In this document: positions 1-34,190 of the stretch, in pieces
How the letters are laid out: every line of letters starts with the position of its first letter
Position numbering within the stretch: position 1 is the stretch's first letter
Source of the DNA: a virus
Direction: 5' to 3' (one strand)
DNA: 34,190 bases
Virus record (IMG/VR): IMGVR_UViG_3300030106_000647
Coordinates: 1-34,190 of that record
Notes under the pieces: generated by a model
Databases searched by the model: none
Told to the model about the DNA's origin: nothing
Seen by the model: the letters and a program-made list of their open reading frames with translations, nothing else
Program-made: the position numbers and the translations under genes

Positions 1-374
1 ATGTTGTTTTTTGGATAACTTCTATTACCATAATTTGCCTTACCTCCTAATTTGTAATTACCCCCAGAAAGTCTGCTTAAAATTCTTAAAGCAACCCTCA
101 TACCTCCCTTAATGTTTCTTTGCCCCATCCATCTTTGTATTGTGTTAAGATTTGGTATTTTAGCAAATGCAGGATTGTTTACAGCCTTCCAATACGCCAC
201 AGATGATGTTACATTTAAAATACTTACATCTTTTTTTATGATGTTAAATTTTAATCCTCTACTTAGTCTACCTGTAGCGTTATGCTTTTGAAACTTTAAC
301 TCATCTTGCAATCCCTTTCTTAGCATATCACCAACACTATGTAGTGTTCTATTCGTATGTTTAAATGCTTTCAT
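1..374 (-). CDS. Neck/tail-completion protein, second allele, 3' truncated by the window edge
   Basis: ATG at 374 overlaps the TAA of the upstream structural gene (TAATG). About 124 codons are present and the frame is open to base 1, so the C-terminus is missing. The first ~75 residues are nearly identical to the complete gene at 33633-34133: shared stretches include HNATGRLSRGLK and SSVAYWKAVNNPAFAK. After PNL the two diverge: this copy reads NTIQRWMGQRNIKGG and then a Gly/Tyr/Asn-rich segment. The family resembles HK97 gp10-like proteins, which sit at the head-tail junction. I infer that this is a strain variant left at the contig end rather than a second gene in one genome, because the flanking 77 bp are identical to the window's right end. 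Confidence 0.8.
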   Translation of the reverse strand, partial: MKAFKHTNRTLHSVGDMLRKGLQDELKFQKHNATGRLSRGLKFNIIKKDVSILNVTSSVAYWKAVNNPAFAKIPNLNTIQRWMGQRNIKGGMRVALRILSRLSGGNYKLGGKANYGNRSYPKNN

Positions 375-431
375 TATGTGTTTAGTGCTTCGTTACCAAA
401 ACTTCTTCTTAAAACTTTGTGTGCATTACCA
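355..431. repeat. 77-bp direct terminal repeat, left copy
   Basis: These 77 bases are identical to 34114-34190, the last bases of the window. The first mismatch is at 354 (c) versus 34113 (t). The repeat spans the end of the 240-aa structural gene and the start of the neck gene. It indicates a circular or circularly permuted molecule. Seventy-seven is also a common assembler k-mer, so its exact length may be artificial. Confidence 0.9.
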
Positions 432-1096
432 CTTTTATCTTCTGCATATATTGGTGCAAGAAAATTTTCTTTATGCTGTACAGTTACATTGCAAATACTT
501 GCTGTTTGTGCTGAGGTTTCGCTTGTTGTAAAATACAAGACAAGAATATCATTAGCAGTTACAGCAGTAAAAGTAGATGTTATTAACGCTGTGCTAGTTC
601 TTGTAACAGGGTATGTTATAGTTTTAGTAGAGATTAAATCAAATGTATCTGATTTTGGTGAGTAGACATTTACATATAAACTACCTGTGCCTGTATGTAT
701 TGATGTTAAAACCCTAATTTCATATTCAGTTCCAGCGTCTAAAGACATCATTTGATAAGCCCCACTATAAGAAGGATAAATCTCTCCCATTTGACCATTA
801 AAAGTAAAAAGTCCATGTGCACTTGTTGGTGCTGTAGTTCCACTATAAGACCCTCCTAAATCTGTATGATAACGCATCCATTGACCTGCTGAGGTTTGTG
901 GTGCATTGACTAAAGCATCTATATGTGGGTCGTCTGCTGAAGAGCCTACTGTATGGTCTGGGTCTGAAGTTAGTTGATTTACATAAGAAAACGCATCACC
1001 CCAGTTAACATACTCACCATTATAGTTGTCTATTGAACTAAAAACCTCTAGTCCACTCATGTTTGCTGTACCTCTTGAAGTTATATTTACTGTCAT
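374..1096 (-). CDS. Minor structural protein with beta-sandwich/carbohydrate-binding-like character
   Basis: 240 aa. I do not recognise a named family. The protein is rich in Ser, Thr, Gly and Tyr and has alternating hydrophobic patterns typical of beta-sandwich modules of phage tails, for example YEIRVLTSIHTGTGSLYVNV near residues 125-145. It lies between the 1075-aa tail protein (18 bp upstream) and the neck gene, with which it shares a TAATG junction, so it is translated within the tail operon. A role as a minor tail or adsorption component is inferred from position and composition only. Its last 18 residues are repeated at the right end of the window. Confidence 0.65.
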   Translation of the reverse strand: MTVNITSRGTANMSGLEVFSSIDNYNGEYVNWGDAFSYVNQLTSDPDHTVGSSADDPHIDALVNAPQTSAGQWMRYHTDLGGSYSGTTAPTSAHGLFTFNGQMGEIYPSYSGAYQMMSLDAGTEYEIRVLTSIHTGTGSLYVNVYSPKSDTFDLISTKTITYPVTRTSTALITSTFTAVTANDILVLYFTTSETSAQTASICNVTVQHKENFLAPIYAEDKSGNAHKVLRRSFGNEALNT

Positions 1097-1114
1097 AATT
1101 TTTATTATATTTTA

Positions 1115-4100
1115 CTATTCTGCTGACAATGTGCCAATCTCACCGACTCCATTATCGTTATAATCATAAATAGAAACCCCCCAGTTACTTGGTGTAGCAC
1201 CATTACCAGTACCCAATGCAGGTGTTGATGCTGCAAATGCACCTAATTCTAGCCATTGAACTAATTCTACTTTTGTAGTTTTGTTGTCGTTTGGAAAATA
1301 ATCTATAACTCTGTTTATTCTCCAATAAACACCATCTATATATACTAATTTTCTAAAATCTAAATTTACTATATCTGAAATCTTTAAATCAATATAAGCA
1401 GTCCGAACTCTAGGGTTTAACACCATCATTTGAAACATATTTTTATAATAAGTCTCATAAAGACCTTTTCCTGCCTCTGGAGACCCATAAGTATCAGTAG
1501 CAGGGTCATAATTCTTTCGCCACACATTACCATATGATAAAACAGGACTGCTAGTGCTAAACCTGTCAATAGATGTTGCTTGTGGATAAACGCCACCTAA
1601 ATAATAAGGTGCACCAATAGAACTAGATGATGGCGGTGGATTGGCTGCCGCAAAAGTTGAGCCTTGAATTAAGTCAAGATTTCCATTAGCCCATGTTTGT
1701 ACGTCAACAAATTTTGTGCTTGCAGTTTGTGCGTCAGTTAAAGTTGGAGAGTATTTATTCCAATACAAAAGTCTTGGTTGGAAATCAAATCCTTTTGGAA
1801 CACTATCTCTACTAGAAGCATCGCTGCTTTGAACCTCCCATAAGCAACCAGAATAATGAGGGTCACTAGAATATGTGCCTTGCGTGTCAAAATCTCTTCC
1901 ATTATAAGTACCTGCAAAAAATGGGTTCTCAAAAATACTGTCTCCTCTTTCAAACTCAGAAGGCAGTTCTTCTATGTATGGGTATTCATCTTCAACCCCC
2001 TTAAAGTATGCTAACCCTCTATGTTTAACCTGTGCATCTTTTGAATCACTTTTATATTTGTAAACAACATTTCTTTTTATGTTGTTTTTAATAAATTTAT
2101 CATTTATTTGCTTGCTTCTATCCAACTTTGCTGTCCAATCTAAAGCCTCTCCATATTTTTTGTAAAAATCATTAAAAGGTTCTATTGTAACAACTTTATT
2201 TAATTGGTCAGTAGAAATTTTAAGATTAAAAGCGTGAGCAACTCCTCTAACAAAATCTATTTGTTTATGTTCAGGCTCAATCACATCTTTTAAATTATAA
2301 GGCTGACCAAATGCAACCAACTTAGGGGCTAGACGTATCTGAAACAAACTAGATGATTTTGCAGCAAAAAAATGATACAATCCAAATGGCAGAGTATCAG
2401 GTGCTGAGGCATCAGTTATCTGAGCCCCAAAAGTTAATCTAATTTTATCACCTTTATTTAAAAACAATTCACTTCCATCGCTACCAACTTCTATATCATA
2501 GTGAGATTTAAAACCAGACCCTGAAGGCTTATTTTCATTAACGCTTGCCCCATTACTAATATTTGTTGGATGATGTGTTTGTTCTGAAGATTCTAAAATA
2601 TTCCACGATGATTGTCCTACTGTTTTAACTTCTAGGTTTATTGCTGACTTTGTTTCATGCACATCTTTAGCGGCTAGACCTGACCCACGAAATGCCCTTG
2701 CGACCCTGCTCATAATACCTGTCAGTTGAATAGTGTAGTAGCCATACTCTCCAATAGTTATTTCATCTGTACTTGCATCTAAAGATGTACTTGCCTCTAA
2801 ACTTATGGTAAGATTACTTGTGCTTAAATCAACCACCTGCCTACTAGAGCCTGTTAAATGCAATGTGCCTTCGCTTTTCTTAATAGTAGAAGCAAAAAAC
2901 TTACCTATATTGTTTTCTGAAATCTGCACTTCAAAAGGAACTCCAGCAGAATTTGTAGTCCCTGCTGGATTACTTGCACTACTGGAGATACTATTTGTTG
3001 TACTTGTCACTCCATTAGTAAGTGTTGATTCAAAAGAATTTTCTCGGTATAAAGCATCACTACTTTCGTTGTTTCTTTTAAAGTTTGGTAGCAGCCAAAC
3101 TAATTTTTTAAACATAGACTGATTCATAAAGTCTGAAGATATACTATATCCTTGTTCATGAAATATTTTCTCTAAAGTTGTTTTTACAAATATTGCTGGT
3201 CGCCAATCTGATTGAGGTAAAGTGCCAAAAAGGTCTCCATTGTTATTATACCCAGCATAACTTGACGAACCAAAATTGTTACCACCTCTCATATAAAAGT
3301 CATTTCTGGTGTCAAACAATTGTATTGTTTTATCCTCGCCACCTATATTATAGTTACCATAAGAAACTATAGGGTAAACCATCGCAGGTGCTGACGCATT
3401 TGTAGCCGCATCACAATCTTCGTATTGCCAAGTAGCCATAATTTTAGTTTTATTGTACTCTAAATCTTCATAGGTACTTCCCCAGTCAAGGTCTTTAAGA
3501 AAGGCATTTGATATTGATTTAGACCATCCTAAATTGTTACCAAAAAAAACACAGTCATAATAATTTGGTGTTTTACCATAAGCCCCAACACCCTTTACTC
3601 TTAAACTACCTACTAGCGAATAAAAATCATTAACAAGTATTCTACATGGCATCTCTCTAGTTGCAGATTTTTTTTGAGTTAATATATAATCAAGGTCATC
3701 ATTATAGTTAGGTAAATCAGTTGTCTTAGGGTCGTATATGTGTTGAAATATGTTATTGTTGTTTTTTGTTGCAGGTATTTTAAATGTTTTGCTGTAATCA
3801 CCAGTAGTAGCAGTTATATCTCTTATGTCAGAGATTTGAAAGGTTAATGCTAGAGGAAAGTCTGTGTGGTCGGTTACATCTAAACTACCTACAATACTAT
3901 TTTTCCAATCAATGCCACTAATTTCTGATACGTGTATGTAGTCTATCTCACCATCCCAATCGTTTTGACAGGCAATACTTAATTTATCTGTATTTTGCGA
4001 CCCCTGAACCCATTGATATGTTATAAAATTGTTACCAGTTTGACTATTATTAAATCCATTAGCGTTACCTGCTAAGTGATTTGCTAGAATTATACTTCCT

Positions 4101-4342
4101 TGTGTTACATTAACGATTGGCATTTTTATCTGGTATGTTTTACCCTGCTCAAAAGTAATATTTGTATATTGTAAGTAGTCAAAAGCACTCTGATTAGTGC
4201 CATGACTTGCCTTTCCCCCTGATATAGTCCAACTACCACCAGTAGTCCAATCAGTTGAGGTGCTAAACTCACTATTAGAAATCATTTCATTCCCTCTAAC
4301 CTGTCCAAAAGTATAATCTAAAACTTCTATCTTTACAGCCAT
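1115..4342 (-). CDS. Large tail protein (tail hub/tip type) with an N-terminal carbohydrate-binding-like insertion
   Basis: 1075 aa. From about residue 145 it carries a pattern I associate with tail-hub proteins of Bacteroidota phages: PLALTFQISDIRDI followed by YSKTFKIPATKNNNN (residues ~160-195). The C-terminal part (~965-1035) is a beta-rich region with VYIDGVYWRINRVIDYFP. Residues ~18-140 look like an inserted jelly-roll module of CBM_4_9 type (NSEFSTSTDWTTGGSW, then SGGKASHG), which normally binds sugars. The gene follows the 606-aa tail protein by 3 bp and precedes the 240-aa structural gene. The probable role is distal tail/host-recognition hub. The fold assignment is from pattern recognition, and the exact position in the tail is inferred. 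Confidence 0.7.
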   Translation of the reverse strand: MAVKIEVLDYTFGQVRGNEMISNSEFSTSTDWTTGGSWTISGGKASHGTNQSAFDYLQYTNITFEQGKTYQIKMPIVNVTQGSIILANHLAGNANGFNNSQTGNNFITYQWVQGSQNTDKLSIACQNDWDGEIDYIHVSEISGIDWKNSIVGSLDVTDHTDFPLALTFQISDIRDITATTGDYSKTFKIPATKNNNNIFQHIYDPKTTDLPNYNDDLDYILTQKKSATREMPCRILVNDFYSLVGSLRVKGVGAYGKTPNYYDCVFFGNNLGWSKSISNAFLKDLDWGSTYEDLEYNKTKIMATWQYEDCDAATNASAPAMVYPIVSYGNYNIGGEDKTIQLFDTRNDFYMRGGNNFGSSSYAGYNNNGDLFGTLPQSDWRPAIFVKTTLEKIFHEQGYSISSDFMNQSMFKKLVWLLPNFKRNNESSDALYRENSFESTLTNGVTSTTNSISSSASNPAGTTNSAGVPFEVQISENNIGKFFASTIKKSEGTLHLTGSSRQVVDLSTSNLTISLEASTSLDASTDEITIGEYGYYTIQLTGIMSRVARAFRGSGLAAKDVHETKSAINLEVKTVGQSSWNILESSEQTHHPTNISNGASVNENKPSGSGFKSHYDIEVGSDGSELFLNKGDKIRLTFGAQITDASAPDTLPFGLYHFFAAKSSSLFQIRLAPKLVAFGQPYNLKDVIEPEHKQIDFVRGVAHAFNLKISTDQLNKVVTIEPFNDFYKKYGEALDWTAKLDRSKQINDKFIKNNIKRNVVYKYKSDSKDAQVKHRGLAYFKGVEDEYPYIEELPSEFERGDSIFENPFFAGTYNGRDFDTQGTYSSDPHYSGCLWEVQSSDASSRDSVPKGFDFQPRLLYWNKYSPTLTDAQTASTKFVDVQTWANGNLDLIQGSTFAAANPPPSSSSIGAPYYLGGVYPQATSIDRFSTSSPVLSYGNVWRKNYDPATDTYGSPEAGKGLYETYYKNMFQMMVLNPRVRTAYIDLKISDIVNLDFRKLVYIDGVYWRINRVIDYFPNDNKTTKVELVQWLELGAFAASTPALGTGNGATPSNWGVSIYDYNDNGVGEIGTLSAE

Positions 4343-4345
4343 ATT

Positions 4346-6166
4346 TTAATTTCTTTGTGTTATAACTTTATGAGACAACGTGTATTCTATGTTAAAACTA
4401 ACCAAACCTATTTCTTGATTTACAGTTTCAACATCGCTATTTGTTATTATTACTGGTATATATTCTTTTGTTGATGGTCTTAGGTAAGGGTTTCTTTCTT
4501 TTCCCTGACTTGTAGCATCGGTATCCATTTCTATCCATACGTTAGGAGACAACATCATTTTTGACAGCCACTTAGAATCAGTATCATTTAAAGGCTCTGT
4601 ATAAACACTTTGAGTTTTTTCTGCATTTACATTTAACACTTCTCTACCTCCCTTATATATATCACCACCTCTCATTGTGTCTGAATGATAACGAGTGTTG
4701 TCTGTAATAGTGCTAGATGAATGAGCATTTGAAGTGCCTGTTCTATCTTTGTTGCTTTGATACCACGTTCTATCTGTGCTATTTCTTTCTATTATGCCCT
4801 TACCTATAGAATAGCCCTCTGCAATATTTCTCTTGCAAGTATAACTATCTGTAGCACCTAAATCATTAAGCCAATGAAATCTTACAAATCCATAAGGTAT
4901 TTTTGCATCTTCCCTATCTATAGAATAATATCTATATTCAGATGTTCTTCTATAGAGCGCTGTATCATCAAGCGAAAACCTTCTGAGGCTAACTCTGTAG
5001 TAAACTGTTGATGATGTTATTGGAGTGCTTGTACCATACGCAGACCAATGGTCAGCAATAGCACCAGTACCACTAGAATCATAAGTTTTTAAACTAGCCC
5101 CATTATTTATATATTCTGGAGATATGTTTTGAGTAAACATACCATCTTGGTTTGTTGCAAAATAATCATCACTAGCATCTACCACAATTAAATTATCTTC
5201 AAAGTCACGCACATAAAACTGATTTTCTGTACTACCACCAGCAGTAAACGTTTCTACATACATACCCATTGCTCTTACGCTATCATTGCCAGTCCCCCCT
5301 ATGTTATCTGAATCTGCCTCTTTGATATAAAAGTTTAAATATTCAGCCTCCTCATCTATTCTAATTGGTTTTTTTGCAGGCACAGAAGAGTCGGTAGAAC
5401 TGTTTTCATATCTTGACAAGAACTTGTATGCGTTATATGTTGAACTTGACGAACTATCTTGCATTATATAATCGTATAGATATAGTTTGTCTTGTTCAAA
5501 TTGATTTACAGAATTAATATATGAAACATTATATGAAGTTTTTATGTCTGTAGCAACAGTAACCTCAACTATTTGTCCTGAAGCATTTATGACATATGGG
5601 ATTGCCTTAACCCTTACCCTTCTATATGTCCCGTTTAACGAAACATTAAAATTACTTATTGGTTGACCACCTGTAGACTGTGTGTTTGACAAAACATTAT
5701 CTTGCATTATAGCACCCCCATTCATTCCACCATATTTAGTGCTTTGCCATGTTCCCTTACCTATTGGGCATAGACTGTATGATAGTTGGTCTGAAACTAT
5801 TTGATGTATGTCTATTGTAAATCTATGGTTAAAAGCAGCAGTTTCATCATTATATTTTTTATTTACAATATCTCTAGTCTTACATATAGTTGCTATTGTT
5901 GTATAATTACCATCCCCTTTTAGTATTTGAATATTAAATTTAATATATACTACGTCTCCCTCTGCACTAGCAGAAACATACGACCCTGCTGAAGGCTCTA
6001 AATCTTCTGTAAGACCTGGTTTTGACCATACTATTTGGTATCTTAAAGGTTCATTTGCACTTTTTAAAAAATTGTCTCTGTTATCCCAAAAAGCACCAGC
6101 CAAATCACTATTATTAAATTCTAATGGAACAATACCCCATTTTACACTTCCATTTACACCTGCCAT
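4346..6166 (-). CDS. Tail structural protein (distal tail/tip region)
   Basis: 606 aa. It begins MAGVNGSVKWGIVPLEFNNSD and has beta-rich, Tyr/Ser/Asn-rich composition with long low-complexity Ser stretches around residue 237. No catalytic motif is visible. Position between the LamG-tailed protein (6170-7348, 3 bp away) and the tail-hub protein (3 bp away) places it in the tail-tip cluster. Such tight spacing suggests co-translation with its neighbours. I call it structural from context and composition. Whether it is a distal tail protein, a fibre or a baseplate-like component cannot be decided from sequence alone. Confidence 0.65.
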   Translation of the reverse strand: MAGVNGSVKWGIVPLEFNNSDLAGAFWDNRDNFLKSANEPLRYQIVWSKPGLTEDLEPSAGSYVSASAEGDVVYIKFNIQILKGDGNYTTIATICKTRDIVNKKYNDETAAFNHRFTIDIHQIVSDQLSYSLCPIGKGTWQSTKYGGMNGGAIMQDNVLSNTQSTGGQPISNFNVSLNGTYRRVRVKAIPYVINASGQIVEVTVATDIKTSYNVSYINSVNQFEQDKLYLYDYIMQDSSSSSTYNAYKFLSRYENSSTDSSVPAKKPIRIDEEAEYLNFYIKEADSDNIGGTGNDSVRAMGMYVETFTAGGSTENQFYVRDFEDNLIVVDASDDYFATNQDGMFTQNISPEYINNGASLKTYDSSGTGAIADHWSAYGTSTPITSSTVYYRVSLRRFSLDDTALYRRTSEYRYYSIDREDAKIPYGFVRFHWLNDLGATDSYTCKRNIAEGYSIGKGIIERNSTDRTWYQSNKDRTGTSNAHSSSTITDNTRYHSDTMRGGDIYKGGREVLNVNAEKTQSVYTEPLNDTDSKWLSKMMLSPNVWIEMDTDATSQGKERNPYLRPSTKEYIPVIITNSDVETVNQEIGLVSFNIEYTLSHKVITQRN

Positions 6167-6169
6167 ATC

Positions 6170-7348
6170 TTAATATATTTTATATTTTAAATTTAGATAG
6201 CCCACAACATCATTTATCTCTGCATCTGTTAATGCTCTATCATAAATTATTAATTCGTTAAATTGTCCGCTTAAAAAATTTGCCGCACCAAGCCTACTCC
6301 CAATATAAAAGTTTGCATCATCAAAACTTCCAGTAGAAGTAGTCGCTGTTACTGTTGCTGATTGTTGTGAGTGTTTATTATAAAACGATGTTTTAAAAGA
6401 ATCATGTGTTCCACTATAAGCCCCATCTCTTCTGATAGCACATATATGTGGTATTCCCACTATGCCATCATCTACAAGAATATCATTTGACAGAGTTTGT
6501 GAGCCAGCAATCGTGCAAGAAGTTTGCAGCCTTGTTGCAACGCTAGAGTGCATTTTAATTATTATTGACGCAGAAGTGTGTTCATAATGGAAAACATACT
6601 CTCCAACAGCACCAAATTGACTTACCTCAAAAATTGTAAAACTGTCTGAAATCACTTGTAATCTATTGTCAGAAATTAGCGTTTCTGAAGTTCCATTAAA
6701 AGATAAGTAAGTTTTATCGTTAGCCCCATCATAGCCAATCCTTAATGGTTGCTTACTTGCAGTTTCTTGTATTAAAGTTGCAGGAACAGCATACCCACTT
6801 CTATCACCCAAAGCACTTAATTTTTTAGTAGCAATATTAAATGTAGCGTTGCTATCTGCACTTAACCAACCAACTAAACTAGAGTAGTCTGTTGGGAAGT
6901 TAGATGTAGGTCTAAAGCATTTTGTAAAGCCACTCATTGTAAAGTTTAGTTTTATTTGAACTAATCTGTCATTAGCCACTTCTTTTACTCTTTCTATCTC
7001 TATGCTTTCATCATTTAAGTATGCTGTTACTGTTACATCTTGATAGTTTTTTAAAACTAAATCTAGCCACTCATTTGCTAAATCTTGCAAATTATCCCAT
7101 CTTTGTTGTAGGGTCACTACTGATTGTGATGCTTGAGAATATAAGTTGTAAAAATTTATTTCAAAAGAGTATAATTCTCTTCCCTCATAAATAACTGGTA
7201 TAGTAGATTCTGGTGGTTGTATGAGCATGAGTGGATATTGTATGTCGTGGTCTTGGTTGACCTCGCCTTCATAACCAAACTTGACATCTCCATAAGACCA
7301 TTTGCTCTCAAATACTGTTATTATGTCTGTTAATCTTGTTACTGCCAT
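6170..7348 (-). CDS. Tail protein with C-terminal LamG/concanavalin-like lectin domain
   Basis: 392 aa in two parts. Residues 1-~145 form a compact alpha/beta region (QYPLMLIQPP, LYSFEINFYNLY, RWDNLQDLANEWL) like small tail-terminator or tail-adaptor proteins. Residues ~155-392 are a LamG-like jelly roll: VGWLSADSNATF, LSFNGTSETL, SFTIFEVSQFG, and the closing FNELIIYDRALTDAEI that typifies this superfamily. The ATG shares a TAATG junction with the frameshifted tail chaperone reading frame. The fusion suggests that the lectin domain is displayed on the tail for glycan binding. The N-terminal assignment is weaker than the C-terminal one. Confidence 0.7.
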   Translation of the reverse strand: MAVTRLTDIITVFESKWSYGDVKFGYEGEVNQDHDIQYPLMLIQPPESTIPVIYEGRELYSFEINFYNLYSQASQSVVTLQQRWDNLQDLANEWLDLVLKNYQDVTVTAYLNDESIEIERVKEVANDRLVQIKLNFTMSGFTKCFRPTSNFPTDYSSLVGWLSADSNATFNIATKKLSALGDRSGYAVPATLIQETASKQPLRIGYDGANDKTYLSFNGTSETLISDNRLQVISDSFTIFEVSQFGAVGEYVFHYEHTSASIIIKMHSSVATRLQTSCTIAGSQTLSNDILVDDGIVGIPHICAIRRDGAYSGTHDSFKTSFYNKHSQQSATVTATTSTGSFDDANFYIGSRLGAANFLSGQFNELIIYDRALTDAEINDVVGYLNLKYKIY

Positions 7349-7689
7349 TATTGTAGTGTTATATTGTTTTTATTGTGTATTTTTTCTTGAACAGCAACTT
7401 CATAGTCATTTTTAGCAGTATTCCAACTTAAATAAGTTAAAACCTTATATAAGTCAGTTTTCTTAACACTATCTACATGATTTAATCCATCCATTTTAAA
7501 TACTTTTTTTTCTGCAACCATATACAGGCTATTTAGCCATCCATATGGTTTTATGAACTTGTTGTAGAGTCCAATTGTAGAAACTCTGTTTTTGCCTGTT
7601 CCAACTCCTCTTCTGTTTTCCCCAAAAACATTTGGAAAGTCCTTGTTAATTTTACGCTTTGCATTGTCAAAAAAAAACTGAACTCCCAA
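7348..7689 (-). CDS. Tail assembly chaperone, T-like extension reached by -1 frameshift
   Basis: An open frame in -1 relative to the 226-aa ORF 7551-8231, overlapping it for about 140 bp. In-frame start codons at its beginning are poor; the first recognisable one is TTG. It encodes YGWLNSLYMVAEKKVFKMDG and further helices, and ends in a TAATG junction with the next tail gene. This matches the lambda G/GT arrangement, in which ribosomes slip -1 near the end of G to make a G-T fusion that recruits tape measure and tail tube. A run of nine T (coding strand) at 7669-7677 gives T TTT TTT and T TTT TTG slippery heptamers in the right frame. The predicted fusion is about 294 aa. Confidence 0.7.
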   Translation of the reverse strand: MGVQFFFDNAKRKINKDFPNVFGENRRGVGTGKNRVSTIGLYNKFIKPYGWLNSLYMVAEKKVFKMDGLNHVDSVKKTDLYKVLTYLSWNTAKNDYEVAVQEKIHNKNNITLQ

Positions 7690-8231
7690 ACGATGTCCAT
7701 TGTCAATTTTTTGAATTTATCTGTTTTGGAGGGGATAACATCATCGTCATACTCCTCATCTGCTCTTCTGCATAATATTGCCATTTGCTCTGGCAAAACA
7801 TCAAATCTGCCATGCTTCATCATTTCTATTGTGCTATCTAAGTGTGTAGACTCAATATAATCACCAAAAGTGTTTCTTCTTAAAAATTCTTTTGGAAAAA
7901 AGTACACTTCATCTTCAAACTCAAATCTATCGATGCCTTTTGGCTTATATTCTTCTAATGCACCAGAAAAAGCAGTAATAGCAGCATTTACGCTGTCTAA
8001 ATCTAATTGTTCCATGTCATTTTGAGATAATCCAGTTAAATACATGAAAATATCTCTATTTAACTTTAAAGACTCTACTTCTGAGTGTTCTGGCTCAATA
8101 ATATTACCTTCTTCGTCTTTTTTGTTGTATTTATTGATTATTGCATATAAACCACACCAATATTCTAAAGTCATGTCTTTCCATTCTGTTGGAACGTCAT
8201 ATTCTTTGTCTTGAATTTTAATTTGTATCAT
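7551..8231 (-). CDS. Tail assembly chaperone, G-like
   Basis: 226 aa. The protein starts MIQIKIQDKEYDVPTEWKDM and is largely helical and acidic. Its length, its position in the tail operon and its overlap with a -1 frame fit the gpG-type tail assembly chaperone. Those proteins are made in excess as G and at low level as a G-T fusion. The start is an ATG 3 bp after the stop of the upstream 146-aa gene. If slippage occurs on the T9 run, the first ~187 residues are shared with the fusion and the last ~39 residues are unique to the short form. Sequence similarity to lambda G is not evident; the call rests on architecture. Confidence 0.7.
   Translation of the reverse strand: MIQIKIQDKEYDVPTEWKDMTLEYWCGLYAIINKYNKKDEEGNIIEPEHSEVESLKLNRDIFMYLTGLSQNDMEQLDLDSVNAAITAFSGALEEYKPKGIDRFEFEDEVYFFPKEFLRRNTFGDYIESTHLDSTIEMMKHGRFDVLPEQMAILCRRADEEYDDDVIPSKTDKFKKLTMDIVWEFSFFLTMQSVKLTRTFQMFLGKTEEELEQAKTEFLQLDSTTSS
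7669..7677 (-). promoter_or_regulatory. Probable -1 ribosomal frameshift site (T9 run)
   Basis: The coding (minus) strand reads TTC AGT TTT TTT TTG ACA in the G frame and CAG TTT TTT TTT GAC in the -1 frame. It therefore contains X XXY YYZ heptamers T TTT TTT and T TTT TTG. It lies near the start of the overlap between the two chaperone frames. A sequencing or assembly error in a homopolymer would look similar, but the gene context fits programmed slippage. Confidence 0.55.
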
Positions 8232-8234
8232 TTT

Positions 8235-8675
8235 TTAATTATTAGTTAACTGATTGTCAAAAATATCTTTTAATATTTGCTTTTTTTCTGTTTCGTCTAT
8301 TAACACATCTGCCAATTCACTTGTTATGTTTTCACAATTAAACCCAATCTCCTCTAAACTGTTTTTTAATTCTGAGTCGTTTTCGCCATCTTTTAGTGCA
8401 GTTAAAAAACCAATAGAAGTATAAAACAACATATTTGGTATTAAAAACAAAAATTCTGCTACAGCCCCCTTCTCGATATTGCTTTTATCTATCATAGTAG
8501 CGTGAAAATTGTTAGAGTATAGGTATATTGAATTTAGTATAGTTAAAAAGTCTTGATACTTGCCAGTTTCTGTGTTTTCAGTAGCAAAATACATTAATTT
8601 TTTAATTGTCTTCAAATAACCCTCTATTATTTGCTCATGCTCGTCATTTAGGTAAATAATCTCAATATCTTTCAT
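8235..8675 (-). CDS. Hypothetical protein between terminase and tail chaperone
   Basis: 146 aa from ATG at 8675 (MKDIEIIYLNDEHEQII). An in-frame TTG at 8696 would add seven residues and seems less likely. The protein is helical and acidic. It has a hydrophobic stretch near residues 70-90 (VAEFLFLIPNMLFYTSIGFL) that could be a membrane segment or a buried helix. It lies 3 bp upstream of the G-like chaperone and after a 83-bp gap from the large terminase. I do not recognise the family. Its position suggests a tail or head-tail morphogenesis role, which is unproven. Confidence 0.6.
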   Translation of the reverse strand: MKDIEIIYLNDEHEQIIEGYLKTIKKLMYFATENTETGKYQDFLTILNSIYLYSNNFHATMIDKSNIEKGAVAEFLFLIPNMLFYTSIGFLTALKDGENDSELKNSLEEIGFNCENITSELADVLIDETEKKQILKDIFDNQLTNN

Positions 8676-8703
8676 AATTTTTTGATAATTATTCAAAACT
8701 CAA

Positions 8704-8711
8704 CAAATTTA
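8704..8711 (-). promoter_or_regulatory. Possible -7 promoter element for the tail module
   Basis: The minus strand reads TAAATTTG, matching the Bacteroidota -7 consensus TAnnTTTG, about 30 bp upstream of the ATG at 8675. No TTTG element is found at the expected 17-23 bp distance upstream, so this is only half a promoter. The gap after the large terminase is the one sizeable spacer in this part of the late unit. Confidence 0.25.
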
Positions 8712-8758
8712 CACTCATTACTCTAATTTTTTTCATAATTTTTAAACAAACTGAAAAA

Positions 8759-10204
8759 TTAATTAAAATAAACGATTTTCCCTGTTCCACTACCCCAAAT
8801 CTCCTTATTTACTGCCATAACTAAGCAATCTACCATATCATCATGCTTTGCTGAGGGAAATTTAGTTAATTGGTCTAAAAACTCTTCATTCCATTTACCA
8901 CTAAGCAAACTTACCCTACCACTTTCTAAAGATGCACTAATATCGCTTACTCTTGCTACCTTGTCTTTAGTTGGCGGCTTATCTTCTTTTACATTTAGTC
9001 CAGTTTCTCTTACTAATGTTTGCACTATAGACTTACCAGACGCTTTTGGTTCTACATATATTCTACTTTTATTTGTGTAACCATTCTTTTTTACCCACTC
9101 TGGTATAAACTTTACAAGTTCTGGAAACTCTTTTCTAACATTTACACAGTCTACTATTTGCCACTTGTTCTCTACGTAAGTATATGCTAGTAGTGCTGAG
9201 GGGTCATTTTTTTGATTTGCAGTATACGCTGGGTCTATAATAAAGTTTACTGTTGCTTGTTCTTTTCTAAATCTATCTATCTTAAACCAATCTCTATGTA
9301 TCATCCCACTATCTAGGGGTGTTGGTGTTTGTTGCAGTTGTCCAGCATAGCCATAAGTACCCAAAGCGTTTTTATAATCATCTAAAACTTTTTGACTAAA
9401 TCTTTCTTCCCAAAATAAACCATTCTCTTTGTTATAAAATTGAACTAATGATTTTGGTTTAATATTTCCATCATGACTTGTTGCAGGTATGCATATGTGT
9501 TTATAACCAAGTCTTGTTTCTTTGTCTAACAAGAATCCACTCAAGTCCTCTTCATGTACTCTTTGCATAATAATTATTCTCACTCCAATATCTGCTTGAT
9601 TTAATCTTGAGTAAAATGTTGTCCTATACCACTCATTTGCATTATCTCTTTCTGTTGCTGAGTTTGCCATTTGTGGTGATAGAGGGTCATCAACAATTAA
9701 GAAGTCTCCACCCTGTCCAGTTACTGTACCCCCAACAGATGTTGCTCTTCGCATACCAATATGATTATTCTCATATCTTTCTTTTAGGTTTTGGTCTTTT
9801 TTAATAAAGAAAACATCAGACCATCTTTTCTTAAACCAATCGCTAAATATTATATCTCTTGATTTAGTTGATAGTTCTATAGACAGCGTTGCAGAATAAG
9901 AAGATGTGATAAATCTTAGTTTTGGTGATTTTATCCAAGCCCATACTGGAAACATAACAGTTACTATCAAAGATTTTGTACTACGAAAGGGTACGTTAAT
10001 AATTATATCTTTTGTTTTTGGTTTCTGTGCTATTATTCTCTCGCACTCTGCTTGCAATACATCGCATATATATTTATGATGCCAATTAGTAGATAGTGGT
10101 ACTGCTGGTTCTACTACGTGCCAAGCCTGTTTGAAAAACTCATAGAAACTCATCTCGCAAAGTTTCTTTTCAAGAGCAAACTTTAAAAGTTTTTTATTCG
10201 TCAT
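8759..10204 (-). CDS. terL: Terminase large subunit (TerL)
   Basis: 481 aa. This is the motor and nuclease that packages DNA into the prohead. An atypical Walker A is at residues 72-78 (PFRSTKS) and a Walker B hydrophobic strand with acidic pair at 168-174 (FLIVDDP). The RNase H-like nuclease has candidate metal ligands at D324 (IIDPAYT), E385 (YVEPKASGKS) and D455/D456/D459 (KHDDMVD). Length is normal for the family. The start ATG overlaps the stop of the small-subunit gene by 11 bp, so the two are translationally coupled. Usual phages place portal directly downstream; here tail genes follow instead. Confidence 0.95.
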   Translation of the reverse strand: MTNKKLLKFALEKKLCEMSFYEFFKQAWHVVEPAVPLSTNWHHKYICDVLQAECERIIAQKPKTKDIIINVPFRSTKSLIVTVMFPVWAWIKSPKLRFITSSYSATLSIELSTKSRDIIFSDWFKKRWSDVFFIKKDQNLKERYENNHIGMRRATSVGGTVTGQGGDFLIVDDPLSPQMANSATERDNANEWYRTTFYSRLNQADIGVRIIIMQRVHEEDLSGFLLDKETRLGYKHICIPATSHDGNIKPKSLVQFYNKENGLFWEERFSQKVLDDYKNALGTYGYAGQLQQTPTPLDSGMIHRDWFKIDRFRKEQATVNFIIDPAYTANQKNDPSALLAYTYVENKWQIVDCVNVRKEFPELVKFIPEWVKKNGYTNKSRIYVEPKASGKSIVQTLVRETGLNVKEDKPPTKDKVARVSDISASLESGRVSLLSGKWNEEFLDQLTKFPSAKHDDMVDCLVMAVNKEIWGSGTGKIVYFN

Positions 10205-10613
10205 CTATATCTGTGTAGTCAATATCTTCTGCATCGTCCAGACCTCTAATTTGATTTTTAATATCATCAAGCGTTGCCCCTTCATTTAATTTAATCTCAA
10301 TCTTAGTGTCGCTGTCTTTTTTAATTTCTGTTGATTGCAGTTTTGGTATAGCATAATTCATTAGTTTTGCTATAGCATCTATGTATGCTCTAGGGTCTTC
10401 ATCAAATAATATATCTAATGCCATTTTAATTTTTACTGGCTGACCTTCTAAAGCATATGCTAGTGACTTCCTAGTCATCTTTGCTACTTGCCTTACTTCA
10501 TTGTTTTTTGGCTGTAGAGATTTAGGTGTATTGTTATAATTCTCGTCTATCTTACCAAGTTGAGGTCGCTTCTTACGAGCCTCATCCCCTAGCCTTTTTG
10601 ATTCCTTTCCCAT
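10194..10613 (-). CDS. Terminase small subunit-like DNA-binding protein
   Basis: About 139 aa from ATG 10613 (MGKESKRLGDEARKKRPQLG). An upstream in-frame start at 10691 would add 26 residues of unlike composition, so I prefer the internal ATG. The N-terminus is very basic. The middle (RKSLAYALEGQPVKIKMALD, then DPRAYIDAIAKLMNYAIPK) resembles the helical proteins preceding TerL in many Bacteroidota phages, and the tail is acidic (DDAEDIDYTDIDDE). It overlaps terL by 11 bp. Recognition of the packaging start site is inferred from this position. It is the first gene after the large late control region. Confidence 0.65.
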   Translation of the reverse strand: MGKESKRLGDEARKKRPQLGKIDENYNNTPKSLQPKNNEVRQVAKMTRKSLAYALEGQPVKIKMALDILFDEDPRAYIDAIAKLMNYAIPKLQSTEIKKDSDTKIEIKLNEGATLDDIKNQIRGLDDAEDIDYTDIDDE

Positions 10614-10706
10614 AAGTTTGCCAAAATACAAAAAACTTTCTTTTCTATTTTCCTTATTATAATATAAAATTGAACAACCAATTGTTAACATTATTGTCTA
10701 TTGTAA

Positions 10707-10714
10707 CAAAATTA
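10707..10714 (-). promoter_or_regulatory. Candidate late promoter -7 element
   Basis: The minus strand reads TAATTTTG, which fits TAnnTTTG and would start RNA about 87 bp ahead of the terminase small-subunit ATG. Upstream, only TTTT stands where TTTG is expected (17 bp spacing). A phage activator could compensate for the weak -33, as in many late promoters, but this is inference. Confidence 0.25.
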
Positions 10715-10981
10715 TGCAAAACTTTATTTTTAAAACACTAACTTCGTCCCCTTATAAGAAGTATATAACAATATAAGCCTTATAAGTGTCCTCAAGTCTT
10801 ATAGTAAACATCATTGCTCATATCGCAAAGTCTTTACAAACTTCCAAAATAGATGTTTAAATAAAACAACACTTTTATAAAATTGAACTTTGGTTTTGAA
10901 CGTGTACATGGATGTGGTTAAAAGGTTTTATGGTTTACGATTTACGGATATTTTTTTACCCCTTTGACCCCTAAAACACCT

Positions 10982-11021
10982 CAAAAACTGTTAAAAGTTT
11001 GCAAAAACTGTTCAAAGTTTG
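10982..11021. repeat. Tandem 20-bp direct repeat (two copies, one mismatch)
   Basis: Unit 1 (10982-11001) reads CAAAAACTGTTAAAAGTTTG and unit 2 (11002-11021) CAAAAACTGTTCAAAGTTTG, head to tail. Each unit starts CAAA and ends TTTG, giving partial dyad symmetry. Such paired half-symmetric sites are typical of protein binding. A role as operator for late transcription is inferred. Confidence 0.75.
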
Positions 11022-11216
11022 TTAAATCTTTATAAATCAAGCATTTATTTGCAAAAATATCTCTTTTTTTAGTGTAAAAGTGCATAAAAAGAGAGAAAAA
11101 GCAAACATATCATAACAAATTTATTTTAAATTAATAACCATTTAATAAAAAGTAATAAGTAATTAGAAGAGTTTTAAGCGTGTCATATGTGCTTATAGTA
11201 TGTAGATATTAAGCAT

Positions 11217-11240
11217 AAAAAAAGCCTCAATAAAGAGGCT
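11217..11240 (-). terminator. Intrinsic terminator ending the early unit
   Basis: On the minus strand a perfect 6-bp stem (AGCCTC / GAGGCT) with loop TTTATT is followed directly by seven T. It lies 24 bp after the 29-aa ORF and about 128 bp after the SH3-barrel gene. This is the clearest terminator in the window and separates the early from the late transcription unit. Confidence 0.88.
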
Positions 11241-11263
11241 CTTAATAATGTTATTTGGCTATG

Positions 11264-11353
11264 TTAACAACCGCCAAAGATTAACGCCAGTAATAATAAT
11301 ATTGTAAGCGTTGTATCACTGTAATTTGTCAAAGGTAAATTTCCGCGGCTCAT
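11264..11353 (-). CDS. 29-aa membrane microprotein with C-terminal Cys
   Basis: ATG at 11353, TAA at 11264-11266, starting 15 bp after the stop of the SH3-barrel gene and ending just before the terminator. The N-terminus is MSRGNLPLTNYSDTT, followed by a Leu/Ile-rich membrane-spanning stretch and a final GGC. The leader region is AT-rich, as for other genes here. A 29-aa peptide of the same layout with a terminal Cys is found at 30932-31021. Function is unknown. A chance ORF is possible, but its position exactly between a gene and the terminator supports it. Confidence 0.45.
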   Translation of the reverse strand: MSRGNLPLTNYSDTTLTILLLLALIFGGC

Positions 11354-11367
11354 AGTTAATTTTATTT

Positions 11368-11916
11368 TTAGTTATCAATTTGCTTTACATCATTTGTTAT
11401 TACTTCCTCTAAATCATCAAAGAAAACTTGCTCATCCCGAATTAAAACATCATCTAAAGGCATAATCATATATGTATCGATACTATATCCTATATCGTTA
11501 TGCTTAATAACAATTTTTATATTATTTATTGTTAACTCTATGCTACTTTCTTTGTCTAATGATGTACTATAGTCATTCTCTTTTTTTCTTGATATGATAT
11601 ATTTATTTTTATTAATACTTAGGCTGTCAAGCGTTCGCAAATTAATTGTCCTGTGCTGTTTTTTAATCATATCAAATACAGCAATTAAATCTTTTTTGCT
11701 TGGGTCGTATGGTCTTTTCCTGTCTGTTTTACGTTCATACTTTACGCCTAACCTCGCATTGATTAATCTACTTGTAAAGTCTTTTTTAGTAAATGTAGCC
11801 GAAAATATCCTGCCGTTGCTTTTATTAATTAGTTCTTTTGCTTGTGTTCTGTCAATTGTTTTCATTTGTTTACGTTCTTTAATTATTATTTTTATTAGTT
11901 CTTTGTCTGTTATCAT
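11368..11916 (-). CDS. SH3-barrel (WYL_2/DUF2693-like) protein
   Basis: 182 aa from ATG 11916; an internal ATG at 11865 (MKTIDRTQAKELI) gives 165 aa and matches where relatives usually begin. The core is like the SH3 beta-barrel proteins common on Bacteroidota phages and plasmids: GRIFSATFTKKD, RLINARLGVKYERK, PYDPSKKDLIAVFDM, HRTINLRTLDSLSI. The family function is unknown; nucleic-acid or ligand binding is suspected from the fold. The C-terminal ~60 residues (ELTINNIKIVIKHND onward) are an extra beta-rich extension. Last sizeable gene of the early unit, 2 bp after its upstream neighbour. Confidence 0.7.
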   Translation of the reverse strand: MITDKELIKIIIKERKQMKTIDRTQAKELINKSNGRIFSATFTKKDFTSRLINARLGVKYERKTDRKRPYDPSKKDLIAVFDMIKKQHRTINLRTLDSLSINKNKYIISRKKENDYSTSLDKESSIELTINNIKIVIKHNDIGYSIDTYMIMPLDDVLIRDEQVFFDDLEEVITNDVKQIDN

Positions 11917-11918
11917 GT

Positions 11919-12191
11919 TTATTTATTTAAATTAGTATAATATCTGTTTTTAAATTCTTCTATAATATGCCGACCCGCTGAAGTATTAAATTCATAAGAG
12001 TGGGTTAATAATTTATTAATCGGCCTGTTTTCTATTATTAAAAAAAACATATCTATTGCACTACATTTGTATTTTTTTGCCATTTGTCTAGATGTTTTTA
12101 CTAGTGCTTTGATGTCGTGCTTTAAATAGCCGTAATTGTAAAATAAATAATCTTCAGCGCGTTTAATAGTTAAATTTTTTATTTGTTTCAT
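11919..12191 (-). CDS. Hypothetical small early protein
   Basis: 90 aa, basic and mostly helical (MKQIKNLTIKRAEDYLFYNY; SRQMAKKYKCSAIDMFFLII). No known motif is recognised. It sits between the GP88-like gene (29 bp upstream) and the SH3-barrel gene (2 bp downstream) in the early unit, where phages often keep host-interaction genes. The A-rich leader and compact spacing support it as a real gene. Confidence 0.55.
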   Translation of the reverse strand: MKQIKNLTIKRAEDYLFYNYGYLKHDIKALVKTSRQMAKKYKCSAIDMFFLIIENRPINKLLTHSYEFNTSAGRHIIEEFKNRYYTNLNK

Positions 12192-12220
12192 TTGTTTATG
12201 TTTTAAATTAATATTATGTT

Positions 12221-12826
12221 CTAGTGATACACTAGCCCTACTTTTTTGTTGTTTGTTATTGCTTTTAAATCGTTGTTACTTGCGTCTATATATCCAGCCG
12301 CCCTTAATAGTTCTGCACTTTTAAATATACGCGCGTGTCTATCTTTAGCCGTATTAATTAGACTGTCTGTTTTGCTGCCTTCACTAAATATAATTTTTAG
12401 ATTTGAAGGTGCTTTTACTTTGTTATCTTTAAAAAATTTAATGCTTTTAGTGTATGCGTAAAATATAACGCCTTTATTTTGCGTTGCAATATCTACCCAT
12501 TTTTGTAGATATTTAACACTATAAAAGTCTCCGCTGTCATGTATGCGGATGTGTGTTGCCTTCTTTTTTTGTATCTCTTCATTTATCAATAATATAAAAT
12601 TATCTTGTTTTGTTATTTTATATTTTTCTTCCATTAGTTCGCCTATTTTTGGGAAGCGTGTATAGTTTCCCTTCTGTGCGTAACAGTATTTAACACATTC
12701 TTTTGCAAATGGACATGTTATTTTTCCGCCTTTTGTTTTGTATGCTGGTATACTAAAGTTAAATATTTTAGTGTTATTTTCTGAAGATGTTTTTTTCATC
12801 TTTGCGTTTTGTGTGAGTAAGTTCAT
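12221..12826 (-). CDS. GP88-family protein
   Basis: 201 aa. It resembles the GP88 family first seen in mycobacteriophages (gene product 88). A Cys cluster is at residues 38-49 (CPFAKECVKYCYAQKG), then THIRIHDSGDFYSVKYLQKW near 91-110, and VIFYAYTKS near 120. The conserved Cys and His/Asp positions suggest metal binding, and some workers suspect a radical-SAM-like ancestry, but no reaction is established. Length is at the short end for the family and the C-terminal portion with a second Cys cluster is not evident here. Early-unit context suggests a metabolic or anti-host function. Confidence 0.72.
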   Translation of the reverse strand: MNLLTQNAKMKKTSSENNTKIFNFSIPAYKTKGGKITCPFAKECVKYCYAQKGNYTRFPKIGELMEEKYKITKQDNFILLINEEIQKKKATHIRIHDSGDFYSVKYLQKWVDIATQNKGVIFYAYTKSIKFFKDNKVKAPSNLKIIFSEGSKTDSLINTAKDRHARIFKSAELLRAAGYIDASNNDLKAITNNKKVGLVYH

Positions 12827-12847
12827 TTTTTTATAGTTTTTAGTTAG

Positions 12848-13060
12848 TTATTTATTTTTTTTATATTTATTAGAAAAGGCTCTATCAATTATTTTTTCTT
12901 TTTCTTCTTCGTTGCATTCTTCGCAAATGTTTTGATCTTCTATAAAATAAGTATTTTCTTCTTTTATGCCGCAAACGTTGCAAAATCTGTTAACTGGTTT
13001 GTATTCGCGGGGGTCTTCGTGTCCTTGATATGTTGACTTAATATAGTTTTTATAGTTCAT
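12848..13060 (-). CDS. Small zinc-finger protein
   Basis: 70 aa with two CxxC knuckles (FCNVCG near 27-32; ICEECNEEE near 45-53), probably binding one zinc ion, followed by a charged basic tail. The DNA, RNA or protein partner is unknown. It lies 21 bp upstream of the GP88-like gene in the early unit. Confidence 0.6.
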   Translation of the reverse strand: MNYKNYIKSTYQGHEDPREYKPVNRFCNVCGIKEENTYFIEDQNICEECNEEEKEKIIDRAFSNKYKKNK

Positions 13061-13070
13061 AATTTTAATT

Positions 13071-13295
13071 TTAAAGTATTACTAATAATTCACAAAGTGC
13101 CAAATACAAAAAGACACTAATTAAAACGGCTATAATATTAAAAAGAATATTATCTTTTTTTTGTCTTTTTAATAGTGTTAAGTTTTGAACGTTGTAAAGC
13201 CAGTCTTTGTTTATTTTAAAGAATTGATTTTTTTCTTCTTCATTTAAAATGTGAGATGATTTTGTTTTGTAGTTTGTTATTTTGTATAAATTCAT
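13071..13295 (-). CDS. Small protein with C-terminal membrane anchor
   Basis: 74 aa. The N-terminal ~48 residues are basic and soluble (MNLYKITNYKTKSSHILNEE). Residues ~51-74 form one hydrophobic segment (LFNIIAVLISVFLYLALC), so the protein should be a tail-anchored inner-membrane protein with a cytoplasmic head. It lies 10 bp upstream of the zinc-finger gene and follows two very small ORFs. Function unknown. Confidence 0.55.
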   Translation of the reverse strand: MNLYKITNYKTKSSHILNEEEKNQFFKINKDWLYNVQNLTLLKRQKKDNILFNIIAVLISVFLYLALCELLVIL

Positions 13296-13322
13296 TTTAA
13301 TAGTTTTTAATTGTCATTGTTT

Positions 13323-13496
13323 TTAGTTATTAATTTGTTTTCTTCTTTTGATTATTTTTTTTATTTCTTTTATATTGTTAAAGGATATTTCTTCTTCTTC
13401 TTTTGTTGACTTTTGGTCTGTTAAAATTCTACATTCTAAATCAAGATGAACATACAAAGTAGTTAATCCAAAATTAAAGTATTTGTTTTTTGTCAT
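13323..13496 (-). CDS. 57-aa hypothetical protein
   Basis: ATG at 13496 overlaps the TGA of the upstream 59-aa ORF (ATGA), and TAA is at 13323-13325. It starts MTKNKYFNFGLTTLYVHLDL, followed by an acidic run (KEEEE) and a basic helix (KEIKKIIKRRK). The overlapping stop/start strongly suggests translational coupling and therefore a real gene. Function is unknown. Confidence 0.55.
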   Translation of the reverse strand: MTKNKYFNFGLTTLYVHLDLECRILTDQKSTKEEEEISFNNIKEIKKIIKRRKQINN

Positions 13497-13672
13497 TGTT
13501 TTAAGTTTTTGTTATTAATTGATTTTTTTCTTTCTCTTTCTTCTCTTTTTTTTCTTTCTCTTTCTTCTCTTCTTTTTTCTTTTGCTGATTGAAAAACTAC
13601 ATCTTTTTTTTCAGATTGTCTTTTGTTAATTCTTTTTATTGCTTCAATTGCTGTTTTTCTGTTGTAAGTCAT
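13493..13672 (-). CDS. 59-aa highly charged helical protein
   Basis: ATG 13672 to TGA 13493. N-terminus MTYNRKTAIEAIKRINKRQ, then a nearly pure Lys/Arg/Glu helix formed by a short repeat (EERERKKREERERKK). The underlying DNA is a polypurine/polypyrimidine repeat (tttctttctctttcttctc on the plus strand). It is the first gene after the GC-rich repeat island and has an A-rich leader (ACTAAAAAG ATG). Possibly a nucleic-acid-binding helix. Function unknown. Confidence 0.5.
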   Translation of the reverse strand: MTYNRKTAIEAIKRINKRQSEKKDVVFQSAKEKRREERERKKREERERKKSINNKNLKQ

Positions 13673-13707
13673 CTTTTTAGTTTTTATTGATTAATAATTA
13701 TAATGCA

Positions 13708-13740
13708 ATAATACAAACTTTTTAAACATTATGCAACAAA
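13708..13740 (-). promoter_or_regulatory. Possible promoter for the small accessory genes
   Basis: The minus strand carries TTGCAT, 17 bp, TATTAT (13736 to 13708), and a TTTG at 13737-13740 upstream of an nnTTTG element lacking the preceding TA. RNA would start about 30-40 bp before the ATG at 13672. It matches neither the Bacteroidota nor the sigma-70 consensus fully. Confidence 0.25.
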
Positions 13741-13856
13741 ATGTTAAAAATATTTAATTAATATGCTAATTTATATTCATTCTAAATAACTGAGTATCAA
13801 CGCCTTATATAAGAAACAGGCGTGTGGGGGCGTGTGTGCGTGTTATGGCAGACCCA

Positions 13857-13888
13857 GCAGTTTCACCAGCAGTTTCAGGGCAGTTTCA
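13857..13888. repeat. Three tandem GCAGTTTCA iterons
   Basis: Copies start at 13857, 13869 and 13880 (12- and 11-bp spacing, about one helical turn, so all face the same side). The same 9-mer in the same orientation occurs eight more times elsewhere in the window. Helical phasing suggests cooperative protein binding. Confidence 0.7.
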
Positions 13889-13929
13889 ACGAGAAATTTT
13901 TTTTTAGAAATAAAAAATAAAAAAGAAAA

Positions 13930-14277
13930 TTATTTTATTTTCATGTACCAATCAAGAACATCCATACATTCTTCTAGACCCTTAACTACTTTGGCATAGT
14001 AGCCAGCCTCATTAAGATATGCTACCCATTCTTTTTGTTCTTTAGATGGGTATGATTTTTTGTCTGCTTTGATTTCTAGAAATAGTCCAGCATATTCACT
14101 GTTGACCTTTAGTATTTGCATATCAGGAAAGCCTTTGACGTATCCTGTTTTTTTAGCAAGTACAGCCTGCTTCATAGATGTTCTGATGCCACCAAGACTT
14201 GCACAGTACCTTACTTTAGGGTAAGTATACTTTATGTAAGTACAGAAAGATGATTGTACTTGTGCTTCCTTTTTCAT
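13930..14277 (-). CDS. VRR-NUC domain nuclease
   Basis: 115 aa, the whole protein being one VRR-NUC (PD-(D/E)xK) domain: QSSFCTYIKYTYP, then GFPDMQIL (Asp ~72), then GLFLEIKADKKSYPSKEQKEW (Glu/Lys ~88-90, with the conserved SxEQ-like helix). These small enzymes are thought to cut branched DNA, and phages use them as Holliday-junction or structure-specific nucleases. The ATG directly follows the stop of the HTH protein gene. It lies downstream of the replication genes, consistent with resolving replication or recombination intermediates before packaging. Confidence 0.82.
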   Translation of the reverse strand: MKKEAQVQSSFCTYIKYTYPKVRYCASLGGIRTSMKQAVLAKKTGYVKGFPDMQILKVNSEYAGLFLEIKADKKSYPSKEQKEWVAYLNEAGYYAKVVKGLEECMDVLDWYMKIK

Positions 14278-14550
14278 TTATAGTTTGCCGCCAATAATGT
14301 TAGACCCCCTACGCCCCCTATGCCCCCCTATACCCCCATCCGTATAAGTTTTTCCTTTTATTAGTTGGTACATTAATGGTTGTGACACGCTGTATTTTCT
14401 GGCTAAAGATGAGATAGTTATCTTTTGTGCTGAGGTATTATATTCTTTTCTTATGGCATCTGCTTCTTCTACAGAGAATTTTCTTCTAGCGTAACCACCA
14501 CCTCTCATATCTTTTCTATCTTCTATTTTTATTTTTCTAATCTTTGGCAT
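14278..14550 (-). CDS. HTH DNA-binding protein
   Basis: 90 aa with a resolvase/Hin-like helix-turn-helix: FSVEEADAIRKEY, then KITISSLARKYSVSQPLMYQLIKGK (residues ~25-68). The C-terminal tail is Gly/Arg-rich (GGIGGHRGRRGSNIIGG), which may help nucleic-acid binding. It could regulate phage transcription or assist the VRR-NUC nuclease encoded immediately downstream. The stop abuts the next ATG, so the two are co-translated. Confidence 0.6.
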   Translation of the reverse strand: MPKIRKIKIEDRKDMRGGGYARRKFSVEEADAIRKEYNTSAQKITISSLARKYSVSQPLMYQLIKGKTYTDGGIGGHRGRRGSNIIGGKL

Positions 14551-14562
14551 AATTTATATTTT

Positions 14563-14811
14563 TTAGAACCTGTCTGACGTTTCACCATACTGATTTTCTA
14601 TCTCTACATCTGTTATAGTAATATTGACATTTTCTGGTTTCTTCTTGTTAACATAACATATTCTATTTACAAACTCTTCATCCTCTTTTATCTCTTTAAT
14701 GCTTGATGTTAAAGCAAATGTATCTAAAGTCCCCTTAATTACACTTCTTGTAATTCTTTTCTTATTTTTAATTTCGTAAGAGATAAAGACTCTAAATATT
14801 GGTTTTTTCAT
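14563..14811 (-). CDS. Hypothetical early protein
   Basis: 82 aa, N-terminal beta strands (MKKPIFRVFISYEIKNKKR) and an acidic central helix. No known motif. Its ATG overlaps the stop of the DUF1599-like gene (ATGA), so it is translated with it. Function unknown. Confidence 0.55.
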   Translation of the reverse strand: MKKPIFRVFISYEIKNKKRITRSVIKGTLDTFALTSSIKEIKEDEEFVNRICYVNKKKPENVNITITDVEIENQYGETSDRF

Positions 14812-15212
14812 TTTTCCATAGACATTTTTAAAAGAAGCAAATAACCTATAATATCATCTAAAGTATCTTCAGTGTTATCATTTATTCCTTTGTTTTTTAT
14901 TCTAGACAGTTTGTCATCTAGCCTTGCACATATTGCTTCTGTAGAATCTAATTTACTAAATATATTTGCTGGGTTAAGTGCTGTGTTGCCATATGCTGCA
15001 TTTTTTTCCTTCAGCAGTTTCACTATACTTTGTGATACTTTATCTAAATGCCAATCAAATTTGTATTTGCTTTTTTTTCTAGGTATATTTAATTCTTCTT
15101 TACTTAAAAGCATTTTTGGATTTATTTTAGATTCTTTTTTTGAATCTGTAGTTGAACTTGGAGTCCAGCCATTCCTACCAGTTTCATAAAAGTATTTATT
15201 ATGTTTAGTCAT
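14808..15212 (-). CDS. DUF1599/Nmad1-like protein (MazG-like helical fold)
   Basis: 134 aa. The C-terminal ~75 residues match the DUF1599 pattern: SIVKLLKEKNAAYGNTALNP, IFSKLDSTEAICARLDDKLS, NTEDTLDDIIGYLLLLK. The acidic and Asn/Lys positions are those expected of a helical nucleotide-pyrophosphohydrolase-like fold. The family has been linked to nucleotide modification or clean-up, although no reaction is proven. No thymidylate synthase or base-modifying enzyme lies nearby. The N-terminal ~60 residues are a basic, low-complexity lead. The ATG overlaps the stop of the preceding membrane microprotein by 8 bp. Confidence 0.72.
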   Translation of the reverse strand: MTKHNKYFYETGRNGWTPSSTTDSKKESKINPKMLLSKEELNIPRKKSKYKFDWHLDKVSQSIVKLLKEKNAAYGNTALNPANIFSKLDSTEAICARLDDKLSRIKNKGINDNTEDTLDDIIGYLLLLKMSMEK

Positions 15213-15333
15213 TGTTCTTGTTGTTATAGTTTTTTAAATTTTCTTCTATATCATTCTCTTCAACAAACAATATGTGCTTAACAAACATAAAGCAAATAAT
15301 TAAAAAAAATATTATAGTAAGTATTGATTTCAT
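15205..15333 (-). CDS. 42-aa membrane microprotein
   Basis: ATG 15333, TAA 15205-15207. One N-terminal hydrophobic segment (LTIIFFLIICFMFV) followed by an acidic, Asn-rich tail (EENDIEENLKNYNNKNND). The stop overlaps the start of the DUF1599-like gene by 8 bp, indicating coupling. Third of three consecutive tiny membrane ORFs. Function unknown. Confidence 0.5.
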   Translation of the reverse strand: MKSILTIIFFLIICFMFVKHILFVEENDIEENLKNYNNKNND

Positions 15334-15349
15334 TTTACAAATATATAAA

Positions 15350-15439
15350 TTATAATTCGTCATCAAATTTAGTACAGAAATATGCTTCTATTATACAATA
15401 TAATATAAGTATTCCCCAAATAGTTGTTAATATCTTCAT
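15350..15439 (-). CDS. 29-aa membrane microprotein
   Basis: ATG 15439 overlaps the TGA of the 20-aa ORF upstream (ATGA); TAA at 15350-15352. Hydrophobic residues 3-19 (ILTTIWGILILYCIIEAYF) form one membrane span and the tail is acidic (KFDDEL). The start/stop overlap supports translation. Function unknown. Confidence 0.45.
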   Translation of the reverse strand: MKILTTIWGILILYCIIEAYFCTKFDDEL

Positions 15440-15498
15440 TCTCTAATTTCTCTTATAAGCCACATAATAATGGCAGTTACTATTACCCATCCTATCAT
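15436..15498 (-). CDS. 20-aa membrane microprotein
   Basis: ATG 15498 overlaps the TGA of the 122-aa gene (ATGA), and its own TGA at 15436-15438 overlaps the next ATG in the same way. The peptide MIGWVIVTAIIMWLIREIRE is a single span with a basic/acidic end. Its size makes chance possible, but two ATGA junctions in series argue for coupled translation. Confidence 0.42.
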   Translation of the reverse strand: MIGWVIVTAIIMWLIREIRE

Positions 15499-15863
15499 TT
15501 TAATAATTTTGGTTCTGGTCTGTAATGTAAAACTCTTTCTGGATTTTCTCCTCTCTCTACTTTTGCTCTAGCATCCCAAATTAAATCTTTGTGCTTTCTT
15601 AGCCATTTCATATAAGTAGGAACATTAAGATGTATAAAGTCATTGTTGATTGGACTCCTTACTCCTAAGTTAAAAGCATTTTTAGCATCTTCAAAGTAAA
15701 AATTCTTGTATGTTTTTAGTAGGTCGTCAGCAAGGCTTTGTGCCATTACCATAATAGTATCTTCCTCAACATTATTTTGTCCTAACTCTATGTATGTTTT
15801 GCTTACTAAATCTACAGAGCCCATTAAAAGTTCTTCTTTTGTCATTGTCTTTATTAGTTTCAT
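15495..15863 (-). CDS. Hypothetical replication-module protein
   Basis: 122 aa, helical. It has SLADDLLKTYKNFYFEDAKN and VPTYMKWLRKHKDLIWDARA. The pattern of a helical protein directly behind an O-like initiator would fit a helicase-loader-like or replication accessory role, but no AAA+ motifs are present and the family is not recognised. The ATG overlaps the initiator stop (ATGA), so the two are coupled. Function is inferred from position only. Confidence 0.55.
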   Translation of the reverse strand: MKLIKTMTKEELLMGSVDLVSKTYIELGQNNVEEDTIMVMAQSLADDLLKTYKNFYFEDAKNAFNLGVRSPINNDFIHLNVPTYMKWLRKHKDLIWDARAKVERGENPERVLHYRPEPKLLK

Positions 15864-16501
15864 CTGTTTAATTGTTGTTTTAGTTTTTCTTTTACGTTTA
15901 TGTTTTTCTGTAAATGTGAGTGTATCTTACTCATTCCAGAATTGTTTTTAACCTGTCTTTTCTCCCAAGTTCTAACGCAGGCTTTCCAATCTTTCATTTT
16001 AGTTTTACCAACTTTCCAATCTTTACTTTCATAAAAATCATAAAAAGTTTCCGCATCTATATTGTTGTTTCTTTCTAAACAATAATTAGTAATATCAATA
16101 ACTGTTGGTTTTTTAAAACGCCCCTTTTTATTACTATACGTAGTATTAGTATTAATACTTGTATTATTATCCTTAAAGTTTTCTTTAATACCCTCCTTAA
16201 AGTTTTCTTTAATACCCCCTTTAATAATACTTAAATACCTCTTATCAATTTCTTTAGTACCTTCTTTATATGTATAATAAGATGATATATAGCCATTTGC
16301 AATTAATTCATTAACCCATTTAGATATAGTTACAATACTCTTTCCATAAAGTTTAGAAAAGTATTTGTTTGTTGCAAAGCACTCACCATTCATATTTAAA
16401 AATGCAGTAATTTCAGCATACAATAATTTAGCATTAGCGGTTAAGTTTTTATCATACCTAACCTCAGCACTTATTATAGCGTAGTAGTTTGGTTGTTTCA
16501 T
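15860..16501 (-). CDS. Replication initiator, lambda O/DnaD-like
   Basis: 213 aa from ATG 16501 (MKQPNYYAIISAEVRYDKNL); an earlier in-frame TTG is less likely. Residues ~1-85 form a winged helix-turn-helix like those of phage replication proteins (LTANAKLLYAEITAFLNMNG, CFATNKYFSKLYGKSIVTIS, WVNELIANGYIS). Residues ~145-185 resemble the DnaD-like C-terminal motif (FYDFYESKDWKVGKTKMKDW). Between them is an eight-residue tandem repeat (GIKENFKE, GIKENFKD) encoded by a 24-bp DNA repeat, echoing the iteron origin inside lambda O. It should bind the phage origin and recruit host replication proteins. No phage helicase or primase is visible. Confidence 0.75.
   Translation of the reverse strand: MKQPNYYAIISAEVRYDKNLTANAKLLYAEITAFLNMNGECFATNKYFSKLYGKSIVTISKWVNELIANGYISSYYTYKEGTKEIDKRYLSIIKGGIKENFKEGIKENFKDNNTSINTNTTYSNKKGRFKKPTVIDITNYCLERNNNIDAETFYDFYESKDWKVGKTKMKDWKACVRTWEKRQVKNNSGMSKIHSHLQKNINVKEKLKQQLNR
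16171..16218. repeat. 24-bp tandem repeat in the initiator gene (candidate origin)
   Basis: Two adjacent units start at 16171 and 16195, sharing the 22-mer core beginning CCTTAAAGTTTTCTTTAATA, and a partial third unit (CTTTAATA) follows at 16219. The flanks are extremely AT-rich. Lambdoid phages place origin iterons inside the initiator gene at the same relative position. Confidence 0.6.
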
Positions 16502-16502
16502 T

Positions 16503-17012
16503 TTAGTTGTGTTTTTCAATTTTTAGTTCATAGCATTTAGTATAAGTAGACATAACAACGTCCCAACTATTTACATCTTTATACGTCATCCAGCAAAATC
16601 TTGCCTGTAATGGATTTAAAGGCTGAATGAATAGATAGTGTGTAACTTTTTTATTAGGGTTGTTATGGGCTTTATAATTAACTCTAAGTGTATTTCCACC
16701 ACTACTTACACCTTTTACGTCAATATAGTTTAACTCACCAATACCCTGCATAATAATATCAGCCTCTACTACAGGTCTTTCTTCTATTAAGGGCGCTGCT
16801 TTATATTTAACACCTCTATTGTTATCAAGTATATGTCTAGCAACAAGTTCTGCAAATATTCCTAGACTTTGTATTTTGTGTTCTTTATCGCCCCTGTATT
16901 TTTCTGTGTTTTTATTATATACATTGGCAGATAGCATACTTCTAACCCCAGCAAGTTCATCAGCAAGTTTGATAAACGTGCTAGGGTAAGTTGTATTTTT
17001 CCACTTAATCAT
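16503..17012 (-). CDS. PD-(D/E)xK-like nuclease
   Basis: 169 aa. An N-terminal helix with Glu (GIFAELVARHILDNN, ~50-65) precedes a strand-turn-strand core ADIIMQGIGELNYIDVKGV (~84-102). The D...D-V-K arrangement is that of restriction-endonuclease-fold enzymes. It could process recombination or replication intermediates together with the annealing and SSB-like proteins encoded upstream. The ATG shares a 1-bp TAATG junction with the SSB-like gene. No sequence specificity can be inferred. Confidence 0.62.
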   Translation of the reverse strand: MIKWKNTTYPSTFIKLADELAGVRSMLSANVYNKNTEKYRGDKEHKIQSLGIFAELVARHILDNNRGVKYKAAPLIEERPVVEADIIMQGIGELNYIDVKGVSSGGNTLRVNYKAHNNPNKKVTHYLFIQPLNPLQARFCWMTYKDVNSWDVVMSTYTKCYELKIEKHN

Positions 17013-17281
17013 TAGAAAGGTAAATCATCTTCTACTGTTTCTTTTTTAGCAGCAGTTTCAGTTTTCTTTTCTTGTGGCTCATAGTCATTTACATAAGCAT
17101 AATGAGTTGCACCTTTTTCAGAAGGCTCTTTTCTTTCTGCTATAACCATAGAAACCCAGCCATTCTTTGAGTTGGCTTGTAACTCGTCAACTTTAAAGTT
17201 TGCAACCATCATACCTCCAAACTTTGTCTCAATGTTTTTAATGCTACTTGGTAAGTAGACTTTCTCTTTTTTCTCTTTCAT
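17012..17281 (-). CDS. SSB-like single-stranded DNA-binding protein
   Basis: 89 aa. The core is beta-rich (SIKNIETKFGGMMVANFKVD, WVSMVIAERKEP), compatible with a small OB fold. The C-terminus is a charged linker ending DDLPF, close to the bacterial SSB tip DDDIPF that recruits host replication and repair proteins. The protein is shorter than bacterial SSB (~150 aa). It overlaps the DnaA-like gene by 38 bp and the nuclease gene by 1 bp. The tip match is visible; the OB fold is inferred. Confidence 0.68.
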   Translation of the reverse strand: MKEKKEKVYLPSSIKNIETKFGGMMVANFKVDELQANSKNGWVSMVIAERKEPSEKGATHYAYVNDYEPQEKKTETAAKKETVEDDLPF

Positions 17282-17684
17282 GTTTTTGTTTGTTTATTTT
17301 ATATAATTTAGTTAATGATTTGTTTATTTTTTCTAATTGTTGTTCTAGTCCAATAATTTCTTCATCTATTTCAACTTCTATAACCCTATCTTGTACTCTG
17401 TCAAAATTTTTATTTTTAGTTCTATAGTTGTTGTATTCAAATTCAAATTGTCTTGAATGGTGAATTATTGAAGCATGATGTAAATTTGTAACCTCTGCTA
17501 TATCTTTTAAGGTTAAACCAAACATTTTCCTTAGTGTAAATATATACAGTCTTTTAGCAAATATAATGTTTCTTTTTCTGCTTCCCAAAAATATCCTATC
17601 CTTATCTACATTATAGATGTCTGCTATTTCGTTTATTATTATTTCATGATAATAATCACTAAATTTTAATCTTCTTCTTTTCAT
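17244..17684 (-). CDS. DnaA domain IV-like DNA-binding protein
   Basis: 146 aa. Residues ~20-85 match the C-terminal DNA-binding domain of DnaA: IADIYNVDKDRIFLGSRKR, AKRLYIFTLRKMFGLTLKDI and the HTH recognition stretch NLHHASIIHHSRQFE. No AAA+ ATPase part is present. The remaining ~60 residues are a charged coiled-coil region (IGLEQQLEKINKSLTKLYKI). It could bind DnaA-box-like sites to recruit or divert host initiation factors. The 38-bp overlap with the SSB-like gene links the two. Confidence 0.78.
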   Translation of the reverse strand: MKRRRLKFSDYYHEIIINEIADIYNVDKDRIFLGSRKRNIIFAKRLYIFTLRKMFGLTLKDIAEVTNLHHASIIHHSRQFEFEYNNYRTKNKNFDRVQDRVIEVEIDEEIIGLEQQLEKINKSLTKLYKINKQKHEREKRESLLTK

Positions 17685-17690
17685 GTTTTA

Positions 17691-17933
17691 TTATTTTATG
17701 TCGTACACTATTGTATCTACTATGTCTTGTATTTCAAGACCAATAAAGTCTGCTAATCTTTTAGCGTGTATAAACCTCATGTTAGTAGGAGTTTCTATAA
17801 ACTTTTTACTTGTAAGATAATTAACTTCTAAAATCTTACAAAGCCTTAAGTTAGAGATGCCATATATTCTTAGCAAAGCCTCAAACTCATTTCTTGATTT
17901 TCTAATTTTGTCTAGTGAATATTTATTAGTCAT
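17691..17933 (-). CDS. Small HTH protein (XRE-like)
   Basis: 80 aa built as a five-helix XRE/Cro-like bundle: NEFEALLRIYGISNLRLCKILEVNYLTSKKFIE, then HAKRLADFIGLEIQDIVDTI. It would be a transcription regulator or replication accessory factor. No divergent repressor/operator pair is seen, so lysogenic control is not suggested. Its ATG overlaps the upstream stop by 8 bp. Confidence 0.6.
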   Translation of the reverse strand: MTNKYSLDKIRKSRNEFEALLRIYGISNLRLCKILEVNYLTSKKFIETPTNMRFIHAKRLADFIGLEIQDIVDTIVYDIK

Positions 17934-18180
17934 TTTTTAGTATGTATTTTTCTATTTTCCATTTGGGTATTTTAAACTTAGTTTTTCCAGAGTAGTAAAA
18001 ATCTACTAATTGATTTTTGTTTAGTAATTGAGTTATACCATCTTCAACAACCTCGCCAAGCATATGCTTGCCACTCCAAATTATATAAGAATAAACTTTT
18101 AAAAAATGATTAAATATTTCTATTTCCAAATACTCCGTCTTTGAGCATTTTGAGCCATTGTTTTCTTGTATCTCTTTCAA
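17926..18180 (-). CDS. Hypothetical early protein, start uncertain
   Basis: Up to 84 aa. The furthest start is a TTG at 18180 that overlaps the upstream gene by 71 bp. A TTG at 18129 (LEIEIFNHFLKVYSYIIW) or an ATG at 18063 (MLGEVVEDGITQLLNKN) would overlap less or not at all. The C-terminus (FYYSGKTKFKIPKWKIEKYI) is basic. The frame ends in an 8-bp overlap with the XRE-like gene. No family recognised. Confidence 0.45.
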   Translation of the reverse strand: MKEIQENNGSKCSKTEYLEIEIFNHFLKVYSYIIWSGKHMLGEVVEDGITQLLNKNQLVDFYYSGKTKFKIPKWKIEKYILKND

Positions 18181-18376
18181 TTTTATTTTCGTTTATAGTT
18201 TGTATTATTTTTTCTGCTTCTATTTGAGTCAAGTCATTTAAACTAGATATTATAGACTCAATTTGTTTTGCTGGTATTGATGTGTTATAAATGTTGTTCT
18301 CAATGATGAGCCATTGCGTATCTGTAATAGGCGTTGGCTCACCATTAAGCAACTCATCAAACCAATCGTCATTCAC
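18110..18376 (-). CDS. Hypothetical early protein (GTG start)
   Basis: 88 aa, starting at GTG 18376, which overlaps the TAG of the preceding gene (TAGTG). The protein is helical and acidic (MNDDWFDELLNGEPTPITD; IISSLNDLTQIEAEKIIQT). No ATG occurs early in the frame, so the overlapping GTG is the best start. Position behind the putative annealing protein suggests a recombination or replication accessory role, without sequence support. Confidence 0.55.
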   Translation of the reverse strand: MNDDWFDELLNGEPTPITDTQWLIIENNIYNTSIPAKQIESIISSLNDLTQIEAEKIIQTINENKIERDTRKQWLKMLKDGVFGNRNI

Positions 18377-18867
18377 TAATCAACAATCTCATCTTGACCA
18401 AACACACCTTGCTCATAGAAGCCAGCAATTTTAAGAACAACTCTAGACATTGCTCTCTTTTCTGCCATAGCGACAGGAAACTTTTTACCTCCACCCATTA
18501 AATTATCTGGAGATGCTTCACCAAAACTCATAGCATTTTTTACATCATTACCAACTTTCATGGTTGCTGCTGCTCTTAAAACGCAAGTAGACTTCTCTAA
18601 ATCCATTGTTATAACCTCATAAGCAACTGTAATATTGTTTCTTGATACAATTTTATCTATACCTGTTCTTGTAATAATTACAAATCCTCTTTTGTCTTTG
18701 TATATATCTTCTTCTGTCAAGCCATTTTCTTTGTATAGCCTTCTTAGTGCCTCCTTTCTTGTTTCAACAACTGGTTCTGGTTGTTTTCTTAGTTTTTGTT
18801 CCATAGTTCTTTTTTTCATTTCGTTATTGTTTAATTGATTAATAAATTGTTGTTTCATTTTTCCCAT
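18376..18867 (-). CDS. Putative single-strand annealing/recombination protein
   Basis: 163 aa. A charged N-terminal ~45 residues is followed by a compact domain: GFVIITRTGIDKIVSRNNIT, CVLRAAATMKVGN, FGEASPDNLMGG, and FPVAMAEKRAMSRVVLKIAG. The GEASPDN...AEKRAxxRxxLK pattern recurs in phage annealing proteins of the ERF/Rad52-like group, which coat single strands and pair complementary DNA. Those proteins typically sit beside SSB and small nucleases, as here. Family membership is by motif resemblance and needs a profile search. The leader is A-rich and ends AAAACA ATG. Confidence 0.6.
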   Translation of the reverse strand: MGKMKQQFINQLNNNEMKKRTMEQKLRKQPEPVVETRKEALRRLYKENGLTEEDIYKDKRGFVIITRTGIDKIVSRNNITVAYEVITMDLEKSTCVLRAAATMKVGNDVKNAMSFGEASPDNLMGGGKKFPVAMAEKRAMSRVVLKIAGFYEQGVFGQDEIVD

Positions 18868-19026
18868 TGTTTTTAGTTTTTAGTTAATAATTTAGTTGTA
18901 AAACTATACAAGCAAAGAGGCGTTTCGATTAAACTTTCTATTAGTACTTTATAATTTAATTAATAATTCAGTTTATTGTTATTTATCAATAACGCCCATA
19001 ATCTATCACAAAGTATAACCGCTAAA

Positions 19027-19278
19027 TTAATAATTAGGATGATTATAACTTTGCTCATACAGTTTAGGTTTTTTAAACCAATTGCCACACTCATTACATA
19101 TGTAGCCCTTAGTTCTAGTTGTTTTATTACATGAAGGACACCTGTCGTTTCTTTTGTATAATTTTTCTGCCTGATAGTTTAAGAAGTTCAAGTCTTTATA
19201 CATCTCTACTCTACAACAAGTAGATATAAAACTATCTTCATAACTACACCCACAACATGATGAAACCTTTCTAAACAT
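19027..19278 (-). CDS. Zinc-ribbon protein
   Basis: 83 aa with many Cys: an N-terminal cluster (SSCCGCSYEDSF, STCCRVEM) and a classical ribbon CPSCNKTTRTKGYICNECG near residues 48-66. It probably binds one or two zinc ions and could bind nucleic acid. It lies 3 bp downstream of the 58-aa coiled-coil gene and shares its promoter. Function unknown. Confidence 0.6.
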   Translation of the reverse strand: MFRKVSSCCGCSYEDSFISTCCRVEMYKDLNFLNYQAEKLYKRNDRCPSCNKTTRTKGYICNECGNWFKKPKLYEQSYNHPNY

Positions 19279-19281
19279 TTT

Positions 19282-19458
19282 TTATTTGTTTTTATTAGAT
19301 AATATTGTTGTTATTTTTTTAAGTTTTTGTTTTAAATCAATAATCTCTAATTTAAAATTTGCATTAGCCTCACGCAATCTTTTAATCTCATAATCTTCAA
19401 CTGAAAAGCCTTGTATTATATCTGCGTTAACACTATTTGCTGGTAAATAAGTATCCAT
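19282..19458 (-). CDS. 58-aa coiled-coil protein
   Basis: ATG 19458, TAA 19282-19284. N-terminal MDTYLPANSVNADIIQGFSV is followed by a heptad-like helix (YEIKRLREANANFKLEIIDL, then KQKLKKI). It is the first gene downstream of the best promoter in the window, with a ~20-nt leader. It may be a small dimerising host-takeover or regulatory protein. No family recognised. Confidence 0.6.
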   Translation of the reverse strand: MDTYLPANSVNADIIQGFSVEDYEIKRLREANANFKLEIIDLKQKLKKITTILSNKNK

Positions 19459-19486
19459 TTTTTATAAGTTTGGTTAATAATGGGTA

Positions 19487-19517
19487 CAAAGTTATAAAAT
19501 TGAAACCAACCACCAAA
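19487..19517 (-). promoter_or_regulatory. Bacteroidota-type early promoter
   Basis: On the minus strand TTTG (19517-19514), exactly 19 bp, then TAACTTTG (19494-19487), matching the -33 TTTG / -7 TAnnTTTG consensus of primary-sigma promoters in Bacteroides and Flavobacterium. RNA would begin near 19480, about 20 nt before the ATG at 19458. This supports early transcription by host RNA polymerase and the host phylum. Confidence 0.65.
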
Positions 19518-19566
19518 ACTTTTTTAACATTTTTTTAGAAAATGTTTATCTACTAGGTTAAAATTT

Positions 19567-20658
19567 TTAGAAATAATGCACTAAACGTGCTACTTGACCG
19601 CTATTTTTTTCGTGAATAAAACCCTCAACCGCTTTTGGAACGCCTGTAAAACCCTTGCGATTATGCCAACTATCTGTGCCAGATGGTGAACGCATATACT
19701 CTACAGTTACACCAATAAAATCTTTAGCATCTCTCCATTTATGTTTTACTTTGTGATGTAAATGATGTAAATACCAATATCTAAATTTAGTTTCACTCCA
19801 CATTTTTGGCTTTTCTTGTGCCATTAGTAAAGGAAGATTATCCATTTTTGCACCATCACCATGCTCTAATCCAATTAAATTTGTTCCATACTGATAATAC
19901 TTTCTATGTGCAACGCCTATGTCAAAAGATACTTCTTTGTCTTTTCTGAACCAACTTTTTAAAGCGTGTGCTAAGTGAAAACCACTTTGATAGTCATGGT
20001 TACTCATGCAATGTACAACGTCTACAGGTGCTATCTCTCTAAGTATCTCTACACATTTTACATATAAGGCTAAAGCAACCTCAAAATGTTCCCACCATTT
20101 GCCATCTGTGTCTTGCGGTGTTCCCTTTGTTGTAGTACCATAAACATTGTCAATGTGTAGAACATCGTTGCCTATGCAGAATAAAATCCTTTCTGCACTA
20201 AACCCCTCCGCCTTTTGTATAAGCCCTTCTAAGCCCTCTAAAACACGCATACAGGCAGTTTCAACGTCATATTCGCCACCAGTCTCTACGCCATTAGCAT
20301 ATTTGCCTATGTGAATGTCTGCTGGGTTTATAACTAATAAGTGTTTTGTTTTTTTGTTTTTTCTAACTATTGGCTTGTAGTATGGAGAATGTTCACTAAT
20401 AAAACTTCCTACTTTTTTTAGTATGTCATCTTCTTTTATAGAGACATCCTCTTTTGTTACTATACTAAATCTGTACTGACCATCAGCAGACTGCCAATGC
20501 TTTACAGAAACAACGTCATTTTTGTCTATGCCTCTTTCTGATAAATGTATGTCTAATGCTGTGTTTCCGTTTAAATTTGTAGTGCTTTCTGCTCTACCTT
20601 CATAAACCATCTCTACTTCTTCAGGAGATAATCTAAGTCTTTTACCATATTTTTTCAT
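19567..20658 (-). CDS. Calcineurin-like metallophosphoesterase
   Basis: 363 aa. Metal-binding motifs appear in order: D114-x-H116 (PADIHIGK), GND 163-165 (CIGNDVLHID), NHD 220-222 (SNHDYQ), H266 (HGDG) and the HH-containing final motif 298-302 (YLHHLHHK). This is the layout of the metallophosphoesterase superfamily that includes Mre11/SbcD nucleases. The N-terminal ~100 residues are an extra domain (LRLSPEEVEMVYEGRAES). The substrate is unknown; DNA end or nucleotide processing is likely in a phage. It is the first gene after the late-unit terminator and may have its own promoter in 20659-20710. Confidence 0.85.
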   Translation of the reverse strand: MKKYGKRLRLSPEEVEMVYEGRAESTTNLNGNTALDIHLSERGIDKNDVVSVKHWQSADGQYRFSIVTKEDVSIKEDDILKKVGSFISEHSPYYKPIVRKNKKTKHLLVINPADIHIGKYANGVETGGEYDVETACMRVLEGLEGLIQKAEGFSAERILFCIGNDVLHIDNVYGTTTKGTPQDTDGKWWEHFEVALALYVKCVEILREIAPVDVVHCMSNHDYQSGFHLAHALKSWFRKDKEVSFDIGVAHRKYYQYGTNLIGLEHGDGAKMDNLPLLMAQEKPKMWSETKFRYWYLHHLHHKVKHKWRDAKDFIGVTVEYMRSPSGTDSWHNRKGFTGVPKAVEGFIHEKNSGQVARLVHYF

Positions 20659-20710
20659 TTTATTTTGTTTTAGTTGCTGTGCAAGTTATACATAATAAAG
20701 CCCTATAAAA

Positions 20711-20745
20711 TACAAAAGTGAGACGCTTTTCAACATCTCACCTTT
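20711..20745 (-). terminator. Hairpin terminator at the end of the lysis/late unit
   Basis: On the minus strand AAAGGTGAGA and TCTCACTTTT form a 10-bp stem with one G-U pair around a 12-nt loop and run into T-rich sequence. On the plus strand the same position would be an A-C mismatch, so the structure favours minus-strand RNA. It lies about 60 bp after the holin-like gene and before the phosphoesterase gene. Confidence 0.6.
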
Positions 20746-20806
20746 GATAACTATAAACAATGAAAACAAAGATAGGCACAACCCCATCTTGTAAGTGTAA
20801 AGATAA

Positions 20807-21085
20807 TTATTTTTTGCAATTACTTGCACAATCTCCACATTTTTTTTCAAAAGCAGAAAAACATAAAGGCAAAACTCCTAATGCTGTCATAATCAAAGAG
20901 TTTGTGTCTATACCATTTTTCTCTATATATAAACTAGCAGCAACAACAATTACACCACTTATGGTTCTTTTGCTACTCCACTTACCTTTAGTGTCTGTAA
21001 ATAATTCTTTTACTGCTTTTAATAGTTCTGTTATAGGCTTTACACCACCTGCCATAAGTGCCTCGCCAATCCATTTTTTTATCAT
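20807..21085 (-). CDS. Holin candidate
   Basis: 92 aa. Soluble N-terminal helix (MIKKWIGEALMAGGVKPITE), then hydrophobic segments at ~42-55 (TISGVIVVAASLYI) and ~63-80 (SLIMTALGVLPLCFSAF), then a Cys-rich basic tail (KKCGDCASNCKK). The two-span topology, small size and position directly after the M15 endolysin fit a class II holin that opens the inner membrane at lysis. No holin family is recognised by sequence. It precedes the late-unit terminator. Confidence 0.6.
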   Translation of the reverse strand: MIKKWIGEALMAGGVKPITELLKAVKELFTDTKGKWSSKRTISGVIVVAASLYIEKNGIDTNSLIMTALGVLPLCFSAFEKKCGDCASNCKK

Positions 21086-21089
21086 AATT

Positions 21090-21245
21090 TTATTTTTTGT
21101 AGTTAGGCACTATTGCGTCTATGATTGTATCTAGCCAACCAAAGATTCTATTGTCTGCTTCTGTTGGAGTTAAATTAGTAACAACTTTAGCAAAAGCCAT
21201 TAAGCCAATTAATAATTCCAACCAATTTTCTGTGATAAATTCCAT
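21090..21245 (-). CDS. 51-aa single-span membrane protein of the lysis cassette
   Basis: ATG 21245, TAA 21090-21092. The sequence begins MEFITENWLELLIGLMAFAK and has one hydrophobic segment (~8-25), followed by NLTPTEADNRIFGW and a second amphipathic stretch. It lies between the endolysin and the holin candidate. It may be an alternative holin, antiholin or a small spanin-like component, but there is no direct evidence. It looks like other short phage membrane proteins containing TPTxxDN-type motifs. Confidence 0.58.
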   Translation of the reverse strand: MEFITENWLELLIGLMAFAKVVTNLTPTEADNRIFGWLDTIIDAIVPNYKK

Positions 21246-21272
21246 AATATATATTTTAAATTAATACTCTAT

Positions 21273-21629
21273 TTAATATAGCCAGATTACTGGACTTACT
21301 TTGTCTACAACATCAATGTCTACATGAATAAAAGATTTGTGTAGTCCAAACCTCTCAAAATCTGCATAAACTAAAGCATCCATCATTATTGCTCTAGTGT
21401 TGCTATCTTCACATTCTATGTCTACCGCTAATCCTTTTATGTGTGATGATGTTGGGTTTTTTTTACTTTCTGGGTGGTTCTTACATCTATAACCACTATT
21501 TATTTTAAATGGTTTTTTAGCAAACTCTCTAGCCTTGTCTAACATATAAAGCAAATCATCACTTATAACAGTTTCACCACAACCACACTTACAAGTAAAT
21601 TCAGACTTTTTAAAATGTTTTAGTTTCAT
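21273..21629 (-). CDS. Endolysin, M15A-type peptidase
   Basis: 118 aa from ATG 21629 (MKLKHFKKSEFTCKCGCGE), placed 1 bp after the preceding stop; an earlier in-frame start would overlap that gene and adds an unlike 19 residues. Zinc ligands are visible: H63 and D70 in SSHIKGLAVDI and H102 in FIHVDID, with INSGYRCKNHPE upstream. This is the D-Ala/L-Ala-D-Glu peptidase fold (M15 family) that cuts peptidoglycan cross-links. The protein is a lone catalytic domain without a signal peptide, so a holin is needed for release; two candidates follow. Confidence 0.88.
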   Translation of the reverse strand: MKLKHFKKSEFTCKCGCGETVISDDLLYMLDKAREFAKKPFKINSGYRCKNHPESKKNPTSSHIKGLAVDIECEDSNTRAIMMDALVYADFERFGLHKSFIHVDIDVVDKVSPVIWLY

Positions 21630-21630
21630 A

Positions 21631-22296
21631 TTATTTTGATTTTTTAAGGTTTTCCATAACCTCATCAAAATACATTTTAAATTCATCTTTTATTTCTTCT
21701 TCTTCAGGTATATACTCTTCTGTTTTTTCTACATCGTAAGTAAATAAAATCAACATCTCTTGGTCTCCCTCTTCAACTTTTACTTCTAACTCACCATCAT
21801 GATGTAATGTTTCCATCATCTCTTGAGTAAAGTGAAAGTGATGGTCATGCTCTTCATCAGAATAGTATTTTCTTTTCTTTGCCATATTCTTTTTATCTAT
21901 TTGTTCTAATTTTTTTATAGCCCAATTTACACCAGCATCTCCTCCCCAAGCATCCCACATTATGCCTCCACACCCTTCATCATAAGGAACGTCTTTATGT
22001 TGTTGGTGTCTTTTAAACGAAGCCATACGAGCAATAGTGTCTCTAGTCAAACTCTCTCTGTTTGCCAACTGTCTTGCTCTAGTCCATCCTACTCTAGTTC
22101 CACAGTCACTACCATTTTCTTCTTTATACTTTATTGCTCTCTTAGCGTTATTAGTTGCTGCTTGTGGATAGTCATTATAAGTTTCTTCTGCATAATAATC
22201 CTTATTAGCAGTTTCACACTCTGATTTAGAATCATACTGACAGTTGCCAGTTTCACCAAACCTCCATTTACCATTTTCACATTCGTAGCAAGGCAT
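21631..22296 (-). CDS. Phage protein with Cys-rich N-terminus and WDAWGG domain
   Basis: 221 aa. N-terminus MPCYECENGKWRFGETGNCQ is a Cys-containing motif seen at the start of several Bacteroidota phage proteins. The middle domain (residues ~65-135: GWTRARQLANRESLTRDTIA, MASFKRH, GGIMWDAWGGDAGVNWAI) resembles a module often fused to prohead proteases and head-maturation proteins. A His-rich acidic C-terminal part (EEHDHHFHFTQEMMETLHHD) follows. Exact function is unknown. Being within the late unit it may be a virion or lysis-associated protein. Its stop is 1 bp from the endolysin ATG. Confidence 0.6.
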   Translation of the reverse strand: MPCYECENGKWRFGETGNCQYDSKSECETANKDYYAEETYNDYPQAATNNAKRAIKYKEENGSDCGTRVGWTRARQLANRESLTRDTIARMASFKRHQQHKDVPYDEGCGGIMWDAWGGDAGVNWAIKKLEQIDKKNMAKKRKYYSDEEHDHHFHFTQEMMETLHHDGELEVKVEEGDQEMLILFTYDVEKTEEYIPEEEEIKDEFKMYFDEVMENLKKSK

Positions 22297-22307
22297 ATTA
22301 TATATAT

Positions 22308-22439
22308 TTATCTTCCCTGACCTTTATAAGGCTTGACATACTGTCTACCACCCTTAGTCCTAGAAGCGTTTTTACTATGTATTCCCTTTCTCTTTTTACG
22401 AGAATTACCCCTAAACTTAAAAGTTACTCCTTTAGCCAT
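22308..22439 (-). CDS. 43-aa very basic protein
   Basis: ATG 22439, TAA 22308-22310, tucked 1 bp after the 148-aa structural gene. It begins MAKGVTFKFRGNSRKKRKGI and about one third of residues are Lys or Arg, with Gly-rich spacing and no acidic residue. It looks like a small nucleic-acid-binding or virion-internal protein, similar in flavour to ribosomal L34-type peptides. Function unknown. Confidence 0.55.
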   Translation of the reverse strand: MAKGVTFKFRGNSRKKRKGIHSKNASRTKGGRQYVKPYKGQGR

Positions 22440-22440
22440 A

Positions 22441-22887
22441 TTATGCTGTTACTGCAATTATTTCTATATCACACGCTGCTGTATCTGCATCTGCCTTAAT
22501 TTGAGTAATATCTGCAAAAGCACCAAAAGTTGTGCTTGCGTCAATAGCATCCATCTCATTGTTCATTAAAACAAATGTATCACCTGCTGCTACTTTATAA
22601 AAGAAAGAGTCAGCACCATTGTAAAGCGTTAATGTAATAAAATTAGTATCATCTAAATTAGTAACTCTAAAGTATTTGTAATCACCAACCTTTACTTGAC
22701 CTGCTGCATCTGCTGCACCAAAATTCAAAATTGCAGGGTCACTTGTGCTTACGTTCATTACTCTTTGTAAAACCTGACCATTGCTAGTGTAAGTTTTAGT
22801 TGAAGAGTTGCCATAAGCAACGCCATTTAGAGAATAACTTTCTGTTATTGTTACTGTTAAATCTGCTGCTGTTACTGTTGTTGCCAT
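22441..22887 (-). CDS. Structural/decoration protein
   Basis: 148 aa, beta-rich and Thr/Ala/Asp-rich (MATTVTAADLTVTITESYSL; DYKYFRVTNLDDTNFITLTL). No Lys-rich or catalytic patches. Composition and position among late genes point to a virion surface component such as a fibre knob or head decoration. No specific family recognised. Confidence 0.55.
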   Translation of the reverse strand: MATTVTAADLTVTITESYSLNGVAYGNSSTKTYTSNGQVLQRVMNVSTSDPAILNFGAADAAGQVKVGDYKYFRVTNLDDTNFITLTLYNGADSFFYKVAAGDTFVLMNNEMDAIDASTTFGAFADITQIKADADTAACDIEIIAVTA

Positions 22888-22907
22888 TTATTATTGTTTT
22901 TATTTTG

Positions 22908-23129
22908 TTATTCTTGTTCTGGAGTCCATTCTTCAGAACGCATTATATCTAAAATTTGTGCATAATTATATTCTTGCAAACCTCTTAAAAAAACAGGAGT
23001 TTCACCCCTAAATTTTAAAAGTGTTTTAGTGCCATCTACTGAAACCCTTAAAGTATCCAGACTGGTTTCAACCACTTTAGAAAAGTCTATGCTTGACGCA
23101 TCTTCCATATTGTAAATTACATATTTCAT
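22908..23129 (-). CDS. Hypothetical small virion-module protein
   Basis: 73 aa, starting MKYVIYNMEDASSIDFSKVV and continuing RVSVDGTKTLLKFRGETP. It alternates short strands with an acidic C-terminus (SEEWTPEQE). It lies between the LamG-type protein and the 148-aa structural protein, with 14- and 20-bp gaps. A similar small protein often accompanies fibre genes; its function is not known. Confidence 0.55.
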   Translation of the reverse strand: MKYVIYNMEDASSIDFSKVVETSLDTLRVSVDGTKTLLKFRGETPVFLRGLQEYNYAQILDIMRSEEWTPEQE

Positions 23130-23143
23130 ATTATTAAATTTTA

Positions 23144-23911
23144 TTATGAAGGAACATCTGTTATTATATCTCCACTTTCCATATTAGTCATTGTGCCGTT
23201 ATTACTATTTGAACTTGCGTCAGGTATTGTAGGGAATGTAGCACCATCACCCATTCTCCACCACCCAGTTAAATATGCAATACTGCTTACATCTGCTGTT
23301 TCTCCACCATTATATATAGCACTTACGTTTCCAGCAGTTAACACATTGTCAAACACAGATAATTCATCAAACTTTATTTGACCATAAGAACCCCCTTGAT
23401 AACCAACTCTTAATGGCTGCCCTGTATTAGATATAGCAGCCCATGTTCCAGCAGACGTATAAGTAGCGTTACCCTGTGCTTGACTATAAAGAACATTGTC
23501 AACATAAGCAATTAAAGATGTGCTGGCACTTCCTAAATCGTAAATAAAAACAAAATGATGCCATTGGCTATCAGCAAGGTCTGTATCAATGTTTAAATCT
23601 TGTGTAATTCCTGAATTATTATTTCCAATAAGCGTAAATTTAACATTTCCATTAAACCTCATCACGCATTTAAACTCCCTACCTGAACCTGTGTCTATAG
23701 ACATTATTTGCTGTGTTTTAGTTCCTGAGTCGTTTTTTAACCAAAAACTAATAGACCACCCTCTATTTCCGCCTGAAGTGTTTGGGCTAATACCAGCACT
23801 TGGTATAGACAATTCCTCGTCAAGCCCATCAAAAGAAAGAGAATATAAGTTTTTGTAAGATGCTAGATTTCTAATGGTATCTAAAGATAAAGCCTGTCTT
23901 AAACTTAACAT
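23144..23911 (-). CDS. LamG/concanavalin-like lectin fold protein (putative receptor-binding or head fibre)
   Basis: 255 aa. After a short helix (MLSLRQALSLDTIRNLAS) comes a LamG jelly roll: YSLSFDGLDEELSI, GWSISFWLKND, SQWHHFVFIYDL, IKFDELSVFDNVLTAGNVSA. These are the hallmark strands of LamG/pentraxin-type domains, which bind glycans. It is encoded among connector and fibre genes rather than in the tail-tip cluster, so it may decorate head or neck. Its lectin-like core is distinct from the one fused to the 392-aa tail protein, so the phage displays at least two such domains. Confidence 0.75.
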   Translation of the reverse strand: MLSLRQALSLDTIRNLASYKNLYSLSFDGLDEELSIPSAGISPNTSGGNRGWSISFWLKNDSGTKTQQIMSIDTGSGREFKCVMRFNGNVKFTLIGNNNSGITQDLNIDTDLADSQWHHFVFIYDLGSASTSLIAYVDNVLYSQAQGNATYTSAGTWAAISNTGQPLRVGYQGGSYGQIKFDELSVFDNVLTAGNVSAIYNGGETADVSSIAYLTGWWRMGDGATFPTIPDASSNSNNGTMTNMESGDIITDVPS

Positions 23912-23921
23912 ATTTTAATTT

Positions 23922-24221
23922 TTATTTAGTTGCGTCACCATCATGCTCAGTATATCCTATACCAATTCCTGACGTTAATGTTATTTCGGTAATTCGGATA
24001 AATAATGTTGTTCCAGCAGGTAGAGTCGTTTGAAGTGCTGTAATTCCTGTCGCTGCACCTGGCTCTGTTCCTGTTGCAATATGGCTAACTGCTGATTCTA
24101 CTGGAAAATGTACGCAGTAAAAATCTTTTCCTGTTTGTGCTGCTGTTGTGAAAACCTGCGTTCCACCTCCCTTTCCTAACATTTCAAATAAAAGGGTATT
24201 ATCTGTATCGTATCTGCTCAT
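23922..24221 (-). CDS. Small structural protein
   Basis: 99 aa, beta-rich, Gly/Thr-rich (MSRYDTDNTLLFEMLGKGGG; GITALQTTLPAGTTLFIRIT). No motif recognised. It is positioned between the small coiled-coil membrane protein and the LamG protein in the late unit, suggesting a virion component. Confidence 0.5.
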   Translation of the reverse strand: MSRYDTDNTLLFEMLGKGGGTQVFTTAAQTGKDFYCVHFPVESAVSHIATGTEPGAATGITALQTTLPAGTTLFIRITEITLTSGIGIGYTEHDGDATK

Positions 24222-24245
24222 TATTTTATATTTTTTTATTATTAT

Positions 24246-24479
24246 TTATTCTGTATATATTTTTATTATAGCACCTATGGTTATCGTATATATAACCCAC
24301 ATTGCTTTTACTAAAACCTTTCTCATTGATGTGTTTCTGTTTACTCTTGCTGTAACTCCTGTGTCTGGATTTAGCAATTTGTCAGTTAACATATCTAATT
24401 TTGTGTCTAAGTTATCAATTTTACTATTGATACTATTAATATCTTTTTTCATTGCTATAATTTCCTCTTTAGTAGTCAT
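24246..24479 (-). CDS. Small coiled-coil protein with C-terminal membrane span (XhlA-like)
   Basis: 77 aa. A heptad-rich helix (IIAMKKDINSINSKIDNLDT; KLDMLTDKLL) precedes a single hydrophobic segment (VLVKAMWVIYTITIGAIIKI). This is the layout of XhlA/haemolysin-like phage proteins that associate with lysis or the membrane. Its ATG shares a 1-bp TAATG junction with the 213-aa gene upstream. A role in lysis or DNA ejection is possible. Confidence 0.55.
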   Translation of the reverse strand: MTTKEEIIAMKKDINSINSKIDNLDTKLDMLTDKLLNPDTGVTARVNRNTSMRKVLVKAMWVIYTITIGAIIKIYTE

Positions 24480-25120
24480 TAGTAAGCAGCAGTTTTTACA
24501 GTTAAGTTAACAAACACCTCAGAACCACCACTTGCTTCTTTGACCATTGGAAATATAATATCTCCTGCTAATAAAGAACTTGCGGTAATAGTTGTTTCAT
24601 TTACTGCTATAAGTTTATTATCATCACTACCACCAGTTGCGGTAACCTCATCAATAACTACTGGAGTTAAGGCTGTAGCAACGCCAGACGCTGGTGTAAC
24701 CTTGCAAATCGCTACTGTTACAACATTACCCCCATCACTAGAAATCCAACCTCTAATTGCCACAACATTAGTTGAGTTAGTAATTACATAACCCATACCA
24801 GACCTAAAAATATTCTTAGGGTTTATTGTAGCACCTGTAGCACTTGTACTTCCAAAATCTACATCCCATTGAAAAGGAGACTTGTTGTCTGCAATATCCT
24901 CTGGATAAGCATAATTAGTCAAAGCAGAAGAAATATAACCTTGCATTTTATATTCTATACAACCCATTAATTCTTTAGATTGCCACTCAATAACCCCATC
25001 TATAGAAGTTGCACCAGAGCCAAGAGCCTTACTTAAAACTGTGTCATTTAGAGCAGTTTCAAAGCCTTTTGGATTATGCCTGTTGGCATCATTTAAGTTT
25101 TTATGTTCGTTTGCCGCCAT
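24479..25120 (-). CDS. Virion structural protein (fibre/decoration type)
   Basis: 213 aa. N-terminus MAANEHKNLNDANRHNPKGF, then GMGYVITNSTNVVAIRGWIS and a beta-rich C-terminal half (LLAGDIIFPMVKEASGG). Proteins with this NANRHxPKGF-type start often occur near head-tail connectors in Bacteroidota phages. It follows the connector gene by 10 bp. Function as a head or neck fibre is inferred. Confidence 0.58.
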   Translation of the reverse strand: MAANEHKNLNDANRHNPKGFETALNDTVLSKALGSGATSIDGVIEWQSKELMGCIEYKMQGYISSALTNYAYPEDIADNKSPFQWDVDFGSTSATGATINPKNIFRSGMGYVITNSTNVVAIRGWISSDGGNVVTVAICKVTPASGVATALTPVVIDEVTATGGSDDNKLIAVNETTITASSLLAGDIIFPMVKEASGGSEVFVNLTVKTAAY

Positions 25121-25130
25121 TTATTTTATT

Positions 25131-25715
25131 TTAACAATCATCACAAGGACAGTAGTCTTTCCAACTATTATAATTTCTTCTTGGTCTAGAGTAGATACTG
25201 TCATACATTATTATACCATGATTCTTATAAACATTTTCATTACAAGGTCTATTAGATTCGTATGTCGGATATTGACCAGACTGGTCATCATCTTCTATGT
25301 AATCTATCATATCTTTTAAATATATTTCAGCCTTTCTGTATGTGTCCTGCTTATAAGCGTTTAATTCTGCTGGGTCTATAATAGTAGCAAATTCGTCTAT
25401 ATTGTGTACAATACCAGCACTTGTACTATTACTTTGCACTTCATTAATCACCTCAAATCTAACAAACCAGCACAAACATCTAACTAAAAAATCATCCATT
25501 AGTGTTTGATTTGCTGCTGTTAAAGTACCAGCATGATGTTGTGTTTTTAACTCTTCGTAAAACTTTTTACCTATAGCCTCTTTTAAGTGTGCTAATTCAG
25601 CAAGAAGTATTGTATTGTTAGATATTAAAGCAGTATCAGTATTCGCATTAGTAAAACTATTACTTATAACTTCTGCTGCTGTTACTAAAGGGTTGTATTG
25701 GTTTACGTTTGCCAT
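25131..25715 (-). CDS. Head-tail connector protein (gp6-like)
   Basis: 194 aa, helical with a Tyr/Cys-rich C-terminus. A helical bundle (AEVISNSFTNANTDTALISN; LKEAIGKKFYEELKTQ; LMDDFLVRCLCWFVRFEVIN; AYKQDTYRKAEIYLKDMIDY) is typical of connectors that dock under the portal ring. It follows the portal gene by 5 bp, the expected place. The tail CPCDDC could bind metal. The family call rests on position and helical pattern. Confidence 0.62.
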   Translation of the reverse strand: MANVNQYNPLVTAAEVISNSFTNANTDTALISNNTILLAELAHLKEAIGKKFYEELKTQHHAGTLTAANQTLMDDFLVRCLCWFVRFEVINEVQSNSTSAGIVHNIDEFATIIDPAELNAYKQDTYRKAEIYLKDMIDYIEDDDQSGQYPTYESNRPCNENVYKNHGIIMYDSIYSRPRRNYNSWKDYCPCDDC

Positions 25716-25720
25716 AGTTA

Positions 25721-27049
25721 TTATTTTGTTTCAGTTACTTGTAAGTCCCCTGCTTCATCATCACCCACACCATCTGCATCATCATCTCTTGTCACTATGA
25801 TTTGCTCTCTATCAGTTATAAACATATTACCCTCCTCTAACATTGGCAAGTCCTCATCTAACATTTTTCTTTGCTCGTTTATAGTTAAAATTGCCTTAGG
25901 GTCTATTTGAGTAGCGAAACTAATTGGTGGCTCATAGTGTATCACAAGTTCTTCAGGCAAGAATCCTAACTCTCTAAATAAAACAGTTCTAATACCATTT
26001 AATAGTAAATCAGAAGTATCTTTAATTACAGTAGTCATTGCTAAGTCATAAGCAATTCTAATCTCACTACCTGTATTATTCATTTTACCTGAACTAACCA
26101 AACCACTTAATGATGGCTGCCATCTGTGTGCAGTTACAATATTTTGGTCTGTTATACGTTGTAAGTCAATCCAACTACCCTCTTGGTCGTCTTTTATAAT
26201 CTGAACATTAGCCTGAGAAGCATCACCATTCTTAACAATAAACATTATCTTACCATTATTGCCATCACCAACAAACTTCTTTTGCGCCTCTCTAACTAAT
26301 TTCTTAGCCTCTTCTTCACCCATATCGCCATTAATCTCAATAATAGCAGATGGCTGAAAACCATTCTTAAATTTAGTGTGATTCCATTTACCAATCTCGT
26401 AGTCTACTGCAATATGCTCTAAGGCAGCCACATAATCTGGTAAACCATAGAATTGGAATGTTGGCTCGTAATCCTTAAATTGTATTACAAACCTACTACT
26501 TCTAACTCTTGGGTATATTGGTATTATAGAAAGTTTATCTTTCATAGTATTGTACTTAGCCCAGTCTGGGTGTACATATACTTCTTTTTTATTTTTAGAT
26601 GCTCTAACAGTAGTTGCATCTATGTGATATAGATTTAAACCACCATCATACAATACCCCCTCTAAGTAGGCATTTCCAAAGGTGTAATAATCATCTGCTA
26701 GTTTTTTAAAAACATCTCTTAAGGATTCTCCATCAGCATTTACATCTTTGATATATTCTTTAACAGTTTCATTGCTAGTTACAAATTTAGCACCACTTGT
26801 GAAAACTGATTTTTGTGCTAATACACTTCTGTGTGTACTAGACTTTCTTTTAAGTTCTGCTAAGTATTGAGGGAACAAGTTGTTTGTACCAAAAGGTATA
26901 AACTTAGTTCTTACTTTTGATAAGTCTTGTGGCTCTTCAATATGTTCAGGTATTGCTAAATTAAAAACTCCAAATTCAAAAGTATTACTCTTTTGAGTCT
27001 GAAGATTCTTTACCTGACTTTTTCTTTTTGGTTGCTTTCTTTGGCTCAT
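25721..27049 (-). CDS. Portal protein (HK97-type)
   Basis: 442 aa. It forms the dodecameric ring at the capsid vertex through which DNA enters. Family features are KFIPFGTNNLFPQYLAELKR near 50-70, FGNAYLEGVLYDGG near 123-136, IKFxxG-like strands and the long central helix (LAMTTVIKDTSDLLLNGIRT). The C-terminus is acidic (DDDADGVGDDEAGD), as in other portals. It is preceded by a basic N-terminus (MSQRKQPKRKSQVKNLQTQK). The first 65 bp overlap the gene upstream in another frame. Unusually, it lies downstream of the capsid and tail-tube genes. Confidence 0.85.
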   Translation of the reverse strand: MSQRKQPKRKSQVKNLQTQKSNTFEFGVFNLAIPEHIEEPQDLSKVRTKFIPFGTNNLFPQYLAELKRKSSTHRSVLAQKSVFTSGAKFVTSNETVKEYIKDVNADGESLRDVFKKLADDYYTFGNAYLEGVLYDGGLNLYHIDATTVRASKNKKEVYVHPDWAKYNTMKDKLSIIPIYPRVRSSRFVIQFKDYEPTFQFYGLPDYVAALEHIAVDYEIGKWNHTKFKNGFQPSAIIEINGDMGEEEAKKLVREAQKKFVGDGNNGKIMFIVKNGDASQANVQIIKDDQEGSWIDLQRITDQNIVTAHRWQPSLSGLVSSGKMNNTGSEIRIAYDLAMTTVIKDTSDLLLNGIRTVLFRELGFLPEELVIHYEPPISFATQIDPKAILTINEQRKMLDEDLPMLEEGNMFITDREQIIVTRDDDADGVGDDEAGDLQVTETK

Positions 27050-27206
27050 CTTTAGTCTTTGTAGTTGATAGTTTTTCTATTACATTAGTTGCCCCTAAAT
27101 CTTCATAAGCATACGCTAATTCTTCTTGTGTTGCTGACGAAGTTCTTATAACACCATTAGCCCCATGATAAATTGTTACTTTTTTTATTGCTTTATATTC
27201 TGCCAT
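26985..27206 (-). CDS. Small head-module protein overlapping portal
   Basis: About 73 aa from ATG 27206 (MAEYKAIKKVTIYHGANGVI); a further upstream in-frame start at 27263 is less likely. Residues 1-50 form a compact alpha/beta unit with SATQEELAYAYEDLGATNVI. The basic, Lys-rich tail (EPKKATKKKKSGKE) is encoded in the 65 bp shared with the portal gene. Unknown function; possibly a portal-associated or tail-completion factor. Confidence 0.58.
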   Translation of the reverse strand: MAEYKAIKKVTIYHGANGVIRTSSATQEELAYAYEDLGATNVIEKLSTTKTKDEPKKATKKKKSGKESSDSKE

Positions 27207-27224
27207 AATTTTATAAATTTTTAA

Positions 27225-27261
27225 GTGTGATAAATCTACAATATTATTTGAGCAATCACAC
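27225..27261 (-). promoter_or_regulatory. Leader hairpin upstream of the portal-linked gene
   Basis: GTGTGAT (27225-27231) pairs perfectly with ATCACAC (27255-27261) across a 23-nt loop, immediately upstream of the ATG at 27206. A second pair, TAATAGG and CCTATTA, flanks the spacer further upstream (~27280-27326). These may be RNA leader structures or binding sites. No perfect promoter is found. Confidence 0.3.
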
Positions 27262-27342
27262 ATTTTAAAAAAAATATATTAATAGGGTCATGTTTATAAC
27301 ATTTTACGACAAAATATCAACCTATTAGTATATATTTATTTA

Positions 27343-27936
27343 TTATGTTGTAGTTGCTGTTAAAGCAGATGTATCAATCACAAGACCTGCACCACTTGCT
27401 GGGTCATACTGTCTTGGAAGTTCAAATTGTCTAGCCATTAAGTTTACAGTAATACCATTTTCATCTGAATACGCAGCACCTGTTCCACCCTCCATACTTG
27501 CTAAATTTAAGAAAGTTTGGTTTTTTGAAGGAACATCTTCGTTTGCATATTTTTCACTTAAGCCTATAACTAATTTTTCATCATTTGTAGTTACAACTAT
27601 TGCCATCATACAAGTGTTAAGCATTGTTTGTAATTCATGCATCCTAGAATTGTTTATTTGTGGTATCATAAAATTAAGCCCACACTCAAATGCTGTTGAG
27701 CCATTTTCTTTGGTTGCATTTATTGTTAACGCAGCAGTTTCATTTTTAAATTCAAAAACAAACCAACTCGCTGTTGAACCACCACCACTAACAATCTTTG
27801 TTACATCATGCTTGCCTGCTGCATTACTAAAAGTTACATCGTCATCAGAAGCAAAACTTCTGAGGCATATTTGCTTTATCCCTCCTGTGCTTTGTAGGGC
27901 TGTACAATCTACGCCTATACCTTTATCTATTGCCAT
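27343..27936 (-). CDS. Major tail tube protein
   Basis: 197 aa. Features like those of tail-tube proteins of Bacteroidota siphophages: MAIDKGIGVDCTALQSTGGI, then KQICLRSFAS, a mid-domain FVFEFKNETAALTINATKEN, and RMHELQTMLNTCMMAIVVTT. The alternating strands with one central helix fit the tube fold. It is encoded after the major capsid gene, separated by a hairpin that may set transcript levels. Tube identity is inferred from pattern and size; a fold prediction would settle it. Confidence 0.65.
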   Translation of the reverse strand: MAIDKGIGVDCTALQSTGGIKQICLRSFASDDDVTFSNAAGKHDVTKIVSGGGSTASWFVFEFKNETAALTINATKENGSTAFECGLNFMIPQINNSRMHELQTMLNTCMMAIVVTTNDEKLVIGLSEKYANEDVPSKNQTFLNLASMEGGTGAAYSDENGITVNLMARQFELPRQYDPASGAGLVIDTSALTATTT

Positions 27937-27972
27937 TTTATTATTATTTTATAAGTTATTTAAAAGTAATTA

Positions 27973-27996
27973 AGAGGAGGTTTTTACACCCCCTCT
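27973..27996 (-). terminator. Hairpin after the major capsid gene (attenuator)
   Basis: On the minus strand AGAGGGGGT and ACCTCCTCT form a 9-bp stem with one G-U pair and a 6-nt loop. The pair would be an A-C mismatch on the plus strand, so it acts in minus-strand RNA. Only a weak T stretch follows, so partial termination or mRNA protection for the capsid transcript is likelier than a full stop. Confidence 0.5.
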
Positions 27997-28012
27997 ATTA
28001 TTACATTGTTGT

Positions 28013-29023
28013 TTAGTAGAAAATTCCCCATTGAACAAGTGAAGGGTACAAGAATTGTACTCCTAACTTGAAGTAACCTCTGAAGAACATTTTTTCTTCT
28101 AAGTCATCATAGAAAACTTTGAAAGAACCTTCTGGGTCAGTAACATCAGAACCTATAATTAAGTTCTCTACTGCACAGTAACAAGCCCCCTCAGTACCAT
28201 TAACACCACCTCTTAGAAATAATGCTGGGTCAGTATCTGCTAAGATAGTATCCCACTCATACATAGGAACTAATTCAACACCTCTAAACTTAACAACTAA
28301 TACACCATCTTGTTGGTTAGTAATTGCTAAATCAGCAGAAGTACCCTCTAGGTTTGTTAAGTAAGCATTGTAAGTCTTTGGAGTTACAAATATTTTCTTG
28401 TCTGCAGCAGGCACTTGTTGTAATGCTGCTGGTGCAGCATCATACATAGTTCTTAATAAAGCAAGAGATTCTGCTGCTGTAGGTGCTGTAGGTGCTACTG
28501 CACTATACTCAGTTCTTGATGATAATGGAGTTCCTGAACCCATTAACTTCATCCATCCATCCATTGAATCGTAAGCAGCACTACCACTTGCAGTATCACC
28601 ACCCCATGCTAATCTTACAACATCTTGTGAAATACCTTTTACAGCACGATTTACAATCGCATCTGCTAATTGAGTTCCTTCAAGATTCATTACATCAGCA
28701 CCATTTCTATACATTTCTTCAATGTAAGTTCCGAAAAACTCATCAGTACATTGCTCAAGAGCAACTCTCATTCTACCTGCTGTAATTGTTTTCTCGTCAA
28801 TATCAAATTGCGTAGAACCACTTGATGCAGAACACGCTGTATATTTATTTACTATTTTTGTTAGAGCAGCAGAAGTAAATACGTTCATTTTGTGTTTTAC
28901 ATTAGGTAAAACTCTGTAGTTACGCATAATATCTTCACTTCTAAATACTGGCTCATAAAATATTTCATTTAGGTTAGCACCGCTATATGTTGCGAATGTA
29001 CCTTTATTTGCTACGTTTGCCAT
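28013..29023 (-). CDS. Major capsid protein (HK97 fold)
   Basis: 336 aa. It has the layout of HK97-like capsid proteins: N-terminal arm (MANVANKGTFATYSGANLNE), then the long helix region (IEEMYRNGADVMNLEGTQLA), the A-domain stretch with KKIFVTPKTYNAYLTNLEG, and the C-terminal strand FKVFYDDLEEKMFFRGYFKL. Position behind the protease/scaffold gene is canonical. No cleaved delta domain is encoded, as a scaffold module is supplied by the upstream gene. A hairpin follows its stop. Confidence 0.88.
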   Translation of the reverse strand: MANVANKGTFATYSGANLNEIFYEPVFRSEDIMRNYRVLPNVKHKMNVFTSAALTKIVNKYTACSASSGSTQFDIDEKTITAGRMRVALEQCTDEFFGTYIEEMYRNGADVMNLEGTQLADAIVNRAVKGISQDVVRLAWGGDTASGSAAYDSMDGWMKLMGSGTPLSSRTEYSAVAPTAPTAAESLALLRTMYDAAPAALQQVPAADKKIFVTPKTYNAYLTNLEGTSADLAITNQQDGVLVVKFRGVELVPMYEWDTILADTDPALFLRGGVNGTEGACYCAVENLIIGSDVTDPEGSFKVFYDDLEEKMFFRGYFKLGVQFLYPSLVQWGIFY

Positions 29024-29037
29024 TTTTATTTTATTTT

Positions 29038-29448
29038 TTAGTTATTAAATTTATTTCTAATTTTTTCAGCCATTGCATTATAGAAACCTGCATTAGCATC
29101 TTCTTTTTTGTTTTCAACTACAGCAGGGTCTGCTTCAGTTTCAATTTTTGTACCCTTAGCATCTGCTTTGTTGATTTTAGCGTTTAACGCTTCAACCTCT
29201 TCAGTTAAAGTTTCGTTAGCACCTTTAGAAGTTGCTAATTCCTCCTCCAATAAAGAAATTTTATTTGATAACTCTATGTTATTAGTTTCAAATTCTGAAA
29301 TTTTATTCATAATTTCATCATTATCCCCTAGATTAACAGTTATCGCAGTTTGTTCAGCAACATCAGCAGAAACTTTTACATCACCTTTTACAGCAGTAAC
29401 AATCTCTTCAACTTTGTTGTTAAACCATTCTTTTAACTCGTTAGTCAT
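29038..29448 (-). CDS. Probable nested scaffold protein (internal in-frame start)
   Basis: ATG 29448 begins MTNELKEWFNNKVEEIVTAV, preceded by a run of A and AT-rich sequence as at other starts here. The product (136 aa) would be the acidic coiled-coil C-terminal half of the protease ORF. In lambda the scaffold Nu3 is made the same way inside gene C. The start is a prediction. Confidence 0.45.
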   Translation of the reverse strand: MTNELKEWFNNKVEEIVTAVKGDVKVSADVAEQTAITVNLGDNDEIMNKISEFETNNIELSNKISLLEEELATSKGANETLTEEVEALNAKINKADAKGTKIETEADPAVVENKKEDANAGFYNAMAEKIRNKFNN

Positions 29449-30072
29449 TTTTTTGTTATTTATATTAATACTTAATTTATTCTGTATTTCTTCTTGTGTG
29501 ATGTTCTTAAATTTAGAAACATCATACTTAGCAGCAACTTTTATAGAATCTGAGATAGTGTCTACAAAACCAAGTTCATATGCTTCTTGTGCATTTAACC
29601 AAGTTTCTTCATCCATCATCTCTGCCAAAGCATCATAAGATAATCCTGTCTTTTTTCTATAAATGTCTGTTAGTTCACCTGAGATTTTTTCAAGAGTTGC
29701 AGCAGTCTTTCTCATATCTTTTGCTTCACCCATTGCACCTCCCCAAGCGTTATGAATCATAAACAAAGAATTTTCAGCCATAACAACCTCATCTGCACCA
29801 AGAGCAATAATTGTAGCAATACTAGCCGCAATTCCCTCAATATAAACTGTAGTTTTAGCCTCTCTCCTTTTGATTACATTATACATTGCCATACCATCAA
29901 ACACATCTCCACCTAAACTGTTAATGCGTAAATTAATTGGCAAGTCCTTTAAATCTTTAATGTCATTAATAAACTCTTGTGCAGTTACACCATAAGTTCC
30001 TATTTCATCAAAGATATATACGTCAGCAGTCTTTCCTGCTTTATTCTGAATGTTATACCATTTTTCTGTCAT
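29038..30072 (-). CDS. ClpP-like prohead protease with C-terminal scaffold domain
   Basis: 344 aa. Residues ~1-185 are an S14/S49-type protease: RINSLGGDVFDGMAMYN (oxyanion loop), the nucleophile S84 in EGIAASIATIIA, H107 in FMIHNAWGGAMGEA, and ETWLNAQEAYELGFVD. Residues ~209-344 are an acidic, coiled-coil, Ala/Glu/Lys-rich scaffold (NIELSNKISLLEEELATSKG). An in-frame ATG at 29448 behind an A-rich leader would give a separate 136-aa scaffold, like lambda C/Nu3. It cleaves scaffold and other head proteins during maturation. The capsid gene follows by 14 bp. Confidence 0.86.
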   Translation of the reverse strand: MTEKWYNIQNKAGKTADVYIFDEIGTYGVTAQEFINDIKDLKDLPINLRINSLGGDVFDGMAMYNVIKRREAKTTVYIEGIAASIATIIALGADEVVMAENSLFMIHNAWGGAMGEAKDMRKTAATLEKISGELTDIYRKKTGLSYDALAEMMDEETWLNAQEAYELGFVDTISDSIKVAAKYDVSKFKNITQEEIQNKLSININNKKMTNELKEWFNNKVEEIVTAVKGDVKVSADVAEQTAITVNLGDNDEIMNKISEFETNNIELSNKISLLEEELATSKGANETLTEEVEALNAKINKADAKGTKIETEADPAVVENKKEDANAGFYNAMAEKIRNKFNN

Positions 30073-30127
30073 GTGCCAAAAATATAATTTAAAAAAAATA
30101 TATTTACCTTATTTATTTACAAAACTT

Positions 30128-30460
30128 TTATACTATTATATTATTAGATGGGTATGACTTTTTTCTTTCTTTGTAGACTATGTTCTGTGCCTGACTTTCG
30201 CTTATGTCATACTTAATAGATAAGTCCATCCAAGTGTGCGTTCTGCTACCCTTGTTTGTAACAAGCATCCTGTCAAAGTCTACTATAATCATAAAGTTAC
30301 GCAGTCTTTTTGGTTCTATTACACCTCTCTCTACAAAATGTCTTACAATGTCTTTACAGGTTGGGTGTAATCCAAACCTCTTCTCTAACATACCTCCAGC
30401 AGTTTCAACAAAGTCTTTGACTACGTCAAGTTTATTTTGTCTTTGCTTTTTTTGAGCCAT
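30128..30460 (-). CDS. HTH-containing hypothetical protein
   Basis: 110 aa. A basic N-terminus (MAQKKQRQNKLDVVKDFVET) and a C-terminal helix-turn-helix (TWMDLSIKYDISESQAQNIV). The layout could fit a small DNA-binding protein of the head module. It overlaps the upstream gene by 29 bp. No family recognised. Confidence 0.55.
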   Translation of the reverse strand: MAQKKQRQNKLDVVKDFVETAGGMLEKRFGLHPTCKDIVRHFVERGVIEPKRLRNFMIIVDFDRMLVTNKGSRTHTWMDLSIKYDISESQAQNIVYKERKKSYPSNNIIV

Positions 30461-30737
30461 TCGTTTTTTTAGTTGTTTTTTTAAGTGGTCTTTCTATTTC
30501 TATCCACTCATCAACCATAGTTTCCCAAAACTTACACACAGCCTTTCTACAAGAACGACAGTTTATATCTTGCTTTTGTGCAGGAAATAAAACGTGCCAT
30601 TCTGCAAACATAACATTAAGAGAATCACTATGATATGTTGTAAAATTTCTCATGTGGTTTTGGTTTTTGATAACAGCATCTGTCATCATTTTTCTTTTGT
30701 CTTTGCTGTAATTTTCAGCGATTTCTTTAAAATTCAT
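30432..30737 (-). CDS. Hypothetical small protein with Cys pairs
   Basis: About 101 aa from ATG 30737 (MNFKEIAENYSKDKRKMMTD); an in-frame start at 30776 would overlap the zinc-ribbon gene by 29 bp. Contains CRSCRKAVCKFWETM (near residues 60-75), which may bind metal, and a Lys-rich C-terminus (KKTTKKTNGSKKAKTK). It overlaps the next gene by 29 bp. Function unknown. Confidence 0.52.
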   Translation of the reverse strand: MNFKEIAENYSKDKRKMMTDAVIKNQNHMRNFTTYHSDSLNVMFAEWHVLFPAQKQDINCRSCRKAVCKFWETMVDEWIEIERPLKKTTKKTNGSKKAKTK

Positions 30738-30747
30738 ATGATTTTTT

Positions 30748-30942
30748 TTACCATTTACCTTGTGGGCATTTACCAAAAAATTCTTTTGTTAACGATGTCT
30801 TTGCATCTAGGAAGCACTTGCAATCTGCACACCTTGCCCCCCTTGCTATTTTTGGTCTTTTAAGTAACATAAAGTTGCGGTAGAAACTACAACTTTTACA
30901 TATGTTTAATCTTTCTAATTTGGTTTTTTTATCAACAAACAT
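30748..30942 (-). CDS. Small zinc-ribbon protein
   Basis: 64 aa with CxxC (ICKSCSFYRNF) and a second Cys set (RCADCKCFLDAKTSLTKEFF, then KCPQGKW). One zinc site is likely. Similar short CxxC...CKCFLxAKT proteins occur near tape-measure genes of Bacteroidota phages. It overlaps the 29-aa ORF upstream by 11 bp. Function unknown. Confidence 0.6.
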   Translation of the reverse strand: MFVDKKTKLERLNICKSCSFYRNFMLLKRPKIARGARCADCKCFLDAKTSLTKEFFGKCPQGKW

Positions 30943-31021
30943 TTGTTAGCATTCCTAAAGTTAATACTGCGATTAATAGTGTTAAGTATATTATATACAC
31001 TCTTTTATCTTCTGTACTCAT
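30932..31021 (-). CDS. 29-aa membrane microprotein with C-terminal Cys
   Basis: ATG 31021 shares a TAATG junction with the tape-measure stop, and TGA 30932-30934 lies within the next gene (11-bp overlap). It begins MSTEDKRVYIIY and has one hydrophobic span (LTLLIAVLTLGML) ending in Cys. Its size and layout resemble the 11264-11353 ORF. Coupled start and stop overlaps support it. Confidence 0.5.
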   Translation of the reverse strand: MSTEDKRVYIIYLTLLIAVLTLGMLTNVC

Positions 31022-33621
31022 TATATTTTTGCGTCTGATTCAACAACAGAAACCTCTCTTTGTACACTTGTTATGTCAGACTCAACTACTACTACTTTAC
31101 TAGCACCACCCATAGCACCCATCATCTGGTTCTGACCTAAAACATTAAATTCTTGTTGGCTAAATGAAGGTTGGTTTATCATACCACCATCTGCAAACTT
31201 AACGCCACCTCCTGCTGCGTTCATTGCTGATAATTGATTTCTAAACATTGCTGTACTTCTTTTATTTATAACAGCCTCACCACCTTCTAGTTCTACTACT
31301 CTACCACCTACTGCAAACTTCTCACCACCCTGTGCGTGTGACTTGCCATGTACCATACCTCCATTTGCAAACTCTTCTATCACACCTCCATTTGCAAATG
31401 ATATTTGGTCAAAGGCTTTTTCAAAAACACCACTAACTAAACTACCTGCTGCTGCTGATAAAACAACAGCAAGAAATGGATTTGCTGAAAAAGTAGCAGT
31501 TATGTATGCAGAAACCGCTTCCATAATTTTTGCTCTAATGAATTTTTTAGCAGCATCAGATGCTGACTCACCTGACATTGCCGCCCTTTTAATGTCCTCT
31601 GCTAATGAGTCATCTTTTACTTTATTTGAATCTTCTGTTATTTCTTTTTCAACCTGAGCAAATCTTCTTAACAATTCTTCTCTGTCGTTAAATATAAGTT
31701 CTTCTTGCTCTAAAAGAAATCTTAAATTATCAAGTTCTTGTTTTAGTAAGTCTTGCTTTAATTTTGCTGACTCTTCTTCTGACAGATTGCCTTGAATCAT
31801 TTCGTTAAGCCTGAAATTTAACAACTCTTGTTCAACAGAGATTAAATTTTTCTTTTCATCAGCGTTTGCTTTTGTTGAATCTGTATTTTTATCTGTTGCA
31901 CCTGTATTTTCATTAGTTTGATTGGTGTTTTCTTCTTCTTTTTTTGTTGTTTCTCCTAAAGTTATTCCTAATCGCTTTGCTAAGGCGTCTCTATCTTCTG
32001 TTGCTTTATTCAACTCTTCTGTATGTTCTAAAAGTTCTTGATTAGCAAATGAATTCCTTATAACAAATTTGCTTAAATGTTGTAAAGACTTTGACTGTTC
32101 AGAGTGCAACCCTAAAGCACCATTGTCTGCCTCGTTTAACTTTTCTTTTACATGAGTATAATTTTCTGAAGCAGTAGCACCATCTAACAGGCTTATATTG
32201 TGTTTTTCTGACACTATAATTAGTTCATCAAATAAATCATTTTCTGCTTTTATTTGCTTGCTTCTGGCGTCTGCTGCATCTTGAGAAATTCCGTCTAACT
32301 TTTCCTGTTCTTTTTGAAGAACAATCCTATCTATTAATTGGTCATTATATTCTTTTAACCTATCTTTTAGTTCTTTTGTGTTTGTTTTTTCAGTATTTAT
32401 ATTTTTTAAAAAATCTGGGTACTCTTTATTTATTTTTATAATTAACTTGTTTCTATCTTCTTCTTTTATGTTAGTTTCTGTTAGTTGCAAAACAAGCCTA
32501 TTTAAAGCAACTCTTTCTTCGTCTAATTTTTCTGAAACTGGTATTTCTACAAAATCAGTCAGCGTGTTCATAAATGAAGCAAAATTTTCTACAACTCCCT
32601 GTATTTGTTTACCAAAGTTATCTATAAATGCTATTCTAAACCCTTGTGTTGCCGATTCTGCTCTTTTAAAAGAACCCTCTAAAGTGTCACCAACAATTCT
32701 AGCCATTTCTTGAGCAGCACCTGTAGCACCTTCTAACGCATCTCTTAATTCTACAGTTCTTTGTCTACTTGTAATCATCTGCTCAAACGCAGCAGCCTGT
32801 CTTAAATCAACAACTTCCATTATTTCTGCTAGGCTACCACCCTCTTCACTAAAATTTGTTAAAGCAGGGACTAATTCGTCTAAAGAGTGAATTGTTTTAC
32901 CAAAAGATTTTACTAAGTCTGAATTTGGGTCTTGCATTTTAAGCAAGATATTCCTTAAAGATGTACCAGCAATAGATGCTTCAATACCTGCGTCTGATAG
33001 TTGAGCCATAATCGCTGTTGTATCTTCAATAGAAAACCCTGCTGACTTTGCAATAGGCGCAACCTTAGTCATAGCAGTTTGAAACTTTTCAATGTCTAAT
33101 GCAGAACTTGTAAACGCTACAGCCATTACATCTACCACTCTTTGTGTTTCACTTGCATCTAATCCAAAACCTCTTACAGCAGAACCTGCCACTATTGCTG
33201 CTCTTGCTAAGTCACTATCTGTTGCTGTTGCTAACTGTAATGTCGCCTCTTGTGCGTTTAATATTTCTTGTGTGGTAAAACCTAACTTACCATAATTAGT
33301 TTGTAGTTCTGCAACTTGTTGTGCAGTAAAGAATGTAGAACGTCCTAAATCTTGTGCTGATTTTGCTAGTGCTAAAAATTCACTTCTGTTAGCACCTGTA
33401 ATTGCCTTAACTTTAGCCATCTGAAACTCAAAGTCTCTAAAACTTCTTAAAGCACTTCCAACTGCTTGTGTAATTTGTCTAAATGCCGCAACAGCACCTA
33501 AAACACCAGCAGCCATTCTTCCAAAACTCTTAGTTGTTGTTCCTGTTCTTTTCTCTAATCTTTTTAAGTCTTTCTCTCCTTGTACGACTACCTGTACTAC
33601 TATCTTTTCTGTATTTGCCAT
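31021..33621 (-). CDS. Tape measure protein
   Basis: 866 aa; sets tail length and lies inside the tail tube. N-terminal ~350 residues match the tape-measure core: RTGTTTKSFGRMAAGVLGAV, FEFQMAKVKAITGANRSEFL, AVAFTSSALDIEKFQTAMTK, AGIEASIAGTSLRNILLKMQ. The middle is long coiled coil (LLKQELDNLRFLLEQEELIF). The C-terminal end has the usual Gly-rich motifs (FANGGVIEEFANGGMVHG; VVELEGGEAVINKRS). At ~0.15 nm per residue a tail near 130 nm is expected (inference). It follows the neck gene by 11 bp, and a membrane microprotein overlaps its stop. Confidence 0.9.
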   Translation of the reverse strand: MANTEKIVVQVVVQGEKDLKRLEKRTGTTTKSFGRMAAGVLGAVAAFRQITQAVGSALRSFRDFEFQMAKVKAITGANRSEFLALAKSAQDLGRSTFFTAQQVAELQTNYGKLGFTTQEILNAQEATLQLATATDSDLARAAIVAGSAVRGFGLDASETQRVVDVMAVAFTSSALDIEKFQTAMTKVAPIAKSAGFSIEDTTAIMAQLSDAGIEASIAGTSLRNILLKMQDPNSDLVKSFGKTIHSLDELVPALTNFSEEGGSLAEIMEVVDLRQAAAFEQMITSRQRTVELRDALEGATGAAQEMARIVGDTLEGSFKRAESATQGFRIAFIDNFGKQIQGVVENFASFMNTLTDFVEIPVSEKLDEERVALNRLVLQLTETNIKEEDRNKLIIKINKEYPDFLKNINTEKTNTKELKDRLKEYNDQLIDRIVLQKEQEKLDGISQDAADARSKQIKAENDLFDELIIVSEKHNISLLDGATASENYTHVKEKLNEADNGALGLHSEQSKSLQHLSKFVIRNSFANQELLEHTEELNKATEDRDALAKRLGITLGETTKKEEENTNQTNENTGATDKNTDSTKANADEKKNLISVEQELLNFRLNEMIQGNLSEEESAKLKQDLLKQELDNLRFLLEQEELIFNDREELLRRFAQVEKEITEDSNKVKDDSLAEDIKRAAMSGESASDAAKKFIRAKIMEAVSAYITATFSANPFLAVVLSAAAGSLVSGVFEKAFDQISFANGGVIEEFANGGMVHGKSHAQGGEKFAVGGRVVELEGGEAVINKRSTAMFRNQLSAMNAAGGGVKFADGGMINQPSFSQQEFNVLGQNQMMGAMGGASKVVVVESDITSVQREVSVVESDAKI

Positions 33622-33632
33622 ATCTTTATATA

Positions 33633-34133
33633 TTAAAATGCTTCAGTAACATTTGCTTTTGTATTCTTTTTAATTTGTTGTGAAATCATATTTGCAACAT
33701 CTACTCCTACAGATGGTGCTAGTGTTTCTGCAACTTTTTTGCTAAATTTATTTGCTACATAACCTGCAAAGTTTGTTCTTCTTAACCTATTACCCTCTGT
33801 CCAAAAAACATAAGGCTTACCATAATTATTTTTTAATTTTTTAAATATTGAAAAAGCAGAATTTAAAGGCAATCCTTTTGTGCTTACCCATTTTTGTATT
33901 TCTCTTAAATTAGGGGCTTTTGCAAATGCAGGATTGTTTACAGCCTTCCAATACGCAACAGATGAGGTTACATTTAAAATACTTACCCCTTTTTTTATAA
34001 TGTTGTATTTCAGTCCTCTACTTAATCTACCGGTTGCATTGTGCTTTTGTGCTTTAAGTTCATCTTGCAGTCCCTTTCTTAGCATATCACCAACGCTATG
34101 TAGCGTTCTATTTGTATGTTTAAATGCTTTCAT
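33633..34133 (-). CDS. Neck/tail-completion protein (HK97 gp10-like), complete allele
   Basis: 166 aa. N-terminal amphipathic helix (MKAFKHTNRTLHSVGDMLRK), the characteristic NATGRLSRGLKYN, SSVAYWKAVNN, and IQKWVSTKGLPLNS, in line with gp10-like proteins that join head and tail. The second half differs from the partial copy at 1-374. The start overlaps the previous stop as TAATG. In the closed circle this allele is followed by the tape measure. Confidence 0.7.
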   Translation of the reverse strand: MKAFKHTNRTLHSVGDMLRKGLQDELKAQKHNATGRLSRGLKYNIIKKGVSILNVTSSVAYWKAVNNPAFAKAPNLREIQKWVSTKGLPLNSAFSIFKKLKNNYGKPYVFWTEGNRLRRTNFAGYVANKFSKKVAETLAPSVGVDVANMISQQIKKNTKANVTEAF

Positions 34134-34190
34134 TATGTGTTTAGTGCTTCGTTACCAAAACTTCTTCTTAAAACTTTGTGTGCATTACCA
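34114..34190. repeat. 77-bp direct terminal repeat, right copy
   Basis: Exact copy of 355-431. It joins the ends into a circle of about 33.76 kb. Upstream of it (to the left) the sequence is only similar, not identical, to 1-354, because a different neck-gene allele lies there. Confidence 0.9.
34133..34190 (-). CDS. C-terminal end of the 240-aa minor structural protein (partial, duplicate of 374-431)
   Basis: The last 18 codons and stop, identical to the end of the gene at 374-1096, cut off by the window edge. It is not a separate gene: it reflects the circular overlap of the sequence ends. Confidence 0.85.
   Translation of the reverse strand, partial: GNAHKVLRRSFGNEALNT

Follow-up and report, generated by a model that had tools for sequence, protein, structure and literature searches.

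The two ends of the viral contig analyzed here very probably carry two strain alleles of a single gene, a probable tail-completion (neck) gene in which a central cassette has been exchanged. The window, an IMG/VR contig of 34,190 nucleotides, is by this same reading, and with the same high confidence, the whole virus record of a siphophage with a circularly permuted map of ~33.76 kb. The locus occurs in two allelic forms, is single copy in relatives that are circularly permuted with respect to the window, and is mosaic at the cassette.

The contig ends and the circular map

Bases 355-431 and 34114-34190 are identical at 77 of 77 positions, a match whose chance expectation is ~2e-34. The match is bounded by a mismatch directly before it (C at 354 versus T at 34113) and by the contig end directly after it, at 34190, which confirms the identity that the earlier note had reported. 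This stretch is not a terminal repeat present at both contig ends; the right copy sits at the contig end, and the left copy, at which the assembly would pass from two alleles into common sequence, sits 354 bases inside. The conclusion drawn in the earlier note, that the sequence is circular, holds in the sense of a circular map: the 10 relatives whose whole sequences were retrieved line up collinearly with it once circularly permuted, and their contigs end in many different genes. When we compared the ends of 20 relatives, four had an exact overlap (113, 99, 99, and 127 bp), four had an imperfect overlap, and 12 had none. The four imperfect overlaps (G005, L101/L102; G011, L107/L108; G014, L121/L122; G015, L111/L112) reach the contig end at 94-99% identity and represent allelic contig ends at genes other than the neck gene. 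The window is the most diverged case of this kind, with 89% identity over ~305 columns and no match beyond. The genomes of these four relatives are probably complete, and tests of circularity that depend on exact repeats would miss them.

Two forms of the neck gene that differ in a central cassette

Both ends of the window contain a version of the same gene on the minus strand. Allele A (3-374), identified from its ORF and by comparison with B, encodes 124 residues of a probable tail-completion (Ne1-like) protein; its reading frame has no stop codon and remains open at the contig start, and its C terminus is missing because the contig start cuts the 3' end of the gene. Allele B (33633-34133), identified from its ORF, by comparison, and in profile and fold searches, is complete and encodes 166 residues. 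The upstream neighbor (374-1096, minus strand) is a 240-residue gene, recognized in relatives, without a family match in the profile search; the next gene downstream of B (31021-33621, minus strand) encodes the tape-measure protein (PF10145, phrog_1533).

The earlier note described the first halves of the two copies as nearly identical and the second halves as unrelated or strongly diverged. The first of these statements is accurate, as A and B are 95% identical in protein over the first 73 residues and 88% identical in DNA over codons 1-72, with 159-354 resembling 33918-34113. This N-terminal part of A (codons 1-72; 159-374, minus strand) is 98% identical in DNA to one relative (L004) and 96% to another (L003). 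Bases 1-128 gave no DNA alignment with the right end or allele B. The second statement, however, does not extend to the end of the protein. Full-length relatives of the A type are available (L018, 188 residues; L013 and L011, 181 residues; L021, 183 residues), and their last ~60 residues (RRTNFAGYVANKF...) are common to B, which places the variable part in the center. As aligned, A and B differ by a central cassette between conserved N- and C-terminal parts, and what had looked like an unrelated second half is this cassette combined with the truncation by the contig start. The A-type cassette (residues ~73-124 of A; 1-158, minus strand) is closest to that of L018, at 83% DNA identity. The B-type cassette (residues ~73-106 of B; 33815-33917, minus strand) was delimited by protein alignment with relatives; the variable part as a whole covers residues ~73-110 of B and is longer by ~15-20 residues in A types than in B.

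The two forms are alleles of one locus

We collected relatives from two scans of viral contigs, which gave 15 and 77 loci, partly on the same contigs. Every scanned locus has one neck gene followed by the tape-measure gene, and most loci that reach far enough have the 240-residue gene upstream. The neck gene was single copy in all 22 related records searched whole (24-36 kb); in two of the relatives (G019 and G020), a double match reflects a single reading frame matched in two segments. A-type cassettes occur in 19 of 69 distinct proteins, counting A of the window, and A-type and B-type cassettes both sit at the same locus, before the tape-measure gene. Since relatives hold a single copy and both forms occupy one place, A and B are alleles. 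Allelic contig ends are expected to show just this in relatives, a gene that is single copy in each genome with both of its forms at the same place. The two coexisting strains suggested in the earlier note are the best reading of a single-copy gene, a shared locus, and permuted relatives that often have allelic ends themselves. None of the other viral contigs contained an exact match to a 24-base piece taken from the A cassette, which counts against this explanation. Comparison of bases 1-3000 of the window (nucleotide) and of allele B (protein) with 50,697 phage records gave no match.

We infer both the assembler mechanism and the strain origin of A, as follows. At least two strains would have been present in the sample. 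The assembler would have started in the tail-completion allele A of one strain (1-354), merged into shared sequence at the 77-mer (355-431), gone once round the genome, entered through allele B of the other strain (33633-34113), and halted on reaching that 77-mer again. The single gene between the 240-residue gene and the tape-measure gene would then have A and B as its alleles, and the main difference between them would be a central cassette that was replaced when the conserved flanks recombined. A standard k in SPAdes is 77, and the simplest account would be a path through an assembly graph built at k = 77, with entry by one allele and closure by the other. Against the assembler account, the imperfect overlaps of the relatives end in exact runs of 56-137 bp, and some of these lengths are not usual values of k. 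Microdiversity is known to fragment marine phage assemblies that are built with de Bruijn graphs (PMC6487183), and strain variation makes branches at which short-read contigs stop (PMC6487183, PMC11443906). The window resembles such contigs, except that its circular genome map brings both branches into view, one at each end of the same contig.

Allele A might instead be an assembly chimera, in which the A-type cassette of a distant strain was joined to an L004-like N-terminal part; the join would be a 35-bp exact stretch (163-197) common to A and B. Similarity does break sharply at ~158, at a short stretch conserved between the alleles. However, full-length genes in independent contigs (L011, L013, L014, and L018) combine A-type cassettes with similar N-terminal parts, and 35 bp falls short of the 77 that appears to be the k used, leaving a chimera very unlikely. 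A true tandem duplication, which the earlier note had raised as its alternative, would have A and B side by side in one genome, with the assembler breaking in the repeat. Both copies adjoin the 77-bp stretch, and the contig alone is compatible with this arrangement. But no tandem copy appeared in any of the 22 long records or the additional loci, the duplicated segment would also have to take in 57 bp or more from the 3' end of the upstream gene, and the N-terminal part of A is closer to L004 (98%) than to B (88%). We therefore consider a duplication very unlikely. The reading as two strain alleles means that apparent gene duplications at the ends of metagenomic phage contigs can be strain alleles, for which single copy in relatives together with an imperfect end overlap provides a simple test.

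The cassette is exchanged among independent contigs

Pairwise DNA comparisons place a sharp change in relatedness at the cassette. The cassette of A is 49-51% identical to those of L004 and L003, the same relatives that its N-terminal part matches so closely, and allele B is 99% identical to L003 in its remainder but 91% in its N-terminal part. These contrasts gave Fisher p values, computed on counts derived from rounded identities, of 1.6e-25 (A versus L004, N-terminal part against cassette) and 3e-5 (B versus L003). A blastn match between the window and the close relative G001 (94% over 158-10100) begins at the cassette edge, at 158. The same pattern is found between independent contigs away from the window, with DNA identities for N-terminal part, cassette, and tail of 87, 44, and 91% (L006 and L013) and 88, 46, and 92% (L006 and L011). 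In 30-residue windows, the distance correlation with the flanks is ~0.65 in the N-terminal part, 0.09-0.24 in the cassette, and ~0.62 in the tail; saturation of the short, fast cassette adds to this drop, while the pairwise DNA contrasts are independent of saturation. By these comparisons, exchange of the cassette has taken place repeatedly between contigs that are independent of each other, and cassette relatedness follows neither the remainder of the protein nor the N terminus of the tape-measure protein. The modular exchange proposed in the earlier note is thus upheld and recurs in independent contigs, but it involves the central cassette and not the C-terminal half. We also considered a matched module of cassette and tape-measure protein, which was rejected: there was no covariation between the cassette and the tape-measure N terminus (partial rho -0.01).

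Mosaic phage structural genes have sharp intragenic switches between similar and dissimilar sequence, and the neck gene has such a switch within it. Judged from the alignments, this is mosaicism of the ordinary phage type and a modest example, though neatly delimited; unlike the usual mosaic gene, its switch is bounded on both sides to form a small cassette, lies within a conserved structural protein, and recurs across many of the contigs compared. Phase or cassette switching programmed within a single phage lineage, for example by inversion or retro-mutagenesis, would also swap a short cassette between conserved flanks, but it has almost no probability, given that the window contains no second cassette store and only two neck places that match, that the cassettes of different phages fall into diverged families, as ordinary recombination predicts, and that no reverse transcriptase or recombinase was found among the scanned subset of genes.

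Other genes show comparable differences. At 31400-32900, the tape-measure gene is strongly diverged from that of G001 (65% identity over the N-terminal part) although most other genes are 95-100% identical, which makes it, next to the neck gene, another spot of mosaicism. Another mosaic gene (27343-27936) is 66% identical to G001, with neighbors at 97-100%, and 93-95% identical to G002, G005, and G013.

The gene product resembles tail-completion proteins

We examined the protein by profile, sequence, and fold searches. PF04883 (HK97 gp10-like) matches 13 of 28 relatives (best E 0.0003), and phrog_5, annotated as "tail completion or Neck1," matches 6 of 53 (best E 0.00035). The A and B proteins of the window gave no match at E 0.001 in the profile search alone, and a sequence search of the PDB returned nothing relevant. 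The structure models are of modest confidence (pLDDT 69, pTM 0.53-0.55). In the model of B (pLDDT 69, pTM 0.53), a long N-terminal helix is followed by a β-hairpin, short helices, and a long C-terminal helix. Foldseek matched this model to the tail completion protein of 80alpha (9mu2_P, from the SaPI1/80alpha neck structure) with a probability of 0.80 and a TMt of 0.59 but a poor E of 1.2; among the matches listed, this was the sole sensible phage neck match. The A-type model scored below the B model in the fold search.

These profile and model matches indicate that the protein is probably a tail-completion protein (Ne1 / HK97 gp10 / SPP1 gp16.1). The earlier note had called it a neck or head-tail junction protein, which agrees with this assignment on weak to moderate profile and fold evidence. 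The predicted order of elements in B is like that of the Ne1 family (80alpha gp51, SPP1 gp16.1, HK97 gp10, and lambda gpZ), whose fold has a bent N-terminal helix, a β-hairpin, an extended loop, and a C-terminal helix; the gene lies in the tail module, and its size falls inside the Ne1 range of 56-231 residues (PMC11661146, PMC4362835). In contrast to that family, it has a larger central region with an exchangeable cassette, and its sequence match is very weak. The gene order also differs. Ne1 genes are "most frequently" arranged as adaptor, head closure, Ne1, and tail terminator (PMC11661146, PMC4362835), whereas the gene studied here lies between the 240-residue gene and the tape-measure gene, directly before the latter, and not between head-completion and tail-terminator genes. 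Since the source says "most frequently," we take gene order as a usual trait and not a strictly defining one, and our claim is one of resemblance to the Ne1 family and not of settled membership.

A proposed role for the cassette

The tail completion protein of 80alpha caps the DNA end by an extended loop, and its β-hairpin pairs with the N termini of the tape-measure protein (PMC11661146). By analogy, the protein encoded here would act as a monomer that plugs the tail at its upper end, with the DNA end on one side and the tape-measure N termini on the other. The hairpin would fall in the conserved N-terminal part and the cassette between the hairpin and the C-terminal helix, so that the cassette may belong to the DNA-capping loop, facing the DNA end and the connector as in 80alpha gp51. 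That the cassette and the tape-measure N terminus do not covary fits a model in which the hairpin, and not the cassette, pairs with the tape measure. We infer this function and role with caution. A broader proposal, which we rate as rather unlikely, is that in this phage group the loop in contact with the head connector or the end of the packaged DNA diversifies by recombination as a cassette, and that its exchange is independent of the tape-measure N terminus. If true, it would suggest selection for variation at a buried joint of the virion, for example for compatibility with connector variants or for escape from a host system able to sense the ejected end. Covariation could also be used to look for the partners of the exchangeable cassette that this conserved neck protein carries.

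Genome context

The structural genes occupy 8759-33621 and have an unusual order. In the direction of transcription, the terminase is followed by a LamG-domain gene and other long genes, the neck gene, the tape-measure gene, a Clp-type protease, a probable virion structural (capsid?) gene, the portal, and further on a tail-terminator-like gene (phrog_347), which puts the portal after the tape measure. Among the phage records searched, the best match to the terminase (8759-10204) was that of Croceibacter phage P2559Y (45.5%), which suggests a flavobacterial host.

Follow-up and report, generated by a model that had tools for sequence, protein, structure and literature searches.

Tiny single-span peptide genes as exchangeable cassettes in a phage replication operon, with a possible role in modulating membrane proteins

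Three minus-strand open reading frames (ORFs) of 20, 29 and 42 aa, each with a single predicted membrane span, lie one after another in a 34,190-base IMG/VR virus record (32% G+C), which was analysed over its entire length and is referred to here as the window. The question raised by this locus is whether ORFs so short are genes at all and, if they are, what peptides of this size could be doing beside the genes for phage replication.

Three tiny reading frames and their setting

All three ORFs are present as a preliminary description of this DNA had them, and their coordinates were confirmed, together with the ATGA stop/start overlaps at the 122-aa/20-aa and 20-aa/29-aa junctions and the 8-bp overlap of the last ORF with the DUF1599-like gene (Table 1). 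The further claim that the three peptides are coupled by stop/start overlaps holds for two of the three start codons, but not for the junction of the 29-aa and 42-aa ORFs, which are separated by a 16-nt gap. A longer form of the third ORF (52 aa, from an ATG at 15363) is also present in the window, and since this ATG is missing from the two closest relatives (L001 and L002), the 42-aa start is taken as the conserved one. The proximity to replication genes was likewise borne out, as the gene upstream of the 122-aa gene is one for replication initiation (HTH_36 and PHROG replication families).

Table 1. Features of the tiny-peptide locus, in window coordinates
Feature	Position	Strand	Remarks
122-aa helical protein gene	15495..15863	-	directly before the peptides, after the replication-initiation gene
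20-aa single-span peptide gene (MIGW family)	15436..15498	-	ATG to TGA
29-aa single-span peptide gene (MKILT family), acidic C-terminus	15350..15439	-	ATG to TAA
42-aa peptide gene, one span and NxIEENLKxYN tail	15205..15333	-	ATG to TAA
134-aa gene (taken to be DUF1599-like)	14808..15212	-	phrog_1485 match
ATGA stop/start overlap, 122-aa/20-aa	15495..15498	-	
ATGA stop/start overlap, 20-aa/29-aa	15436..15439	-	
8-bp overlap, 42-aa gene/134-aa gene	15205..15212	-	identical 8-nt overlap in L081

The 122-aa protein, as modelled by AlphaFold (pLDDT 82.7, pTM 0.70), has no fold match at E 0.001 in a PDB search, and in BFVD this threshold was reached by 3 of the 250 matches listed, none of them named. 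On the other side of the peptides, the 134-aa protein matches phrog_1485, a family of unknown function (E 3e-13), and no Pfam family up to E 0.1; we presume it to be DUF1599-like, a label given in the preliminary description. A 74-aa protein with a C-terminal membrane span is encoded at 13071-13295 (minus strand), with similarly designed proteins in relatives, and the operon therefore holds one more membrane gene.

The large terminase of the window matched 2,240 phage records, every one at less than 60% identity; the top match is to Croceibacter phage P2559Y (45%), and next come a sewage phage, a Chryseobacterium phage and Cellulophaga phages. None of the 42 window genes tested carries GGAG, GAGG or AGGA in the 17 upstream bases from -20 to -4, and Bacteroidetes are described as using no Shine-Dalgarno (SD) motif for initiation and re-initiation (PMC6728339, in the passages drawn on here). 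Since the terminase relatives and the SD-less window genes both point there, the host of this phage is probably a member of the Bacteroidota. Elsewhere in the record, on the minus strand at 25721-27049, 29038-30072 and 31021-33621, a tape-measure gene stands before the head protease and portal genes in transcription order, the reverse of the usual phage order.

The serial overlap of the ORFs had been put forward as an argument against chance, and this argument proved weak, because -4 overlaps are common in this operon (5 of the 27 junctions in the gene list, with the 134/82-aa junction and the one that opens the 122-aa gene among them). When the sequence was shuffled 20,000 times with dinucleotides preserved and the junction ATG fixed, the first ORF reached 19 aa or more in 2,786 shuffles; in 305 of the 20,000 it also carried ATGA at its stop, and in 8 this was then followed by a second ORF that was hydrophobic and no shorter than 20 aa. 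Random ORFs of 19-45 aa drawn from the shuffles (n=1,103) were hydrophobic in 19% of cases. As far as predictions from sequence go, the status of the ORFs as genes is settled by their conservation in relatives and not by the overlap.

Peptide families, selection and the tail-bearing peptide

Relatives confirmed in IMG/VR numbered 121 for the 122-aa protein, 98 for the 20-aa alignment and 158 for the 29-aa alignment, with 80 loci kept in each case; for another locus set, 83 relatives were confirmed and again 80 kept, so that further relatives lie beyond the loci used. Profiles were run on the ORFs of 303 loci, one of which (L153) is the window itself. Profile scores separate the 20-aa members from background, none falling between 44 and 9 bits among those listed, and for the 29-aa family the few intermediates among those listed lie at 39 and 21 bits. 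Contexts were counted once where a gene and its 150-nt flanks were contained exactly in another, so near-identical contigs stay in, and frames with fewer than 15 open codons were passed over, so broken copies fall outside the counts; on this basis, the 20-aa family comprises 94 distinct contexts including the window (54 of 19 aa, 38 of 20 aa and 2 of 21 aa) and the 29-aa family 92 including the window (62 of exactly 29 aa, with 84 of the 92 within 28-32 aa).

Two of the 80-locus sets were gathered by conserved residues, so family conservation, omega and periodicity arise partly by selection of loci. Counts on trees gave 113 synonymous and 87 non-synonymous changes for the 20-aa frame, where 23% would be expected to be synonymous (omega about 0.23, P 3e-24), and 128 and 169, respectively, for the 29-aa frame (omega about 0.40, P 5e-14). 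Out of frame, at +1 and +2, omega of these genes is 0.94-1.8, and pairwise counts agree with the tree-based selection (0.27 for the 20-aa and 0.24 for the 29-aa family). Because fetching by conserved residues lowers omega, the selection test was repeated without the pattern-fetched loci, on the locus of the window and 152 loci obtained by way of the 122- and 134-aa proteins. In this repeat set, the 20-aa family (29 distinct sequences) yielded 60 synonymous and 57 non-synonymous changes (omega 0.28, P 1e-11) and the 29-aa family (28 distinct sequences) 82 and 122 (omega 0.44, P 2e-8), with omega of 1.0-2.7 in frames +1 and +2. By this comparative evidence, the ORFs of 20 and 29 aa are genuine genes, with purifying selection confined to that frame. 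One alternative frame is open in 63 of the 80 distinct 20-aa sequences, and in L027 and L036 a longer ORF from the alternative frame enters the following gene, so gene-calling software could merge the tiny gene with the adjacent one; genes of 19-21 codons also fall under the size that gene callers usually accept.

No model in PHROGs, Pfam or NCBIfam matches the peptides confidently. The 37-aa family phrog_3098 (unknown function), which matches 23 of the 25 members of the 29-aa alignment (best E 0.004), may be a distant relative of the 29-aa family. Sarcolipin and DUF3311 were considered as relatives of the 20-aa family: of its 25 members, 7 were too short to scan, and among the other 18 sarcolipin matched 7 (best E 0.03) and DUF3311 4 (best E 0.015), which was taken as chance; the window's own 20-aa peptide matches neither. 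Searching PDB chains with the 20- and 29-aa profiles gave none at E up to 10. Isolated phages held no match for the 122-aa protein or for the 29-aa or 20-aa peptide by tblastn, which is insensitive for short hydrophobic queries, and among bacterial genome contigs no (prophage) homologue was confirmed from 63 pattern matches for the 29-aa and 42 for the 20-aa peptide, a search covering pattern-bearing sequences only. The literature searched contained no published mention of the four peptide strings.

The 42-aa ORF belongs to a broader set of peptides, in which a variable single span leads into a tail that fits N-x-[IL]-x-x-N-[LI]-x-x-[FY]. Omega of the tail is 0.57 over 17 distinct sequences (P 0.03) and 0.40 (P 0.002) in the IEENL tail subset, which was picked after viewing the data; for the 42-aa gene (6 sequences), it is 0.57 in the span (P 0.04) and 0.41 in the remainder (P 0.06). 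The coding evidence for this ORF is modest and weaker than for the 20- and 29-aa ORFs. Overall, the view of the three ORFs as genes for tiny membrane peptides gains strong support for the 20- and 29-aa members and moderate support for the 42-aa member from the families and their selection. AlphaFold models the 42-aa peptide as one helix over residues 2-40 (pLDDT 85.8, pTM 0.40). Positive charges follow the span in many members of this type, which by the positive-inside rule makes the tail probably cytoplasmic.

Natural fusions of the 29-aa span with the 42-aa tail occur in seven loci (L003, L004, L011, L013, L015, L027 and L031), on seven differently named contigs, and in five of them (L003, L013, L015 (=L083), L027 and L031 (=L085)) the fused gene lies directly before the DUF1599-like gene; since fusions usually mark parts acting together, this suggests a common task for the span of the 29-aa peptide and the tail of the 42-aa one. 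Other forms of the tail were also seen, namely a 28-aa tail-only ORF with no span in L012/L086 (about 5928-6014 in L086) and a tail peptide fused to a soluble gene of the 73-aa type in L096 (116 aa, about 5664-6014). In several relatives, a family of soluble proteins of 86-96 aa has an N-terminus, such as QNEKLIKNLENM, that resembles the tail motif; as a relative of the 42-aa tail it was rejected, its scores of about 8-11 bits being inseparable from chance.

Cassettes behind replication-region genes

Across the 94 contexts of the 20-aa family, the preceding gene comes from the 122-aa cluster in 60 and overlaps the peptide gene by -4 in 69, and at the 3' end 84 carry an ATGA at which the next ORF (of at least 20 codons) starts, again a -4 overlap. 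The conservation check proposed in the preliminary description was thus run, and both the hydrophobic pattern and the overlaps are kept in relatives. What follows is variable: a 29-aa or tail-bearing peptide comes after the 20-aa gene in 31 of the 94 contexts, the rest being other clusters, some of which look like a methyltransferase or helix-turn-helix regulators. The 29-aa gene is preceded by the 122-aa cluster in 41 of its 92 contexts and in 14 by a protein with what we take to be a Walker-type motif. The 122-aa cluster reaches as far as sequences only 31-37% identical to that of the window.

The slot after a close orthologue of the 122-aa gene was scored in 65 distinct cases (80 loci less 14 duplicates and 1 short end). 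ATGA stands at the 122-aa stop in 51 of them and is absent from 14; the first ORF belongs to the 20-aa family in 21 slots and to the 29-aa family in 8, and is a fused form in 3, another hydrophobic ORF in 3 and non-hydrophobic in 14, and in the 2 that remain the ATGA opens fewer than 15 codons, one of these being the stop-broken 20-aa copy of L045. Of 21 long records, which were taken from the 122-aa list on account of their length, 12 carry a member of the 20-aa family and 9 a member of the 29-aa family (both peptides in 4, the 20-aa alone in 8, the 29-aa alone in 5, neither in 4). A fixed 20-aa/29-aa pair was rejected on this count. Frame disruption in relatives, which would have spoken against the genes, was looked for and is mostly absent: among the 12 copies of the 20-aa gene matched in these whole records, the only broken one, with an internal TAA, is that of L045 (record G012). 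As the next gene varies and the long records rarely carry both peptides, the peptides are, on this comparative reading, independent, exchangeable cassettes behind replication-region genes and no fixed unit.

Possible action at the membrane and known systems

The pattern of conservation within the 29-aa family bears on what these peptides might do. Among the 29-aa peptides starting with MKIL (76 of the 81 distinct, so that residues 1-4 are constant by construction), conservation is periodic with a peak at 110 degrees (alpha-band permutation P 0.012); W8, I12, C15, A19 and C22 lie on one face with most of the variable residues opposite, and the conserved E18 and F21 fall off the proposed face. 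In loci not fetched by the peptide pattern, the peak is again at 110 degrees with P = 0.07 (27 peptides), for which reason the docking face on the 29-aa peptide is a putative one. No periodicity was found in the 20-aa family (P 0.32, and 0.70 in loci not fetched by the peptide pattern).

We tentatively propose, as a reading that is quite possible though somewhat short of probable, that the three ORFs encode tiny phage inner-membrane peptides, carried as exchangeable cassettes of the replication operon, which modulate membrane proteins by helix docking. Ribosomes ending the 122-aa gene would re-initiate at the ATGA overlaps with no need of a Shine-Dalgarno motif, and the co-translated peptides would insert into the inner membrane and dock, helix side by side, onto a host (or phage) membrane protein, thereby altering its activity or turnover, much as small regulators such as MgtS do with transporters. 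The 29-aa peptide would dock through its W8, I12, C15, A19, C22 face, and the 42-aa peptide would be a span displaying a short Asn/Glu/Leu tail, probably on the cytoplasmic side.

Several other roles have to be weighed against helix docking. The preliminary description suggested superinfection exclusion, besides host takeover or energy manipulation, as a possible role. Small phage membrane proteins are known to exclude superinfection, and cassette-like exchange between phages would suit a phage-phage conflict in which inner-membrane peptides block the entry of a second phage's DNA; this explanation appears unlikely to us, as no PHROGs or Pfam family matches confidently and as the near-constant 20- and 29-aa sequences, a constancy owed in part to the way the loci were fetched, are unlike the usual arms race. 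Decidedly unlikely is a membrane anchor, with the 42-aa tail binding the DUF1599-like or the 122-aa protein and so tethering enzymes of replication or nucleotide metabolism: tail-bearing peptides often directly precede and overlap the DUF1599-like gene, and the peptides often come after the 122-aa or other replication-region genes, but in other phages many DUF1599-like genes lack a peptide of this sort immediately upstream, a soluble gene of 67-75 aa often lies in between, and the 20- and 29-aa peptides are nearly devoid of a soluble part.

The peptides are also similar in size and hydrophobicity to type I toxins, small hydrophobic peptides of a sort known in bacteria, and might depolarise the membrane and shut down the host. 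A bacterial example cited for such peptides is DinQ (PMC3567139, in the part of that source drawn on here). We hold this to be improbable, given that one-faced conservation of the 29-aa peptide, if real, would favour a specific partner over bulk membrane damage, and that coupling within the replication operon would bring in a toxin at a time when the phage still depends on its host. Single spans are compatible with a holin, pinholin or antiholin as well, and two alignments each contain a single member with a weak PHROG match of this kind (holin, E 0.11; Rz-like spanin, E 0.057); such a lysis role is very improbable because the lysis module sits elsewhere, at 20807-21686 (minus strand), more than 5 kb away, where the endolysin (phrog_894, 21273-21686, minus strand), about 5.8 kb from the peptides, is followed by hydrophobic ORFs of 51 and 92 aa that are holin-like by eye. 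The peptide genes do not lie beside the endolysin, where a holin gene would be expected. Least credible of all is that the ORFs are functionless relays, which in an SD-less host would merely pass ribosomes from the 122-aa gene to the next: the -4 overlap is indeed conserved with whichever gene follows (84/94), but amino acids are under selection in the reading frame only, and length and residues are preserved beyond what a mere open frame would require.

For the helix-docking reading, the nearest known protein is MgtS, a small protein of E. coli that binds the magnesium pump MgtA, stabilising it, and probably inhibits PitA (PMC10710835 and PMC10925321, in the passages drawn on here). Against Pfam, the 29-aa peptide of the window matches PF22865 best (MgtS-like; E 0.025, 14.9 bits, below the 27-bit gathering score), a model listed for 6 of the 25 members of the 29-aa family within a limit of E 10. 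This E-value alone means little, because other members match unrelated Pfam families at lower values (ApoA-II 0.0035, Tap-RNA_bind 0.0046, Ac76 0.0051); the NCBIfam MgtS model NF033842 matches 1 of the 25 members (E 0.022) and not the window peptide. In a direct comparison, chosen after viewing candidates and borderline once corrected for all Pfam families, the 29-aa profile aligns with E. coli MgtS (from NC_000913) over 27 ungapped residues at 33% identity, with an hhalign probability of 86% and a score of 26.0, unmatched by 600 MgtS segment shuffles (best 17.4) and by 600 hydrophobic tiny ORFs of the loci (best 20.2), and with a HMMER score of 10.6 bits vs. at most 8.6 in 40,000 shuffles (34,796 scored, the others counted as lower). 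Among the papers listed in a literature search on MgtS and phage, no title concerns a phage counterpart of this kind.

Given this MgtS-like match and the action of MgtS on MgtA and PitA, a transporter-tuning micropeptide is the leading mechanism for the 29-aa peptide by analogy, and we do not file the peptide as an MgtS. The bolder version, in which it is a viral MgtS analogue and forms, with the 20-aa peptide and the tail-bearing helix, a swappable kit that retunes host magnesium or phosphate transport during replication, seems rather unlikely; if the MgtS-like reading were true, phage replication would be linked directly to host ion transport. As real and widely shared cassette genes, the peptides offer defined minimal targets for phage action on host membrane proteins.

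Compared with known systems, the peptides are new families of a known sort, since phage small proteins have already been described in the millions; like those treated in a review (PMC11323111, in the passages drawn on here), they are shorter than 100 aa, mostly of unknown function and placed between larger genes. The same passages cover the regulators Qtip, MOR and AimX, whereas here single-span peptides of 20-42 aa come in a coupled series. With the ATGA gene pairs that undergo termination-reinitiation (PMC6728339, likewise in part), the locus shares the overlap and the SD-less starts of Bacteroidetes; unlike those pairs, the window chain includes cistrons of only about 20-30 codons and has a variable next gene. 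The 29-aa peptide differs from MgtS in its conserved cysteines (15 and 22) and glutamate (18), which MgtS does not have, and in belonging to a phage operon where MgtS is a bacterial gene; MgtT, the product of the small gene next to mgtS, is not hydrophobic by sequence, unlike the neighbouring phage peptides. It resembles MgtS (31 aa) in its length, its single span and its Lys-aromatic-acidic ending, and the 1-nt overlap of mgtS with mgtT is akin to the overlaps in the phage.
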